A stretch of DNA of 64,000 bases, from positions 3,035,398 to 3,099,397 of the forward strand of contig NZ_CP100461.1 in NCBI RefSeq assembly GCF_024228675.1, given 5' to 3'. This document shows positions 1 to 64,000 of this stretch, piece after piece. Position numbers and translations under genes: made by a program. The notes under the pieces were generated by a model. The model was not told the origin of the DNA and did no database searches. It saw nothing but the letters and a program-made list of their open reading frames with translations. Position 1 is the stretch's first letter; every line of letters begins with the position of its first letter. Source of the DNA: Salinigranum marinum (GTDB lineage: Archaea > Halobacteriota > Halobacteria > Halobacteriales > Haloferacaceae).

Positions 1-240
1 GAGGCGGCGGCGGTACGCCGCCAGGTCCGCCGATCCCTCCGCGCGAGCGTCGGCGTCGGTGAGGTCACCCAGCGTCCGTTCGTCGACGCTCGTCACGACG
101 AACTCGACGCCGTCGACCTCGAACGTGTCGCCCTCGTCGGCGTAGCGGTCGCCACGGTGCAGTTGCGTCAGTTCGTCGTCGAGCGCCATCTGTTCGACCC
201 GATCGTTCGGCAGGAGGACGCTGGCGTCGATGTGTGCCAT
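1..240 (-). CDS. ASCH-domain protein (C-terminus cut off by window edge)
   Basis: The minus-strand frame opens with ATG at 240 and has no stop before the window edge, so only the first 80 residues are seen. The stretch HRGDRYADEGDTFEVDG followed by LGDLTDADARAEGS resembles the haloarchaeal ASCH-domain family, a PUA-like fold thought to bind RNA or modified nucleotides. The acidic composition and ATG start fit a normal gene. It is divergent from the HxlR regulator, and the two share the short intergenic space 241-376. The substrate or partner is unknown. Confidence 0.75.
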   Translation of the reverse strand, partial: MAHIDASVLLPNDRVEQMALDDELTQLHRGDRYADEGDTFEVDGVEFVVTSVDERTLGDLTDADARAEGSADLAAYRRRL

Positions 241-376
241 ACCGGGAAGGAGGACCAGACGGACAAAAAGCCGGCGCGCCGGTCCACGTCAGGACCGCCG
301 AGGTGACAACATCAGTAACAGAGCGATAGCTGATGCGAAAACGAACCACTATACCACCCGCCCGCGTACGTCGCGT

Positions 377-757
377 ATGGCAACGAATCGAACCCCCGAT
401 CCCGACGAGCGCTACAGCGAGGAGGCGTGCGTCGTCATCGACTCGCTCGAACAGATCGGCTCGCAGTGGCGACTCATCGTCCTCCACGACCTCCAGGAGG
501 GCGAAAAGCGGTTCAACGAACTCAAGCGCTCGACGGGATCGAGCGCACGGACCCTCTCGCGCGTGCTCGACGACCTCCAGGAGATGGGCTTCGTCGACCG
601 TCGGCTCGAAGAGGACGCCCCGGTCGCGACGTACTACTCGCTGACCGAGAAGGGGTGCTCGCTCTCGCCGGTGTTCGACGCGATCGAGCGCTGGGCCGAG
701 ACGTGGCTCGACGGCGACGACGACGCCGCCGAAGCCGTCGACTCGCTCACGTCCTGA
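377..757 (+). CDS. HxlR-family winged-helix transcriptional regulator
   Basis: This is a 126-residue protein. It has the HxlR/MarR-like core: the cysteine near the N-terminus (EEACVVIDSLEQIGSQWR), a recognition region (RFNELKRSTGSSARTLSRVLDDLQEMGFVDR, split here by its turn) and the typical wing with YSLTEKG. HxlR proteins are usually one-component repressors or activators that respond to redox or electrophile stress. The ATG at 377 is preferred to upstream in-frame starts because the family homology begins a few residues after it. The gene is divergent from the ASCH-domain gene, so the shared upstream region may hold its operator. Its target genes cannot be told from the window. Confidence 0.88.
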   Translation: MATNRTPDPDERYSEEACVVIDSLEQIGSQWRLIVLHDLQEGEKRFNELKRSTGSSARTLSRVLDDLQEMGFVDRRLEEDAPVATYYSLTEKGCSLSPVFDAIERWAETWLDGDDDAAEAVDSLTS

Positions 758-781
758 GGGCCGGTTCCCGGATGTCCACAG

Positions 782-1174
782 TCACGTGTCCCGCCAGCCC
801 CGGAGTTTGATCCGCTCGCCCACGTCGTTCGTCCAGTAGAGTTCGACGATCATCCCGCTGTCCGCGCGGACGGTTCCCGTGTCCCCCTCGGCGACGAGGC
901 CGTCCCACGCGACACGACGGCGGACGCCGTCGACGGTCACGACGAGATCGGCCGCCGAGACGGCGTCGCCGCCAGTGTGGGCGATCCGGACGTGCGAACC
1001 GTTGACCCGGTCGAGCGTCCAATCGGCGTCCGGAGCGTCGGCACCGGTGGACGACGGCCCGCTGACGCCGGCGAGGACGACGCCGACCACGCCCACGACG
1101 ATGAACAGCGCGAGGACGGCCCCGAGAACGTTCAGGAGGCGGTCGCCGTCGCCGTCACCGTCGGTGTCAGTCAT
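782..1174 (-). CDS. Single-pass membrane protein with pilin/archaellin-like domain
   Basis: This is a 130-residue protein with a short acidic N-terminus, one hydrophobic segment at about residues 13-37 (LLNVLGAVLALFIVVGVVGV) and a beta-rich domain outside the membrane. The stretch HVRIAHTGGDAVSAADLVV resembles the archaeal type IV pilin / DUF1628-type domain, where a THxGGD-like motif is common. The usual class III peptidase site is not obvious, so it may be membrane-anchored rather than processed. The ATG at 1174 was chosen because no homology precedes it. A TATA-like box at 1256-1268 implies a 5' leader of about 60 nt that carries a small upstream reading frame (see findings). Confidence 0.6.
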   Translation of the reverse strand: MTDTDGDGDGDRLLNVLGAVLALFIVVGVVGVVLAGVSGPSSTGADAPDADWTLDRVNGSHVRIAHTGGDAVSAADLVVTVDGVRRRVAWDGLVAEGDTGTVRADSGMIVELYWTNDVGERIKLRGWRDT

Positions 1175-1255
1175 CAGCCACCCCGTCGTGTCGCTCGGAG
1201 TGCAACGACGCCGTGATCGGTGCCCGAGCCATGTCTGGCGAGACATCGGCCTCAC

Positions 1256-1268
1256 GGTACAAAAGGTG
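1256..1268 (-). promoter_or_regulatory. TATA-like promoter of the pilin-like gene
   Basis: On the minus strand this reads CACCTTTTGTACC, a TATA-like box. Transcription would start about 27 nt downstream, near 1235. That leaves a leader of about 60 nt before the chosen ATG at 1174. An ATG at 1232 lies at the predicted start point. Confidence 0.4.
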
Positions 1269-1353
1269 TCGTGCGGTCGGCGGGCGTACGAGGACCTATT
1301 CTCGAAACGCCCGACGGATGGCGTCGGCTGGTCGGGGGATATCAGACGAAAGA

Positions 1354-1429
1354 AGCCAAGGGCCGGATTTGAACCGGCGATGATCCGCTCTGCAGGCGGA
1401 CGCGTTAGGCCGGACTCTGCCACCTTGGC
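1354..1429 (-). tRNA. tRNA-Cys (anticodon GCA)
   Basis: The minus strand folds into a full cloverleaf. The acceptor arm is GCCAAGG paired with CCTTGGC, the anticodon stem is TCCGC/GCGGA around loop CTGCAGA (anticodon GCA), and the T arm is GCCGG/CCGGC around TTCAAAT. The discriminator base is U, as expected for tRNA-Cys. The CCA end is not encoded. No intron is present. In many haloarchaea a tRNA-Cys directly follows 5S rRNA. Here it is about 700 nt downstream, beyond a T-rich terminator and behind its own TATA box. Confidence 0.96.
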
Positions 1430-1453
1430 GCGACCGGAACTATTCCGGAGAAC

Positions 1454-1464
1454 CGCTTAAGCCT
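1454..1464 (-). promoter_or_regulatory. Own promoter of tRNA-Cys
   Basis: The minus strand reads GGCTTAAGCG, a haloarchaeal TATA-like box centred about 30 nt upstream of the tRNA 5' end at 1429. Its spacing fits a start point a few bases before the mature tRNA. Confidence 0.5.
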
Positions 1465-1642
1465 CACGCTTCGCTCGGGACAGAGACACCGCGGTCACTG
1501 CGTCGAGTCGGCCCGACTAGCACACCGTTCCCCAGGGTTCACGGAGGGTGTCGCTGTCGCTCGGAGCTGAACTCAGAACAGTAGTCCGTCCCGGAACTCT
1601 CCGGCGGGACCGCGAACGCGGTCCGGTGACTCTCTCGAATCA

Positions 1643-1682
1643 GTCTGTATCCCCGAGTGAAAGTCTGTATCCCCGAGTGAAA
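1643..1682. repeat. Two perfect tandem copies of a 20-bp unit
   Basis: The unit gtctgtatccccgagtgaaa occurs twice without mismatch at 1643-1662 and 1663-1682. It lies in the non-coding spacer between the rRNA terminator and tRNA-Cys. It could be a replication slip or a pair of binding sites. Confidence 0.85.
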
Positions 1683-1775
1683 ACCAGTGCGCGCCCGCGA
1701 CAGACACGGCGGATCGGGACGCTCTCGTTCGTGCGTACTGACACGCCGGACACCCCCCGGGCGCGTCTCGGATGT

Positions 1776-1836
1776 CCAAAACCCCGGAACTACAAACCCT
1801 CAAAATCCCAAAATTCCAAAAGCAGTCAAAAACCCC
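1776..1836 (-). terminator. T-rich terminator after the rRNA operon
   Basis: Read on the minus strand, this stretch has six runs of four or five T (GGGGTTTTTG, GCTTTTGG, AATTTTGG, GATTTTGAGG, GGGGTTTTGG) in an otherwise GC-rich spacer. Runs of U without a strong hairpin are the usual archaeal intrinsic terminator. It lies about 300 nt past 5S and would end the rRNA transcript before tRNA-Cys. Confidence 0.6.
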
Positions 1837-2136
1837 GCGAGTCCCGAGTGCCTCGCCGGAGACGGTCAGAACGAACCGGTCTTGATCGGCCCTGCGCTCT
1901 CGGGTGGCACTCTTCCGTGTCCCGTCGCCGAGCGACGGCTCATAACTGCAGAGCGACGACCGACGACTGATGATCGCCGTGCGAGCCAGAACCGAGCCGA
2001 GCCGATCCCCAACGCGTGGTCGCTGTCGCCTGGTGACCCGTTACTCTCGTGATCGGAGTCTCGACTACGGGGGAACGACTGGTGAAAACTGATAGATGAT
2101 ACTGAAGCAGAGTGGATGAAGTATGAAGTATGAATG

Positions 2137-2258
2137 GGAGGCGGCGAATCACTGTTCCCAGGGGGTCGCCCACCCCAGTACTTGCTGATACGCTGGCGAG
2201 CTTAACTTCCGTGTTCGGGATGGGTACGGGTGTTGCCTCGCCGCTCTGGCCGCCTCAA
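2137..2258 (-). rRNA. rrf: 5S ribosomal RNA
   Basis: About 122 nt. The minus strand begins TTGAGGCGGCC and ends GGCCGCC-like complement GATTCGCCGCCTCCC, which pair to form helix I. The internal core CGTACCCATCCCGAACACGG is diagnostic of archaeal 5S rRNA. It is the last rRNA of the operon, about 160 nt downstream of 23S. The exact ends may differ by one or two bases. Confidence 0.95.
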
Positions 2259-2339
2259 CGCCGACCGACGGAATCGAACCGTCGTCATCGTCTGACCACT
2301 GTCGGTATGACCGAACGTCGATCGTTCGGGTCGTCTGAT

Positions 2340-2408
2340 CGTGTGTAGGAACGTGCAATCCAGTTTGCGCCTGGACTCGTTCAAACGAGTCTCAGTGCGG
2401 GCCACATT
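2340..2408 (-). other. 3' arm of the 23S processing stem with bulge-helix-bulge half
   Basis: This arm is complementary over most of its length to 5370-5433, so the 23S precursor is closed by a long stem. A regular bulge-helix-bulge can be drawn. On this strand the bulge AAA (2364-2366) is followed by the four-base helix strand GCGC (2367-2370). On the other arm the helix strand is GCGT (5410-5413) and the bulge is CCA (5407-5409). The flanking helices CTGGATTG/CAATCCAG and CGAGTCCAG/CTGGACTCG are perfect. EndA-type endonuclease is known to cut such motifs. Confidence 0.8.
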
Positions 2409-2421
2409 CGGTATGATATGA

Positions 2422-5330
<2,909 letters not shown>

Positions 5331-5369
5331 GATCTGACTTCACGATCGAACGTCAAGTCTGATCAGTAT

Positions 5370-5433
5370 AATGTGGGCGCACTTGTGACTCGATGAACGA
5401 GTCCAGTGGACGCCTGGATTGCACGTACACACG
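5370..5433 (-). other. 5' arm of the 23S processing stem with bulge-helix-bulge half
   Basis: This is the partner of 2340-2408. It lies in the spacer between tRNA-Ala and 23S. It contributes the helix strand GCGT (5410-5413) and the three-base bulge CCA (5407-5409) of the bulge-helix-bulge. Confidence 0.8.
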
Positions 5434-5577
5434 ATCTCATCACGCTCTCCGTGACGGCGGAGCGCGTTCGACCCTTCCCAGCCGCGCTTTCGCGGGTTGG
5501 TGCATCGGTTCGGTTCGGGACTTACCGTATCGCCGTCTTCCTTATAAGGAACACGGTTCGTTGGTGCGTCCCGGGAG

Positions 5578-5649
5578 TGGACCCGCTGGGAGTTGAACCC
5601 AGGGCTTCCTCCTTGCAAAGGAGGCGCTCTACCACTGAGCTACGGGCCC
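5578..5649 (-). tRNA. tRNA-Ala (anticodon TGC)
   Basis: A 72-nt cloverleaf in the 16S-23S spacer, which is the classic place for tRNA-Ala in haloarchaea. The acceptor arm is GGGCCCG paired with CGGGTCC, the D arm is TAGCTCAGTGGTAGAGC, the anticodon arm is CCTCC/GGAGG around TTTGCAA (anticodon TGC) and the T loop is TTCAACT. The discriminator is A and no CCA is encoded. It is released from the rRNA precursor by tRNA-type processing. Confidence 0.97.
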
Positions 5650-5650
5650 G

Positions 5651-5736
5651 GTTAGCCCTGGTAGTTCTAGAGTGCCCGGTCGGTGGTCGGGTGGTGTGTC
5701 GGTGGGTGGACTGTGTTGCAATGCGGAAGGTGGGCT
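5651..5736 (-). other. 3' arm of the 16S processing stem
   Basis: This arm starts one base from tRNA-Ala. It pairs with 7310-7384 in blocks: a perfect 17-bp base (5651-5667 with 7368-7384), then CCCGGTCGGT, GTGTGTC, GGAC and TTGCAATGC blocks. The stem encloses 16S rRNA. A bulge-helix-bulge is expected in it, but the alignment allows more than one register. Confidence 0.7.
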
Positions 5737-5761
5737 TCCCGTGCAGGGAAGTCCCGGTCTT

Positions 5762-7229
<1,468 letters not shown>

Positions 7230-7309
7230 GTTCCTGTCGCCTCGTGGGAGAGGGGACAGGGGGTGGCGGGATTCTGTGCTCTATACAGAGCACGAATCAC
7301 CAATATCGT

Positions 7310-7384
7310 TGCATTGCAAGGTCCGTCCAGTGACACACGCTGGTCGACGACCGACCGGGTGTCACCGAACTACCAGGGCTAACA
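7310..7384 (-). other. 5' arm of the 16S processing stem
   Basis: Leader-side partner of 5651-5736. The outermost 17 bases (7368-7384) are perfectly complementary to 5651-5667, and several inner blocks also pair. It ends about 80 nt before the mature 16S 5' end. Confidence 0.7.
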
Positions 7385-7460
7385 TCAGATTCCGTCTTAC
7401 GGCGGACCGCAGGGGTGGAATCCTCACGGGTTTTTCGGACCTGAATCAAACAGGCGGACG

Positions 7461-7477
7461 GGTATAAACCCGTCGAA
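7461..7477 (-). promoter_or_regulatory. rRNA promoter, 16S-proximal copy
   Basis: The minus strand reads TTCGACGGGTTTATACC. The TTCGACGG block followed by a TATA-like core recurs at 7579-7599 and 7689-7712. Such repeated promoters upstream of 16S are known in haloarchaea. Transcription would start about 210 nt before 16S. Confidence 0.65.
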
Positions 7478-7578
7478 CCTGTTTGGGAGGTCCGAGCGCG
7501 AGTGCGATCGCGGGCCGGGTTGAACGGCCCGCAGTCGCGGTGTCTGCGTTTCGCGTTCGCGTTCCATCGAAACGCGCT

Positions 7579-7599
7579 GGGACACTTAAGGCCGTCGAA
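7579..7599 (-). promoter_or_regulatory. rRNA promoter, middle copy
   Basis: The minus strand reads TTCGACGGCCTTAAGTGTCC. It shares TTCGACGGCCTT with the distal copy, and the TATA-like core is CTTAAG. It lies about 120 bp from each neighbouring copy. Confidence 0.65.
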
Positions 7600-7688
7600 C
7601 CGCGACGGGCTCGAGCGTGTGAGCGCGGGTGGATGGGGTGACACACCCGGGCGCTCCCGGGTGCGTTCTTCGCATTACGTCCGAGGCT

Positions 7689-7712
7689 GGGTACACATAA
7701 AAGGCCGTCGAA
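7689..7712 (-). promoter_or_regulatory. rRNA promoter, distal copy
   Basis: The minus strand reads TTCGACGGCCTTTTATGTGT. This is the best match of the three to the known haloarchaeal rRNA promoter form, an upstream TTCGACGG followed by TTTTATG. Confidence 0.7.
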
Positions 7713-8257
7713 GCGGAGCGACTTCGTCAGGCGGTTTCATGGGAGGCACCCTCATAAGCGGGTGGGAGGTGTTCGCACGATCTCGCGGGAGCCGAAACTC
7801 CGCGAACACGACTCCAGTGGGACTCCGCCTCGACGGAAACCCGACGGCTCGGGGAGGAACTATCGCGCGGCTGGAGGTCGGTCGGTCATTCCACGCGTCG
7901 CGCGTGCGGTCGGACCGAGTGGTGGCCGCGCGTACGTGAGTGTTCGCGCGAGGGATATGACGCTTGCTCTGTGATCGTCCGCCGGGGTCCAGTCCCGGCT
8001 CCGCCTCGACGGCGCAAGCGGGGAATGTGGGAACCGGGAGGCGGACTCACTCGGGGGAAGAACCGACCAGCGTCCGCGCGAGTCCGGGCGGGCCCGTCGA
8101 TGATCAGGACGACGTCGGAGGCGTCCCGTCAGAAACCGAGGAGGTATCGGCCAAGCGTCGTCGTCAGCGTGACTTTCCTAACTGTCGGGACCGTTCGCTC
8201 GCCACGTAGACAACACTTATGTAGATCCTATGTCGAAGCATCGGGTAGACACGCCCG
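7713..8257. other. Non-coding region upstream of the rRNA promoters
   Basis: No open frame here has homology or start signals. A further weak TATA-like site (CTTATGAG on the minus strand near 7750) may be a fourth rRNA promoter. At about 7985-8010 a T-arm-like hairpin can be drawn, but no matching acceptor strand exists. The right end carries the promoter of the next gene: cacttatgta at 8213-8222, about 40 nt before the ATG at 8258. Confidence 0.45.
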
Positions 8258-8455
8258 ATGGTCCGGAAAAAGAAGCTCAGTCCGAGTGGTGCCAAAGACG
8301 AGAACGGCGAATATCACAACGTTCACGTCAACCTCCACGAGGACGAACTCACGGTTGCGGGCATGGAGATCGGCGACGAGGTGTTCGTGCGGGTCCGAGA
8401 CGGGAAGATCATCATCCAGAAGGCGGACCCGGACGACGTCGAACACGACTTCTGA
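8258..8455 (+). CDS. Small AbrB/SpoVT-like protein
   Basis: This is a 65-residue acidic protein. The centre (VAGMEIGDEVFVRVRDGKII) has the pattern of the AbrB/MazE swapped-hairpin fold, where G-x-G-D-x-V-x-V and D-G-K-I-x-I form the strands. It lacks an obvious second domain, so it is either a small DNA-binding regulator or a structural relative without DNA binding. A TATA-like box at 8213-8222 supports transcription from its own promoter. The pyrD start is 72 nt downstream on the same strand, so the two may be co-transcribed. The role is unknown. Confidence 0.7.
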   Translation: MVRKKKLSPSGAKDENGEYHNVHVNLHEDELTVAGMEIGDEVFVRVRDGKIIIQKADPDDVEHDF

Positions 8456-8527
8456 ACCAGTGGTGACATCCACTCACGACGGAACGAGATCGGGTGGTCA
8501 CACCCACCGACCGAGGGAACGACACCG

Positions 8528-9583
8528 ATGAGTCTCTACGAACTCGTCCGTCACGGGCTGTTCGCGCTACCCGCGGAGACGGCACACACCACGGGAACGA
8601 CGCTCCTGCGTGCCGCACAGGGGACGCCGATCGAGTCCGCCACGCGTGCGCGGTTGCGCGTCGACGACGACCGCCTCGCGGTGACGGCGTTCGGTCAGTC
8701 GTTCCCGAACCCCATCGGGGTCGCGGCCGGCTTCGACAAGAACGCCAAGGTCCCGGCGATGCTCGCCGCGCTCGGGTTCGGCCACGTCGAGATCGGCGGG
8801 GTGACCGCCGAACGCCAGCCGGGGAACCCGAAGCCCCGGCTGTTCCGCCTCCGCGAGGACCGCGCGATCGTCAACCGGATGGGGTTCAACAACCACGGTG
8901 CCGACGCCGTCGGCGAGCGGCTCGCGGCCGCGCGCCTCCCCGACGTTCCGGTCGGGCTCAACATCGGGAAGTCGAAGTCGACCCCGCTCGAGGAGGCCGC
9001 GAGCGACTACTTGTACACGTTCGAGCGGTGCGGTGACGCCGTCGACTACACCGTCGTCAACGTCTCCAGCCCGAACACACCCGGGCTCCGCGAACTCCAG
9101 CACCGCGACGCACTCGAGGAGATACTCGGCGCGCTCCTCGACGCCGGTGCGCGTCCGCTCCTGGTGAAACTCTCGCCGGACCTCCCCGAAAGAGCGGTCG
9201 ACGAGGCGCTCGCTGTCGTCGACGACCTCGCCCTCGACGGCGTCATCGCGACGAACACGACCACGTCGCGACCGGCGAGCCTCCACTCGTCCCATCGGGC
9301 CGAGCGTGGTGGCCTCTCCGGCCGTCCCATCGAGTCCGCGTCGACGACGTTCGTCTCGCGCGTCGCCCGGCGGACGGACGTTCCGGTCGTCGGCGTCGGC
9401 GGGGTCTCGGACGCGGCGAGCGCGTACGCGAAGATCCGTGCGGGAGCGAGCCTCGTCCAGCTGTACACCGCCCTCGTCTACGAGGGGCCGACCGTCGCCC
9501 GCGATATCAATCTCGGTCTCCGGCGGCTGCTCGAGCGGGACGGCTTCGACCACGTCTCGGACGCGGTCGGCGCCGATCTGTGA
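8528..9583 (+). CDS. pyrD: Dihydroorotate dehydrogenase, quinone-dependent (class 2)
   Basis: 351 residues, the usual class 2 length. It oxidises dihydroorotate to orotate in pyrimidine synthesis and passes electrons to membrane quinones. FMN-binding and active-site blocks are all present: NPIGVAAGFDKNA, the GHVEIGGVT strand, NRMGFNNHG, VNVSSPNTPGL with the catalytic serine of class 2 enzymes, LVKLSPDL, IATNTT, and GVGGVSDAASAYAKIRAGAS with the phosphate-binding loop. The N-terminus (YELVRHGLFALPAETAH) is the short helical extension that reaches the quinone and membrane. The ATG at 8528 gives this full extension. Confidence 0.96.
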   Translation: MSLYELVRHGLFALPAETAHTTGTTLLRAAQGTPIESATRARLRVDDDRLAVTAFGQSFPNPIGVAAGFDKNAKVPAMLAALGFGHVEIGGVTAERQPGNPKPRLFRLREDRAIVNRMGFNNHGADAVGERLAAARLPDVPVGLNIGKSKSTPLEEAASDYLYTFERCGDAVDYTVVNVSSPNTPGLRELQHRDALEEILGALLDAGARPLLVKLSPDLPERAVDEALAVVDDLALDGVIATNTTTSRPASLHSSHRAERGGLSGRPIESASTTFVSRVARRTDVPVVGVGGVSDAASAYAKIRAGASLVQLYTALVYEGPTVARDINLGLRRLLERDGFDHVSDAVGADL

Positions 9584-9904
9584 CTCTGTCGACGCGCGAA
9601 GGAACGTCTAGACGTCTACGTGTGTGAAGCGTGGCGCGCGAAACCGATCGCTGACGACGGGTTCGGAAGGGAAAGGGGAAAGGGGGGATGTCGGGCCAAT
9701 GGGGATGCCTGAGAGAGAGGGTCTGTGGCCCGCACAGGGGTCCTCTTCATGTGTCCCACGGGTTCGGGACAGCAAGTCATAGTCGGAGCGAACGGGTATC
9801 TCTTCTCCCGACGCTGGAAGGTGATTCAAGTAGGGGGTGCTTTCTCGATCGGCGAACAGAGAGACGCGGTCGACTTCCCCTCCGTGAACGGGGCCCCGGT
9901 TCGG
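9584..9904. other. Spacer between convergent pyrD and valS
   Basis: No gene is supported here. A purine-rich run (gaaggg, aaagggg, aaagggggg) occurs near 9665-9690. A small hairpin (TGTCCC and GGGACA) can form near 9753-9772. Both genes end into this spacer, so it probably holds their transcription ends. Confidence 0.4.
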
Positions 9905-12529
9905 TCAGTCCTGGACGATGACGACCGCGTGCTCCGCCTCGACCATCGCGCCCGTGCCCGCGTACTGGCGTTCCGCTTCGACCGAGAACATCTCCGGGGC
10001 GAGTTCGACGCCTGCCGCACGGAGCGTCCCGTCCGCGATCTCGTAGTCGCCGGCCTCGATGGCGGCGTCGATCTCCGGGACCGTGCTCCCGAACTCCGGG
10101 CCGACGAGCGAGTAGTCGAGGTCGATGCCCGTCACGACGGACTCGATGGGCGGTTCCTCGTCGGTCGTCTCCAGCGTGTCGACGTGCATCACGCGGCGGA
10201 CGTCGCCCTCGAAGCCGGCGATGTTCCCGTACACCCGGACCGTGTCGAGGGCCGCGTTCATCGACAGCTGGTTGTCGGACTTGTACCGCCGCAGGGCGCT
10301 CACGACCGACAGGGCCGTCTCGCCGGCCGCGACGTCGGCGTCGAGCCCGAGCGGGTCCGGCCACGCGGCGCGGTGGACGCTCTCGTCCGCGTACATGTCG
10401 CGCCAGAGCTCCTCGGTGATGTGTGCGAGAAACGGCGCGAACAGTTTGAGGAACCGACGGTGTGCCACCTGGAGCGTGTACGCCGCCGACGCGTCCTCGC
10501 CCTCGCGGAGTCGCTGTTTGGCGATCTCAAGGTAGTCGTCACAGAACGTGTGCCAGAAGAAGCTCCGCAGCCGATCGCGCGCCTTCGAGAACTCGTACGC
10601 CGCGAACTTCTCCGTGACGTACTCGATCTCGTCGTCGAGCGAGGCCAACAGCCACCGGTCGAGTTCCTGGAGGTCGTCGTGGTCGACCTCGACCCGGTCG
10701 GCGGGGGTGAGCGAGTCGACGAGCTTCGAGGCGTTCCAGAGCTTGCGCAGGAGCTTCTCGCCCGCCCGGAGCCCCTTCTCCTTGTACGGCAGGTCGTCGC
10801 CGACGGCGCTGCCGGCGGCCCAGTAACGCGCGGCGTCGACCGGGAACTTCTCGACGACCTCGTCGGGCGCGACGATGTTGCCCTTCGACTTGGACATCTT
10901 CTCTCGGTTCTCGTCGAGCACCATCCCGTTGATCATCACGCTGTCGAACGGCACCTCGCCAGTGTGTTCGTAGCACTTGACGACGGTGTGGAAGAGCCAA
11001 AACGAGATGATGTCGTGGCCCTGCGGCCGGAGGTTGACGGGGTAGAGCTCCTCGCGCTCGACTGCCATCTCCCCCGCCGAGTCGTCCCACTCCCAGCCGG
11101 CGTTGATCAGGGGTGTGAGCGACGAGGTGGCCCAGGTGTCGAAGACGTCGTCCTCGGGGACGAACGAGTCGTGCCCGCAGTCCGGACAGGCGTCGACCGG
11201 CGGCTCGTCTTCGAGCGGATCCACCGGGAGTTGCTCGCGGTCGGCCATCACGGCGTGGTCACAGTCGGCGCAGTACCAGACGGGGAACGGGATCCCCGAC
11301 GAGCGCTGTCGGGAGATCGACCAGTCCCACTGGAGGCCCTCGATCCAGTTCTTGTACCGGGTGAACATCTTCTCGGGGTACCAGTCCATCTGCCGTCCGG
11401 CCCCCAGGTACTCCTCTTTCTTGTCGAGGAGTTCGATGTACCACTGCTCGGCGACCAGGAACTCGACGCTCGTCCCACAGCGCTCGTGGACGTTGACCGT
11501 GTGGATGATCGCGCGTCGGTCGCGCAGTGCGCCGGCGTCGTCTAAGTCCGAGACGATGGCCTCGCGGGCCTCCTCGGAGGACGCGCCGGCGTACGCGCCG
11601 GCCTCGTCGGTCATCGTGCCGGACTCGTCGATGGCGATCCGCAGGTCGAGGTCGTGCGCCTGGTACCACTCGATGTCGGTCTGGTCGCCGAACGTACAGC
11701 ACATCACGACCCCCGACCCGGTCTCCATGTCGACGCGCTCGTCCGCGAGGATGGGGACCTCCTGGCCGAAGAGGGGGATCCGGGCGTGATTGCCCACCAG
11801 ATGCTGGTTCGCGTCGTCGTCGGGGTGGACGAACACCGAGACGCACGCGGGGAGGAGTTCGGGCCGCGTCGTCGAGATCGTGAACGTCTCGGGGAGTTCC
11901 TCTCCCCCGCCCGCCTCGACGACCTCGAACGCGATGTCGTGGAAGTGGCTGTCCTGTTCGTCGTCCTCGGTCTCGACCTGCGAGATCGCCGTCTCGCACT
12001 CCGGGCACCAGATCGTGGGCGCGCGCTGGCGGTACTCGCGACCCTGGTCGTAGAGGTCGAGAAAGGACAGTTGGGAGATGCGCTGGACCTCGGGCGAGAT
12101 GGTCTGGTACGTCTCGTCCCAGTCGATCGAGATGCCCAGGCTCTGCATCTTCTCGGTGAACTCGGCCTCGTACTCCTGACAGACCTCGCGGCACATCCGC
12201 TGGAACTCGCGGCGGTCGTACTCCTGGTGGCGCACGTCGAGTTCGTCCTCGGTCAGCCGTTCGGAGGCGATGCCGTTGTCGTCGTAGCCGAACGGGAAGA
12301 AGACGTCCTTGCCGCGCATTCGGTTGAACCGGGCGACGAAGTCCTGGAGCGTGAAGCCGTAGACGTGCCCCCAGTGGAGGCTCCCCGAGACCGTCGGCGG
12401 CGGCGAGTCGATGGAGAACACGGTGTCCGGGTCTACCGCCTCGCCGTCGTAGGCGTAGGTGTCCTCGCGGACCCACTGGTCTTGCCACTCGGCCTCGACG
12501 GTGTCCGGATCGTATTCTCCGCTCGGCAT
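9905..12529 (-). CDS. valS: Valyl-tRNA synthetase
   Basis: 874 residues. It is a class I synthetase that charges tRNA-Val and edits threonine. The HIGH motif appears as HWGH at residues 52-55 within PPPTVSGSLHWGHVYGF. The KMSKS motif (ENREKMSKSKGN) is near residue 544. Between them are the editing insertion and zinc-type cysteines (CADCDHAV, CPDCGHDS). The C-terminal anticodon-binding helices follow. The ATG at 12529 gives the usual haloarchaeal N-terminus (SGEYDPDTVEAEWQ). A TATA-like TTGTTTAACAG at 12559-12570 lies about 35 nt upstream. Confidence 0.97.
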   Translation of the reverse strand: MPSGEYDPDTVEAEWQDQWVREDTYAYDGEAVDPDTVFSIDSPPPTVSGSLHWGHVYGFTLQDFVARFNRMRGKDVFFPFGYDDNGIASERLTEDELDVRHQEYDRREFQRMCREVCQEYEAEFTEKMQSLGISIDWDETYQTISPEVQRISQLSFLDLYDQGREYRQRAPTIWCPECETAISQVETEDDEQDSHFHDIAFEVVEAGGGEELPETFTISTTRPELLPACVSVFVHPDDDANQHLVGNHARIPLFGQEVPILADERVDMETGSGVVMCCTFGDQTDIEWYQAHDLDLRIAIDESGTMTDEAGAYAGASSEEAREAIVSDLDDAGALRDRRAIIHTVNVHERCGTSVEFLVAEQWYIELLDKKEEYLGAGRQMDWYPEKMFTRYKNWIEGLQWDWSISRQRSSGIPFPVWYCADCDHAVMADREQLPVDPLEDEPPVDACPDCGHDSFVPEDDVFDTWATSSLTPLINAGWEWDDSAGEMAVEREELYPVNLRPQGHDIISFWLFHTVVKCYEHTGEVPFDSVMINGMVLDENREKMSKSKGNIVAPDEVVEKFPVDAARYWAAGSAVGDDLPYKEKGLRAGEKLLRKLWNASKLVDSLTPADRVEVDHDDLQELDRWLLASLDDEIEYVTEKFAAYEFSKARDRLRSFFWHTFCDDYLEIAKQRLREGEDASAAYTLQVAHRRFLKLFAPFLAHITEELWRDMYADESVHRAAWPDPLGLDADVAAGETALSVVSALRRYKSDNQLSMNAALDTVRVYGNIAGFEGDVRRVMHVDTLETTDEEPPIESVVTGIDLDYSLVGPEFGSTVPEIDAAIEAGDYEIADGTLRAAGVELAPEMFSVEAERQYAGTGAMVEAEHAVVIVQD

Positions 12530-12631
12530 TCTCGCGTGGGTCTACCGCGTGCGCGACTGTTAAACAACTCGGTTGTGCCCGCTCGCGGGAGTTCGGGGAC
12601 GACGCCGTCGAACTGCTCCGTGCCGGAGGGG

Positions 12632-13831
12632 TCAGCGGAGGGCGGCCAGCCCGGCGTCGAGGTCGGCGATCAGGTCCGCGGCGGCCTCGACGCCGACCGA
12701 CACGCGGACCAGCGAGTCAGTGATGCCGAGTGCGGCGCGGTCCTCGGGGGTGAGCGGCGAGTGCGTCATCGTCGCCGGGTGTTCGATGAGGCTCTCGACC
12801 CCGCCGAGGCTCACCGCGAGCGGGAACGCGGACAGGGAGCCCAGGAACGTCGCGACGCCGTCGAGATCCGCGTCGAGTTCGAACGAGAGCATCCCGCCGA
12901 AGCCGTCCATCTGCCGCGCGGCGAGATCGTGCTGGGGATGCGAGGGGAGTCCCGGGTAGTGGACCCGGTCGACGCGCGGGTGGTCGGCGAGGTACGCCGC
13001 GACCTCCTGCGCGTTGGCCTCGTGACGCTCCATCCGGAGGGAGAGGGTCTTGATCCCACGGAGCGTGAGATACGAGTCGAACGGCGAGAGGACGTTCCCC
13101 ATGCCGACCTGCTGGAGGAAGCCGACCTCCTCGGCGAGGCAGGCGTCGTCGGTGACGACGGCCCCGCCGAGCGAGTCGGAGTGGCCGTTGAGATACTTCG
13201 TCGTCGAGTGGACCACCAGGTCCGCACCGAGTTCGAGCGGTCGCTGGAGGACGGGGCTGGCGAACGTGTTGTCGACCCCGAGCACCGCGCCCGCGTCGTG
13301 AGCGAGGTCCGCGATGGCCGCGACGTCACAGAGCCGCATGAGCGGGTTCGTCGGCGTCTCCATCCAGACGAGTCGCGTCTCCTCCGTGAGGGCGGCGGCG
13401 ACGTTCGCGGGGTCGCGGGCGTCGACGAACGAGACGTCGACGCCGAGACGCTCCGCGAACAGCCGCGAGAGCATCGTCTTCGTCCCGCCGTAGAGGTCCT
13501 CGAACGCGACGACGTGGTCGCCGGGTTCGACGCAGGCCAGGATGGACGAGACGATCGCCGAGGTTCCAGACGCGAAGGCCATCGCGTGCTGGCCGCCTTC
13601 GAGCGTCGCCAGCCTGTGTTCGAGCGCGTTCCGCGTCGGGTTCGACAGCCGCGAGTAGAGGTACTCGCCCGCGTCGGGGTCGAGATCCTCCAAACTCGCG
13701 TCGGGGTCGATCCCGTCGATCTCGTAGGTAGAAGTGAGGTGGATCGGGACCACGACGTCCTCGGCGACCATCGGCGTGCTCCCCTCGCCGTGCGTCACAG
13801 AGCGCGTGTCGAAGTGCAGGTCACGGGACAT
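12632..13831 (-). CDS. PLP-dependent trans-sulfuration enzyme (cystathionine synthase/lyase family)
   Basis: 399 residues, Cys/Met-metabolism PLP family. The motifs are YSRLSNPTRNALEHRLATLE, the substrate-side FASGTSAI, ETPTNPLM, D-N-T-F-A-S-P and the Schiff-base lysine in HSTTKYLNGHSD. The C-terminus (SLGGVESLIEHPATMTH) is typical. The family covers cystathionine gamma-synthase, cystathionine beta- or gamma-lyase and O-acetylhomoserine sulfhydrylase, and sequence alone does not separate these well. It probably acts in methionine or cysteine synthesis. It has its own promoter in an AT-rich stretch upstream. valS starts about 100 nt downstream on the same strand. Confidence 0.9.
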   Translation of the reverse strand: MSRDLHFDTRSVTHGEGSTPMVAEDVVVPIHLTSTYEIDGIDPDASLEDLDPDAGEYLYSRLSNPTRNALEHRLATLEGGQHAMAFASGTSAIVSSILACVEPGDHVVAFEDLYGGTKTMLSRLFAERLGVDVSFVDARDPANVAAALTEETRLVWMETPTNPLMRLCDVAAIADLAHDAGAVLGVDNTFASPVLQRPLELGADLVVHSTTKYLNGHSDSLGGAVVTDDACLAEEVGFLQQVGMGNVLSPFDSYLTLRGIKTLSLRMERHEANAQEVAAYLADHPRVDRVHYPGLPSHPQHDLAARQMDGFGGMLSFELDADLDGVATFLGSLSAFPLAVSLGGVESLIEHPATMTHSPLTPEDRAALGITDSLVRVSVGVEAAADLIADLDAGLAALR

Positions 13832-13872
13832 AGCTGAACGTACACGGGCCTTCCTCCTAACTATTTCTGAAA

Positions 13873-13885
13873 TATTTTATAAATG
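13873..13885 (-). promoter_or_regulatory. Promoter of the trans-sulfuration gene
   Basis: The minus strand reads CCATTTATAAAAT, a strong TATA box in an AT-rich island (13861-13920) that is unlike its GC-rich surroundings. It is about 48 nt from the ATG. That leaves a short leader containing GGAGGA, which could serve as a ribosome binding site. Confidence 0.6.
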
Positions 13886-13991
13886 GTGCAATATAATATC
13901 TTTATGTAAAATTATTACTCGTGTGAATCGGGGATGCGAGGGGAAGACGGGACGCGTTCCCTGATCCCCCGGAATCGCGCGAGTGGCGCCC

Positions 13992-14426
13992 TCAGATGCG
14001 GAGGTGCGCGGGCGGGTCGACGGCTTCGAGCTGTTCGAGCAGCCCGAGCCGGTCCTCTTCGAGCCAGATCTCCGCGATCCGGCCGTCCTCGATCCGGTAC
14101 ATCGCCATCCCCGACCAGTCGACCGTGTGGCCGGTCGGCTCGACATCTCGGTACTCGTCCGTGTGCGTCCCGCTGACGTGGTACCGCACCGCGACGGCGT
14201 CGCCCTCGGCGATCATCGCGTCGGTGGTTCCCGAGTAGTCCGGGAACGTCTCGAAGTGTGCCTCGAGGAAGTCGATCACCTCGTCGACGCCGTGCAGTTC
14301 GTCGTGGATCCCGTGCTCGACGACATCCGCCGCGAGGAGTTCCGTGAGCGTGTCGTGGTCCCGGTCGTTGAACGCGTTCAGGTAGCGCCTGACGAGTTCC
14401 GTGTGTGCCTCGTCCGATGTTGCCAT
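13992..14426 (-). CDS. SnoaL-like ester cyclase / NTF2-fold protein
   Basis: 144 residues with the NTF2-like fold of the SnoaL / ester cyclase family. The N-terminus has LVRRYLNAFNDRDHDTLTEL, then HFETFPDYSGTTDAMIAEGD, VAVRYHVSGTHTDEY and the C-terminal ED-G-R-I-A-E-I-W strand. Members bind small hydrophobic molecules, and many are of unknown function. The ATG at 14426 is preceded by GAGGTG at a fitting distance, so this start is preferred to the in-frame start eight codons upstream. It stands alone between pheT and the trans-sulfuration gene. Confidence 0.82.
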   Translation of the reverse strand: MATSDEAHTELVRRYLNAFNDRDHDTLTELLAADVVEHGIHDELHGVDEVIDFLEAHFETFPDYSGTTDAMIAEGDAVAVRYHVSGTHTDEYRDVEPTGHTVDWSGMAMYRIEDGRIAEIWLEEDRLGLLEQLEAVDPPAHLRI

Positions 14427-14579
14427 TGTGTTCACCTCGTGGGGGCGCACCGATCCACCGCGACCGTGTCGGTCGTCGGGTACGCCGTCCGTACCATTCG
14501 TGTCAATGGGTTTAACTTCTGTCGTGACACGGGAGCGCGGACAGGGCGACAGGCCCGCGAGTCGGGTCCGCGGGGGCCG

Positions 14580-16313
14580 CTACTCGAGCGCGTCCAGCGC
14601 GAACTCGAACGCCGCCACCGGCAGTTCCAGGTCGTGTTCGACGAGGACTTCGGGGTGGATCTCGCCGACGACGCCGACGCGCTCCCCGTCGACGACGACC
14701 CCGGCGGCGCGGCCGGGGATGAACGCCGGGTGGTCGGTCGCCGGGGTTTCGAGGTCGGCGCCGAACTCCCCACACAGTGCGGCGAGCCGTGCCTTGGCGT
14801 CCTCGTACGTCGCGTCGTGTCGGGCGAGGACGCCCGCGACGTGTCTGGACTCGTGGACGTGCGTCGACTCCAGCGGGTCTTTGTGGGCGACGAGGCCGAT
14901 CTCCGTGAGGTCCTGGGGGTACGACCGGTGGGTGTTGTTCTCCAGCACCATCATGAGCGAGGGGAGCGCCCACGTCCGGAGCATGGTGTAGTCCTCGCTG
15001 TAGGGTTCGGTGATCGTCACCGCCGCCTGCCCACCGAGGACGTCTTCGCCCTCGTCGAGTCGCATCCGGTCGTAGTTCTCCGCGCCCGAGATCATGTGGA
15101 AGTTCAGGAGGTCCTCGAAGCCCAGCCCCACGAGGGAGGTGCGGGCGGCGTTTTCGAGGCGGGACCGCTCGTGGCGGCCGCCGACGGTCGAGACGTCCGG
15201 ATACCGGGGGTCGAGGTCGTTGAAGCCGTAGGCGCGGCCCACGTCGTCGATGAGGTCGAGGGGGTGAAGCACGTCCACGCGGTAGGGTGGGATCTCCACC
15301 TCGTACTCGACCGTCTCCCCGAGGGTGTACGTCGCGTCCAGCCCCGAGCGCTCGAAGAGGTCGACCACCTCCTCGCGGTCGAGGTCGATCCCGAGGGCGG
15401 ACTCGATGCGGTCGTGTGACACCGTCTTCTCGTCGACCGAGAAGTCGGGACGCACCAGCCGTGAGCCGTCGTCCGGTGCCGTCGTCCCGTCGGCGTACTC
15501 GACGGTGACCTCCTCGATCGTCGCGCCGCGCGCCGACAGCGCGTAGCAGATGATCGCGCACATCCGGTCGATGGTCCACTGGTCCGTGCCCGTGAGTTCG
15601 ACCAGCAGTTCCCGGGAGTCGGTGTCGACCTCCGTCCGCGCGCCGTTGATCACGGGCGGGAACGAGAAGAGTCCCAGTTCGTCGTAGATCGCGGGGTAGC
15701 GGTCGTACTCGGAGACGAGGTCGGCGTACTGCTTGCCCGTCTGGTGCTCTCGAAGTACCTCTGCAGGGGTCAACTCCCTGTTGGCGTCCAGTGGCACGAA
15801 CCGATCGCCGTCGGGGTCGACCCCGCGGTAGGTGATCGTGTTGTCGCCGCCCTCCTCCGAGAGGACTTCTCCCTTGATCATCGCGAGGTCGTGGATACCG
15901 ATGGCACCCTTCGCCCGCTTGCGACCCATCGTCGCGTGGAGCTTCTCCTGGAGCTGGATGAGCGAGTCGAGGCCGGCGTCGTCGAGGTCGACGCCTCGGA
16001 CGACTGCGCCGGTGACGTACGGCCGCTCGTCGGGGACGCTCGCGTCGACCTCGAACGTCCAGTCGGGGTCGTTCGTTTTCGGGACGGCGACGCCGCGGTC
16101 GAGGCCGTACTGGTAGCGGAGCGAGCGGGCGACCCCTTCTACCGAGAGGCGGTCGAGGCGGTCCGGTCCAAACTCCAGTTGCATCTCGCCGTCCTCGGTC
16201 TCGCCCTCGTACTCGAGCCCGAGCGCGAACAGGTCTTCCTTGAACTCCTCGTCGGACTTGTCCTTCCCCGTGAGCCGCCGCAGTTCCTCGGGGTCGACGT
16301 CGACGACGGGCAT
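14580..16313 (-). CDS. pheT: Phenylalanyl-tRNA synthetase beta subunit
   Basis: 577 residues, the archaeal short form. It pairs with PheS to form the alpha2-beta2 enzyme that charges tRNA-Phe. The N-terminus (PVVDVDPEELRRLTGKDKSDEEF) and the B3/B4 editing region, B5 domain and class II-like core without catalytic residues are recognisable (YGFNDLDPRYP, AVTITEPYSEDYTMLR, FIPGRAAGVVVDGERVGVVG). Its start overlaps the pheS stop by one base (TGATG at 16313), so translation is coupled. Confidence 0.96.
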   Translation of the reverse strand: MPVVDVDPEELRRLTGKDKSDEEFKEDLFALGLEYEGETEDGEMQLEFGPDRLDRLSVEGVARSLRYQYGLDRGVAVPKTNDPDWTFEVDASVPDERPYVTGAVVRGVDLDDAGLDSLIQLQEKLHATMGRKRAKGAIGIHDLAMIKGEVLSEEGGDNTITYRGVDPDGDRFVPLDANRELTPAEVLREHQTGKQYADLVSEYDRYPAIYDELGLFSFPPVINGARTEVDTDSRELLVELTGTDQWTIDRMCAIICYALSARGATIEEVTVEYADGTTAPDDGSRLVRPDFSVDEKTVSHDRIESALGIDLDREEVVDLFERSGLDATYTLGETVEYEVEIPPYRVDVLHPLDLIDDVGRAYGFNDLDPRYPDVSTVGGRHERSRLENAARTSLVGLGFEDLLNFHMISGAENYDRMRLDEGEDVLGGQAAVTITEPYSEDYTMLRTWALPSLMMVLENNTHRSYPQDLTEIGLVAHKDPLESTHVHESRHVAGVLARHDATYEDAKARLAALCGEFGADLETPATDHPAFIPGRAAGVVVDGERVGVVGEIHPEVLVEHDLELPVAAFEFALDALE

Positions 16314-17830
16314 CAGTACAGCACCTCCGTCTCCCGCAGCAGGTCCAGATCACACAGCGTCCCGTGGACGTCGCGGATGTCGTCGAAGCCGTAGATGAGC
16401 ATCAACAGCCGTTCGAGGGCGAGCCCCCACGCCATCACGTCACACTCGACGCCCAGCGGTCTGAGGACTTCGTCGCGGAACATTCCTGAGTTCCCGATCT
16501 CGATGAGTTCGCCCGTCTCGGGATGCTTGCCGAAGAGCTCGAAGGACGGCTCCGTGTACGGGTTGTAGTGGGGCTTGAACTGGATGTCCGTGATGCCGAA
16601 CTGGCTGTAGAACTCGGTGAACGTCCCCATCAGGTCGCGTACCGAGAGGTCCTCGGCCATCACCCACCCCTCGATCTGGAAGAACTCCAATAAGTGCGTG
16701 GGGTCGAGCGTATCGTTCCGATACACTTTCTCGACCGAGAAATATCGTTGTGGGGGCTCCAGGTCGCCGACGGCGTCTCCCGAGAGATATCGCATCGACA
16801 GCGACGTGGTGTGCCCCCGCAGATCGACCTCTCGGGCCACGTCCTCGGTCCACGGCGAGTGGTAGCCGTCGCCGTCTTCCCCCTCACCGTTGCGGTGGGC
16901 GTCTTCGACCCGGGCGACCAGGTCTTCGGGGAGGTCCCGCATGGGCGGGACGTCCAGCGCGAACTGGTCCCAGTGGGTGCGGGCGGGGTGGTCCTGCGGC
17001 ATGAACAGGCAGTCGTTGATCCAGAACTCGGCGTCGGCGTGGGGGCCGTCCATCTCCTGGAAGCCCATGCCGACGAGCACGTCCTTCACTCGTTCGGCGG
17101 TCTGTCTGAGGATGTGCGTCTTCCCGCCCTGCACGCGGGGGGCGTCCGCCTCGACGTTGTAGGCGGTGAACTCGACGTCGCGCCACTCGCCGGAGGTGAG
17201 CAGTTCGGGGGTGAGCCGATCGACCGTCTCCGCGACCGCGACCCCCTCGACCATCAGCGCGTCGACGCCGGCGTCCGTGAGCCGCACCGAGCGAACGGTG
17301 TGTTCGGTCCGGTCGACGAGGCTCCTGGATTCGAGCTGGTCGAGCACCGCCGCGTCGATCCCGTCGGTCGCGTCACCGGCGGAGAGCGCCGCGAGCGCCG
17401 CCGCCTCGGGGTCGGCGTCGGGGTTGGCGTCGCTTGCCGAGAGCTGTCCCGCGTCGATGGAGCCGTACCCCTTCCGGGCGAGGTTCGCGAGCGCCACGTC
17501 GACCTCGTTCCCGTCGAGGTCGGCGGCCCCGATGACCTGGCCCATCGAGACGGGATCGTCGCGAGCGCCGGCGTCGACCGCGGCGCGGTAGAGTCTGAGC
17601 TCGGGGAGGCCCTCGTCGACGTAGCGCGTGCCCTCCTCGGTCACGGCGTAGTCGACGACGACCTCCTCGGAGATGGTGACGAGCCCCTCGTCTTCGAGCT
17701 CGAAGGCGGCCCCGGTGACGGTTTCGGGCTTCAGTCCTGTCGCCGCCGCGAGTTCGTCGATCGTCTGTGCATCGTCGGCCGACGCGGTCGTGAGGACCGC
17801 GTGCTGGGCTTTCGGCAGTGTGCGTGTCAT
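16313..17830 (-). CDS. pheS: Phenylalanyl-tRNA synthetase alpha subunit
   Basis: 505 residues. The first third has winged-helix repeats that contact tRNA, as in archaeal PheS. The class II catalytic core follows. Motif 2 appears as RYFSVEKVYRNDTLDPTHL, followed by FFQIEGWVM. Motif 3 is GLALERLLMLIYGFDDIRD near the C-terminus. The Phe pocket is in EIGNSGMFRDEVLRPLG. The ATG at 17830 is the first with homology. The 150 nt upstream form a structured leader after a small Phe-rich frame (17981-18058), which suggests the operon senses phenylalanine supply. Confidence 0.96.
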   Translation of the reverse strand: MTRTLPKAQHAVLTTASADDAQTIDELAAATGLKPETVTGAAFELEDEGLVTISEEVVVDYAVTEEGTRYVDEGLPELRLYRAAVDAGARDDPVSMGQVIGAADLDGNEVDVALANLARKGYGSIDAGQLSASDANPDADPEAAALAALSAGDATDGIDAAVLDQLESRSLVDRTEHTVRSVRLTDAGVDALMVEGVAVAETVDRLTPELLTSGEWRDVEFTAYNVEADAPRVQGGKTHILRQTAERVKDVLVGMGFQEMDGPHADAEFWINDCLFMPQDHPARTHWDQFALDVPPMRDLPEDLVARVEDAHRNGEGEDGDGYHSPWTEDVAREVDLRGHTTSLSMRYLSGDAVGDLEPPQRYFSVEKVYRNDTLDPTHLLEFFQIEGWVMAEDLSVRDLMGTFTEFYSQFGITDIQFKPHYNPYTEPSFELFGKHPETGELIEIGNSGMFRDEVLRPLGVECDVMAWGLALERLLMLIYGFDDIRDVHGTLCDLDLLRETEVLY

Positions 17831-17889
17831 GTGTCGCGTCTTCGTTGGATGGTGGAGCGTCCGGTCGTCAGTTAGCCGTTGCGGGTCGT

Positions 17890-17966
17890 GACCGCCGCGG
17901 GGCGGTCGACGGGGCCGTGCGCGTCGGTTTCGCCCGCCGCGTCCCCTCGGACGCGGTCGGGGTTCG
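17890..17966 (-). promoter_or_regulatory. Structured pheS-pheT leader: 3' half of a long stem and two hairpins
   Basis: On the minus strand, CGAACCCCG (17958-17966) is perfectly complementary to CGGGGTTCG inside the leader peptide frame (18001-18009). Just downstream is a perfect 8-bp hairpin (17937-17944 with 17949-17956, four-base loop). A perfect 7-bp hairpin follows (17890-17896 with 17901-17907, four-base loop). Neither hairpin is followed by a U run. The 9-bp stem would enclose the Phe codons, so a ribosome on those codons would keep it open. The pairing is seen directly. The regulatory role is inferred. Confidence 0.5.
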
Positions 17967-17980
17967 CCGACGATCGACGA

Positions 17981-18058
17981 TCAGCCCGCGAAGAAGAAGC
18001 CGAACCCCGGAGCCGGTAGCTGGGGAGCGGGACGCCGCGCGTGGGGTTCGGGAGCCAT
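17981..18058 (-). CDS. Putative Phe-rich leader peptide of pheS-pheT (25 residues)
   Basis: A short frame on the same strand as pheS, ending 150 nt before it. It starts with ATG at 18058, and a TATA-like CTTTTG lies 27 nt upstream, so the message would be leaderless, a common haloarchaeal arrangement. The first part is rich in Pro and Ala. The last eight residues are Gly-Phe-Gly-Phe-Phe-Phe-Ala-Gly, giving four Phe in five positions, all TTC codons. This resembles the pheM leader peptide of enterobacterial pheST in design. No domain is present. The stop codon is followed by the structured leader at 17890-17966. It could be a chance frame. Confidence 0.5.
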   Translation of the reverse strand: MAPEPHARRPAPQLPAPGFGFFFAG

Positions 18059-18082
18059 GGTTGAGGGAGTCGGTCCCGCGGA

Positions 18083-18088
18083 CAAAAG
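18083..18088 (-). promoter_or_regulatory. TATA-like box of the pheS-pheT leader
   Basis: The minus strand reads CTTTTG in the context CGCTTTTGTCCG, centred 27 nt before the ATG at 18058. Between here and the CBS gene (18089-18373) I see no gene. The spacer has an imperfect direct repeat of about 19 bp with cgagtgatggagt near 18135-18170. Confidence 0.45.
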
Positions 18089-18373
18089 CGTTGTGAGTGC
18101 GTGTGATGGCTCATGCGCGCGGGAGCGAGCGACCGGAACGAGTGATGGAGTACCGGAGCGAGTGATGGAGTCGGCCGGGGAGGCGCGAGGCGGTTCGCCG
18201 CTCACCGGGGACCGCTCGGGCACCACGTCCGGTCCGACGGCCGGATGACGAACGACCAACGAACGACCAACGGACGACGAAAGCACGACGCGACCGCTCG
18301 CACGCCGACGTCGTACCGTCGGTTCAGAGGAGACGCGGCCACGGAAGAACACGAACAGCGAGTCGAGCCGCGA

Positions 18374-18787
18374 TCAGGGAGATTCGGCCTCGACGACGGC
18401 CGCGAGGTTCGTCAGTTCGACCGAGAGGAGTCGGACGACGTCGTCGAGCGTGACGATCCCGACGATGACGCTGTTGTCGTCGACGACGGGGATCCGGCGA
18501 ACGCTCTCCGTGGCCATCACCTCGGTGAGTTCCAGCACGCCGGCGCTGGACGGCAGCGTCAGTGGTTCGGCGGCCATCACGTCCGCGGCCGTCAACTCGG
18601 CCGGATCGACGTCGCGGGCCAGCGTCAGCGCGACGTCGCGGTCGGTGACGATGCCGACCACGCGGTTCGCCTCGGTGACGACGACGCTCCCGACGCCCGC
18701 GTCGTCCATGGTCCGTGCCAGCGTCTCGACGGTCGCCTCGGGCGCGGCCGTCTCGACGGTTCTGATCGCGATGTCCTTGAGTGTCAT
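18374..18787 (-). CDS. Two-CBS-domain protein
   Basis: 137 residues forming one Bateman module. CBS1 is at about residues 10-60 (TVETLARTMDDAGVGSVVV then GIVTDRDVAL). CBS2 is at about 72-125 (VLELTEVMATESVRRIPVV then GIVTLDDVVRLLSVEL). Such stand-alone modules bind adenosine nucleotides, NAD or similar ligands and regulate partner proteins. The ATG at 18787 was chosen over a GTG three codons upstream because the family starts TLKDIA. A 17-bp perfect palindrome (18790-18806) lies directly upstream of the start. Confidence 0.9.
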   Translation of the reverse strand: MTLKDIAIRTVETAAPEATVETLARTMDDAGVGSVVVTEANRVVGIVTDRDVALTLARDVDPAELTAADVMAAEPLTLPSSAGVLELTEVMATESVRRIPVVDDNSVIVGIVTLDDVVRLLSVELTNLAAVVEAESP

Positions 18788-18789
18788 CT

Positions 18790-18806
18790 CGGTCACCCGG
18801 TGACCG
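18790..18806. promoter_or_regulatory. Perfect palindrome next to the CBS gene start
   Basis: Arms CGGTCACC and GGTGACCG with a single base between them, ending two bases from the ATG of the CBS gene. Its place fits an operator or an RNA hairpin hiding the start codon. Confidence 0.4.
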
Positions 18807-18943
18807 TTGGACCGACACCACGGTAGAAGCGCGCGGTCGTTCTCACCGGCCGAGAAGACGGCTCACGAGGCCTGTTCTCACTGCGTACGGGTCGTCCCGA
18901 CCCCGGGGGCGGCGACAGCCAGTACCGACCGAAGGCAGGCATG

Positions 18944-20113
18944 TCAGGCGACGTTCCGCTCGTCGTCGCCCCCGTCGCGGCCGGAGTCGAACCGCGCGCC
19001 GGAGAGCCGTGAGACGTCCAGCAGCGACGCCGTGCCGTCGAAACAGAGTTCGGTGACGAGTTTGCCGGTGGCGGGCGAGTGCTGGAAGCCGTGGCCCGAG
19101 AACCCGCCCGCGGTCACGACCCCCGGGCGCGACAGTTCGACGATTGGGTGGTGGTCGGGCGTGACGGCGTACAGCCCCGCCCAGCCGCGGACGATGCCGC
19201 TCTCGGGGCCGAAGTGGCCCGCCGTCTCGCCGGCGTGTTCGACCGCAGTCACGGCCCAGTCGAGGTCCATCGTCGTGTCGTAGTCGTCGGGGTCGACATC
19301 GGGGTCCGTGGACGCGAAGTGGCCGCCGACGAGCGCCTGCCCCTCGCGCTCGGGACGGAAGTACGATCCAGTGTCGAGGTCGATCGTCAGCGGAACCGAC
19401 TCCGGAACGGGCGTCTCGGGCGCGACGACCGCGACCTGCCGACGACGCGGCGCGATCGGGAGATCCTGCCCGAGCATCGCGCCGACGCGTCGGGCCCACG
19501 CCCCCGCGGCGTTGACGAACACGTCCGCGTCGAGCGTCGCGTCGGGCGTATCGACCGCGACGTCGGCCCGCACCGGGTCGCCGGTGTCCGCGACCGTCAC
19601 CCCCGTCACGGGCGTCTTCGTCCGGATCTCCGCCCCGGCCTCGCTGGCCGCCCGCGAGAAGCCCTGCAACGCGAGGTGTGGATCCGCGAAGCCGTCGGTC
19701 GGCGAGTACGTCGCGCCGACGAACGACGCTGCGTGGAGTTCGGGGCAGTACTCGCGGGCCTCGTCCGCCGAGAGATACTCGCTCGGGACGCCGAGGTCGT
19801 TCTGCATCGCCACCTGCTCGCGGAAGCGCGCCGCGGTCTCCTCGCGCCGCGCGAGGAAGAGGTAGCCCGAGCGGCGGTGGGCGATGTCGACCCCGAACCG
19901 CTCTTCGAAGGAGTCCCACACGTCGAGCGAGGCGAGCGACAGCCGCACGTTCACGCGCGTCGAGAACTGCGTGCGGATCCCGCCGGCGGAGCGGTCCGTG
20001 TTGCCGCTGCCGAGCGAGCCCGCCTCGCAGACGGTGACCGCCGCACCGCGACGGGCCAGGTAGTACGCGGCGGCGAGTCCGACGATCCCACCGCCGCAGA
20101 CGACGACGTGCAC
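18944..20113 (-). CDS. FAD-dependent amine oxidoreductase (DAO / sarcosine oxidase beta-like)
   Basis: 389 residues. The N-terminal Rossmann motif VVVCGGGIVGLAAAYYLARRG binds FAD, followed by the acidic ribose residue in VCEAG. The middle part has the DAO substrate domain (NAAGAWARRV). The C-terminal FAD contact is TAGGFSGHGFQHSPATGKL, characteristic of sarcosine/dimethylglycine oxidase and glycine oxidase relatives. It probably oxidises an N-methyl or secondary amino acid, releasing peroxide or passing electrons on. The exact substrate is not clear. It is divergent from the ornithine cyclodeaminase-like gene, so the two may serve amino acid breakdown together. Confidence 0.88.
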   Translation of the reverse strand: MHVVVCGGGIVGLAAAYYLARRGAAVTVCEAGSLGSGNTDRSAGGIRTQFSTRVNVRLSLASLDVWDSFEERFGVDIAHRRSGYLFLARREETAARFREQVAMQNDLGVPSEYLSADEAREYCPELHAASFVGATYSPTDGFADPHLALQGFSRAASEAGAEIRTKTPVTGVTVADTGDPVRADVAVDTPDATLDADVFVNAAGAWARRVGAMLGQDLPIAPRRRQVAVVAPETPVPESVPLTIDLDTGSYFRPEREGQALVGGHFASTDPDVDPDDYDTTMDLDWAVTAVEHAGETAGHFGPESGIVRGWAGLYAVTPDHHPIVELSRPGVVTAGGFSGHGFQHSPATGKLVTELCFDGTASLLDVSRLSGARFDSGRDGGDDERNVA

Positions 20114-20430
20114 GGTCGATGTCGCGTGGCAGAGGTGAAGAACGTTGTGCGGGAGCGGCCGAGCCGTGCGTCCGAGTACCCGCCGGCCCTGCGGTGGCGC
20201 GGCGGTCGCGGCTCCGGCCGCGTTCCCAACGAGTAGAGCGAGTGGGAAGCCGCGAGCGGAGGTGTCGCCAGCCCCGGCGCGAGAGACGAGGAGACGAGCG
20301 AACGGAGTGACCGAGTGTCCGAGCCGGGTGGGGAGGTCCGCGGCCGCACCGCTCCGGCAGCAGCGCGGTCTGGTGACCGAAGCAAGGAGTCAGAGAAACG
20401 TTCACCACCCCGCCACGCGACCGACCGTCC
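20114..20430. other. Divergent spacer between the DAO and cyclodeaminase-like genes
   Basis: About 317 bases without a supported gene. It must hold two promoters, but no strong TATA box stands out. The sequence has several short GC-rich inverted pieces of the kind gagcgag/ctcgctc. Confidence 0.4.
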
Positions 20431-21390
20431 ATGCGTGTCCTCACCGACGCGGACGTCGCGCGCGTGCTCTCGCTTTCTGACCTGCTTCCCGTCGTCGAGC
20501 GGGCGTTCGTGAAGCAGGGACGCGGCGACGTCGAACGACCGCCACGGCCCCACTTCCCCGTCGGTGACGGGGCGACCGAAGGGACGGCGCTCGTGATGCC
20601 GGCGGCGATCCACGGCGCGTCGACGTTCACCACCAAAGTCGCGACGGTCCACGAGTCCAACGCGAACGCGGGCCTGCCGACCGTCCGCGCGCAGGTCCAC
20701 GTCACGGACGCCGCGACGGGCGAGGCGCTGGCGACGATGGACGGAAACCGGCTCACGAACGCCCGGACGGGCTGTATCGGCGGGCTCGCCGCCCGTGAAC
20801 TCGCGCCCGAGGGGCCGGTCCGCCTGGGCGTCGTCGGGGCGGGCGCACAGGCGCGGTGGCAGACGCGCGCGGTCGCAGCCGCGACCGATCTCGAACGGGT
20901 TCGAGTCTACTCCCCGACGCCCGACTCCCGGGCCGAGTGCGCAGCCGACCTCCGGGCCGAGGGGATAGATGCCACCGCGGTCGACACGGCCGAGGAGGCT
21001 GTCGCGGACGCCTCGGTGGTCGTGACGGCGACGACGGCGACCGACCCCGTCTTTCCGGGGAGCGCGCTCGCGGCCGGGACGCTCGTGGTCGCCGTCGGTG
21101 CCTACACCGAGGAGATGTGCGAGCTCGACGAGACGACGATCGAGCGGGCGGCGCGCGTCTTCGCCGACGTGCCCGCGGAGGTCGCCGAGACGGGTGATCT
21201 CCAGGGCCGGCTCACGGCTGACGAACTCGTCGCGCTCTCGGAGGTGTTCGAGGGGCGCGCTGGCCGCGACCGCGACGACGAGCGACTCGTCGTCGACAGC
21301 GTCGGGAGCGCGGTGCTCGACGCGGCGGCCGCCGAACACGTCCTCGACTGCGCCGCGGCGGACGGGGTGGGAACGGTCGTCGAGGAGTGA
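20431..21390 (+). CDS. Ornithine cyclodeaminase / mu-crystallin family enzyme
   Basis: 319 residues. This NAD(P)-binding family includes ornithine cyclodeaminase, archaeal alanine dehydrogenase and delta1-pyrroline-2-carboxylate reductase. The motifs are TKVATVHESNANAGLPTVRA, the conserved LTNARTG block and the Rossmann loop LGVVGAGAQARWQTRA. They are followed by ATTATDPVF and VVAVGAYTEEMCELD. An alanine dehydrogenase or imine reductase role is as likely as ornithine cyclodeamination. The start at 20431 matches the family N-terminus (LTDADVARVLSLSDLLPVVE). It converges on trpS with only 4 bases between stops. Confidence 0.9.
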   Translation: MRVLTDADVARVLSLSDLLPVVERAFVKQGRGDVERPPRPHFPVGDGATEGTALVMPAAIHGASTFTTKVATVHESNANAGLPTVRAQVHVTDAATGEALATMDGNRLTNARTGCIGGLAARELAPEGPVRLGVVGAGAQARWQTRAVAAATDLERVRVYSPTPDSRAECAADLRAEGIDATAVDTAEEAVADASVVVTATTATDPVFPGSALAAGTLVVAVGAYTEEMCELDETTIERAARVFADVPAEVAETGDLQGRLTADELVALSEVFEGRAGRDRDDERLVVDSVGSAVLDAAAAEHVLDCAAADGVGTVVEE

Positions 21391-21394
21391 GCGC

Positions 21395-23044
21395 TCAGTC
21401 GTCGGCCTCGCCCGCGACCGTCCGCCGCGGCGACTCCAACTCGATGTCGAGGTCGTCCAGCATCGGCGCGACCTCCTCCCGATTCGCCTGGTGGTCTTCG
21501 AGGAACTCCTTCATCAACTGCGCCGCCTGCTCCTTGCAGTCGCCACAGAGCCGTTCGCCGCCGACGCACTCGTCGTACACTTCCTTCGCGAAGTCGTCAT
21601 CGTCGCCGGAGAGGAGATACGCGTACAGTTCGTACACGGGGCATTTGTCCGCCTCGCCGCCGAGTTCGCGCTGTTCCTCGGCGGTGTCTCGTCCGCCCGT
21701 CGTCGCCGATTTGACCTTCGCGTAGCCGTCTTCGGGGTCGTCCAACAGCGAGATGTGGCTCGCGGGGATCGACGAAGACATCTTCCCGCCGGTGAGACCG
21801 GTCATGAACCGGTGGTAGATCGACGACGGCGGGTAGAAGCCGTAGCCGCCAGTGTCGACTTCGACCTGCCGGGCGAGTTCTTCGGCTTCTTCGAAAGAGA
21901 GGTCGAACGCGTCGACGTGTTCGTCGTAGCGCCGCTTCTCGCCCGGGATCCGCTCGACGAGCGCTTCGAACGCCCGATCGGGGGCGTCACGCGACAGGAA
22001 CCGAATGCGGGGGCGGAGCGGTTCCATTCCGGCGTTCTGGAGCTTCGTCGCGGCGCTGGCGCGGACGCCGTCGCCGACGGCGGGGCTGTCGACCGTCGGC
22101 CGGTCGGCGTCGAAGTCGACCGTCTGGGGGTCGAGGAGGTACTGCGCGCCGTGGACGCAGCGGACGTCCTGGTCGTCGTCCGCGCGGTCGGCGAGCGTCT
22201 CGTACGCCTCGGCGACGACGACCCGCTCGTCGTCGTCCAGTTCCTGACTGAAGTACGCCTCGGTGATCTTGAAGAAACGCATTCGCGCCGCCAGATCCCG
22301 CGCGAGGCGGACGTGTGGGTCCTGGTCCGGTCCGACGGGGATGACCGTCGGCTTCGGCTCGTCCATCTGCGGGTAGAGGATGTCGGCCATCTGCGTCACG
22401 ACGCTCTGCATGTGCGAGACCGACGTCTCGCCGTCGAAGCCGTAGATGCCCTCTAGCTCCGCGAACCGCGCCTTGGAGCCGAGTTCGAACGCGAGGTCCT
22501 GGACTTCCTCGTTGCCCGACTGCCGGTAGAGCACTCCGTCGTCGGGATCGAAGCCGAGCGCGAGGAGCGACAGCAGGTAGTCGCGGGCGTGTTCGTCGAT
22601 CTCCGCCCAGGTGAGCCCCCGGGCGGCGTGGGCTTCGAGGTCGGCGATGAGGCCGTAGGCGTCCGCACCCTGCTCTTGATGCCAGATGATCTCGTCGAAC
22701 ACCAGCTTGTGGCCGATGTGCGGATCCCCCGTCGGCATGAACCCCGAGAGCACGGCGACGGGATCGCCGTTCCGAAGCGCCTCCGCGACGGGACCGTAGT
22801 CGCGGTGCCCGAAGATGACCCCTCGGCGCATCAGGTAGTGGGGGTTCGGCACCGCTTCGAGGATAGAATCGAACTCCTCGATGCCGAACTCCTCGAACAG
22901 TTTGCGGTAGTCGGCGATCGTCGACGATCCCCATGGGTCGAGCGTCACGTCGTCGGCACCGGTCGCCGTGCCGCCATCGGTGCGACTCGTGCTGTCGGCT
23001 CGGGGGTCGTGCTCGTCGGCGTCCGTCGGTGTGTCGTCGGTCAT
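21395..23044 (-). CDS. trpS: Tryptophanyl-tRNA synthetase
   Basis: 549 residues, a long haloarchaeal form with a low-complexity acidic N-terminal extension of about 35 residues. It is a class I synthetase: the HIGH motif is PTGDPHIGHKLVFDE and the KMSKS motif is GGKMSSSIPASH. A C-terminal CGDCKEQAAQL segment has the CxxC often seen in archaeal TrpS. The start overlaps the stop of endA by four bases (ATGA), so the two are co-translated. This is a sensible link because haloarchaeal tRNA-Trp precursors carry an intron that EndA removes. Confidence 0.96.
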   Translation of the reverse strand: MTDDTPTDADEHDPRADSTSRTDGGTATGADDVTLDPWGSSTIADYRKLFEEFGIEEFDSILEAVPNPHYLMRRGVIFGHRDYGPVAEALRNGDPVAVLSGFMPTGDPHIGHKLVFDEIIWHQEQGADAYGLIADLEAHAARGLTWAEIDEHARDYLLSLLALGFDPDDGVLYRQSGNEEVQDLAFELGSKARFAELEGIYGFDGETSVSHMQSVVTQMADILYPQMDEPKPTVIPVGPDQDPHVRLARDLAARMRFFKITEAYFSQELDDDERVVVAEAYETLADRADDDQDVRCVHGAQYLLDPQTVDFDADRPTVDSPAVGDGVRASAATKLQNAGMEPLRPRIRFLSRDAPDRAFEALVERIPGEKRRYDEHVDAFDLSFEEAEELARQVEVDTGGYGFYPPSSIYHRFMTGLTGGKMSSSIPASHISLLDDPEDGYAKVKSATTGGRDTAEEQRELGGEADKCPVYELYAYLLSGDDDDFAKEVYDECVGGERLCGDCKEQAAQLMKEFLEDHQANREEVAPMLDDLDIELESPRRTVAGEADD

Positions 23045-24087
23045 GGGGTCAAGCGGGCTACGGAGAGCCAGTCTATGCCACCGTTGGCGCCGGTCAGCGC
23101 AAAAACCATTCGCTTGCGGACCCCGCCGGCGAGGCGGACGTCGAGCGAGAGGTCGCGCGGGAAGGTGGTGTGGTCCCGCGGGACCACGCGGACGAGCGAG
23201 TCCGAGTGTGAGAGGTCGGAGACGGTCGAGAACGACTCGTACACGCGAAAGTCCGCACCGAACTTGAAGCCGGACTTCGGAACGCCGCCGGCACCGCGGA
23301 GCGCGGCGTACGTCCGCAGGCGGCGGTCGAAGCGCTCACCCTCCACGTCGCGGCCCCGGGCGGTAACGCCCGCCTCGCCGACCTCACGGTCGCCGTCGGC
23401 GTCCATCACCGTCAGCGACCCACGGCGCGCGAGCGAGGCCGCCTCGACGAGCGACAGCTGGAGGGGACCGGCGTCGGCGGTGCGGCCGTAGAGCCGCTGG
23501 CCGTAGAAGTGGCCCTCGTACAACGCTTCGGGTGGCTCCCAGACGAGCACGCGGTCGGCCAGGAGCGTCCCTTCCAGGTCGGTCGGTGGGTCGGCATCCA
23601 GCGTTCCCCCGGGGACGTCCGTCGCCGTCTCGAAGTACGTCAGGTCGCCATCCTCGTCGACGATCGCGAGGGTGACGTCGCCGAGCGCCCGCGCCGGGAG
23701 CGACTCGCGCTCACCGACGACGCGGACGCGGTAGGCCACCTCGTCGTCCCACGGGCCGCTGCCGCGGGGGTAGACGACGAAGTCCGCGTCATCCGGGTGG
23801 TCCTCGCGCGCGGGAGAGAGGTAGAAGCCGCGGTCGCGGAGGTCCTTGTAGACGACGAACTCGAGAACGACGCCGGTCCGGGCGAGAAACGCACGGAAGC
23901 CGAGTTCGTCGCCGTCGGCGACGACACCGTCGAGGTCGCCGCGCTGAAGGAGGTGTGCGGCCTCGACCGAGGCGAGTTCGAGCCCGTCGCCGCCGGTCGG
24001 GCGGCCGTACCCGCGGGAGTCGTAAAACCGCTGGCGAGCGTTGCCCTCGAGGGCGACCGTCCCGCCGGGATCGAGCGTCCCTTGCAT
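23041..24087 (-). CDS. endA: tRNA-splicing endonuclease EndA, two-repeat homodimer type
   Basis: 348 residues with two endonuclease repeats, as in haloarchaeal EndA. The N-terminal copy (FVVYKDLRDRGFYLSP) is structural. The C-terminal copy keeps the active site: tyrosine in KSGFKFGADFRVYES, histidine in SDLSHSDSLVRVV and lysine in GVRKRMVFAL. It cuts bulge-helix-bulge motifs in pre-tRNA and in rRNA precursors. A well-formed target is present in this window in the 23S processing stem. The gene starts 48 nt after the upstream zinc-ribbon gene and overlaps trpS. Confidence 0.95.
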   Translation of the reverse strand: MQGTLDPGGTVALEGNARQRFYDSRGYGRPTGGDGLELASVEAAHLLQRGDLDGVVADGDELGFRAFLARTGVVLEFVVYKDLRDRGFYLSPAREDHPDDADFVVYPRGSGPWDDEVAYRVRVVGERESLPARALGDVTLAIVDEDGDLTYFETATDVPGGTLDADPPTDLEGTLLADRVLVWEPPEALYEGHFYGQRLYGRTADAGPLQLSLVEAASLARRGSLTVMDADGDREVGEAGVTARGRDVEGERFDRRLRTYAALRGAGGVPKSGFKFGADFRVYESFSTVSDLSHSDSLVRVVPRDHTTFPRDLSLDVRLAGGVRKRMVFALTGANGGIDWLSVARLTP

Positions 24088-24134
24088 ACCCGCTTGCCGG
24101 CGTGGGACGTCAAAGGCCCACCGGTTGCGTGCAG

Positions 24135-24980
24135 TCAGCCGCGACCGTCGCTGTCGGTGTCCGCGTCGCGGGAGTCACCGTCGAGCACGTCGTTCCCGTG
24201 CCCGTCGCCAGCGTGGTCGACGGCCTCGTCGGGGTGGTCGTCCCGCGCCCGGAACGGCTCGCAGGTCCCGTCCAGACACCGCCGCCCGGTCGCCGTCTCG
24301 AAGACGGGGAGCCCACAGCCGCAGGTGTCGACGACGACGCCCGCGGGGAGCGAGAACGCCGTCTCGCAGGCGGGGTAGTCGTCACAGCCGGCGAGCAGCC
24401 GTCCCGAGCGCCTGATGATCCGGAGCGGCGAGCCGCAGTCGGGACAGGACCAGACGCCGTCGAACCGCGCGCGGACCGCGTCGTCGAGCGGGTCGCACGA
24501 CCGGTCGACACACACCTCGAACACCGCCCCGCGCTCGGCGCGCATCAGCGGGAGCCCGCAGTCGTCACACGTCTCCGCCAGCACTCGAGCGCCCGCGACG
24601 AGCGGGTAGCGAACGCCCGAGTCGAGGCCGACGACGCTCCCGCCGGCGCGGACGAGCGGTTCGCCCGTCTCGGGGTGGTGGCCGACGGGAACGCCCGCCT
24701 CGGTGACCGGGTATGCCGCGCGCCCGGCGACCGCGTGAGAGACGACGCGGAGGGTCTGCTCGCCGGCTCGAGCGGTGAGGCCGAACCCCGAGGAGTCCTC
24801 CTCGACGGAGAGCGAATCCGGTCGCGTGAGCCAGGCCACGGGCTGGTAGCCGTCGGCGTCGTGGACGAGGACGGTGCGGTCGGGCTTGACCACGACGACG
24901 ACGTGGCCGCGGGTCGTGCGGTCGCGGGTGCCCTCGAACGTGGTGGTACAGTCGCCGGCGAAGACACGGGTCGAGTCCAT
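24135..24980 (-). CDS. NucS N-terminal-like domain protein with zinc ribbons
   Basis: 281 residues. The first about 90 residues (TTFEGTRDRTTRGHVVVVVKPDRT, then VLVHDADGYQPVAWL) resemble the N-terminal beta domain of NucS/EndoMS, which binds DNA ends and PCNA. The NucS nuclease domain is absent. Instead there are several CxxC pairs (CDDCGLPL, CPDCGSPL, CDDYPACE, CGCGLPVF), like topoisomerase I C4 zinc ribbons, and an acidic tail. A role in recognising nucleic acid structure is likely. A nuclease role is not supported. It heads a cluster with endA and trpS on the same strand. The ATG at 24980 follows a spacer of about 65 nt. Confidence 0.8.
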   Translation of the reverse strand: MDSTRVFAGDCTTTFEGTRDRTTRGHVVVVVKPDRTVLVHDADGYQPVAWLTRPDSLSVEEDSSGFGLTARAGEQTLRVVSHAVAGRAAYPVTEAGVPVGHHPETGEPLVRAGGSVVGLDSGVRYPLVAGARVLAETCDDCGLPLMRAERGAVFEVCVDRSCDPLDDAVRARFDGVWSCPDCGSPLRIIRRSGRLLAGCDDYPACETAFSLPAGVVVDTCGCGLPVFETATGRRCLDGTCEPFRARDDHPDEAVDHAGDGHGNDVLDGDSRDADTDSDGRG

Positions 24981-25045
24981 GCGACGGGGTGGCTGCCCCC
25001 TCCGGTATGAACCTCCGGCCAAGGGTTTTCGTACCGTGAGGGGTG

Positions 25046-26872
25046 TCAGTCCCGGCGGACGAACAGGAGTGCCGCGACGGCGGCCGCGACGAGCGCGACG
25101 GGGGGCCCGAAACCGGGGAACGTCGTCGACGTCGAACTCGAACTGGTGGACGCCGTCGTCGACCGGGGGGCGCGGACGCGGACCGTCGCGGTCTCGGTGT
25201 CGACCCGGGCCGTGTACGTCCCGGGCGCGACGATGTTGTGGACGAACCGGACCGTCGTCTCCCCCCCGGCTGGAACGGTGACCTCCCGTGAGTTGACCAG
25301 CTGTCCGAACAGTTCGAGCTCGACCGTGTCGGTTCTCGGGCGGTCGGTCGGGTTCTGCACCGTCACCAGGACCACCGCCTCTTCCGACGGGCGGATCTCC
25401 TGTTTCTCGAACGAGACGTCGGTCACGACGACCCCGTCGCCGGGCGCGTCGGCGGCGGTGGTCGCGCCGGGCTCGGGCGTGCCACGGTCGCCGGTCGTGA
25501 CCGCAGTGGCCGCGTCGTCCGGCTCGGGGGACGTCTCGCTCCCCGCCGGGGTCGACGGCGTCGCGGGCGACAGTGCCGGAGAGGAGGGCGCACCGTGTCG
25601 GTAGCGGAGGTCGACGGCCGGTTCGGGCTCGTCAGACGTCGACGCCGTGTCGAGTTCGACCGCGACCGTGTTGCGTCCGGGCCGGAGCCACTCCGCGTTC
25701 GCCGGGAGCGACGCGGTCTCGCCGGGGGCGAGCGTCCCCGCGTACTCGGTTCGGTTGCCGTTCACCGTGACGGCCGGGTTCGCGCTGTGGGAGATCTCCT
25801 GGTACCGAACGGTGGCGACGAGGTCGGCACCGTTCGCCGCGAACGACGGCTTGAACGAATCACCCGTCTGGAGGTCGACCGTCTCCGTCACGGTCTCGTT
25901 GTCGTCGAAGGTTCCGAACGAGACGACGTCGCCGGCGGAGTCCCTGAGCGACACGTTCGCCGGGAGGCCCGTCGAGACGGTGAGGTTCGCGACGAAGTCA
26001 CCCGCGTCGCCGCGCTCGCTGTTCTCGTAGCCGTCCCGGTCGGCGGCAGTCTCGTCCAGCGGGGCGCGGACCGGCCCGCCGATCGTCGAGACGAACTCGA
26101 CCGTCACCCCGTCGGACGTCGTAGTGTAGGGGGTGTCGAACTGGATGGTCGTCGACCCCGTCCCCGTCGGGCAGAGGCCGGACGCGACCTGGATGCCCTC
26201 GCTGTACGCCCCGTTCTGTCCGTCCTCGTTCACGTAGACGTCGGCACAGCCGCCGTCGACGGACGACAGTTCGGGGATCGTCAGCCGGTGCAGTTCCACG
26301 TTCGCCGGGACCGAACGGATCGTGTGCGCCGAGTGAGTGTCGTCGCCGAAGAGCGTCCCGTTCGGCAGGTCGTTCGACGCGTAGCCGGTGTTCCACGAGC
26401 CCTGACGGGCCGTCAACGACACCTCGGGGTTGCCGGTTCCGTCCGGACCCGCCGGTTCGACGTCGCCGGCGATACGCAGATCCCAGATGGCTCCCGGCGT
26501 GAGCGGTGTCGAGACCGTGTCGACCTCGGTCGTCGCCACGCCGGTCACCTCGATCGAGAGGTTCCCCACGCCGTCGAGGCTCGACAGTTCGTACTCCGAG
26601 ACGGTGCCGTTCGTCGCGCCCGTCGCCGTGAGCGAGACGTTCGGACCGGGGGTCGTGAGCGAGACGTTCCGGTCGGCCGCCCCGACGCCGGCGGCGCGGG
26701 TCGACGCTGCCGTTCCCACGGGCCACGTCGTGCCGTGGGCGAGGGTCGTGCGTTCGGTGTCCGACGGGACGGGCGGCGCGTGCGCCGTCTCGAGCGCTCC
26801 AACCGGTGCCGTCACCGTTCCCGTGAGCGTACAGAGCACCAGACAGAGCGCGACGAGCGATCGACCGTTCAT
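25046..26872 (-). CDS. PGF-CTERM surface protein
   Basis: 608 residues. A signal peptide covers about residues 1-26 (LVALCLVLCTLTGTVTAPVGA). The C-terminus has a Ser/Thr stretch, the tripartite PGF-CTERM signal (FPGFGPP), a hydrophobic helix and RRD. It is therefore a candidate substrate of archaeosortase ArtA, ending up lipid-anchored at the S-layer. The body is beta-rich. The last domain (about 470-560; VELELFGQLVNSREVTVPAG, then [13 protein letters not shown]) is a CARDB-like adhesion fold shared with the next gene upstream. The ligand is unknown. Confidence 0.85.
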   Translation of the reverse strand: MNGRSLVALCLVLCTLTGTVTAPVGALETAHAPPVPSDTERTTLAHGTTWPVGTAASTRAAGVGAADRNVSLTTPGPNVSLTATGATNGTVSEYELSSLDGVGNLSIEVTGVATTEVDTVSTPLTPGAIWDLRIAGDVEPAGPDGTGNPEVSLTARQGSWNTGYASNDLPNGTLFGDDTHSAHTIRSVPANVELHRLTIPELSSVDGGCADVYVNEDGQNGAYSEGIQVASGLCPTGTGSTTIQFDTPYTTTSDGVTVEFVSTIGGPVRAPLDETAADRDGYENSERGDAGDFVANLTVSTGLPANVSLRDSAGDVVSFGTFDDNETVTETVDLQTGDSFKPSFAANGADLVATVRYQEISHSANPAVTVNGNRTEYAGTLAPGETASLPANAEWLRPGRNTVAVELDTASTSDEPEPAVDLRYRHGAPSSPALSPATPSTPAGSETSPEPDDAATAVTTGDRGTPEPGATTAADAPGDGVVVTDVSFEKQEIRPSEEAVVLVTVQNPTDRPRTDTVELELFGQLVNSREVTVPAGGETTVRFVHNIVAPGTYTARVDTETATVRVRAPRSTTASTSSSSTSTTFPGFGPPVALVAAAVAALLFVRRD

Positions 26873-27047
26873 CGGGGCCGTCCGGCGGGTCGGCTCATCG
26901 CTGCCACCGACCCGGTGCGATGTGTAGTGTGCCCAGCAATTCAGCTTCTACGTACGTTCGTGGTCACAAAAATACGCTGGTCGGGAACACGCGATCCGCC
27001 GAACGGGACTCGCCGACTCCGGCGTCGGACGATCCGGTCGAGAGCGA

Positions 27048-28442
27048 TCAGGCCCGACGCCGTGCGAGGAGGAGTCCCCCGGCGAGAACCGAAAGGAACG
27101 CGACGAAGAGGCCGAACCCGGGAAACGTCGTCGACGTCGCTGTCGGCGTCGTGGGCGTGTCCGACCCACGGTCGGCTTCGACGACCGTGACTGTCGCAGT
27201 CTCGGCACCGACGCGCGCCGTATACGTTCCGGGCGCGACGATGTTGTGTGTGAACTCGACCTGCACCTCACCCCGGGGCGGAACCCTGACCTCACGGGAG
27301 TTGACGATCTGCTCGAACAGTTCGAGTTCGACCGTGTGATCGTCCGCTGTCGTCGTCGGGTTCCGTACCGTCACGACGACGACGGTCGGTTCGCCGACCG
27401 CGACGCGTTCGGACCGGACGGAGACGTCGGTCACGACCGTGTCGTCGACGTCCAGCACGTCCGCGTCCGAGGCGTTCGACCGGGTCGTCAGGACGGAACT
27501 GGTGTTGACCGGGGTCGGCGAGGGCGTCGCGGACGCGGTGGCCGTCCCCGAGCCGCTGTCGAGGAAGCCGAACAGCCCACCGCCACTACTGCCGCCACCA
27601 CCACTCCCGTCGTCGCTACTGCCGCCGCCTCCGCCTCCACCGCCGCCTCCGCCACCGCTACTCCCACCACCACCGCCGACGGGAGCTTCGGGCTGTGGTG
27701 TTTCGGTCGCCGTTGTTGTCCCGTTCGACCCGTCCGTCGGCGTCGGCGTCGTAGTGGCGTTCGTCGGAGTCTCCGTCCCCGCCACCGCCGACGTCGGCGT
27801 CACTGTCTCGGTCTCCGTCGCTGTCGGCGTTGCCGTCGGGGTCGATGTCGGCGTCGTGGTTCCTGTCGGGGTCGCTGTCTCCGTCCCGGTCGGGGTCGCC
27901 GTCTCCGTCTCTGTTGGTGTCGCTGTCTCCGTTCCGGTCGGTGTCGCTGTTTCCGTTCCGGTCGGTGTCGCCGTCTCCGTCTCTGTTGGTGTCGCTGTCT
28001 CCGTTCCGGTCGGTGTCGCCGTCTCTGTCTCGGTCGGTGTCACCGTCTCCGTCTCTGTTGGTGTCGCCGTCTCTGTCTCGGTCGGTGTCACCGTCTCCGT
28101 CTCTGTTGGTGTCGCCGTCTCTGTCTCGGTCGGTGTCACCGTCTCCGTCTCTGTTGGTGTCACCGTCTCCGTCTCTGTTGGTGTCGCTGTCTCCGTCTCG
28201 GTCGGTGTCGCGGTTGGTGTTTCCGTCGGTGTCGCCGTCTCCGTCTCAGTCGGTGTTTCTGTCTCCGTTGGCGTCGCTGTCGGTGGTGGGGTCTCGGTCT
28301 CTGTTTCGGTCGGTTCGACCTGGTCGATTCGTGTCGAGCCGTTCGCGGCGTCGGTCGAAGCACCTCCCGGGAAGCTGAACGCTGCGCTGGCGAGCAGGAC
28401 GACGGCGACGAGTCCGACCGCGACGGACGTGCGACTGATCAT
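27048..28442 (-). CDS. PGF-CTERM surface protein with Thr/Glu/Pro repeat and poly-Gly linker
   Basis: 464 residues. A signal peptide or anchor is at about 1-28. Residues of about 42-220 are a low-complexity repeat of the type T-E-T-E-T-A-T-P (24 bp per unit), with G-T replacing E-T in places. A Gly/Ser linker follows, with a run of 12 Gly. Then a CARDB-like domain ([33 protein letters not shown]) is clearly paralogous to that of the neighbouring protein, and a PGF-CTERM tail (FPGFGLF, helix, RRRA) ends it. The Thr-rich stalk is a likely O-glycosylation site. Confidence 0.85.
27770..28322 (-). repeat. 24-bp minisatellite coding the Thr/Glu/Pro stalk
   Basis: About 20 or more units with mostly synonymous or E-to-G changes, all in frame. 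The units remain similar at the DNA level (gtctccgtctcggtcggtgt type on the plus strand), so copy number is expected to vary between strains. Confidence 0.8.
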
Positions 28443-28541
28443 GGTGGTGTGGTGGACCGCCCGAGTCGGGGACCCCGACAGTCGGTCGTACCGACCTGTC
28501 TCCGTGCGGAATTTAAATCACTCACGGTATGTCCGTAATTT

Positions 28542-28559
28542 ATTCACGAATCCGTGAAT
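28542..28559. promoter_or_regulatory. Palindrome over the HAD gene promoter
   Basis: attcacgaatccgtgaat has perfect 7-bp arms around aatc. It directly follows and partly overlaps a TATA-like taatttattc (28535-28544), the place where a repressor would block transcription. A second TATA-like GATTTAAATT for the divergent surface protein lies at 28509-28518. Confidence 0.45.
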
Positions 28560-28630
28560 GTCAGTTTCGGATGCGTGTGGCGGTCCCGTCAGCAGAGCTT
28601 TCACTCGGGCCGCCCGACACGACACGCACT

Positions 28631-29284
28631 GTGGACGCTGTACTCTTCGACATGGACGGTGTACTGGTCGATTCCGAACGGTTCTGGCACGCGTTCGAAG
28701 ACGAGTGGGTCTTCGCCGAGGCGACCGAGGGAACGCCGACGCGCGAGGAGGTGACCGGGCGGAACTACCGGGAGATGTACGACTACCTCTCGACGGAATA
28801 CGGAACGACGGTCTCGAAAGAGGAGTTCGTCGGTCGGTACGACGAACACGCGATGGACGTGGTATACGGCGACGGCGTCGTGCTGATGGAGGGTGCCGAG
28901 GAGCTGTTCGACGGCCTCCGCGCTCGCGCGAAACTGGCGATCGTCTCCTCCGCGCCACAGGACTGGATCGCGGTCGTCCGTGAGCGGTTCGACCTCGACC
29001 CGCTCGACCTCGTGTTGAGCGCCGACGACATCGACGACCCCGGCAAGCCCGAGCCGCACATCTACGAACACGCCGCGGCCGAGCTCGGCCTCGACCCCGA
29101 GCGCTGCGTCGTCGTCGAGGACTCGTACAACGGCGTCGCGGCGGCCGTCGCGGCCGGAGCGTACTGTATCGCCTACCGGACGCCGCAGAACCGGGGCGTC
29201 GACCACTCCGCCGCAGACGAGGTTGTCGAGGGGCCTGCGGCGTTGCGCGCAGCGCTGATGCGGCTGGTCGACGGCGACCCCTGA
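28631..29284 (+). CDS. HAD-superfamily hydrolase (phosphoglycolate phosphatase-like)
   Basis: 217 residues from a GTG start. All HAD motifs are present: motif I DMDGVLVDSE with both aspartates, motif II S in AIVSSAPQDW, the motif III lysine in GKPEPHIYE, and motif IV VVEDSYNGVAAAVAAG. The helical cap after motif I marks subfamily IA, which includes beta-phosphoglucomutase and sugar- or glycolate-phosphate phosphatases. The start is uncertain. An in-frame ATG at 28571 sits about 30 nt from a TATA-like box and would add 20 residues with no homology. It converges with the helicase gene, with 8 bases between them. Confidence 0.88.
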   Translation: MDAVLFDMDGVLVDSERFWHAFEDEWVFAEATEGTPTREEVTGRNYREMYDYLSTEYGTTVSKEEFVGRYDEHAMDVVYGDGVVLMEGAEELFDGLRARAKLAIVSSAPQDWIAVVRERFDLDPLDLVLSADDIDDPGKPEPHIYEHAAAELGLDPERCVVVEDSYNGVAAAVAAGAYCIAYRTPQNRGVDHSAADEVVEGPAALRAALMRLVDGDP

Positions 29285-29292
29285 CTCCGGTG

Positions 29293-31632
29293 TCAGTCGA
29301 CGACCGCGACGGTTCGTTCCTCGTGGACCGGGAGCAGCGGGAGGTCGGGGAACGACACCTCGATGCGGAAGGTGAGTTCGTCGTCGGTCGCGCCGAAGAC
29401 GCCGACGGGGACGTGCGTCGCGTCCGAGAGGTACGTCGTCTTCGTCGTCATCTCCACGTCGTTGACCGTGACGCGGATCCCGGTACGGCCGCTCCCCCCG
29501 GTGTTTCGCACGGAGACTTCCCTGACCGCGCTGGTCCCGCGCTCGACCGTCTCGGGGAACGGCCCCCAGTCGATCTCGATCGCCGGCAGCGACTGCGCCG
29601 ACTCGACGACCCGCTCGGCCACCCCCTCAGAGAGGTCCGCCCGGGTCAGCGCCGTCGTGCCGGCCGCGACGAGATCGGACGGGGTTCGCAGCCCGGCCGA
29701 CGAGAGCCGCCCCGCCCGACGCGAGCCGATTCCGTCGACGGCGGTGAGCCCGACCGCGTCGCGGGAGACGCCGTGTTCGACGCGCGCCTCGACCCGGCGG
29801 GCGAGGTTGGCCGCGCGCGGGCCCGAGAAGGTGTCGAGGAACTCCCGGAGCGCCGCCAACAGCCGGAGGGCGTTCTGCCTGATGATCCAGGCGTCGCTCC
29901 GGAGGTCAGCCGGGGTCGAGCCAGTCATCGACGCCCGGCAGATGGCGAGCACCTTGCGGTTGCCGCCGTCGAGCGAGCTGTCCATCCCCGTGAGGACGGA
30001 GTCGACCGCGTCGGTCTCGGCCGAGCGGCAGGAGACGGAGTGGAACTCCGACGCGCCCGCGACGCTCTCGAGGACGGCGTCGGCGTCGATGTACTCGCGC
30101 TCGGAGAGGTCGTGAAAGCGCCGCGCGGTCGCGAGATCGAGGTAGTACTTCGACGCCAGCCGGCCGAGCGAGGTGGGCTCGACCCCCAGGCCGTCCATCG
30201 AGACGAAGCCGCGGTCGACGAGCGATTCGAGCGTCTCCCGGACTCGATCCCTGAGGCCGTCGAAGGCGTACTCCTGGGGACGGGACTGCGCGCGCACGTA
30301 GTAGAACGTCGTCTCCAGCCACGAGAGCACGTCGTCGAGGTCGTCGATGGTGCCCATCGCGACCTCGGCGTTGAGATGTGAGTCCAACTCGGCGGCGAGG
30401 TGGGACTCGATGTCTTTTCCATCGCTGATGAGTCGCCGGTAGCGGTCGGCGTCAGAGCGGTCACACACCACCCAGCCGTAGCCGACGTCGTCGTAGCCCG
30501 GCCGGCCGGCCCGACCGAGCATCTGCATCACGTCCAGCGGGGAGATGTCCACGTCGCCCTCCAGCGGGTCGTGGTACTTCGTGTCGCGGATGACGACGCA
30601 CCGGGCGGGGAGGTTCACACCCCACGCGAGCGTCGACGTCGAGAACAGCAGTTGGATCTTCCCCTCGCGGAACCATCTCTCCACTCGATCGCGGTCCTCC
30701 TTCCCGAGCCCCGCGTGGTGGAACCCGATGCCGTCGACGACGGAGTTTCGCAACGAATCGTTCGACAGCTCCTTCGCCTCGTTGTGGAAGTCGTAGTCGC
30801 CGCGGGCACCCATCGGCACGTCGCGTTCGGCGAACTCGTCGCGCGCCTTCGCCGCGGCCTGCACCGTGTCCTGCCGCGAGGAGACGAAGACGAGCGCCTG
30901 GCCCGCCTCGCGGATGTGCGGTTCGGCCAGGTCGAACGCTCTGTACAGTCGACGGTACTTGTCGGCGAAGCTGTTCTCGCCGTGGCTGTACGTCTTCACT
31001 CCCGCGTGGAGCTTCACCGGGCGGTAGTCGTCGCCGAACTCGAACGTCGTTTCTTCGACCGCGTCCAGCCACGCGGCGACGTCGGCGACGTTGCGCATCG
31101 TCGCCGACAGCGCCACGATTCGCGGGTCACAGAGCCGCCGAAGGCGGGAGACGGTCACTTCGAGCACCCCGCCTCTGGAGTCGGAGTCGAGGAGGTGGAC
31201 CTCGTCGATGACGACGCAGTCCACGTCGGTGACGAAGCCGTATCTGGGAGAGTCGTGTTTCCTCGTGGCCGAGTCGGTCTTCTCGGGCGTCATCACGAGG
31301 ATGTCCGCCCGCTCCGCGCGGCGAGGGTTGAGGTCGCGCTCGCCCGTCACGACGTACACCGAGTAGCCGAGATCCTCGAAACGTTCCCACTCGGCTTCCT
31401 TCTCGTTCGTCAGCGCGCGCAAGGGGGCGATAAAGAGCGCCGTTCCTCCTTCCCCGAGGGTCTTACACATCGCCAGTTCCGCCAGCGCCGTCTTCCCCGA
31501 CGCCGTCGGGGCCGCGGCGACCACGTTCTCGTCGCGCTCCATGATCGCCGGGAGCGCCTCGCGTTGCATCCGGTTGAACTCCTCGAAGCCGAACGCGTCG
31601 GCGAACTCGGGGATGGCCTCGGCCACTTTCAC
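29293..31632 (-). CDS. Hel308-like superfamily 2 helicase with extra C-terminal beta domain
   Basis: 779 residues from GTG. The helicase motifs are motif I AAAPTASGKTALAE, motif II DEVH, motif III SATMRN, and motif VI QMLGRAGRPG. After the winged-helix and ratchet regions there is a helix-hairpin-helix (LTAVDGIGSRRAGRLSSAG, about 620-655). This layout fits Hel308, which unwinds stalled replication forks. Unusually, about 90 further residues follow (SVRNTGGSGRTGIRVTVNDV), resembling an Ig-like adhesion fold. The N-terminal family match begins VAEAIPEFADAFGF, supporting the GTG at 31632. That GTG overlaps the stop of a small upstream frame. Confidence 0.88.
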   Translation of the reverse strand: MKVAEAIPEFADAFGFEEFNRMQREALPAIMERDENVVAAAPTASGKTALAELAMCKTLGEGGTALFIAPLRALTNEKEAEWERFEDLGYSVYVVTGERDLNPRRAERADILVMTPEKTDSATRKHDSPRYGFVTDVDCVVIDEVHLLDSDSRGGVLEVTVSRLRRLCDPRIVALSATMRNVADVAAWLDAVEETTFEFGDDYRPVKLHAGVKTYSHGENSFADKYRRLYRAFDLAEPHIREAGQALVFVSSRQDTVQAAAKARDEFAERDVPMGARGDYDFHNEAKELSNDSLRNSVVDGIGFHHAGLGKEDRDRVERWFREGKIQLLFSTSTLAWGVNLPARCVVIRDTKYHDPLEGDVDISPLDVMQMLGRAGRPGYDDVGYGWVVCDRSDADRYRRLISDGKDIESHLAAELDSHLNAEVAMGTIDDLDDVLSWLETTFYYVRAQSRPQEYAFDGLRDRVRETLESLVDRGFVSMDGLGVEPTSLGRLASKYYLDLATARRFHDLSEREYIDADAVLESVAGASEFHSVSCRSAETDAVDSVLTGMDSSLDGGNRKVLAICRASMTGSTPADLRSDAWIIRQNALRLLAALREFLDTFSGPRAANLARRVEARVEHGVSRDAVGLTAVDGIGSRRAGRLSSAGLRTPSDLVAAGTTALTRADLSEGVAERVVESAQSLPAIEIDWGPFPETVERGTSAVREVSVRNTGGSGRTGIRVTVNDVEMTTKTTYLSDATHVPVGVFGATDDELTFRIEVSFPDLPLLPVHEERTVAVVD

Positions 31633-31676
31633 CCGTGGCGTCCTCCCGCTCGCAGCCGGTTCCCGGGGACAGTCAT
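31629..31676 (-). other. Possible 15-codon leaderless upstream frame of the helicase
   Basis: ATG at 31676 lies 29 nt from a TATA-like AAGTTTTTGG (31701-31710). The frame runs 15 codons and stops with TGA, overlapping the helicase GTG as GTGA. Ribosomes starting at the 5' end would reach the helicase start by re-initiation. It might be a chance frame. Confidence 0.35.
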
Positions 31677-31813
31677 GCTCGGAGGGGGGCGCTCGCTCGA
31701 CCAAAAACTTCCGGTGACCGCCGTCCGGACGGTGCGAACGGCCCGTTCCTGAGAAGAGAGATTGTGAACAAGATACAATACCTTTCGCGCCGTAGAGAAA
31801 CGCGGTGAGTACG

Positions 31814-32035
31814 ATGAATAAAAACGTCGGCGGAATCGATCGAAACGCGCGCCTGATCATCGGTCCGGTCTTGCTTGTCGTTGGACTCACGGCACTCGTT
31901 CAACTGCTGCCGCTCGGGACGCTCGGTGCCGTCGCTGCCCTCGTCGTCGGGGCGATCCTGACAGTGACCGGCGCGGTCCAGCGGTGTCCGCTGAACGCGC
32001 TGCTCGGCGTCGACACCTGTCCGATCGACGGGTGA
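31814..32035 (+). CDS. DUF2892 / YgaP-like small membrane protein
   Basis: 73 residues with the family pattern [20 protein letters not shown]. Two membrane helices follow at about 13-30 and 38-56. The C-terminus has [12 protein letters not shown], in which the two cysteines are conserved in the family. Function is unknown. In other organisms the domain is often fused to rhodanese. The ATG at 31814 was preferred to a GTG three codons upstream. It is divergent from the helicase. Confidence 0.85.
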
Positions 32036-32276
32036 ACGCGGCCGCGTCGCTCGTGTCTGGTCGCGGCCGGAGCCGCGAACAGCACCTCACGGCGTCACAT
32101 ACGGCCGACGTGCGGCGAACGAGCGACCGGCGGAAGCGAGTCGGCCGGGGAGGGCGAGACGTCGTCACCCTGGCGACCGCGCGGCCCCTCTCCCGGGCAG
32201 TACTGTCACGATGGGGACGCCCCGGTCGGTCCGTACTCGACCGCACGTTTTTCACGACAGCCGCCTACCGTCCGGT

Positions 32277-33218
32277 ATGAGCGGGAGTCGCCGGCACCGT
32301 CGAAAACCCGACTGGCTGAAGATGCGACCGCCGTCGGGCCAGCGGTTCACCGAGATCAAGCGCGAACTCAGGGACAGAAACCTCCACACCGTCTGCGAGG
32401 AGGCCAATTGCCCGAACCTCGGGGAGTGCTGGTCGGGACAAGACGGCCCGGGAACGGCGACGTTCATGCTGATGGGCGACCGCTGCTCGCGGGGCTGTAA
32501 CTTCTGCGACGTCCAGACCGGAGGGATGGAGGCGCTCGACCCCGACGAACCCGACAACGTCGCCGAGGCGGTGGCCGAGATCGGCCTCGACTACGTCGTC
32601 CTCACCTCCGTGGATAGAGACGACCTCCCCGACCAGGGCGCGGGGCACTTCGCGCGGACCATCCGCGCGATCAAAGAGCGCGACCCCTCGATCCTCGTCG
32701 AGGTCCTGATCCCCGACTTCCAAGGGGAACCGGAACTCGTGCGGGAGATCATCGACGCGCGCCCCGACGTGATCGCGCACAACATCGAGACGGTCGAACG
32801 CCTGCAGTGGCCCGTCCGTGACCGCCGCGCGGGCTACGAGCAGTCGCTGTCCGTGCTCGAACAGGTCACCGCCGAGTCCGACATCCACACCAAGACGTCG
32901 ATCATGCTCGGCCTCGGCGAGTACGCCCACGAGGTGTACCAGACGCTGTCGGACCTCCGGGAGGCCGACGTCGACGTCGTCACGCTCGGGCAGTACCTCC
33001 AGCCGTCGCGGTCACACCTCGACGTCTACGACTACGTCCACCCCGACGCGTTCGACACCTGGCGGCGGGTCGCCGAGGACGAACTCGGCTTCCTCTACTG
33101 CGCCTCGGGGCCGATGGTGCGCTCGTCGTACAAAGCGGGGGAGCTGTTCGTCGACGCGCTCGTCCGCGAGGGCCGGACGGTCGAGGAGGCGCGACGGGCC
33201 GCGCGTGCCGCCGACTGA
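32277..33218 (+). CDS. lipA: Lipoyl synthase
   Basis: 313 residues, a radical SAM enzyme that inserts two sulfurs into octanoyl groups on lipoyl domains. Both iron-sulfur sites are intact: the auxiliary cluster motif [12 protein letters not shown] and the radical SAM motif CSRGCNFC. The C-terminal RSSYKAGE carries the serine ligand of the auxiliary cluster. A TATA-like cgtttttcac at 32246-32255, about 27 nt before the ATG, makes a leaderless message likely. It lies directly upstream of the 2-oxoacid dehydrogenase genes, whose E2 protein needs lipoate. Confidence 0.97.
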
Positions 33219-33361
33219 GCGAGCCACGCCCCCGCCGTGCGTGCCGGGCCGACGGTTCGAAGGACGAACCGCTGGCTCCGGCGAACCGCCCGCTGGCACC
33301 GTCGAGCGCCTCGGTACGCGACCGGCGATCCCGTTCTACGAAAACACTATACGACAGGGAG

Positions 33362-33392
33362 GTGACCCTCTGCTCATGCACGGGAGGGTCAC
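33362..33392. promoter_or_regulatory. Inverted repeat in front of pdhA
   Basis: Perfect 9-bp arms gtgaccctc (33362-33370) and gagggtcac (33384-33392) with 13 bases between. The arm centres are 22 bp apart, two helical turns. A TATA-like cactatacg lies at 33345-33353, and the GTG start is at 33396, so the repeat covers the start point and leader. Confidence 0.5.
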
Positions 33393-33395
33393 ACC

Positions 33396-34499
33396 GTGAG
33401 CGTGCTACAGCGCGATCCACGGGATCAGGTCCGCGTCCTCGACGAGGACGGCAGCGTCGTCGGCGACGTCCCCGACGTGGACGACGAGACGCTGGTGTCG
33501 ATGTACCGCGAGATGAAACTCGCCCGGCACTTCGACACCCGTGCGGTGAGCCTCCAGCGGCAGGGGCGGATGGGCACCTATCCGCCGCTGTCGGGACAGG
33601 AGGGCGCACAGGTGGCGAGCGCCCACGCGCTCGACGAGGAGGACTGGCTCTTCCCGTCGTACCGCGAGCACGCCGCGCTCCACACGCGTGGCTTCCCGCT
33701 CGACCGGATCTTGCTGTACTGGATGGGCACCGAGCGCGGCAACGAAGCGCCGCCGGACGTCAACACGTTCCCCGTCGCGGTGCCGATCGCCACCCAGACC
33801 CTCCACGCGGTCGGCGCGTCGTGGGCTTCGAAACACAAAGGCGAGCGGAAGGCGTTCATCACCTACTTCGGTGACGGGGGCTCCTCGGAGGGCGACACCC
33901 ACGAGGCGATGAACTTCGCTGGCGTGTTCGACACCCCCACCGTGTTCTTCTGCAACAACAACCAGTGGGCGATCTCCGTCCCCCGGGAGCGACAGACGGC
34001 GGCCGAGACGATCGCGCAGCGGGCCGACGCCTACGGCTTTCAGGGGATCCAGGTCGATGGGATGGATCCGCTGGCGGTGTACGACGTCACGCGCGCCGCG
34101 GTCGAGAAGGCCAAGGCCGACACACCCGACGAACTCCGGCCGACGCTCATCGAGGCGGTTCAGTACCGCTTCGGCGCGCACACGACCGCTGACGACCCGA
34201 CGGTGTACCGCGACAGCGACGAGGTCGAACAGTGGAAACGGAAAGATCCCATCCCGCGGCTGGAGACGTTCCTCCGCGAGACGGGCCGACTCGACGACGA
34301 CGACGTCGAGCGGATCGAACGCGAGGTCCAGCAGGAGGTGGCCGACGCCATCGAGACGGCGGAGTCGACCCCCCGGCCCGACCCCGAGGAACTGTTCGAC
34401 CACACCTTCGCCGAGCGAACCCCGGACATCGAGGCGCAACACGAGGCGTTCGCCGCCATGCGCGAGCGACTCGGCGACGAGGCGTTCCGCAACGAGTAA
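33396..34499 (+). CDS. pdhA: 2-oxoacid dehydrogenase E1 component, alpha subunit
   Basis: 367 residues from GTG. It binds thiamine diphosphate and decarboxylates a 2-oxoacid. The TPP motif is GDGGSSEGDTHEAMNFAGVF ending in NNNQWAIS. The catalytic-side and phosphorylation-loop-like region is RFGAHTTADDPTVYR. It forms the complex with the next two genes. In haloarchaea pyruvate is mainly oxidised by a ferredoxin oxidoreductase. Such complexes are thought to act on other 2-oxoacids, including branched-chain ones, so the substrate name is provisional. Confidence 0.93.
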   Translation: MSVLQRDPRDQVRVLDEDGSVVGDVPDVDDETLVSMYREMKLARHFDTRAVSLQRQGRMGTYPPLSGQEGAQVASAHALDEEDWLFPSYREHAALHTRGFPLDRILLYWMGTERGNEAPPDVNTFPVAVPIATQTLHAVGASWASKHKGERKAFITYFGDGGSSEGDTHEAMNFAGVFDTPTVFFCNNNQWAISVPRERQTAAETIAQRADAYGFQGIQVDGMDPLAVYDVTRAAVEKAKADTPDELRPTLIEAVQYRFGAHTTADDPTVYRDSDEVEQWKRKDPIPRLETFLRETGRLDDDDVERIEREVQQEVADAIETAESTPRPDPEELFDHTFAERTPDIEAQHEAFAAMRERLGDEAFRNE

Positions 34500-34505
34500 C
34501 TCACA

Positions 34506-35501
34506 ATGAGCACGTCACAAACACAGAACCTCACCCTGGTCCAGGCGGTACGGGACGGTCTCCACACCGGAATGCAGCGCGACGACGACGTCATCGTCCT
34601 CGGGGAGGACGTCGGGAAGAACGGCGGCGTCTTCCGCGCGACCGAAGGGCTGTACGACGAGTTCGGCGGCGATCGGGTCATCGACACCCCGCTCGCGGAG
34701 TCGGGCATCGTCGGCACGGCCATCGGGATGGCCGCCTACGGGCTCAAACCCGTCCCGGAGATCCAGTTCTCCGGCTTCATGTACCCGGCGTTCGACCAGA
34801 TCGTCTCTCACGCCGCCCGGCTCCGGACGCGGTCTCGCGGTCGTTTTACCTGTCCGCTCGTCGTTCGCGCGCCCTACGGCGGCGGCATCCGCGCGCCCGA
34901 ACACCACTCCGAGTCGAAGGAGGCGTTCTACGCGCACGAGGCCGGGCTCAAGGTCGTCATCCCGTCGACGCCGGCCGACACCAAGGGGCTACTCATCTCT
35001 GCCATCCGCGATCCGGACCCCGTGATCTTCCTCGAACCGAAGCTCATCTACCGCGCGTTCAGGGGTGACGTCCCGGAGGGCGAACACACCGTCCCGATCG
35101 GCGAGGCACAGGTTCGAAGGGAAGGCGAAGACGTCTCGGTCTTCGTCTACGGCGCGATGACGCCGCGAACCCTCGAAGCCGCCGAGAACCTCGCCGAGGA
35201 GGGGGTCGACGTCGAGGTGGTCGACCTCCGGACTGTCTCGCCGCTGGATCGGGAGGCTATCGTCGACTCGTTCACGAAGACCGGGCGGGCGTGCGTCGTC
35301 CACGAGGCCCCCCGGTCGGGCGGGCTCGCGGGTGAGATCACTGCGACGATCCAGGAGGAGGCGCTGCTGTACCAGGAAGCGCCCGTCGTCCGCGTGACCG
35401 GGTACGACGTTCCCTACCCGCTGTACGCCCTGGAGGACTACTACCTCCCCTCGGTCGCGCGCATCGAGGACGGCATCCGGGAGGCCGTGGAGTACCCATG
35501 A
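34506..35501 (+). CDS. pdhB: 2-oxoacid dehydrogenase E1 component, beta subunit
   Basis: 331 residues, transketolase-like. The N-terminal pyrimidine-binding domain has VIVLGEDVGKNGGVFRATEG and DTPLAESGIVG. The middle has RAPYGGGIRAPEHHSES, and the C-terminal domain has DVEVVDLRTVSPLD and YPLYALEDYYLPS. It pairs with the alpha subunit 6 nt upstream. Its stop overlaps the E2 start by four bases (ATGA). Confidence 0.95.
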   Translation: MSTSQTQNLTLVQAVRDGLHTGMQRDDDVIVLGEDVGKNGGVFRATEGLYDEFGGDRVIDTPLAESGIVGTAIGMAAYGLKPVPEIQFSGFMYPAFDQIVSHAARLRTRSRGRFTCPLVVRAPYGGGIRAPEHHSESKEAFYAHEAGLKVVIPSTPADTKGLLISAIRDPDPVIFLEPKLIYRAFRGDVPEGEHTVPIGEAQVRREGEDVSVFVYGAMTPRTLEAAENLAEEGVDVEVVDLRTVSPLDREAIVDSFTKTGRACVVHEAPRSGGLAGEITATIQEEALLYQEAPVVRVTGYDVPYPLYALEDYYLPSVARIEDGIREAVEYP

Positions 35502-37165
35502 TCCGCGAGTTCAAACTCCCCGACGTCGGCGAAGGCGTGGCGGAGGGCGAACTGGTCGCGTGGCACGTCAAGCCCGGCGACGGCGTGGTCGAAGATCAGG
35601 TCGTCGCCGAGGTGGAGACGGACAAGGCGCTCGTCGAGGTTCCCTCCCCCTACGACGGGACCGTGGCGGAGCTCCGCGCCGAAGCGGGCCAGATGGTCCC
35701 GGTCGGCGACGTCATCATCACGTTCGACGTCCCCGACGAAGCCGGAGCCGAAGGGGAGGCCGAACCCGAGTCCGCGTCCGCGTCCGCGTCCGAACCCGAG
35801 ACCACGACAGGGCCGAGCGACGCCCCAGCGGCGACCGAGCCGGCGGCGTCGGGCGACAGCGCCGCCGGGGCGGAGAGCGAGGGCGACGCAGACCACGAAC
35901 CCGACGCGCGGGTGTTCGCCCCGCCGAGCGTCCGTCGGCTCGCCCGCGAGGAGGGCGTCGATCTCGCGACGATCGACGGGAGCGGCCCGGGCGGGCGGAT
36001 CACCGAGGGGGACGTCCGGGCGGCGGCCGAAGCCGAGCCCGGAGCCAGCGCGGACGCCGCCGAGCGTGACGAGGGGCCCGCCGCGGTGAGTTTCGGCGGG
36101 CCGTCGGCGACGAGTGGCGACGCGGCGGAGGGAGGCGAAGCCGACGACGCGGCGAGCGGGGCGCCGACGCAGGCGACCGAGGCGGCCGGCCGCGACCGGA
36201 CGCTCGCCGCGCCCGCGACCCGGAAGCTGGCGGCCGACGAAGGGGTCGACATCGACGACGTGCCCGCGACCGAACGGCGCGACGGCGAGGCGTTCGTCAC
36301 GCCCGACGCGGTCCGGGCGTACGCCGAGGCCCAGCGGGCGGCACAGGAAGCCGACGCGGCCGCCGTGTCGGCGGGTGAGATCGGTGAGGCCGGGGATGGG
36401 GAGGCGGCGAGTCGCGAGCCCGTGGCTGGACCGCCCGCGACGGTCGAGACCGAACCCGTCACCGACGGGGAGGAGGACGAGCGGGTCCCCTACCGCGGCA
36501 TCCGCCGGACCATCGGCGAGCAGATGCAGCGCTCGAAGTTCACCGCGCCGCACGTCACCCACCACGACACCGCCGTCGTCGACGACCTCGTCGCGCTCCG
36601 GTCGGAGTTGAAACCGCACGCCGAAGCGCGGGGCGTCTCGCTCACCTACACGCCGCTGGTGATGACGGCCGTAGTGAAGGCGCTGAAAGAGCACCCGAAG
36701 CTGAACGCCGTCTTCGACGAGGAGAACGAGGAGATCCTCCGTAAAAGGGAGTACCACGTCGGCGTCGCCGTCGCCACCGACGCGGGGCTGATGGTGCCCG
36801 TGGTTCGGGACGTCGACCGGAAAGGGGCGGTGGAGATCGCCTCGGAGCTCGGCGGCCTCGTCGAACGAGCACACGACCGGAGCATCGCCCGCGAGGAGAT
36901 GCGGGGCAGCACGTTCACCATCACCAACTTCGGTGCCATCGGCGGCGAGTACGCCACGCCGATCATCAACTACCCCGAGGTCGCGATCTTGGGGTTGGGC
37001 GCGATCGAACAGCGGCCCGTCGTCGAAGAGGGGGAGGTCGTCGCACGACACACCCTCCCGCTGTCGCTGTCGATCGACCACCGCGTCGTCGACGGGGCGG
37101 ACGCCGGACGGTTCGCCAACACGCTCATCGAGTATCTGGAGAACCCCCGGCTGTTGCTGTTGTGA
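35498..37165 (+). CDS. pdhC: 2-oxoacid dehydrogenase E2 (acyltransferase) with two subunit-binding domains
   Basis: 555 residues. A lipoyl domain occupies about 1-78, with the lipoylated lysine at 43 in ETDKALVEV. An Ala/Glu/Pro linker follows. A first peripheral subunit-binding domain is at about 138-175 (APPSVRRLAREEGVDLATI, then GRITEGDV), and a second similar one is at about 236-275 (AAPATRKLAADEGVDIDDV, then AFVTPDAV). The catalytic acyltransferase domain runs from about 330 to 555 with active-site DHRVVDG at 527-533. Two subunit-binding domains are unusual. The second one is longer in its loop and may be degenerate. Confidence 0.93.
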   Translation: MIREFKLPDVGEGVAEGELVAWHVKPGDGVVEDQVVAEVETDKALVEVPSPYDGTVAELRAEAGQMVPVGDVIITFDVPDEAGAEGEAEPESASASASEPETTTGPSDAPAATEPAASGDSAAGAESEGDADHEPDARVFAPPSVRRLAREEGVDLATIDGSGPGGRITEGDVRAAAEAEPGASADAAERDEGPAAVSFGGPSATSGDAAEGGEADDAASGAPTQATEAAGRDRTLAAPATRKLAADEGVDIDDVPATERRDGEAFVTPDAVRAYAEAQRAAQEADAAAVSAGEIGEAGDGEAASREPVAGPPATVETEPVTDGEEDERVPYRGIRRTIGEQMQRSKFTAPHVTHHDTAVVDDLVALRSELKPHAEARGVSLTYTPLVMTAVVKALKEHPKLNAVFDEENEEILRKREYHVGVAVATDAGLMVPVVRDVDRKGAVEIASELGGLVERAHDRSIAREEMRGSTFTITNFGAIGGEYATPIINYPEVAILGLGAIEQRPVVEEGEVVARHTLPLSLSIDHRVVDGADAGRFANTLIEYLENPRLLLL

Positions 37166-37178
37166 GCTCGGGAGCGAG

Positions 37179-37667
37179 TCAGTCCGAGGCGGCTTCCGAC
37201 GCCGGGTCGCCGCGGGCGACTCGAGAGTCGACGTGCGACGCGAGTCCGTCAAGCGTCTCCCCGAACGTCTCCTCGAACTTCGATTCCATCATCACTTTCG
37301 CCATCACCCAGCCCAGGGGGCCGAACTTCGGCGTGAACCGTGCCGCCATGGTGACTGCCGTCTGTGTGTCCACCTGTTCGTCCACGGAGATGGTGACGAC
37401 GTTCTCTTTCAGCGGGAAGTCACCCATGTCGATGAACTCGACGGTGTAGGAGGTGTTCGGTTCGTAGTCGACGATTCGCTCCTCGATGCGACCACTCCCG
37501 TCGAGCACACACTCGCGGGTCGCACCCTCGCCGGTGTCGGGACCGGCGATGATTCCCGACTCGAGGACGCCGGGGTTGTACGTCGCGACGCCGCCGAAGT
37601 CGTCGAGGACCTCCCAGACGGCAGCCGTCGGTGCGTCGATCGTTCGGGTGACAGTGACCTCGTGCAT
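37179..37667 (-). CDS. SRPBCC (START-like) ligand-binding protein
   Basis: 162 residues of the polyketide cyclase / SRPBCC fold: VTVTRTIDAPTAAVWEVLDDFGGVATYNPGV at the start, split by the conserved pocket helix, then RECVLDGSGRIEERIVDY and a long C-terminal helix. These bind lipids or other hydrophobic molecules. It is transcribed against the flanking dehydrogenase genes and separates E2 from E3. Its ATG at 37667 was chosen because the family starts there. Confidence 0.85.
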   Translation of the reverse strand: MHEVTVTRTIDAPTAAVWEVLDDFGGVATYNPGVLESGIIAGPDTGEGATRECVLDGSGRIEERIVDYEPNTSYTVEFIDMGDFPLKENVVTISVDEQVDTQTAVTMAARFTPKFGPLGWVMAKVMMESKFEETFGETLDGLASHVDSRVARGDPASEAASD

Positions 37668-38323
37668 AGCACTCGTTCGGCGCTTCGGATCATAGCGCTC
37701 TCGCGGTCGTGTGCGGGAGAGGCACTGGCTCGAACCGAAGACCGCGGCGGACGCTCGCCGGCGAGTACACTCACGCGGCCACGACATCGACGCCGCCGAC
37801 GAGGAGTCGAGTTTCCGGAGAACCACCGGCTGCTGTTGGTGTGAGCGGGTGTGTCGTTGTAGGCAGGGTGTGTTGTCGTGAGTCGGGTGTGTCGCTGTAA
37901 GCGAGTGCGTTCGCTGAGCGAGCGCGACCGAACCGCTCGACGGTGGAGGACGGACTGCCCCGGTGTGGTGTGGACGGTCGGGTAGGTCGTGCTCGCGTCG
38001 GGTGGAACGAGGGAGACAGCGAGCGAGGGCGGCCACCAGGGCGGTGAGGCCACGTCCTCCCCAGCCGATTGCGGTCCTCGTCGTTCGCTCCGCTCACGAC
38101 CGCGGTCCTCATCCCTCGCGCGTTTGTCGCCGGACGGAGCCGGCGACGGCACGCGCCACCGCACCGCGGTCGGTGGCGGAGCGGTCGGCGCGCGGGAGCG
38201 GACGTCGTGAACGACTCGCGCGGGGTCTTCGTGAGCGATCGGAGCGAGTGACCAGCGTGAACGAGAACGACCCGTTCTGCCGCGTGGTGTCCATTTAACA
38301 CCACAGACGGTGAGAACCGACAC
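37668..38323. other. Long spacer before lpdA with a repeated pdhC tail and degenerate repeats
   Basis: About 650 bases without a supported gene. At 37817-37844 there is a 28-base stretch that matches the last 28 bases of pdhC (37138-37165) at 24 positions, including the stop codon. It is followed at about 37843-37905 by three to four imperfect copies of an 18-21 bp unit resembling gcgggtgtgtcgttgt. The rest is GC-rich and unremarkable. The lpdA promoter (catttaacacc, 38289-38299) is at the right end. Confidence 0.5.
37843..37905. repeat. Degenerate tandem repeat, 18-21 bp units
   Basis: Units of the form gagcgggtgtgtcgttgta, ggcagggtgtgttgtcgtga and gtcgggtgtgtcgctgtaa follow each other. All share GGGTGTGT. 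No coding meaning was found. Confidence 0.6.
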
Positions 38324-39751
38324 ATGGTCGTCGGAGACATCTCGACAGGGACGGAGCTTCTGGTGATCGGCGCGGGACCGGGCGGCTACGTCGCCGCGAT
38401 CCGCGCCGCCCAGAAGGGGCTCGACACGACGCTCGTCGAGCGTGACGCGTACGGCGGGACCTGCCTCAATCACGGCTGTATTCCGTCGAAGGCGTACATC
38501 ACGGCGTCGGGGCTGGCCCACGACGCCGGCAACGCAGCGGAGATGGGGATCCACGCCGACCCGGTTGTCGACATGGCCGGGATGCGCGACTGGAAGGACG
38601 GCGTCGTCGATCAGCTGACGGGGGGCGTCGAGAAGCTCTGTAAGGCCAACGGCGTCAACCTCGTCGAGGGAACGGCTCGGTTCGACGGCCCGAACCGGGT
38701 ACGGGTCGCCCACGGCGGCGAGGGGCAGGGGTCGGAGAGCATCGAGTTCGAGCACTGCATCGTCGCGACGGGGTCGCGACCGATGGAGATCCCCGGGTTC
38801 TCGTACGCCGACGACCCCGTGGCCTCCTCGCGCGACGCGCTCGCGTTCGGCTCGGTCCCGGACCGACTCGTGGTGGTGGGCGCGGGCTACATCGGCATGG
38901 AGCTGTCGACGGTGTTCGCCAAACTCGGGAGCGAGGTCACGGTGGTCGAGATGCTCGACGACGTCCTCCCGGGGTACGAGGACGACGTGGCGCGCGTCGT
39001 CCGCACGCGGGCGGAGGAACTCGGTGTCGACTTCCACTTCGGCGAGGGCGCGGCGGAGTGGCGCGACGGCAACGACGGCGGCATCGTCGTCGCCACCGAG
39101 ACCGAAGACGGGGACCGACACGAGTACGACGCGGACAAGGTGCTCGTCGCGGTCGGGCGCGAGCCCGTCTCGGACACGCTCGACCTCGACGCGGCGGGGG
39201 TCGAGACCGACGACCGCGGCTTCATCACGACCGACGACCAGGCGCGGACGAACGTCGAGTCGATCTTCGCCGTCGGCGACGTCGCGGGCGAGCCGATGTT
39301 GGCGCACGTCGGCTCGAAGGAGGGAATCGTCGCCGCCGAGGTCGCCGCGGGCGAACCCGTGGGGCTGGATTACCAGGCGATCCCCGCGGCGGTGTTCACC
39401 GACCCCGAGATCGGCACCGTGGGCATGACCGAGGCGGAGGCCGAGGAGGCTGGCTTCGAGCCCGTCGTCGGGCAGATGCCGTTCAACGCGTCGGGGCGGG
39501 CGCTGACAACCGGCCACACGGAGGGGTTCGTCCGCGTCGTCGCCGACGAGGGGACGGGGTTCGTCCTCGGCGGGCAGATCGTCGGCCCCGAGGCCTCCGA
39601 GTTGGTCGCCGAACTCGCGCTCGCGATCGAGATGGGAGCCACGCTGGAGGACGTCGCGGCGACGATCCACACCCATCCGACGCTCGCCGAGGCGACGATG
39701 GAAGCCTGCGAGAACGCGCTCGGGCAGGCGATCCACACGCTGAACCGGTGA
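38324..39751 (+). CDS. lpdA: Dihydrolipoyl dehydrogenase (E3)
   Basis: 475 residues. It reoxidises the dihydrolipoyl groups of E2, reducing NAD. The FAD Rossmann motif is VIGAGPGGYVAAIRAAQKG. The redox-active disulfide is GGTCLNHGCIPSK. The NAD site is VVVGAGYIGMELS, and the second FAD contact is FAVGDVAGEPMLAHVG. The C-terminal interface has the catalytic His-Glu pair in IHTHPTLAEA. It has its own TATA-like box (38289-38299), about 30 nt before the ATG, so it does not depend on the E1/E2 promoter even though it completes that complex. Confidence 0.97.
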   Translation: MVVGDISTGTELLVIGAGPGGYVAAIRAAQKGLDTTLVERDAYGGTCLNHGCIPSKAYITASGLAHDAGNAAEMGIHADPVVDMAGMRDWKDGVVDQLTGGVEKLCKANGVNLVEGTARFDGPNRVRVAHGGEGQGSESIEFEHCIVATGSRPMEIPGFSYADDPVASSRDALAFGSVPDRLVVVGAGYIGMELSTVFAKLGSEVTVVEMLDDVLPGYEDDVARVVRTRAEELGVDFHFGEGAAEWRDGNDGGIVVATETEDGDRHEYDADKVLVAVGREPVSDTLDLDAAGVETDDRGFITTDDQARTNVESIFAVGDVAGEPMLAHVGSKEGIVAAEVAAGEPVGLDYQAIPAAVFTDPEIGTVGMTEAEAEEAGFEPVVGQMPFNASGRALTTGHTEGFVRVVADEGTGFVLGGQIVGPEASELVAELALAIEMGATLEDVAATIHTHPTLAEATMEACENALGQAIHTLNR

Positions 39752-40159
39752 GCCGTCGCGGGCGAGACACGTCGACCGGCCTCGGTTCGTGTCGTCGTCA
39801 CGGCGCGTGCCGATCGACGGGGCTGGCTACCGACACCGATCGACCGCACGACGGTCGCGTCCGCTCCGATGGTGGCACGCGGGACAAAAGGGGGGGAGTT
39901 CCCTATCGAGGGACCGCTGAACCCGGCGATGTGATGGGGGGAGAGGGTTTGACGGTTCCTCGAACAGGTGTTAGGCGGTAGCCGGCTTGAGCATTGACAC
40001 GGAGATATGAGTGTCGAACCCGTCGGATCTCGTGAACTGCCGGCTCGGTGTCCGGTTTCACGAGGGCTCGCGGGGACGCCGGCGTCGGCGGCGACGCGGC
40101 TTCTCACCGGCCGAGAGCCGACCCTGAACTTAACGACCCCTCCACGAGAACGCGTGATC
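39752..40159. other. Spacer between lpdA and the membrane-protein gene
   Basis: About 400 bases without a convincing gene. It contains a G-run (aaaagggggggagttccc near 39890) and, at the right end, a TATA-like gaacttaacgac (40125-40136). That box is about 30 nt before the next ATG. Confidence 0.4.
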
Positions 40160-40777
40160 ATGTCGGGTGAGAGTCGAAAGACAGGGACTGCGGTGGAGCT
40201 TCGGCTTCGCCTGTACGAACTCCTCCATCGGAAAGTCGATCGGGAACGAACCGCACGCATGACGCGAGCCACGCGCGGCGGCCTACTGGTTGCGGCCGTG
40301 TTCGGGTACGCGGTCGTCACGGGTGACCTGCGGTTCATCGCGCTCACGCCGGTGCTGTACGGCGTGGTGGCGATGGACGGGCTGAAATCCACGGTGAAGA
40401 TCCTCTACCTCAACCGTCACCTCATCCGGGTCGAAGACGGCCTCGGAGGTCACGAACCGCTGTACGACTGGGCGTCGCGCCACGGCGTCTTCGGCGACCT
40501 CCCGCGGATCGAAGTCGCCGACTTCGACCTGAACGAGATCCCGACGATCGCGCTCGTCGTCTCGGTCGCCGCGGGCTACGTCGGCCTCGTCGTCCTCTCG
40601 GTGCGGACGTGGACCGCGACGAGCACGGGCGAGTCGGGCGTCGCCCCACCCGTCCCCCTCGACGTGCTCCTCGTCGGCTACGCCGTCTTGACCCTGGTCC
40701 TGCTCGTCATCAGCGGCGTCGGCTACGTCCACCTGCAGCGGCTGAGCCGCGAAATCGACGCCGGCCGGAGCGACTGA
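40160..40777 (+). CDS. Four-helix membrane protein, unknown function
   Basis: 205 residues. The hydrophobic segments are at about 39-55 (GGLLVAAVFGYAVVTG), 56-75 (FIALTPVLYGVVAMDG), 130-150 (IALVVSVAAGYVGLVVLSV) and 172-193 (LLVGYAVLTLVLLVISGVGY). The N-terminus is basic and amphipathic. I recognise no family. The ATG at 40160 is supported by a TATA-like box about 30 nt upstream. Its last codons and stop form the first unit of a 28-bp tandem repeat. It converges on serB. Confidence 0.75.
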   Translation: MSGESRKTGTAVELRLRLYELLHRKVDRERTARMTRATRGGLLVAAVFGYAVVTGDLRFIALTPVLYGVVAMDGLKSTVKILYLNRHLIRVEDGLGGHEPLYDWASRHGVFGDLPRIEVADFDLNEIPTIALVVSVAAGYVGLVVLSVRTWTATSTGESGVAPPVPLDVLLVGYAVLTLVLLVISGVGYVHLQRLSREIDAGRSD

Positions 40778-40849
40778 CGCCGCCGACGCCGGCCGGAGCG
40801 ACTGACGCCGCCGACGCCGGCCGGAGCGACTGACGCCGCCGACGCCGGC
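40757..40849. repeat. 28-bp tandem repeat, 3.3 perfect copies, over a stop codon
   Basis: Copies are at 40757-40784, 40785-40812 and 40813-40840, followed by a 9-bp partial copy. The first copy encodes the last six residues and stop of the membrane protein. The others repeat the same codons out of the gene, so extra copies do not change the protein. Confidence 0.9.
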
Positions 40850-40855
40850 GACCGC

Positions 40856-41512
40856 TCACTCCTCGGTGGGCCGCAGCAGGCCGCGCTCTTCGAAGACCTG
40901 CGCGAGGCGCTCCATCGTCGGAACGACGAGATCGCAGTGGGGTTCGACGGCCGGCTTCGGGAGGTAACCGACGGCGAGTCCGGCGACTTCGAGCATCGGC
41001 AGGTCATTCGCGCCGTCGCCGATCGCGACGGTCTGGTCCGACGCGACGCCGAGTTCCGAAGCGAGCCGTTCGAGTTCGTGGTCTTTCGTCCCCTCGATGA
41101 GCGGCCCCTCGACCCCGCCGGTGAGTCGCCCGCCCTCGATCGGGAGCCGGTTCGAGACGATAGTGTCGACCGCGTCGCGAACGCCCTCCTTGTCGAGTGC
41201 GCGTTCGACGCCGCGCTCGAACCCCCCGGTCAGGATCGCGACGTGGTGGCCGTAGTCGTCGAGGCGGCGGAGCAACTCCGCCGCGCCGGGTCGGAGCGCG
41301 ACCTCGCCGTACGCGTCGTCGGCGCGTTCTTCTTCCAGCCCTTCGAGGAGCGACGCGCGATCGCGTAAGCTCTTCGCGTAGGAGATCTCGTCGTTCATCG
41401 CCCGCTCCGTGATCTCCGCCATCTCGTCGGCGACCCCCTCCCGGTCGCCGAGCAGCACCGTCATCTCCGAGTCCGAGAGCGTCCCGTCGAAGTCGAACGC
41501 GATCAGTTTCAT
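40856..41512 (-). CDS. serB: Phosphoserine phosphatase
   Basis: 218 residues, HAD superfamily. Motif I is AFDFDGTLSDSE at the N-terminus with both aspartates. Motif II is ILTGG. The lysine of motif III is in GTKDHELERL. Motif IV is IGDGANDLPML. The cap region (about 25-75) fits the SerB subclass. It makes serine from phosphoserine, the last step of the pathway whose first enzyme (serA) is encoded divergently about 220 bp away. The pairing supports the specific call, though sugar- or other phosphatases of this subclass look alike. Confidence 0.88.
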   Translation of the reverse strand: MKLIAFDFDGTLSDSEMTVLLGDREGVADEMAEITERAMNDEISYAKSLRDRASLLEGLEEERADDAYGEVALRPGAAELLRRLDDYGHHVAILTGGFERGVERALDKEGVRDAVDTIVSNRLPIEGGRLTGGVEGPLIEGTKDHELERLASELGVASDQTVAIGDGANDLPMLEVAGLAVGYLPKPAVEPHCDLVVPTMERLAQVFEERGLLRPTEE

Positions 41513-41729
41513 ACCCGATCAACGACGCCGTGACTTTGAAAGCTTCCCATCTCCGGTCGCGTTCCAGACGAGGGGGCCGTCTGCGGAGGATGAGTCGAAA
41601 ACCGGACCGCGGTTTCAGTGGTCTGAAACGTCCGTTCGCGCCGGTTCGTGCGTCGTGTGAGCACATTGGTCCCGGGCGAATCGCCCGGTGAAGATAACGC
41701 TTAAACGCGCGCCCAAGAACCGTACGCTC

Positions 41730-43325
41730 ATGAAGGTACTCGTCACGGACCCGATCGCGGACGCGGGCATACAGCGTCTGCGCGACGCGGGCCACGACGT
41801 CGTAACGGACTACGATTCGGAGGGCGACGCCCTCCTCGACGCGATCGCCGACGCGAACGCGCTCGTGGTCCGATCCGGGACCCAGGTGACGCGCGAGGTG
41901 TTCGAGACCGCACGGGATCTGGTCATCGTCGGGCGGGCAGGCATCGGCGTCGACAACATCGACATCGACGCCGCGACCGACCACGGCGTCGTCGTGGCGA
42001 ACGCGCCGGAGGGGAACGTCCGCGCCGCCGCGGAACACACGGTCGCGATGGCCTTTGCGACCGCACGCTCTATCCCGCAGGCGCACGCTCGCCTCCGCGG
42101 GGGCGAGTGGGCGAAAGGGGAGTACCTCGGGACGGAGCTCAACGGCAAGACGCTCGGCATCGTCGGCCTGGGCCGCGTGGGCCAGGAGGTCGCGAAGCGG
42201 CTCGACTCGCTCGGCATGGATCTCGTCGCCTACGACCCGTACATCGGCGAGGAGCGCGCCGAACGCCTGGGAGCCGAACTCGTGGCGTTCGAGACGTGTC
42301 TCGAGCGTGCCGATTTCCTCACCGTCCACACGCCGCTCACGCCGGAGACGGAAGGGCTCATCTCGACCGAGGAACTGGAGCTGATGGGCGGCGGCTACCT
42401 CGTCAACTGCGCCCGCGGGGGCGTCGTCGACGAGGCGGCGCTGGCGGCGGCCGTCGAGAACGGCACGCTCGAAGGGGCCGCACTCGACGTCTTCGAGGCG
42501 GAGCCGCTCTCGCCCGATAGCCCGCTGTTGACCGTCGAGGACGTCATCGTCACCCCCCACCTCGGTGCCTCGACCGAGGCCGCACAGGAGAACGTCGCGA
42601 CGAGCATCGCCGACCAGGTGCTCGCGGCGTTCGCCGACGAACCAGTCATCAACGCGCTGAACGCCCCGTCGGTCGACCGGAGCGCGTTCCCGCGGATCCG
42701 GCCGTACATCGAACTCGCCGAGACGGCGGGGAAGGTCGGGGCGCAGGTGTTCGACCAGCGCATCTCGGAGGTCGAGGTCAGCTACCAGGGCGACATCGCC
42801 GAGGAGGAGGTCGAACTCGTCACCGCCTCGGCGCTCAAGGGCGTTTTCGAGCCGCTGGAGTGGCAGGTCAACGCGGTCAACGCGCCGAAGATCGCCGAAG
42901 AGCGCGGGATCGACGTGGTCGAGACCAAGAGCAGACAGTCGGAGGACTTCCAGAGCCTCGTCACGGTCACCGTGAAGAACGACGAGGACTCGCTCGGCGT
43001 CTGCGGGACGCTCTTCGCGGGCGACGACCCGCGCATCGTCCGCCTCGACGGCTACCGCGTCGACGCCATCCCCCACGGCCGGATGCTCGTCGCCCGCAAC
43101 TACGACCGGCCGGGCGTCATCGGCTTCATCGGGACGGTCCTGGGCGACAACGACATCAACATCGCCGGGATGTTCAACGCGCGACGCGCACCCGGCGAGG
43201 ACGCCGCACTCACCGTCTACAACCTCGACGACCCCGTCCCCGAGTCGGTCCGCGACCAGTTGCTCGCCGACGAGCGGCTCACCGAGGTGAAGTACATCAC
43301 CCTCGACAACGGCGACGAGGAGTAG
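41730..43325 (+). CDS. serA: D-3-phosphoglycerate dehydrogenase
   Basis: 531 residues, the long form. The substrate and nucleotide-binding domains show GRAGIGVDNIDIDAAT, the NAD loop GIVGLGRVGQEVAKRL, CARGGVVDEAAL with the catalytic arginine, and TPHLGASTEAAQENVA with the catalytic histidine. An intervening ASB domain and a C-terminal ACT domain (about 455-531; RPGVIGFIGTVLGDNDINIA) follow. The ACT domain usually gives feedback control by serine. The ATG at 41730 lies 28 nt from a TATA-like gcttaaacg, so a leaderless message is expected. Confidence 0.97.
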   Translation: MKVLVTDPIADAGIQRLRDAGHDVVTDYDSEGDALLDAIADANALVVRSGTQVTREVFETARDLVIVGRAGIGVDNIDIDAATDHGVVVANAPEGNVRAAAEHTVAMAFATARSIPQAHARLRGGEWAKGEYLGTELNGKTLGIVGLGRVGQEVAKRLDSLGMDLVAYDPYIGEERAERLGAELVAFETCLERADFLTVHTPLTPETEGLISTEELELMGGGYLVNCARGGVVDEAALAAAVENGTLEGAALDVFEAEPLSPDSPLLTVEDVIVTPHLGASTEAAQENVATSIADQVLAAFADEPVINALNAPSVDRSAFPRIRPYIELAETAGKVGAQVFDQRISEVEVSYQGDIAEEEVELVTASALKGVFEPLEWQVNAVNAPKIAEERGIDVVETKSRQSEDFQSLVTVTVKNDEDSLGVCGTLFAGDDPRIVRLDGYRVDAIPHGRMLVARNYDRPGVIGFIGTVLGDNDINIAGMFNARRAPGEDAALTVYNLDDPVPESVRDQLLADERLTEVKYITLDNGDEE

Positions 43326-43334
43326 CCGGCGGCG

Positions 43335-43538
43335 TCAACGGCGGCAGGGGTTCAGTTTCGACCGCATTTTCCCCTTGGCGGTGCCGGCGATGAAGCCGGA
43401 GGCACCGCCGAAGCCCGCGCCGATGCCGGCACCGAGCGGGCCGAGCGGCGAGCCGACGAGTGCGCCGACCGTCGCACCCGCGGCCGCACCTTTCGTCGCC
43501 TCTTTGCGTTCCGTGCGTGACCTAGACGAGCAAGGCAT
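43335..43538 (-). CDS. Small glycine-zipper protein
   Basis: 67 residues. A basic N-terminus (SRSRTERKEATKG) is followed by alternating small residues typical of glycine zippers (AAAGATVGALVGSPLGPLG, then GAGFGGASGFIAG) and a basic tail. It may insert into membranes. No family is recognised with confidence. The start at 43538 is the first ATG. It converges on serA, with 9 bases between stops. Confidence 0.55.
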   Translation of the reverse strand: MPCSSRSRTERKEATKGAAAGATVGALVGSPLGPLGAGIGAGFGGASGFIAGTAKGKMRSKLNPCRR

Positions 43539-43622
43539 AGTCGAGGGATAGGAGTGCACAGTCAAGAGTGTACGGGCCGGTCGCCCCGGCGGGGAGCGCC
43601 GCGGGGACGGCGCTTTCGGTAC

Positions 43623-44066
43623 TCAGTCGAGTCCGAGACGACGTGCGATCCGGGACCGAAGCGACGAGAGGGCCGTCCGAACCCCGAGGCGCGGATCGTC
43701 GCCCGCCGTCGGCGTGGATGTCGACCGTGTCGTGGCCGTGGTCTCGGCTTCGACCTCGGCCTCGCGGTGTTCGAGGAGTCGTTCGTAGCGCTCGATGACC
43801 GCCTGCCGTTCGGCGGCCTGCGTCTCGATGTACTCGCGGAGCGCCTCGTTCTCCTGTTTCAGTTCCGTGACGTGGTCGTGGTCGCGTCGCGAGGCCGTGG
43901 CAGGTCCGAGGTCCGGTCTCGGCGTCGTCGGGAGCGGTTGCACCTGCGGGTGTCGACTGGGACCTGCCGACGCGGCGGGAGCACGCTCGCGATCCGACTC
44001 CGGCGGAAACGTTCGCGTGCCCGCCGACGTGCTGCTGACGGTTCCTGTTGGAAGACTCGGGGGCAC
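43623..44066 (-). CDS. Coiled-coil protein, unknown function
   Basis: 147 residues from a GTG start. This start is chosen because a TATA-like CCTTTTGATC (about 44088-44097) is 27 nt upstream, so the message would be leaderless. The first half is Pro/Ser-rich and disordered. Residues of about 68-106 form a strong coiled coil (HVTELKQENEALREYIETQ, then ERQAVIERYERLLEH). The C-terminus is basic (RSRIARRLGLD). No family is recognised. Confidence 0.55.
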   Translation of the reverse strand: MPPSLPTGTVSSTSAGTRTFPPESDRERAPAASAGPSRHPQVQPLPTTPRPDLGPATASRRDHDHVTELKQENEALREYIETQAAERQAVIERYERLLEHREAEVEAETTATTRSTSTPTAGDDPRLGVRTALSSLRSRIARRLGLD

Positions 44067-44185
44067 GGTACCGACTACTCGGGCGACGATCAAAAGGGTG
44101 CGTCAGACGGACGTCACGCACGTTCACGACGACGTGAACGAGTGTCCGAGCCGACGGTCGGAAGCGACGAGAGAACGCGGGGCGG

Positions 44186-45490
44186 TCAGAACGGCAGGAG
44201 TCGGCGGAGCAGACCGGGGGACTGTCCGGGGGATCGGTCGAGGAGATCGAGGACGGCATCGGTGTCGTTGGCGACGGGTTCGGGTTCGTTGCCCGCCTCG
44301 AACGCCGCGTCCGGGTCCTTGAGGAGGTGGCCGGTCGTGAGACAGACAACCCGTTCGTCGGCGTCGACGTCGCCGCGGTCGCGGAGCTTCTTCAGGCCGG
44401 CGACGCTCGCGGCGGAGGCGGGTTCGACGCCCACGCCCTCCTTGGCGAGCGCGCGCTGGGCGGCCGTGATCTCCGTGTCGGAGACCGAGACGGCCGTGCC
44501 GCCCGTGTTGCGGATGCCGGGGAGCGCCTTGGGCGCGTTCACCGGGTTGCCGATGCGGATCGCCGTGGCGATGGTCTCGACGTCGTCCCAGCGCCGGACT
44601 TCGTCGGCACCGGCGTCGACCGCCTCGACCATCGGCGCGGCACCCTCGGCCTGCACGCCCGTCAGCTTCGGCACGTCGTCGGCGTCGAGCGCCCCCGACT
44701 GGACGAGTTCGCGGAACGCCTTGTACAGCGCGGCGGTGTTGCCCGCGTTCCCCACCGGGAGGACGATCCGGTCGGGGTACGTCCCGTAGTCGTCGGAGAA
44801 CTCCTCTAAGATCTCGAGCCCGATCGTCTTCTGTCCCTCCAGGCGGAAGGGGTTCAGCGAGTTCAGCAGGTACACCTCACCGGCGGCGGCGAGCTCTTGG
44901 ACGATGTCGAGACAGGCGTCGAAGTTGCCGTCGACTTCGAGGATGCGCGCGTCGTGGAGCGCCGCCTGTGCGATCTTGCCCGCGGCGACCTTCCCCGAGG
45001 GGAGGAGGACGAGCGTTTCGAGGCCCGCGCGCGCGCCGTAGGCGGCGAGCGCCGCCGACGTGTTGCCCGTCGAGGCGCAGGCGAGTCGCCCGACGCCGAG
45101 CGCTTTCGCCACGCGGACGCCGACGGTCATCCCCCGGTCTTTGAAGCTCCCCGTCGGGTTCATCCCCTCGTGTTTCACTCTGAGCGTGTCGACGTCGATC
45201 GCTTTCTCCAAGCGGGGGACGCGGTGGAGCGGCGTTGCCCCCTCGGGCAGAGTGACGCCCTCCTGGAAGGGGAGCGCAGCGGCGTAGCGCCAGACGCCGC
45301 GACCCTCGAAGTCGTCGAACGTCGGCGGGTCGGCGTACGTCACTTCGAGGAGGCCGTCGCAGTCGTCACAGGTGTAGCGGATGTCGGCGAAGGGGGCGAA
45401 CGTCTCGCCGCACTCGATACACTCCAACCAGACGCCGTCGTCGGCGTCGTCGGGTGCCGTCGGGATCTCGCCGGTCAACTCCAGACTCAT
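44186..45490 (-). CDS. thrC: Threonine synthase
   Basis: 434 residues, PLP fold type II. It converts O-phosphohomoserine to threonine. An N-terminal zinc-ribbon (CIECGETFAPFADIRYTCDD) is typical of archaeal ThrC. The Schiff-base lysine lies in NPTGSFKDRG. The phosphate loop is VGNAGNTAA, and other conserved blocks are STGNTSAALAAYGARAG and GVEPASAASVAG. The ATG at 45490 is 27 nt from a TATA-like CTTTTTACTC (45512-45522). It is divergent from the PQQ-repeat lipoprotein. Confidence 0.95.
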   Translation of the reverse strand: MSLELTGEIPTAPDDADDGVWLECIECGETFAPFADIRYTCDDCDGLLEVTYADPPTFDDFEGRGVWRYAAALPFQEGVTLPEGATPLHRVPRLEKAIDVDTLRVKHEGMNPTGSFKDRGMTVGVRVAKALGVGRLACASTGNTSAALAAYGARAGLETLVLLPSGKVAAGKIAQAALHDARILEVDGNFDACLDIVQELAAAGEVYLLNSLNPFRLEGQKTIGLEILEEFSDDYGTYPDRIVLPVGNAGNTAALYKAFRELVQSGALDADDVPKLTGVQAEGAAPMVEAVDAGADEVRRWDDVETIATAIRIGNPVNAPKALPGIRNTGGTAVSVSDTEITAAQRALAKEGVGVEPASAASVAGLKKLRDRGDVDADERVVCLTTGHLLKDPDAAFEAGNEPEPVANDTDAVLDLLDRSPGQSPGLLRRLLPF

Positions 45491-45578
45491 TGTCGGTTGG
45501 CTTGCGCCGTGGAGTAAAAAGGAGGGCGGTCCCGGCCGCGGGGGAAAACACTTGGCCGCGGTGACCCAAACCGGAGCG

Positions 45579-46820
45579 ATGCCCGCCACCCGCCCGACGA
45601 CGGCGACGCCGACGCGACGCGCGGTCCTCCGGTCGGCCGCGGCGCTCGGCGCGACGGCCGGCCTCGCCGGCTGTGCACAGTCCGCCGATCGGTCGTTTCC
45701 CGACGCGGACTGGCCGATGGCCGGCGGCGGACCACGGAACACGTCCAGCGTCGACGGGACGTTCCCGGAGGCGGTGACGGAAGCGTGGCGGACCGACGTC
45801 GGGGGCTGGCCGATCACTCAGCCGGTCGTCGTCGACGGAACCGTCTACGTGGGCACCGACCGACGGTTCCGGGCGGTCGACGCCGCCGACGGGAGCCAAC
45901 TGTGGGAGAGCCGCCTCCGGGAGCGGGACGCCAACGGGGTGGCGCCACCCGAGGTCGCCGGGTCCCCGGCCTACGCCGCGACCGACGACGTCCTCGTCGT
46001 CACGACGTACGAGGGCGGACGCGAGGGTCGCGGCGGACGCGTCGCCGGGTACGACGCGGCGACCGGCGAGCGGCGCTGGGAGCGCACCCCCGCGGGCCGG
46101 TACGCCTACAGCGTCCGCGTCGCGGACGGGACGGCGTACCTGCGGACGTCGACGGAGTGTCTGGCGCTCTCGGCCGCCGAGGGCGACATCGAGTGGCGGC
46201 GTGAGGGGTTCGAGCCGCTGCGCTACGAGACGTTCAACATGCACGAACCGTTCGGCGTCGGCGTCGCCCCCACGGTCGGCGACGGGACCGTCTACGTCGC
46301 CGATCGGAATCGCCTGCGCGCGCTGTCGGTCGACACCGGGGCGGACCGGTGGACGGTCGACCTCCCGTACTGTCTGTCGGCCCCGGCGGTCCACGGAGAT
46401 CGGGTGTACGCGCGCGGGTACTCCAGTGAGAGTTGGACCGTCGCGCTGACGCCCCAGGGGAGAGAAGAGTGGCGCGCGCCCGTCGGGGGCCTGTCGGCCC
46501 CGGCGGCGACCGACGACGTGGCGTTCGTCGTCGACGGTGACCTCGTCGCGCTCGACGCCGCCACGGGGGACGAACGCTGGCGGTGGGACCTCCGGACGGA
46601 CGTGGTCGGCGCCGCGCCCGTGACCGCCGACGGGACGGTGGTCGCGCTCGGAAACCGCTCCGCCGCGCTCTCCCACGAACGCCCGGGGTTCGGCCTCGGG
46701 AGCCGCGTTCGCTGGACCCTCCCGAACCAGACGACGGAAACGGTGCCGCCGGCCGTCGGGGGCGGCCACCTCTACGTGGTGAATCCCTTTACCGATCACC
46801 TGGTCGCCTACCGCGGCTGA
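45579..46820 (+). CDS. Tat-exported PQQ-like beta-propeller lipoprotein
   Basis: 413 residues. The signal is RRAVLRSAAALGATAGLAGC, with twin arginines and a lipobox cysteine, the usual haloarchaeal Tat lipoprotein export. The mature protein has PQQ/pyrrolo-quinoline-type repeats (VYVGTDRRFRAVDAADGSQL, AGYDAATGERRWERT, LVALDAATGDERWRW). These build a beta-propeller like BamB, but there is no sign of a quinone-binding dehydrogenase site. It likely acts as a scaffold or binding protein on the cell surface. Confidence 0.88.
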   Translation: MPATRPTTATPTRRAVLRSAAALGATAGLAGCAQSADRSFPDADWPMAGGGPRNTSSVDGTFPEAVTEAWRTDVGGWPITQPVVVDGTVYVGTDRRFRAVDAADGSQLWESRLRERDANGVAPPEVAGSPAYAATDDVLVVTTYEGGREGRGGRVAGYDAATGERRWERTPAGRYAYSVRVADGTAYLRTSTECLALSAAEGDIEWRREGFEPLRYETFNMHEPFGVGVAPTVGDGTVYVADRNRLRALSVDTGADRWTVDLPYCLSAPAVHGDRVYARGYSSESWTVALTPQGREEWRAPVGGLSAPAATDDVAFVVDGDLVALDAATGDERWRWDLRTDVVGAAPVTADGTVVALGNRSAALSHERPGFGLGSRVRWTLPNQTTETVPPAVGGGHLYVVNPFTDHLVAYRG

Positions 46821-46823
46821 CCC

Positions 46824-47204
46824 TCACGCCGCCGGTTCGGAGCCGAAGTCGTCGATGCGGCTGTGGACCGTCTCGGCCCACGCGTCGAGCGCCTCGTGGA
46901 GCATCTCCTTGGCCTCCGGCAGCGGCGTCGCGGTGTACTGGTAGACGTAGCCGCCGGGGTCGAGCAGTCGACGCTGGCGCTCGGCGAGTCCCTTCTCCAT
47001 CAGCGTCGTCAACGAGCGGTTGACGTTGCTCCGGTCGCGGTCGAGCACGTCGGCGAGTTCGGCGACGGTGCTGCCGGGGTTCCGTAAGAGCACGAGATAC
47101 GTCCGGCTCTCGTGGTCCTGGATGCCGAACACACAGGACAGGACGTGCTGGAACCCGGGGTCGTCCGTCTCCAGCAGGTTGGCCATGTCTGGGGAGTCTG
47201 CCAT
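46824..47204 (-). CDS. TrmB/MarR-like winged-helix regulator
   Basis: 126 residues. A winged-helix at about 20-85 has TYLVLLRNPGSTVAELADVL, then RDRSNVNRSLTTLMEKGLAE and the wing YVYQYTATPLPE. A C-terminal amphipathic helix may dimerise it. The ATG at 47204 is about 30 nt from a TATA-like CATTTAATC (47229-47238). It is convergent with the lipoprotein gene, with 3 bases between them. Target genes are unknown. Confidence 0.82.
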   Translation of the reverse strand: MADSPDMANLLETDDPGFQHVLSCVFGIQDHESRTYLVLLRNPGSTVAELADVLDRDRSNVNRSLTTLMEKGLAERQRRLLDPGGYVYQYTATPLPEAKEMLHEALDAWAETVHSRIDDFGSEPAA

Positions 47205-47285
47205 GTGGCCGGAACGAGGGGAGCCGTGATTAAATGTCCCCCAGCGGGTGTGCAACGCCGCCGCACAGCCGGGAGCGGGCGGTGG

Positions 47286-47537
47286 TCAGTCCTCGGCCGC
47301 GTCGGTCCGGGCGTAGCCCATCTTCGTGATGCACGTCCGCATCCCGTCCTCGTCGTCGTGTTTGTGCAGCGTCGTCGGCGTGTCGCAGTAGAACGTCGAG
47401 CCGTCGTGACGGAGCGTGACCTCGTACGTGCCACCGAGCATCTCCGTCTGGACGACGACGCGCCGTCCCTCCCGGAGCGCCGAGAGGATCTCTTCGGTGG
47501 TCAGTTCGCCGGAGTCGATACGAAGCAGTTCGGGCAT
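47286..47537 (-). CDS. Small conserved haloarchaeal protein
   Basis: 83 residues. The pattern ELTTEEILSALREGRRVVVQ, then GGTYEVTLRHDGSTFYCDTP suggests a small alpha-beta domain of the kind found in many haloarchaea without known function. The ATG at 47537 lies 26 nt from a strong TATA box (ATTTATATTAC on the minus strand, 47558-47568), so its message is leaderless and probably well expressed. Confidence 0.7.
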   Translation of the reverse strand: MPELLRIDSGELTTEEILSALREGRRVVVQTEMLGGTYEVTLRHDGSTFYCDTPTTLHKHDDEDGMRTCITKMGYARTDAAED

Positions 47538-47630
47538 ACGTATTGAGTGAAGCGCGGGTAATATAAATCGGGGGCAACGGCCAACGGTGGCGGTCGCCAC
47601 CGAACGGGTGCCGCGGGGGACGCCCGCGGC

Positions 47631-48320
47631 TCAGTTGGTGGTCGACTTCGATTCGGGGTCGTTTCGCGGTGGTTCGACGCCTTCGGCGGCCTCGACCGTG
47701 GCGGTTTCCTTCTGGGTGTCGATGTGCCAGCGATCCACCTCCGACTCGTACTCCGAGAGTCGGTCGGAGACAGCCCCCTTGAGGTCGTCGTCGTTGACGT
47801 TCACCTCGAAGATGAACTGGTCCTCCTCCCCGGTGCCGCGAGCGGCCCGCTGGACGTTGGCGCTGATGAGTTCGTTGTCGAAGTAGTACGGCGCGAGTTG
47901 GGTCATCACCTTCCGGTAGACGGTGTCTTCGACCGCGCGGAGTGCTTTCCGACTCGCCGAGTCCGCGGCGCGTTTGACGTAGTCGATGGAGTCCTGCCAC
48001 CGCTCGACGGCCCCCTCGTTGTCGCCCTCCTCGACCTTGTCGTACGACTCCGAGAGTTTCCGACCCGCGCTCTGGAGGTCCTCCTCGGGCTTCTTCCCCG
48101 CCTTCTCCCCCTCGCCCTCGGCGACACTCGCCTGTGCGGCCGTCTTCTCGTTGACGTCCTGGGAGAGTCGTTCGTGGGACTTCGGCCGCCATTCGTCCCA
48201 CTCCTCGAACGCCTCCCCGTCGACACCGGCGTCGCGCAGGGCACTGGTGATGCGCTCGCCGTGCTCGACGATATCCCCCCACGAGCCACGGTGTTTGAAC
48301 CCCGAGATGCTCTCTTCCAT
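47631..48320 (-). CDS. DUF5828-like haloarchaeal protein
   Basis: 229 residues starting MEESISGFKHRGSWGDIVEHGE, which I recall as the start of a haloarchaeal family of unknown function (DUF5828). The middle is charged and helical (about 60-135, AEGEGEKAGKKPEEDLQSAG). The C-terminal half is an alpha-beta region (TQLAPYYFDNELISANVQRA, QFIFEVNVNDDDLKGAVSDR). No membrane or signal segment. Function unknown. Confidence 0.72.
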   Translation of the reverse strand: MEESISGFKHRGSWGDIVEHGERITSALRDAGVDGEAFEEWDEWRPKSHERLSQDVNEKTAAQASVAEGEGEKAGKKPEEDLQSAGRKLSESYDKVEEGDNEGAVERWQDSIDYVKRAADSASRKALRAVEDTVYRKVMTQLAPYYFDNELISANVQRAARGTGEEDQFIFEVNVNDDDLKGAVSDRLSEYESEVDRWHIDTQKETATVEAAEGVEPPRNDPESKSTTN

Positions 48321-48403
48321 TCCTTACCGTAACCCACAGTCGCTACTGCGTAAAAAACTCACCGCGGTAGCCGTTGGCACGACCGCGCCGGCACCCGCGT
48401 CGA

Positions 48404-48634
48404 TCAGCGTCCGCCGTAGGTGAGTCGAGTGGCGACATCGTCGAGCTTCCGCTTGATCCCCCCGAGCCACGCGGCCGGTGACACGCGGCGTGCCTCGGCG
48501 TCGCTCACCTCGATGCGCCCGCGTGCGAACGGGTCGCGCGCGCTCCGCTCGTCGTCGTCCTGATCGGTCTGTGCCGTGTCCACGACGGACGTCATCGCGC
48601 ACCGCCCGCAGGTCTCGCTGCCGGTTCCACCCAT
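48404..48634 (-). CDS. Small protein with an N-terminal CxxC, unknown
   Basis: 76 residues. An N-terminal ETCGRC motif may bind zinc. The rest is acidic, then basic (WLGGIKRKLDDVATRLTYGG). A TATA-like TTAATCA lies about 25 nt before the ATG at 48634. No family is recognised. Confidence 0.6.
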   Translation of the reverse strand: MGGTGSETCGRCAMTSVVDTAQTDQDDDERSARDPFARGRIEVSDAEARRVSPAAWLGGIKRKLDDVATRLTYGGR

Positions 48635-48790
48635 GCGACGGAGTATGCACTGTCGATGATTAAGTATTACCGTCGTGTGCGGCGGACGCACCGGCCTCCG
48701 ACCACCGACGCCGACCGGTCCCGACACCTCCACCCGGTCGCCGAGCGAGGTCAACGTGCTTTTTTGTCCGCCCGTGAGATGTGAGACCGT

Positions 48791-49183
48791 ATGGGTTACC
48801 GAGTCGTGGAGACGGAGACAGTCGAGCCGACCCCGGACCGGCCGTGTACGCTACGGCGGCTCTCCGAGCGGGCGGGGCTCGAACGGATGGCGATCAACCG
48901 GTTCGAGGCCGAGCCCGGCGAGCAGGTGCCGCTGGCATACCACTACCACGACGAGCAGGAGGAGGCGTTCTTCGTTCTCTCGGGGACGCTCCACGTCGAG
49001 ACGCCCGAGGAGGAGTACGTCGTGCCCGCGGGGAGCCTGTTCGCCGTCGACCCCGGCAGTCCCCAGCGGGCGTACAACCCGGCGGAGGCCGACGCGGCGG
49101 TCGAACTCATCGCGGTCGGCGCGCCAGCGGCGTCGGGCGACGTCCACGCGTACGACCCCGACGACGAGAGCCGACCGTCATGA
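48791..49183 (+). CDS. Cupin-domain protein
   Basis: 130 residues, a single cupin_2 barrel. The metal-binding motif 1 is HYHDEQEEAFFVLSGTLHV (H-x-H, E). Motif 2 is VPAGSLFAVDPGSPQRAYNP, in which the usual His is replaced. A mannose-6-phosphate-isomerase-like or sensor role is possible. The ATG is 27 nt from a TATA-like cttttttgtc (48760-48769), so a leaderless start is likely. The stop overlaps the next gene by four bases (ATGA). Confidence 0.85.
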   Translation: MGYRVVETETVEPTPDRPCTLRRLSERAGLERMAINRFEAEPGEQVPLAYHYHDEQEEAFFVLSGTLHVETPEEEYVVPAGSLFAVDPGSPQRAYNPAEADAAVELIAVGAPAASGDVHAYDPDDESRPS

Positions 49184-49881
49184 CCGCGAGCGACGACAGC
49201 CGGCGCGGCGACGGCCCGCTCGGCGGGGACGACGGGGTCGACCGCACGCGTGACGTTCCCCGGGACGTGCGGGAGACGGTCGACGACGAGGTGATCGCTA
49301 CGGTCGCGGCCGGCGTCCCCGACTGGGACGACGAGTACCTCGATCGGGTCGCGGGGCGGCTGATGTTCAACTACGACCTCGCGAAGGACGAACGGGTGCG
49401 GGGCGAGACGTGGGAGCTCTTCGGGAAGATGCGCATCGAGAACCAGAAGCAGTTCTTCCACCGCTCGATCAACTTCGCCAACCACCACGTCGAGGAGTAC
49501 CTGTTCGCCCGACGCGCGTCGAGCGTCACCACGAGCGAAATAAAGCGGCTCGTCGACCTCGCACACGACCTCGCCGACGAGTGGATCGACGCCGACGAGG
49601 AACACCAGGGGACGGAGTTCACGTTCGTCCTCGTCGTGCCGGCCATCCCCGACGACGTCCGCGAGTTCGTCGCGTCGTTCACCGAGCGCCAACTGCTCAA
49701 GTTCGGCTACTACGGCCACTACGAGGTGAACGTCGCGGTCGTCGCCCCCGACGCGGAGGCGGTCGTCGCCTCGCCGAACACCGACGTCGACCGGGCCTTT
49801 GCGCTCTGGGCGGACCCCGGCGCGGGCGCGGAGCGCTCGGGCGGTCTCCTCGCGCGCCTCGCTCGCGCGCTCCGCCGATGA
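49180..49881 (+). CDS. Conserved haloarchaeal protein, unknown function
   Basis: 233 residues. After a disordered acidic N-terminus of about 35 residues the body is alpha-beta (DDEYLDRVAGRLMFNYDLAK, ENQKQFFHRSINFANHHVEE, FTFVLVVPAIPDDVREFVAS, KFGYYGHYEVNVAVVAPDAE). I know it only as a haloarchaeal protein without a function. It overlaps the cupin gene upstream and the lipoprotein pseudogene downstream by four bases each (ATGA), so it sits in a translationally coupled set. Confidence 0.72.
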   Translation: MTASDDSRRGDGPLGGDDGVDRTRDVPRDVRETVDDEVIATVAAGVPDWDDEYLDRVAGRLMFNYDLAKDERVRGETWELFGKMRIENQKQFFHRSINFANHHVEEYLFARRASSVTTSEIKRLVDLAHDLADEWIDADEEHQGTEFTFVLVVPAIPDDVREFVASFTERQLLKFGYYGHYEVNVAVVAPDAEAVVASPNTDVDRAFALWADPGAGAERSGGLLARLARALRR

Positions 49882-50503
49882 CGGCGCGGCGGCGCGGCGC
49901 TGAGCGGCTTTTGCTCTGCTGTGTCGCCCTTCTCCTCGTCGGCGGCTGCGTCGGCGGGCCACAGAACAGGCGAGTGACGGGCACGGGCACGCCGGCCACG
50001 CTCTCGGGAGCCACGCAGGAGGCGACCGGCCTGACGCTCGACCGCGAGGCGAACGAGACGCTGGAGAGCGGGTCGAGACGACGCTGAGCGGCGACGTCAG
50101 CGTCCGGTCGGTCGTCGAGGTGAACGTGACGACGCCGGTTCGCGAGTACCGCCGCGACGACGGCGTCGTGGTGGGGGTCGTGAGCACCCCGGCGGTTCGG
50201 CCCGTCGAGAACCGCCCAGCGTACCGCGATCCACTGGCGACGCTCGCGATCGAAGCGCAGGTCGACTACGCACAGACGCGGTACGACGTGGCGGAAGTCG
50301 GCGCGGGCGAGCGCGTGCGGAACGTCACGCTGTTCGGCAACGAGACGGCGCTCGAACGGGTCGAGGCGGCGGCCCGCGGGGAACCCGTGACGGTGTCCCT
50401 GACGCGGGGCCGCGACGGCGACGACTTCGTCACCGTGATCGTCGTCGCCCCGGTCGGAAGCGACGTCGACGTCGCCGGGATCGTCGCCGGCGTCGAGCAC
50501 TGA
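49878..50503 (+). pseudogene. Frameshifted haloarchaeal lipoprotein
   Basis: The first part (49878-50087) starts ATG, overlapping the previous stop, and encodes a signal with lipobox (LLLCCVALLLVGGC) and a Thr-rich linker. It then stops at 50087. The rest of the protein continues in another frame to 50503 (ETTLSGDVSVRSVVEVNVTT and beyond). One extra G in the run at 50070-50072 would join them into about 208 residues reading ETLESG-V-ETTLSG. It may be a true pseudogene or a sequencing error in a G run. The combined product is a surface lipoprotein, perhaps DUF6517-like. Confidence 0.75.
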
Positions 50504-50721
50504 GCGGGGCGCCGGGCGGCGAGCAGCGAGCAGCGGGCGCCCGGCGGCGGGCGAAGAGTGGGGGTGTCGGCAGGGGCGCTGAGCGAGGCGCGCGCCGACA
50601 CCGGCGCGCGCGACTGGCGAGGACGTGGTCGAGAGCGGGAGAACGGACGGGAGGGCTGACGCTCGGCGGGTCGAAAGAACGAGAAACGGATGGTCGATTG
50701 GGTCGGCGGCGAGTGCGCCGG

Positions 50722-52524
50722 TCAGTCGTCGTCGGGCGTTCCGCCGTCGGTGGCGAGCGCACCGGTGCCGCCGCGGACGTTCTGGATGTTGTCGTAGCCC
50801 ATCTTCACGAGCGACAGCGCGAGGAAGATGAGCGTCAGCGCGAGCATGATCTGGACGATGGCCGAGAGGATGCCGAACGTGCCCAAGTCGGCGGGGTTCC
50901 CCTGGATGAACTTCGTGTACAGGTTGCTGTAGAAGGCCAGCCAGGCGAGACCGAGCGTCGTGATCGTGACCATGATCGCCATCGGGACGCCCGTCGAGAT
51001 GAGCTGTTTGGAGTCGTCCCAGTTGGCGAGCCACACCGTCGCCGTCAGGAGCGCAAGCGCCGCGAGCAGCTGGTTCGCGCCGCCGAACAGCTGCCAGAGC
51101 GTCACCCACGAGCCGCTGGTGATGAGGATGTAGGCGGGGACGCCCTGGACGGCGGCGTTCGCGTAGCGGTTGACGGCGAACGACTCCGCCGAGGACTCCG
51201 GCGTGCCGACGATCTCCTCCATCATGTACCGACCCAGCCTGACGGCGGTGTCGGTCGAGGTAAGAAGGAAGCTCACGAGGACCAGCGCCATGAACGGCGC
51301 GCCGAAGCTCTGGGGGATGCCGAACGACGTGAGGAAGATACCCCCGCCCGTGGCGAAGTTCGGGAGGGCGACGCCGATCCCACCGGCGGGGTCGAGGCTC
51401 GCGCCGGCGACCGCGAGCGCCGAGAGCGCGACCGTCGCGAGCAGGCCCTCGCCGAGCATGCCGCCGTAGCCGATCGTCCGGGCATCGCTCTCCTTGTCGA
51501 GCTGCTTGGCCGTCGTGCCCGAGGAGACGAGCGAGTGGAACCCGCTGATCGTCCCACAGGCGATGGTGATGAACAACAGCGGGAACAGCGGGGCCGTCCC
51601 GGTGACGCCCCAGAAGCCGTTGAACGCCGGGATGTTGACCGCGAGCGGCTGGGTCGGGATCGGCGTGATGCCGAGCCACATGCCGCCGACGGTGCCGACG
51701 ATGATCGCCAGCAGCGCGCCGCCCACGCCCGCGTACAGGAGGAACGACGACAGGTAGTCACGCGGCTGGAGCAGCATCCACACCGGCAACGCGCTGGCGA
51801 GCGCCGCGTAGATGATGACGACCGGGATCCACGCCGAGACGTTGGCGTTGATCACCGTCGGCAGGAAGATGCTCCCGCCCTCCGGAACGAGCACCAGCGG
51901 GTACTGGATGCCGACCCAGACGCCGGCGAAGACGCCAGTGACGAAGACGGCGGTCCCCGGGATGAACGGCAGATCCAGCTGGTAGAGATAGATGCCGAAC
52001 AGGAACGCGAGCCCGATGTAGATGAGGCTCGCGGTCGCCGCGCTCGGGAACGCGTCGAAGACGATAGCGACGACGAGCGCGAACACCGCGACGACGAGGA
52101 TGATGGTGAGGAAGGCGAACCACAGGAGCATGCTCTTGCCCTTCTCGCCGACGTACTCGCCGATGATGTAGCCGATCGACTTCCCCTCGTGCCGGAGACT
52201 CGACGACAGCGAGACGAAGTCGTGGACGCTCCCCATCAGCGGGTTGCCGATGGCGATCCACAGGAGCGCCGGCACCCAGCCCCACAGAATGCCGGCGGTG
52301 ATGGGACCGACGATCGGTGCCCCGCCCGCGATACTCGAATAGTGATGCCCCAACAGGACCGGCTTCTTCGCTGGAACGTACTCCTGTCCGTCTTCGTACT
52401 TGTGTGCCGGCGTCTCACGCGCGTCGTCGAGTTCGACGAACCTCGACAGGTACCGCGAGTACCCCAGATACCCCGCGCTGAACAGTGCCAGCACCGCGAT
52501 GACCAGCCATAGTGCTTGTACCAT
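50722..52524 (-). CDS. cstA: CstA-family transporter (carbon starvation protein A)
   Basis: 600 residues with many membrane helices. Family blocks are GHHYSSIAGGAPIVGPITAG, GSVHDFVSLSSSLRHEGKSI and GFHSLVSSGTTAKQLDKESD. The family takes up pyruvate or peptides in bacteria. The archaeal substrate is not established. A TATA-like TTTTAAGTAGG (minus strand, near 52561-52572) lies about 45 nt before the ATG. The 226-bp AT-richer space upstream also holds a perfect hairpin at 52611-52629. Confidence 0.93.
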   Translation of the reverse strand: MVQALWLVIAVLALFSAGYLGYSRYLSRFVELDDARETPAHKYEDGQEYVPAKKPVLLGHHYSSIAGGAPIVGPITAGILWGWVPALLWIAIGNPLMGSVHDFVSLSSSLRHEGKSIGYIIGEYVGEKGKSMLLWFAFLTIILVVAVFALVVAIVFDAFPSAATASLIYIGLAFLFGIYLYQLDLPFIPGTAVFVTGVFAGVWVGIQYPLVLVPEGGSIFLPTVINANVSAWIPVVIIYAALASALPVWMLLQPRDYLSSFLLYAGVGGALLAIIVGTVGGMWLGITPIPTQPLAVNIPAFNGFWGVTGTAPLFPLLFITIACGTISGFHSLVSSGTTAKQLDKESDARTIGYGGMLGEGLLATVALSALAVAGASLDPAGGIGVALPNFATGGGIFLTSFGIPQSFGAPFMALVLVSFLLTSTDTAVRLGRYMMEEIVGTPESSAESFAVNRYANAAVQGVPAYILITSGSWVTLWQLFGGANQLLAALALLTATVWLANWDDSKQLISTGVPMAIMVTITTLGLAWLAFYSNLYTKFIQGNPADLGTFGILSAIVQIMLALTLIFLALSLVKMGYDNIQNVRGGTGALATDGGTPDDD

Positions 52525-52610
52525 ATTCTGGTACCTCAGAAAGAACCATGAGGAAAGCCCTACTTAAAATTTGATATCTCAGATGAATGGAATTTGAACC
52601 GAGCAGAGTA

Positions 52611-52629
52611 GCTCTACGGCCGGTAGAGC
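52611..52629. promoter_or_regulatory. Perfect inverted repeat upstream of the cstA promoter
   Basis: Arms gctctac (52611-52617) and gtagagc (52623-52629) around ggccg. It lies about 45 bp upstream of the cstA TATA-like box, so it could be an activator site. It may instead be a transcription end for the convergent side. Confidence 0.35.
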
Positions 52630-52750
52630 GTTTGTTTACTTTTTTTCGAAGCCGAATTATCGTCTCTCGGTGGAGACAGCTGATTGTATGTCTTGTGGAG
52701 GCTTGTGCACCCGTCTCACACGAGCGCCGATATCGAGGCGGAGACCCGCC

Positions 52751-53716
52751 TCATGCGGGCGGTTCGGCCGAGACCCCGATGTCGAGTTCGTCGGCGACGT
52801 CGGCGAGGAGCGAGCCCTTGACCTCCGAGACGCGCGTCTCGATCTCGGCGACGACGGGCTGGTCGAACTCCTCGCGGAGCGTCCGCAGTCGCTCGGTCTC
52901 GGTGGCGACGCGGTCGCGCAGAAACCGCGCGCCGCGGCCGTTCTCGTCCGGGTCCGGTTCGGGGGTGAGCTTGTTCACCGCGAGTCCCTCGACGGCGAGT
53001 CCGGCGTCGACAAGGTTCTCGACCGCGCGCGAGGTCTCTTTCAGCGAGAGTTCGTCCGGGTTGACGACGAGGAAGAACGCCGCCCGCTCCCGGAGGGTTC
53101 GCCCGGCGAACTCGAACAGCTCCTTGCGCTCTTCGAGTCGGGCGACGATCGGGTCGCCGTCCATGATGCGCCGGGGCTCGTTGTTGCCGATGGCGGCCTT
53201 CTCGTAGAGGTCGATGCTCTTTTTTCGCTTGTACAGGAGGCGGTCGATCCACCCCTCGAGGAACTCCGGGAGCGAGAGGAGTCGCAGAGTCCCGCCCGTC
53301 GGGGAGGTGTCGAAGACGACACGGTCGTACGCGTTGTCGCGCATCACGCTTACGAAGCGGTCGAACAGCGCCGCTTCGTACGCGCCGGGCGTCTGGTGGG
53401 CCATCTCGAGCTGGCGGTCGATCTCGTTGACCATCGCCGGGCTCACCTGATCGCCCATCGCCCGCTTGGTCTCCATGAGGTGGCGTTCGACCTCGTCGTC
53501 GGGGTCGATCTCCATCGCGTGGAGGTTGTCGATCCCGTCGACGGGAGTCGGCTCGTCGGCGAACTGCTGGTCGAAGACGTCCGAGGTGGAGTGGGCGGGG
53601 TCCGTCGAGACGACGAGCGTGTCGAGGCCCGCGGCGGCGCACTTGAACCCGTACGCCGACGAGACCGTGGTCTTGCCGACGCCGCCCTTACCGCCGAAGA
53701 AGACGAATTCGCGCAT
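52751..53716 (-). CDS. ArsA/Get3-family ATPase, single domain
   Basis: 321 residues. The deviant Walker A is FFGGKGGVGKTTVSS at residues 7-21. Switch I is STDPAHSTSDVF, switch II is FDTSPTGGTLRLL, and the adenine-site NKLTPEPD lies near residue 250. In eukaryotes Get3 targets tail-anchored proteins, and in bacteria ArsA drives arsenite export. Archaeal members of this length are closer to Get3 in design. The arsenite-binding cysteines are not seen. A small protein is encoded 4 nt upstream on the same strand and is probably its operon partner. Confidence 0.92.
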   Translation of the reverse strand: MREFVFFGGKGGVGKTTVSSAYGFKCAAAGLDTLVVSTDPAHSTSDVFDQQFADEPTPVDGIDNLHAMEIDPDDEVERHLMETKRAMGDQVSPAMVNEIDRQLEMAHQTPGAYEAALFDRFVSVMRDNAYDRVVFDTSPTGGTLRLLSLPEFLEGWIDRLLYKRKKSIDLYEKAAIGNNEPRRIMDGDPIVARLEERKELFEFAGRTLRERAAFFLVVNPDELSLKETSRAVENLVDAGLAVEGLAVNKLTPEPDPDENGRGARFLRDRVATETERLRTLREEFDQPVVAEIETRVSEVKGSLLADVADELDIGVSAEPPA

Positions 53717-53720
53717 CGGC

Positions 53721-54017
53721 TCAGAAGTGGTACTGTTCGCCCTTGCGTTCGAGCAGCGACCCGCGGTTCCACATGCGTCGTTCCCACGCCTCGAACTCGT
53801 CTTCGAGGTAGGGGAGCAGTTCCGCGGTGTAGTACGACACGGGCGAGGGGATGCCGAACGCGTCGGGGAAACACGCCAGCATGAACGTGTCCTCCACGTC
53901 CTCGGCCTCCTGTTCGATCTTCTCGTAGGCCGGGTGGGTGAACAGGCCGTGGAACAGCCCGCGTGCCCACTCCTCGGCGACGGCGAGGAAGGCCGCGATG
54001 CGGTCGGCGAGTGTCAT
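53721..54017 (-). CDS. Small protein paired with the ArsA-like ATPase
   Basis: 98 residues, acidic and aromatic-rich (LAVAEEWARGLFHGLFTHPA, FMLACFPDAFGIPSPVSYYT, ELLPYLEDEFEAWERRMW). It has no signal or membrane segment and is predicted to be helical. The stop is 4 nt before the ATPase start, so a partner role is likely. The ATG at 54017 is 27 nt from a TATA-like GCTTTTGC, hence leaderless. I know no named family. Confidence 0.75.
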   Translation of the reverse strand: MTLADRIAAFLAVAEEWARGLFHGLFTHPAYEKIEQEAEDVEDTFMLACFPDAFGIPSPVSYYTAELLPYLEDEFEAWERRMWNRGSLLERKGEQYHF

Positions 54018-54126
54018 ACCGTGACACCACCACGTCCGAAGCAAAAGCGTGTCGCATGCGCGCGGCCGTGCGCCACGGACGGACAACCCACCCATTCAAT
54101 AGTGCGAGACCGTCACCCTCGAACCG

Positions 54127-55431
54127 ATGCCAGGGGACGAGATACCGGTGACGATCCTCTCGGGGAGTCTGGGTGCGGGGAAGACCACGCTGGTGAACCA
54201 CCTACTCGACAACGCCGACGGCCGAGAGATCGCCGTCCTCGTCAACGACATGGGCGAGATCAACGTCGACGCCGAACTCGTGAGCGGTCGGTCGAGCGGC
54301 CTCGCCGGCGACGTGACCGAGCTCTCGAACGGCTGTATCTGCTGTGAACTCCGCGGCGACCTCGACCGGGCCGTGATGCGGCTGGCGCGCGAGCGCGACT
54401 TCGACCACCTCGTCGTCGAGGCCTCGGGCATCTCCGAGCCCGGTCCCGTGGCGAAGCTCTTCACGCGGGGCAACGCCTCCGCGCGGTACGTCGTCGACGC
54501 GCTGGTGACCGTCGTCGACGCCCACCAGTTCTCGACCGCGTTCGGGGAGGAGCGGACGGTCGAGCGGCGGGGAGCGACCGAGGGCGAGACGCGACCTCTC
54601 TCGGACCTCCTCGTCGAACAGATCGAACTGGCGAACGTCGTCCTGTTGAACAAGGCCGATCTCGTCTCCGAGGCCGAGTTGGCGACCGTCGAGGAACTCG
54701 TCCACGGCCTGCGGCCCGACGCCGAGATCGTGCGGACGCAGTACTCGGCGGTCGACCCCGACGAACTGCTCGGGCGGCGGCTGTACGATCCCGCACGGAC
54801 CGCCGAGGCCGCCGGGTGGCGACAGGTGCTCGCGGAGACCGAGTCGCACGACGGGAACCAGGACGACGCGGACGGTGATCACGGCCACGCCGACCACGTC
54901 GATCACGACAGCCACGCCGACCACGCCGACCACGACAGCTACGACCACCACGGCGGCCACAGCCACCCCGAGGAGGAGTACGGCGTCACCTCGTTCGCCT
55001 ACCGGCGTCGCCGCCCGTTCGATCCCGAGCGGGTCGCGGCGGTGCTTTCGGACCTGCCGGCGTCGGTGGTCCGCTCGAAGGGGACGCTGTGGGTCGCCGG
55101 CTCCGAACTCACACAGGGGTTCAGCCAGGCCGGCCCCTCTGCGCACGTCGAGGCCACGGGGCCGTGGGTCGCCACCCGTCCCGACTTCGAGCAGGACGCC
55201 TATCGGCGCAATCACCGTGACCTGCCGTGGGACGACGAGTGGGGCGACCGCCGGACCGAACTGGTGTTCATCGGCACGGGAATCGACGAGGCGGCGCTCG
55301 TCGACCGTCTCGACGACTGCCTCCTCGCCGACGAGGCGTTCGCCGACTACGACCCCGCGACGTGGGACGTGGGCGACTTCCCCGCCGAGACAGGCGAAGA
55401 GGTTCGGCTGGCGACGCCGGAGGGGGAGTAA
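54127..55431 (+). CDS. COG0523 (CobW/YjiA-type) metallochaperone GTPase
   Basis: 434 residues. The G1 loop is LSGSLGAGKTTLVNHLL. The metal-binding CxCC motif is GCICCELRGDL. G3/G4-like motifs are EASGISEPGPV and LLNKADLV. Between the GTPase and the C-terminal CobW_C domain there is a His/Asp-rich linker at about 248-280 (GDHGHADHVDHDSHADHADH), expected to bind zinc or another metal. COG0523 proteins deliver metals to client enzymes. It is divergent from the small ATPase-partner gene. Confidence 0.92.
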   Translation: MPGDEIPVTILSGSLGAGKTTLVNHLLDNADGREIAVLVNDMGEINVDAELVSGRSSGLAGDVTELSNGCICCELRGDLDRAVMRLARERDFDHLVVEASGISEPGPVAKLFTRGNASARYVVDALVTVVDAHQFSTAFGEERTVERRGATEGETRPLSDLLVEQIELANVVLLNKADLVSEAELATVEELVHGLRPDAEIVRTQYSAVDPDELLGRRLYDPARTAEAAGWRQVLAETESHDGNQDDADGDHGHADHVDHDSHADHADHDSYDHHGGHSHPEEEYGVTSFAYRRRRPFDPERVAAVLSDLPASVVRSKGTLWVAGSELTQGFSQAGPSAHVEATGPWVATRPDFEQDAYRRNHRDLPWDDEWGDRRTELVFIGTGIDEAALVDRLDDCLLADEAFADYDPATWDVGDFPAETGEEVRLATPEGE

Positions 55432-55513
55432 GGGGTCGCGTCGGTCGAGGAGACGGTCGGCCGATCCGACCGGTGTCAGCGTATATGTGCGCGCCGGGCA
55501 TGGCCACAGAGGA

Positions 55514-56983
55514 ATGCGGTTCATTCACGCCCGGGTCCCCCGAACGGACGTCGACGCCGTACTCGACGTGCTCTCGGAGGAGCACATCGATCACGTCGTG
55601 ACCGAGGAGGTCGGCGGCGGCGACGGCGACGGCGCGGTGGTGGTCCAGTTTCCCCTCCCGGCACAGGCGGTCGAGACGGTCCTCAACGACCTCCGCGACG
55701 CCGGCCTCGACGACTCGTTCACCGTCATCGCCAACGCCGAGACGGCGGCGACGCCGCACTTCGCCGAACTCGAAGAGCGGTTCGTCGAGAAGGGCGAGGA
55801 GGACGACGCCGTCGTCCCCGAGGAGATCAGGTCGAAGGCGCGGAACCTCAATCCCGGCGCGCGGACGTACTACGCCATGACGCTGTTGAGCGTGGTGGTC
55901 GCGACGGTCGGGCTCCTGCTGGACTCGCCCGCCATCGTCGTCGGGTCGATGGTGATCGCCCCGCAGGTCGGGGCGGCGCTGACGGCCAGCGTCGGCGTGG
56001 CGTTCAGCGACGAGCGGATGGTACGCGACGGCCTCGGCGCACAGGTGCTCGGGCTGGGTCTCGCGGTCGCCAGCGCGACGGCGCTTGGATGGGTCCTCCG
56101 CTCGACCGCGTTCGTCTCCGGCGCGGTCGACGTGACGACAATCGCACAGCTCAGCAGCCGGACGTCGCCGGGCGTGCTCTCGCTCCTCGTAGGTGTCTGC
56201 GCCGGTGCGGCCGGGGCGTTCGGCCTCTCGACCGACCTCCCGGTGTCGCTCGTCGGCGTCGCCGTCGCCGCGGCGCTCATCCCGGCGGCGGCCGCCGTCG
56301 GCGTCGGCCTCGCGTGGGGCTACCCCGCCGTGGCCGTGGGCGCGGGCGTCCTCCTCGTGGTGAACATCCTGACGATCACCGCGAGCGGGGCGGTCGCGCT
56401 CTGGTATCTGGGCTACCGACCCGAGGCGTGGCGCGAGCGCACCCCGCGCGGGGCGCTCCGGTCGGGCGCGCTGAACGCGACGCTCGTGGCTGGCGTCTGT
56501 ATCGTGGTCGTGACGGGACTGGTCGGGGCGGCCGTCGCGGAGCAGAGCGCGTTCGAGAACACGGCGAACGCCGCCGTCGAGGAGGTGTTAGACGATCCGG
56601 GACACCGGGCGCTCTCTCTCCTGTCGGTCTCGGTCGAGTTCGGCGGGTTCGGGGTGGCGTCGTCCCCGCGGGAGGTGACGGTCCGGCTCAGGCGGCCGGC
56701 CGACGAGTCGTACGCGGCGCTCCCCGGACGGTTCGCCGGCCGGATCAGCGCCGCGACGGGGGCTGACGTGACCGTCTCGGTCGAGTTCGTGGAGTCGGCG
56801 ACCGCGACGGCGCGGGCGAGGACGGAAGCGGCGAGCGACGTCCGACGGATCGATCCGTCTCAGCACGCACACCCGGTCGAGCCGGGCGACCGCTCGAACG
56901 TCATCTCCGCGCCGCAGTCGGGACACGACGGCGGGTCCTCGCCCTCGACGTCGAGGTCCAACAGCCGCTCGTTGCAGTCGTGA
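55514..56983 (+). CDS. DUF389 membrane protein
   Basis: 489 residues. A soluble N-terminal domain (about 1-85) is ferredoxin-like (FIHARVPRTDVDAVLDVLSE). Several membrane helices follow, with the family blocks DSPAIVVGSMVIAPQVGAAL and SLVGVAVAAALIPAAAAVGV. A second soluble domain and a Ser-rich tail end it. The function of DUF389 is unknown. The last 41 codons overlap the zinc-ribbon gene on the other strand. The tail read there (GHDGGSSPSTSRSNSR) has no homology, so the ancestral stop may have been lost. Confidence 0.85.
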   Translation: MRFIHARVPRTDVDAVLDVLSEEHIDHVVTEEVGGGDGDGAVVVQFPLPAQAVETVLNDLRDAGLDDSFTVIANAETAATPHFAELEERFVEKGEEDDAVVPEEIRSKARNLNPGARTYYAMTLLSVVVATVGLLLDSPAIVVGSMVIAPQVGAALTASVGVAFSDERMVRDGLGAQVLGLGLAVASATALGWVLRSTAFVSGAVDVTTIAQLSSRTSPGVLSLLVGVCAGAAGAFGLSTDLPVSLVGVAVAAALIPAAAAVGVGLAWGYPAVAVGAGVLLVVNILTITASGAVALWYLGYRPEAWRERTPRGALRSGALNATLVAGVCIVVVTGLVGAAVAEQSAFENTANAAVEEVLDDPGHRALSLLSVSVEFGGFGVASSPREVTVRLRRPADESYAALPGRFAGRISAATGADVTVSVEFVESATATARARTEAASDVRRIDPSQHAHPVEPGDRSNVISAPQSGHDGGSSPSTSRSNSRSLQS

Positions 56984-57081
56984 CACCAGTACGCCCCCTT
57001 CGACTCCGTCGTGCCGGTGCCGCGGTCGGTCGACTGCGTCGACGCCGCGAACGCCTGCTTGAGCGTTCCGAACAGTCCCAT
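56860..57081 (-). CDS. Small zinc-ribbon protein
   Basis: 73 residues. Residues 1-30 form a helical Ser/Thr-rich region (GLFGTLKQAFAAS). Then comes a zinc ribbon with CHDC and CPDC, reading AYWCHDCNERLLDLD and PPSCPDCGAEMTFE. It is a nucleic acid or protein-binding type. Its ATG at 57081 precedes a conserved start (MGLFGTL). It overlaps the DUF389 3' end by 124 bp on the opposite strand. The clear ribbon argues that it is real. Confidence 0.78.
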   Translation of the reverse strand: MGLFGTLKQAFAASTQSTDRGTGTTESKGAYWCHDCNERLLDLDVEGEDPPSCPDCGAEMTFERSPGSTGCAC

Positions 57082-57165
57082 GAGTGGATTCAGCGGATCG
57101 TTCGTGATAAATCCCGCCGCGACCGTGCGACGCGCTCGCACGAGCGTCAGTCGCGCGACGGTGTC

Positions 57166-57603
57166 TCACTCGACAGACGAGGCGAGCGCGTCTAGCGCGC
57201 GGTCGAGTTCGCCGCCGCGTTTCCACGCGGCGAGTCGGTCGGCGAACGGGAGCGGCACCGCGAGCGACACCGCGGACCGCGCGGTGAGGCGTGACCCCTC
57301 GTTCTCGCGGGTCGAACGGAGCCACGTCTCCATCGACTCGAACGGACCCGCGTCGCCGACCTGCGTGTAGTAGTAGCCGTCCGGCCGCCGCTCGAAGCGG
57401 AGGTCGAACGAGAGGCCGCCGCCGCCGACCGTGACCACGGTCGCGTCGTCGTTGGAGTCGCCGGAGTCGCCGGAGTCGCCGGAGTCGTCGACGCGGCGGA
57501 CCTCGAAGCTCCCCTCGGCCGCGACGATCGTCTCGGGGGAGAGCCGGCGAGCGAGTTCGGCGGGCGTGGCTCGGACGAATCGCGAGCGTTCCACCTCGGC
57601 CAT
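57166..57603 (-). CDS. SRPBCC-family protein
   Basis: 145 residues. The fold pattern is VERSRFVRATPAELARRLSP, then a GDSGDSGDS insertion, strands (TVVTVGGGGLSFDLRFE), GYYYTQVGDAGPFE, and a C-terminal helix (GGELDRALDALASSV). The three Gly-Asp-Ser units come from a 9-bp tandem repeat (near 57460-57485). The ligand is unknown. The ATG at 57603 is chosen over a GTG six codons upstream. Confidence 0.75.
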   Translation of the reverse strand: MAEVERSRFVRATPAELARRLSPETIVAAEGSFEVRRVDDSGDSGDSGDSNDDATVVTVGGGGLSFDLRFERRPDGYYYTQVGDAGPFESMETWLRSTRENEGSRLTARSAVSLAVPLPFADRLAAWKRGGELDRALDALASSVE

Positions 57604-57740
57604 ACGCTCGGCTACGCCCACCGGGGGTGAAAGAGTAGCGGAGTCGAAAGCGGTGTCAGACGGTCTGTTGTCGGTCAGTGCCGGCTATCGCCACACCCCC
57701 GGGGGTGGCGAGGACCGGTACCCAGTGACGACAGACCGTA

Positions 57741-58082
57741 TCAGAACAGGGCCGTCAGGAGCGGAAGCGACAGGCCGAACAGGAGGAGCGCGACGGCGAC
57801 GCCCCAGTAGACGATCCGCCGGAGGCGGACGGGTGCGGGGATCTCCCCCCGGAGGTCGGGCCGGGCCAGCCAGACGAGCCGGTGGTACGCGGCGGCGACC
57901 GACCCGACGAAGACGAGCGCCGAGACGGCGAGCGCCGCCGCGAGGTCGAGACCGACCGAGAGGAGGTAGCCCGGCCCGAACGAGAAGGCGAGGAGGAATC
58001 CCATCCCGCAGACGACGACGAACGGCCACGGGTCGACCGGCGTGCCCTCGCGGTTTCGGAGTTCGAGGTCGGTGCGGTCCAC
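57741..58082 (-). CDS. Three-helix membrane protein, unknown
   Basis: 113 residues from GTG. The hydrophobic segments are at about 19-38 (PWPFVVVCGMGFLLAFSFGP), 48-68 (LAAALAVSALVFVGSVAAAY) and 88-111 (RIVYWGVAVALLLFGLSLPL). No family is recognised. It is divergent from the small membrane-protein gene at 58142. Confidence 0.7.
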   Translation of the reverse strand: MDRTDLELRNREGTPVDPWPFVVVCGMGFLLAFSFGPGYLLSVGLDLAAALAVSALVFVGSVAAAYHRLVWLARPDLRGEIPAPVRLRRIVYWGVAVALLLFGLSLPLLTALF

Positions 58083-58141
58083 GGTCGATCGACGCGGGCC
58101 AGCGCAAAGAAACTAAGTCGGACCGCGGCGACCGGTGAGCG

Positions 58142-58321
58142 ATGACCGGTTCACAGGGCGATCCGCGGGTCCATCTCGTGATGAACCTCGTGCTGTCGAC
58201 GCTGTTCGCCGCGGTAGTCGTCTGGGGGCTGTCGTTCCTCGACATCGTGGCCTTCAGCCTCCAGAACGTCGCCATCGGCGCACTCGGGCTGGCGATCCTC
58301 ACGTTCGTCGTCGTCCAGTGA
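58142..58321 (+). CDS. Very small membrane protein upstream of upp (59 residues)
   Basis: ATG at 58142, stop TGA at 58319-58321. Two hydrophobic segments (about 13-30, [18 protein letters not shown], and 36-58, [19 protein letters not shown]) form a hairpin. The acidic start (GSQGDPRVH) and normal haloarchaeal codon use support it. It lies 61 bp before upp on the same strand. No named family is recognised, but such hairpin proteins are common in haloarchaea. Confidence 0.7.
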
Positions 58322-58382
58322 CACGCCCGGCGGCGAACACCCCTGCTTTATGCCCGTACGCGTCCCGCGGACACACAGACCG

Positions 58383-59060
58383 ATGCCGATCGAAGACCGC
58401 GACAACGCGTATCTCATCACACACGCGCTGGCAAAGGACACGCTCTCGCGCCTGCGAGACGTCGAGACCGAACAGGTCGCCTTCCGGAAGGGGCTCGTGA
58501 AACTGGGTCGCATCTGTGGCTACGAGATCATCGACGGCGCGATGGAGACCGAGTACGTCACGCTCCAGACGCCCCTCGAAGAGACCACCGGCGAGCGGGT
58601 GAAAGGGCTGGAAGACGTCGTCATCATCAACGTGCTCAGAGCGGCGACGCCGTTCGTCGAGGGGCTGTTGAAGGCGTTCCCCCGGGCGAAACAGGGCGTC
58701 ATCTCCGCCGGCCGCGACGAGGAGGCCGGGATGAACGAGGAGGGCGAGTTCCCCATCACCATCGACTACGTCAAACTCCCCGAGATCAGCGAGAAAGACA
58801 CCGTCATCGTCGCCGATCCGATGCTCGCGACGGGGAGTACGATGTGTGCGGTCCTCGACCACGTGCTGGATAACGCCGCCGAACCCACCGACCTGTTCGT
58901 CCTCTCGGCCGTGTCCGCGCCCGATGGCCTGCTCCGCGTCGGCGAGGAGTACCCACACGCGGACCTGCTCACCGTCGCGATCGACGACTACCTCGACGAC
59001 GACGGCTACATCGTCCCGGGGCTCGGCGACGCCGGCGACCGCGCGTTCCGGACGACATGA
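58383..59060 (+). CDS. upp: Uracil phosphoribosyltransferase
   Basis: 225 residues. It makes UMP from uracil and PRPP. The PRPP loop is [15 protein letters not shown]. The uracil-side block is [13 protein letters not shown] near the C-terminus. [20 protein letters not shown] is also conserved. It complements pyrD as the salvage route to pyrimidines. A TATA-like gctttatgcc (58344-58353) lies about 34 nt before the ATG. Its stop overlaps the next gene by four bases (ATGA). Confidence 0.96.
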
Positions 59061-59287
59061 ACGACGGCCCGCGCTCGGACGGGGGCCGCTCCGGGGAGCC
59101 GTGCGACGACTGCGGCGAACCCGTCTCGGATGCCCTCGCGCGCACCGTCCGCGTGACCGTCGACCGCGCGGAACTCCACAGCCACCGGCTCTGTCCCGAC
59201 TGTTTCGCCGGCTGGGTCGACCGCTACGACCGCGAGATGCGGCCCGCATCGACGGGCGAGGGCGACTCCGAGATCATCGTCGACTGA
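59057..59287 (+). CDS. Small zinc-ribbon protein coupled to upp
   Basis: 76 residues. A treble-clef or ribbon motif is formed by CDDCGEPV (about 16-23) and CPDC (about 46-49), with strands and basic residues between them ([19 protein letters not shown]). An acidic tail follows. Its start overlaps the upp stop (ATGA), so it is made together with uracil phosphoribosyltransferase. The function is unknown. Confidence 0.75.
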
Positions 59288-59331
59288 GCGACGCGGCGAC
59301 CGGCCCCGACGGGATATCAGAGACGTTCAGT

Positions 59332-59353
59332 ATATTCATTCAGTTATGAATAT
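59332..59353. promoter_or_regulatory. Perfect inverted repeat before the TRAP operon promoter
   Basis: Arms atattcat (59332-59339) and atgaatat (59346-59353) around tcagtt. A TATA box (catatatatg, 59367-59376) lies 13 bp further on, and the ATG at 59398 is about 27 nt from the TATA. Its place just upstream of the TATA fits a site for an activator or a repressor that blocks TFB. Confidence 0.5.
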
Positions 59354-59397
59354 GTGTATGGGTAGTCATATATATGTCGAGTCTCCTTCGTTGGCTT

Positions 59398-60444
59398 ATG
59401 GACCGAAAGAAGTTCAACAGACGCGACTTCCTCGCAGCGACAGGGACCGCCGCAATCGCCGGCCTCGCCGGCTGTGCCGGTGGCGACGGCGGCGATGGTG
59501 GCGACGGGGGTGCCGAAACCGACACCGAGACCGAGTCCGGCGAGATGGAGACCGAAACCGAGACCGAGTCCGGCGACGGCGGCTCCGGTGGAACCAACCG
59601 CATCTCGTGGCACGCCGGCGGCACCGGCGGGACGTACTTCCCGCTCTCGAACGAGTTCAAGGACGTCATCGAGTCGAACGCCGACGGCATCACGGTCCAG
59701 GTGCAGTCGACCGGTGCCTCCGTGGAGAACGTCGGTTCGCTCGCCCGCGGCGACGCCGACTTCGCGCTCATCCAGAACGACGTCGCGTTCTTCGCGGCGA
59801 ACGGCTCGGGCATCGACGCGTTCGAGGGCAACGCCGTCGACAACCTCCGCGGCGTCGCGACGCTGTACCCCGAGACGATCCACATCGTGACGCTCGCCGA
59901 CACGGGTATCGAGAGCCCCTCGGACCTCTCCGGGGCGACGATCAACACCGGCGACCTCGGCTCGGGGACGCAGGTCAACGCGAACCAGATCCTCGAAGCG
60001 CTCGGCATCACCGACTACTCCGAGCAGAACACCGGCTTCTCGCAGGCCTCCGACCAGTTGAAGAACGGCGACATCGACGCGGCGTTCGTCGTCGGCGGCT
60101 ACCCGGTCGGCGCCATCGAGGAACTCGGCGCGACCGAGGACGTCCGCATCGTCCCCATCGAGGGCGACGACCGGACGTCGGTCAAGGACGCCGCACCGTT
60201 CTACGCGGACGACGAGGTGCCCGAGGGCACCTACGGCCTCGACTCGGCCGTCCCGACCGTCGCCGTCCAGGCGATGATCGCGACCAACGCCGAACAGCCC
60301 GAGGACCTCGTCGAGACGGTCACGGCGGCCATCTTCGACAACGTCGACTCGCTCACCATCAAGACGGACTTCATCTCCGCGGAGTCCGCCCAGGACGGCA
60401 TGTCGATCGACCTGCACCCGGGCGCGCAGGCGTACTTCGGCTGA
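59398..60444 (+). CDS. TAXI-family TRAP transporter solute-binding lipoprotein
   Basis: 348 residues. The Tat lipoprotein signal is RRDFLAATGTAAIAGLAGCA. A Gly/Asp/Glu-rich linker (about 25-60) follows, and the TAXI domain begins ISWHAGGTGGTYFPLSNEFK. TAXI proteins capture a substrate outside the cell and hand it to a TRAP permease. Known ligands of the family include carboxylates and amino acids, but no ligand can be read here. The start at 59398 is 27 nt from a strong TATA box, so it is leaderless. It heads the operon with the DUF1850 protein and the permease. Confidence 0.93.
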   Translation: MDRKKFNRRDFLAATGTAAIAGLAGCAGGDGGDGGDGGAETDTETESGEMETETETESGDGGSGGTNRISWHAGGTGGTYFPLSNEFKDVIESNADGITVQVQSTGASVENVGSLARGDADFALIQNDVAFFAANGSGIDAFEGNAVDNLRGVATLYPETIHIVTLADTGIESPSDLSGATINTGDLGSGTQVNANQILEALGITDYSEQNTGFSQASDQLKNGDIDAAFVVGGYPVGAIEELGATEDVRIVPIEGDDRTSVKDAAPFYADDEVPEGTYGLDSAVPTVAVQAMIATNAEQPEDLVETVTAAIFDNVDSLTIKTDFISAESAQDGMSIDLHPGAQAYFG

Positions 60445-60495
60445 GCGCCGAGTCGCAGCAAGTCTCACACCCGACACGCCACGTTCTTTGACGCG

Positions 60496-61002
60496 ATGGA
60501 TCATCAACGCAGACTACGCGCCGTCGTCGCCGTCTCGGTAGTGTTGTTGCTCGCCGTCGGTGGCGCAGCCGCCACCTCCCTGCCCGCGGGCCAGGCGCTC
60601 GTCGTCGAAACGGCCGACAGCGGCGACGAACTGCTCCGCGTGCCCGTCGAGGAGAACACCACCGTGGCGCTCGAGTACACCCACAGCGTCGAAAAGACGC
60701 GCGTGCTCGACGGGTACGCCGTCCGCGGAGGCGAACTGGTGATGACGCGGATGGAGTTCCAGTCGTACGGCTGGGGCCTGCCGGCGCGGGTGAACGTGAG
60801 CCAGGAGAACGGCTCGTTCGTCTTCGACCCCGACGGCTCGTACGAGGAGTTGTACGTCAAGCCCGGCCGGATCGCCGGTCACGAACTCCACGTGGGAGAC
60901 CGGACCTACGACCTCGTCGCGCTCTCGGACGCGAACTCAGTGCGTATTTATATCGCGGACCGAACTCTCGTTGAAGTTGCGCTCGCGATGACCCGATCAT
61001 GA
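60496..61002 (+). CDS. DUF1850 protein of the TRAP operon
   Basis: 168 residues. A membrane anchor or signal is at about 8-30 (VVAVSVVLLLAVGGAAATSL). Then comes the DUF1850 domain with LEYTHSVEKTRVLDGYAVRG and RMEFQSYGWGLPARV. This domain occurs next to TAXI/TRAP permeases in bacteria and archaea, and its function is not known. It lies 51 bp after the binding protein. Its stop overlaps the permease start by four bases (ATGA). Confidence 0.9.
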   Translation: MDHQRRLRAVVAVSVVLLLAVGGAAATSLPAGQALVVETADSGDELLRVPVEENTTVALEYTHSVEKTRVLDGYAVRGGELVMTRMEFQSYGWGLPARVNVSQENGSFVFDPDGSYEELYVKPGRIAGHELHVGDRTYDLVALSDANSVRIYIADRTLVEVALAMTRS

Positions 61003-63827
61003 CCGACTCAGACCCGGACCGACCCGACGTACCGGACCGAGACGGCTCCGACGACGGGGAACACCCCCGCAGAGCCGACGACGGAGCCGCAGACGGAAGC
61101 GACACGACGGACCCCGGAGGGATCGACACCGACGCCGACACCGACACCGAGGAGCTGAGCGACGCCGAGGCCGAGGAGATCCTCGAAGGGATCGAGCGGA
61201 AACGGACGCTGTCGGGGGCGGCCGCCCTCGCCGTCAGCGTCATCGGGATCGCGTTCTCGCTGTTTCAGATCTGGCTCGCCGCCCGCGGCTTCATCTTCGA
61301 GCTCTCGATACCGCTCGTGGGCGAGGTGAGCCTCGGCTCGCTCCAGTTGCTTCAGGTCAACTCGATCCACGTCGCCTTCGCGCTCGTGTTGGCGTTCCTC
61401 CTGTTCCCGCCGAGCGACGGCGAGGGGAAACTCGCCAGCCGACTCGCGTGGGTGGTACCGACGCTCGAAACGCGGTTCGGGACCGACAGCCCCGTGACGC
61501 GGGTCGCCGCGGCGTGTCGCCGCGTCCTCCACTGGCTGTTCGTCGACGCCGACCGCGAGCGCGTGACGCCCGTCGACCTCGCGTTGATCCTGCTGGCGAC
61601 GCTCACCGCGGCGTACATGGTGCTGGACTTCAGCGAGATCCAGCGCCTCCGCGTCCTCGGGCTCGAAGCCGGGCGGACCATCGCCGAAGTGTACCCGTAC
61701 CTCGCGGTCCCGATCGACGTCGTCAGCGCGACCGGCATCCCGCTGAACGAGGTGTCGTACGCCTTCTTCCTCGGGGCGATGGGAACCCTGCTCGTCCTCG
61801 AGGCGACGCGGCGCGCCCTCGGCGTCTATCTCATGCTCATCGTCGCGTCGTTCATCGTCTACGCCCGCTGGGGCTTTCTCATCACCCCCGACATGCCGCT
61901 CATCGGCGTGCTCTCGATTCCCGAAGGAAGCTGGGCGAACATCGTCCAGAACCTCTGGTACAACACCGAAAACGGGGTGTTCGGCATCCCAGTCACCGTG
62001 TCGGTGCAGTTCATCTACATCTTCATCCTCTTCGGGGCGTTCCTGGAGATGTCCGGTGCGGGCCAGTGGTTCATCGAACTCGCCTACGCCGCGACGGGCA
62101 CCCGGAAGGGTGGCCCGGCCAAGGCGAGCATCCTCGCGTCGGGCTTCATGGGCACCATCTCGGGGTCCTCGATCGCCAACACGGTGACGACGGGCGCGTT
62201 CACTATCCCGTTGATGAAGCGCTCGGGCTACCGCGCCGAGTTCGCGGGGGCGGTCGAGGCCTCGGCCTCGTCGGGCGGACAGATCCTGCCGCCGGTGATG
62301 GGAGCGGCCGCGTTCTTGATGATCGAGTTCATCGGCGTCCCCTTCGCCGACATCATCATCGCGGCGACGATCCCCGCCATCGTCTTCTTCTTCGGTGTCT
62401 GGGTGATGGTCCACCTCGAAGCCTCGCGGGCGGGGATCGGGGGCCTCTCACGCGACGATGTCGTCGACATCGTGACCCACCTCAAGTCGGGGTGGTTCTA
62501 CCTCGTCCCCCTCCTGCTTCTGTTGTACTACCTCCTCGTCGAACGGCTGACGGTGGCGCGGTCGGCGTGGTTCACGCTGGTCGCGATCATGGCGCTCTTG
62601 GCCCTGGTCGCCGCCTACAACGAACGGACGCGCGTCCCGCTCGTCGGCACGATCGCCGTGCTCTTCGTCGCGGAACTCGCGTCGTTCCTCACCCGCGGCG
62701 TCGACTTCCTGGGCCTCCTGACCGGTGCGACCGCCGAGCCGCTCCCGCTGGGCGAGGCGCTCCTGGCCGCCGGGGGGTCGCTGGGGAGCCTCGTCGTCCT
62801 CGTGAGCCTCGCGTTCATGCTCGTCTACCCGAACGGCGACGCGCCGCTGTTGAACTTCGACGAGGCCGTCGACACCGCCAGCGAGCGGCTCGCCGGGGCG
62901 CTCTCGCGGCCCGATCTCGCGTCGTCGCGACCGTTCCGGTACGTCACGTTCATCGGCAAGTCGATGGACGCCGGCGCGCGCACCTCCACGGAGGTCGTGG
63001 TCGCGGTCGCCGCCGCGGGCATCATCCCCGGCGTCGTGAGCGCCACGGGGCTGGGACCGAACCTGACGGCGCTGATCAAAGCCGTCGCCGGGGGCTCGAT
63101 CGTCCTCTTGCTTCTGTTCACCGCGATCGCCTCGATCATCCTCGGGATGGGGATGCCGACGACCGTGACGTACATCATCCTCGTCTCGCTCCTCGGTCCG
63201 GCCATCGCCGAATCGTCGACGATCCCGCTCTTGGCGGCGCACCTGTTCATCCTCTACTTCGGCGTCATCGCCGACATCACGCCGCCGGTGGCGGTGGCCG
63301 CCTACGCCGCCTCGGGGGTGGCGAAGTCCAACCCGTTCAGGACGGGGACGAAGGCGTTCTCGCTCTCGCTCAACAAGGCGATCGTCCCCTTCGCGTTCGC
63401 GCTCACGCCGGGCATCCTCCTGCTCCGCGGGCAGAACCAGGACTTCCGCGTGCTCAACGCCGCCGACGTCTCCGAGCTCACGTACTTCCTCCCCGAGGTC
63501 GTGATCCCCATCATCGGGGTGTTCGTCGGCGTCGTCGCCCTCGGCGCGACCGTCATCGGCTTCTTCTACGCGCCGGTGAGCCGCCGCGAGCGTGTGCTGT
63601 TCGCCGTCTCGGCGTTCCTCCTGATGGCCCCCTTGCTCGTGCTCAACGCCGCGACCGACGTGTTGGGCGTCGTCGGCATCGCGCGGAACGTCGGCGAACC
63701 GATCGTCGTCGACCTCGGGCTGCGGGCCGCGGGCGCAGTGCTGTTCGGCGCGCTCACGCTGAAGAACCGGGCCGCGAGCGAGAAACAGCCGCCGCAGCCG
63801 ACGGGACGCGCGGAAGCGACCGATTGA
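60999..63827 (+). CDS. TRAP transporter fused permease (DctQ/DctM-type)
   Basis: 942 residues with many membrane helices. An acidic N-terminal extension (about 1-65) precedes the helices. The DctM-like blocks are GFMGTISGSSIANTVTTGAF, SGGQILPPVMGAAAFLMIEF and ILGMGMPTTVTYIILVSLLG, then FGVIADITPPVAVAAYAASG. Small and large TRAP permease parts are fused, as usual for TAXI systems. It runs on a sodium or proton gradient rather than ATP. It completes the transporter with the two upstream genes. Confidence 0.95.
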   Translation: MTDSDPDRPDVPDRDGSDDGEHPRRADDGAADGSDTTDPGGIDTDADTDTEELSDAEAEEILEGIERKRTLSGAAALAVSVIGIAFSLFQIWLAARGFIFELSIPLVGEVSLGSLQLLQVNSIHVAFALVLAFLLFPPSDGEGKLASRLAWVVPTLETRFGTDSPVTRVAAACRRVLHWLFVDADRERVTPVDLALILLATLTAAYMVLDFSEIQRLRVLGLEAGRTIAEVYPYLAVPIDVVSATGIPLNEVSYAFFLGAMGTLLVLEATRRALGVYLMLIVASFIVYARWGFLITPDMPLIGVLSIPEGSWANIVQNLWYNTENGVFGIPVTVSVQFIYIFILFGAFLEMSGAGQWFIELAYAATGTRKGGPAKASILASGFMGTISGSSIANTVTTGAFTIPLMKRSGYRAEFAGAVEASASSGGQILPPVMGAAAFLMIEFIGVPFADIIIAATIPAIVFFFGVWVMVHLEASRAGIGGLSRDDVVDIVTHLKSGWFYLVPLLLLLYYLLVERLTVARSAWFTLVAIMALLALVAAYNERTRVPLVGTIAVLFVAELASFLTRGVDFLGLLTGATAEPLPLGEALLAAGGSLGSLVVLVSLAFMLVYPNGDAPLLNFDEAVDTASERLAGALSRPDLASSRPFRYVTFIGKSMDAGARTSTEVVVAVAAAGIIPGVVSATGLGPNLTALIKAVAGGSIVLLLLFTAIASIILGMGMPTTVTYIILVSLLGPAIAESSTIPLLAAHLFILYFGVIADITPPVAVAAYAASGVAKSNPFRTGTKAFSLSLNKAIVPFAFALTPGILLLRGQNQDFRVLNAADVSELTYFLPEVVIPIIGVFVGVVALGATVIGFFYAPVSRRERVLFAVSAFLLMAPLLVLNAATDVLGVVGIARNVGEPIVVDLGLRAAGAVLFGALTLKNRAASEKQPPQPTGRAEATD

Positions 63828-63870
63828 GTGGACGGATCGAGCGGCCGCATCGAGGCGACTCCCCTTCCTC

Positions 63871-64000
63871 TCAACACAGTTCGACCCGTCCGCTGGTCGC
63901 ACTTCGGAGCCGATCCCTGAGCCCGGCCGCCTCCTCGACGGGCACGCGAACCGAAAACGACGCCCGTTCCCCGTAGTCGGCCTCGAACTCGGCGCCCGTG
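63871..64000 (-). CDS. UPF0029/IMPACT (YigZ)-family protein, C-terminal part
   Basis: Only the last 43 codons are in the window. They read EFEADYGERASFSVRVPVEE, then AAGLRDRLRSATSGRVEL and a stop at 63871-63873. This matches the C-terminal domain (DUF1949-like) of the YigZ/IMPACT family, which binds translating ribosomes or nucleic acids in known members. The N-terminal UPF0029 domain lies beyond the window, so the call rests on a short piece. Confidence 0.6.
   Translation of the reverse strand, partial: TGAEFEADYGERASFSVRVPVEEAAGLRDRLRSATSGRVELC

Follow-up and report, generated by a model that had tools for sequence, protein, structure and literature searches.

A conserved phenylalanine-rich leader reading frame with covarying helices upstream of pheST in haloarchaea, a candidate ribosome-position switch

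Introduction

In Salinigranum marinum, the genes for the two subunits of phenylalanine-tRNA ligase, pheS and pheT, are preceded by a short reading frame that ends in a cluster of phenylalanine codons. The question raised by this locus is whether the frame senses the charging of tRNA-Phe and controls the genes that follow it. A first-pass annotation of the 64,000-nucleotide stretch of DNA analyzed here (the window) had proposed that a ribosome stalled on the Phe codons would keep open a 9-bp stem formed between these codons and a strand beyond the stop codon, following the logic of the bacterial pheM-pheST attenuator. In the open literature, to which the search was mostly confined, subscription papers lying largely outside it, no earlier description of leader-peptide attenuation in Archaea was found.

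Results

The leader and its conservation in haloarchaea

The features of the locus are collected in Table 1. The TATA-like box, the 25-codon frame with its GFGFFFAG end, the 9-nt complement and both hairpins described in the first-pass annotation were all found in the window sequence where it had placed them. When the 64-kb window was crudely scanned for a TATA-like box followed by a short ORF with a run of a single amino acid, the leader ORF was the sole match.

Table 1. Features of the pheST locus of S. marinum, in window coordinates.
Feature	Coordinates	Strand	Remarks
pheS, phenylalanine-tRNA ligase alpha subunit, 505 aa	17830-16313	minus	ORF; orthologues in relatives 71-90% identical
pheT, phenylalanine-tRNA ligase beta subunit, 577 aa	16313-14580	minus	ORF directly 3' of pheS; named by position and by the first-pass annotation
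Leader peptide ORF MAPEPHARRPAPQLPAPGFGFFFAG, 25 codons	18058-17981	minus	Predicted leaderless
P1 promoter: BRE-like CACAACG and TATA-like CTTTTG	18095-18089 and 18088-18083	minus	30 nt 5' of leader ATG
Strand 1, N-terminal codons 3-6 (CCGAACCCC)	18051-18043	minus	Covarying partner of Gly-Phe codons
Strand 2, Gly-Phe-Gly codons (GGGGTTCGG)	18008-18000	minus	First Phe codon at 18004-18002
Phe-Phe-Phe codons TTC TTC TTC, proposed sensing codons	17998-17990	minus	
Hairpin 3:4	17972-17922	minus	Outer stem CGTCGG/CCGACG, internal loop CGAAC/CGAAA, inner hairpin including 17956-17937
Phe-codon partner proposed in the first-pass annotation (CGAACCCCG)	17966-17958	minus	Overlaps 5' side of hairpin 3:4
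Second hairpin of the first-pass annotation, GACCGCC-CCGC-GGCGGTC	17907-17890	minus	Present in window sequence
P2, pheS-proximal promoter-like element CGCAACG and GCTAACTG	17883-17869	minus	Predicted start near 17847-17845

The regions upstream of pheS were compared among 80 named haloarchaeal contigs and whole genomes, which gave 97 distinct regions, the closest named relative of the window being Salinigranum salinum. Of the 97, 80 carry a leader ORF 23-48 codons long, with three or more Phe toward its end, usually as GFGFFF (for example, MTSEPDVVRPVRELTTDGFGFFFGVC, MAPESHETGVGDQLRRPRSGFGFFFAR and MALERAGSGIASGVDGDAFGFFFA); this count cannot be read as independent observations, since the species compared are related. 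The leaderless, Phe-containing frame upstream of pheST is thus kept in most of the Halobacteria examined, and its absence from relatives, which the annotation had named as grounds for abandoning its proposal, is not what was found. A detector that combines a TTT box about 28 nt 5' of an ATG with at least three Phe within the last 14 residues matched 73 of the 97 regions versus 4 of 1,940 windows used as controls; of these four, three are in trpS loci adjoining pheS, where the match may be the pheS leader itself. A stricter pattern, made of the GFGFFF codons and the hairpin, occurs in 97 of 391 haloarchaeal genomes, once in each, and its reversed form never occurs; the window's own genome fails this pattern solely through the loop CGAAC in place of YGGAY. 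When a phylum-wide sample of genomes was searched, all 11 strict matches fell within the family or order of the window, and none outside the haloarchaeal order. To judge from this distribution across genomes, the leader ORF is real and ancient.

Thirteen of the 97 species have no recognizable leader and retain the promoter-like element P2. Leader and hairpin are absent, with P2 kept, in L015, L029, L041, L045 (Natronomonas), L025, L031, L034, L039, L043, L053 and others, and in species of this type the neighboring gene, where recognizable, terminates near pheS. In the metagenome-assembled sequence L044 (350 nt upstream of pheS), the leader retains the GGGTTCGGCTTCTTCTTC nucleotides with the frame shifted by one, through either sequencing error or decay.

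Phe codons and the stem within the leader

The three consecutive Phe codons encode Phe in 75, 67 and 65 of 76 species, respectively, with a free choice between TTC and TTT, and the Phe-rich end remains in frame while the length of the leader varies between genera. Together these amount to a coding signature. TTT makes up 24% of the Phe codons in the leaders versus 4% in pheS (P = 8e-27), an excess that could reflect either slowing at a rare codon or selection at the RNA level. The first Phe codon is TTC in 72 of 72 leaders and never TTT, versus 142 TTC and 65 TTT at the later Phe codons. A similar asymmetry is seen for glycine, given that the first Gly codon is GGR in 69 of 72 leaders and the second in 22 of 69.

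These constraints could be taken as support for the 9-bp stem of the first-pass annotation (18009-18001 with 17966-17958), and this use of them was dropped because pairing with the N-terminal codons of the leader explains them better. The 9-bp stem is indeed complementary in the window and pairable in relatives (93% of cells), but it does not covary: 51 of 200 shuffles were as good, and the Phe codons pair with 17966-17958 no better than when partners are swapped between species. As a switch, it was therefore rejected.

In the minimum free energy fold of the window's leader, the Gly-Phe codons pair instead with N-terminal codons 3-5 of the same ORF, in a helix that the annotation had missed and that is here called stem 1:2. 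Across 79 species, the longest duplex between these strands was better than with permuted partners in 5,000 of 5,000 trials, and an 8-bp register has on average 7.81 of 8 positions paired, with 68 of the 79 species showing a perfect 8/8. Overall, 96.6% of the cells are paired, covariation is 0.223 versus 0.134 in shuffles (0 of 500 as good), and 18 cells are altered on both sides where 4.6 are expected. The consensus pairing is CCGAAYCC:GGRTTCGG, within which GAACCC:GGGTTC and GAATCC:GGATTC replace each other (P = 4e-7), while Halorubrum carries GAACGC:GCGTTC and leaders in which the first Phe has become Ser carry GGACCC:GGGTCC. Several of these compensating changes alter amino acids. The strand that covaries with 18008-18000 is 18051-18043, within the leader itself. 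Lack of covariation in the stem was another of the refuting outcomes listed by the annotation; covariation is present, though in a stem other than the one it had drawn. Given that changes in stem 1:2 compensate, even where the first Phe is replaced by Ser, the pattern of substitution indicates that the first Phe codon is conserved chiefly for its role in the RNA, and those after it for the amino acid that they encode. In two Natrinema sequences (L054 and L065), an in-frame extension of about 22 codons lengthens the leader, and a repeated RERRTCSGV-like segment lies in the loop that joins strands 1 and 2.

The same data bear on a reading in which the GFGFFFA end of the nascent peptide, in the manner of TnaC, arrests the ribosome on a small molecule such as free Phe, with no part played by slow decoding. 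A conserved peptide end near the stop codon, with the Phe cluster at the very C-terminus, is what such an arrest would look like. Nonetheless, the residues other than Phe vary (GFGFVF, GFDFFF, GSGFFF, AFGFFF, AFEPFF) and the conservation of Gly-Phe is accounted for by stem 1:2, which makes nascent-peptide arrest a decidedly improbable explanation when compared with sensing of Phe-tRNA through the position of the ribosome.

A conserved hairpin beyond the stop codon

Directly after the leader stop codon lies hairpin 3:4, in which an internal loop separates an outer from an inner stem. The hairpin at 17956-17937 that the annotation had described is present, and forms the inner part of this larger conserved structure; the second hairpin that it had included further downstream was not visible in the same-genus relatives inspected. 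The stems of hairpin 3:4 differ in sequence between genera yet still pair, with a covariation of 0.492 for stem A1 (0.203 +/- 0.023 in shuffles, 0/500) and 0.429 for stem A2 (0.157 +/- 0.023 in shuffles, 0/500), while slid controls reach at most 0.152. The internal loop has the class consensus 5'-YGGAY / 5'-CGAAA, of which YGGA/GAAA is nearly invariant. Motifs of the form YGGA/GAAR are stable and contain consecutive sheared G-A pairs.

The covariance model R2, for which the training set was the relatives of the window and the window sequence itself and not the whole set, matches the window's genome at the hairpin with E=3.6e-7. Searches of genomes with the hairpin model gave one strong match per genome, at pheS where this was checked, the weaker matches being near noise. 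A scan of positions 17700-18200 against Rfam 15 returned only sub-threshold chance matches, and no known RNA family. Among the Natrialbaceae-like matches to the strict pattern (e.g., G243 and G265), the leader end GCCCGG and a post-stop CCGGGC could pair as an extra hairpin at the stop codon.

A loop that is nearly invariant, beyond the needs of a plain switch helix, is what would be expected if the RNA were bound by a protein, for example autogenously by PheRS in the way that ThrRS recognizes its own leader in E. coli, and the ORF were secondary. This is improbable, given that conservation of the Phe codons preserves the amino acid and leaves the synonymous choice free, and that the Trp counterpart found upstream of a second trpS gene is followed by a different sequence.

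A Trp-rich leader upstream of a second trpS

That counterpart was reached from a published table of upstream ORFs in Haloferax volcanii (PMC4983044), in which a uORF 5' of a Trp-tRNA ligase gene is listed. A leader with WRW codons was found at 26 of 32 loci of the second trpS (trpS2), for example MVSTSRATCWRWQAFWEVDSIAV, MQSAPAWRWRTQTPGADSVGSASGAA and MIAVRWRWRVPSPADSPARSPAVA. Its N-terminal codons pair with a strand just 3' of the Trp codons, with compensating pairs such as GTCCGCTCCC:GGGAGCGGAC, TGTCCACTTCCC:GGGAAGTGGACA and GCTGTCCGCTGGCG:CGCCAGCGGACAGT, and in 5,000 of 5,000 trials a leader's own partners were better than permuted ones. On these comparisons, the trpS2 leader is a second member of the class, with the same 1:2 design. 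Its Trp codons lie well 5' of the stop codon, a further point against nascent-peptide arrest. Downstream of trpS2 leaders (L129-L132, L219-L246), a pyrimidine-rich stretch resembling GTGCTCACTCGCTTTCTC recurs. No second TrpS was matched in the window's genome, and no comparable cognate leader was found upstream of the primary trpS (trpS1), trpE, hisS, thrS or tyrS.

Promoters and transcription into pheS

A 'NAAC-G-C/T-TTTT' box stands at a nearly constant distance (~30 nt) 5' of the leader ATG in almost all 80 species, with TAT-containing variants of this P1 box in Halorubrum-type species. A second promoter-like element, P2, is located 30-60 nt 5' of pheS and consists, in 67 aligned sequences, of CGNAAC and CTAAC followed by CAA 28-30 nt downstream, a spacing that is constant whatever the distance to the pheS ATG. 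The haloarchaeal consensus is TTWT (PMC4983044), from which the TATA-like part of P2 departs. Nearly all relatives conserve P2, including those without a leader, and its predicted start lies within the range 17831-17980, where the annotation had held that a mapped start point would count against it. P2 may act as a basal promoter and so bypass the switch, and a conserved promoter-like element placed 3' of the switch could render the switch partly irrelevant.

Transcription start sites have been mapped in Hfx. volcanii by dRNA-seq (Babski et al. 2016; PMC4983044), with uORFs in long 5'-UTRs given in Table 2 of that work. For pheS (HVO_2948), a uORF of 26 aa, with a pI of 5.9 and a mass of 2772 Da, is reported in a long 5'-UTR, with no additional start site at pheS under the conditions used, and a 23-aa uORF is reported 5' of the tryptophan-tRNA ligase gene HVO_A0127 (PMC4983044). 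Both are tabulated as small proteins, and neither their Phe or Trp codons nor RNA structure, regulation or function is discussed (PMC4983044). The Haloferax leaders found here have mostly 26 or 28 aa, some with a calculated pI of 5.94, and masses of 2792-2850 Da; none of these equals the reported 2772 Da, so that no exact match to the Hfx. volcanii sequence was obtained. The 26-aa pheS uORF is nonetheless almost certainly this leader in Haloferax, and the 23-aa uORF is consistent with the trpS2 leader, which has an equal length. Transcription from upstream into pheS is thus supported by published data in one relative, Hfx. volcanii.

These observations also bear on whether the leader is an independent microprotein gene with no regulatory link to pheST, the latter being driven by its own promoter P2. 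The retention of a P2-like element (BRE, TAAC and CAA at +28-30) even where the leader is missing is in line with such independence. Independence is at odds with the lack of a start site at pheS in Hfx. volcanii (PMC4983044), with the occurrence of cognate codons before pheS and trpS2 and not before trpS1, trpE, hisS, thrS or tyrS, and with the interlocking of the helices with the ORF; an unlinked microprotein is highly improbable.

Discussion

Comparison of the species shows a leader ORF with its Phe codons, the helices 1:2 and 3:4, P1 and the spacing among them to be conserved. The reading that we favor, with a probability of about 0.78, is that of a leader-peptide switch in which the position of the ribosome senses the charging of Phe-tRNA and controls pheST. 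The RNA would begin at or near the leader AUG, from P1, and when free of ribosomes it could fold stem 1:2 together with hairpin 3:4. We infer that the leader is translated in the cell and that ribosomes stall on it. With ample charged tRNA-Phe, the ribosome would reach the stop codon and cover the 5' side of hairpin 3:4; with a shortage of Phe-tRNA, it would halt on the Phe codons, holding 1:2 open and leaving 3:4 free to form.

The geometry of the leader is compatible with this. The YGGA loop lies 9-14 nt from the first base of the stop codon and 17.5-23.5 nt from the last Phe codon (5th-95th percentile). The bacterial ribosome usually covers about 15 nt downstream of its P site. With such a footprint, the 5' side of the hairpin would be masked when the ribosome is at the stop codon and left exposed when it halts on the Phe codons. 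In an energy model, covering the leader raises the probability of the outer 3:4 stem from a median of 0.21 to a median of 0.998, with an increase above 0.3 in 33 of 54 species and a decrease of that size in none. For the window's own sequence, the model already favors 3:4 with the leader free, so that the gain is small (0.96 to 1.0).

The starvation state, with 1:2 open and 3:4 formed, is predicted to lead to more pheST being made. The output step would most likely be that RNA polymerase proceeds into pheS instead of stopping by a factor-dependent route, for which termination by FttA/aCPSF1 is the prime candidate. A terminator of the bacterial type is excluded, since between the leader stop codon and pheS the longest run of T is 3 in all 80 species, in agreement with the observation of the first-pass annotation that no U-rich terminator is seen. 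The 2:3 antiterminator pairing of the textbook scheme is pairable in 93% of cells and shows no covariation. The promoter-like P2, which is the weaker, may supply basal pheST.

The design resembles that of the bacterial pheM-pheST and trpL attenuators, in which a short leader ORF with cognate codons precedes aminoacyl-tRNA synthetase or biosynthesis genes, one helix is made of leader codons and a second lies beyond the stop codon, and the spacing lets the position of the ribosome choose the fold. Of the attenuator logic invoked in the annotation, the leader, the Phe codons and the presence of helices that covary have stood, while the specific switch stem has not. Unlike the bacterial systems, the haloarchaeal leader starts leaderless, and not from a Shine-Dalgarno site, the 5' strand of its first helix starts near mRNA nucleotide 8, its YGGA/GAAA loop is conserved, it works with an archaeal RNA polymerase, and it has neither a U-run terminator nor covariation of a 2:3 antiterminator. 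Because the intrinsic terminator, a defining part, is absent, the element is not filed as a member of the bacterial attenuators. T-box riboswitches likewise control aminoacyl-tRNA synthetase genes by sensing the charging of tRNA, but here there is no Rfam match, no specifier stem or T-box sequence was seen, and the haloarchaeal sensor is an ORF.

A broader proposal, which we put forward tentatively and rate at somewhat less than even odds, is that haloarchaea control aminoacyl-tRNA synthetase genes (pheST and the second trpS) through ribosome-mediated attenuators of a class specific to their domain, built on leaderless mRNAs, in which the 5'-terminal helix would admit essentially one pioneer ribosome per transcript and the post-stop hairpin would decide on readthrough without an intrinsic terminator. 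If it exists, such a class would demonstrate functionally that transcription and translation are coupled in Archaea. If the switch is real, archaea would control aminoacyl-tRNA synthetase genes by reading the position of the ribosome, whether archaeal transcription-translation coupling is tight enough for control would become testable, and the published, unexplained uORFs of Haloferax would be given a function.
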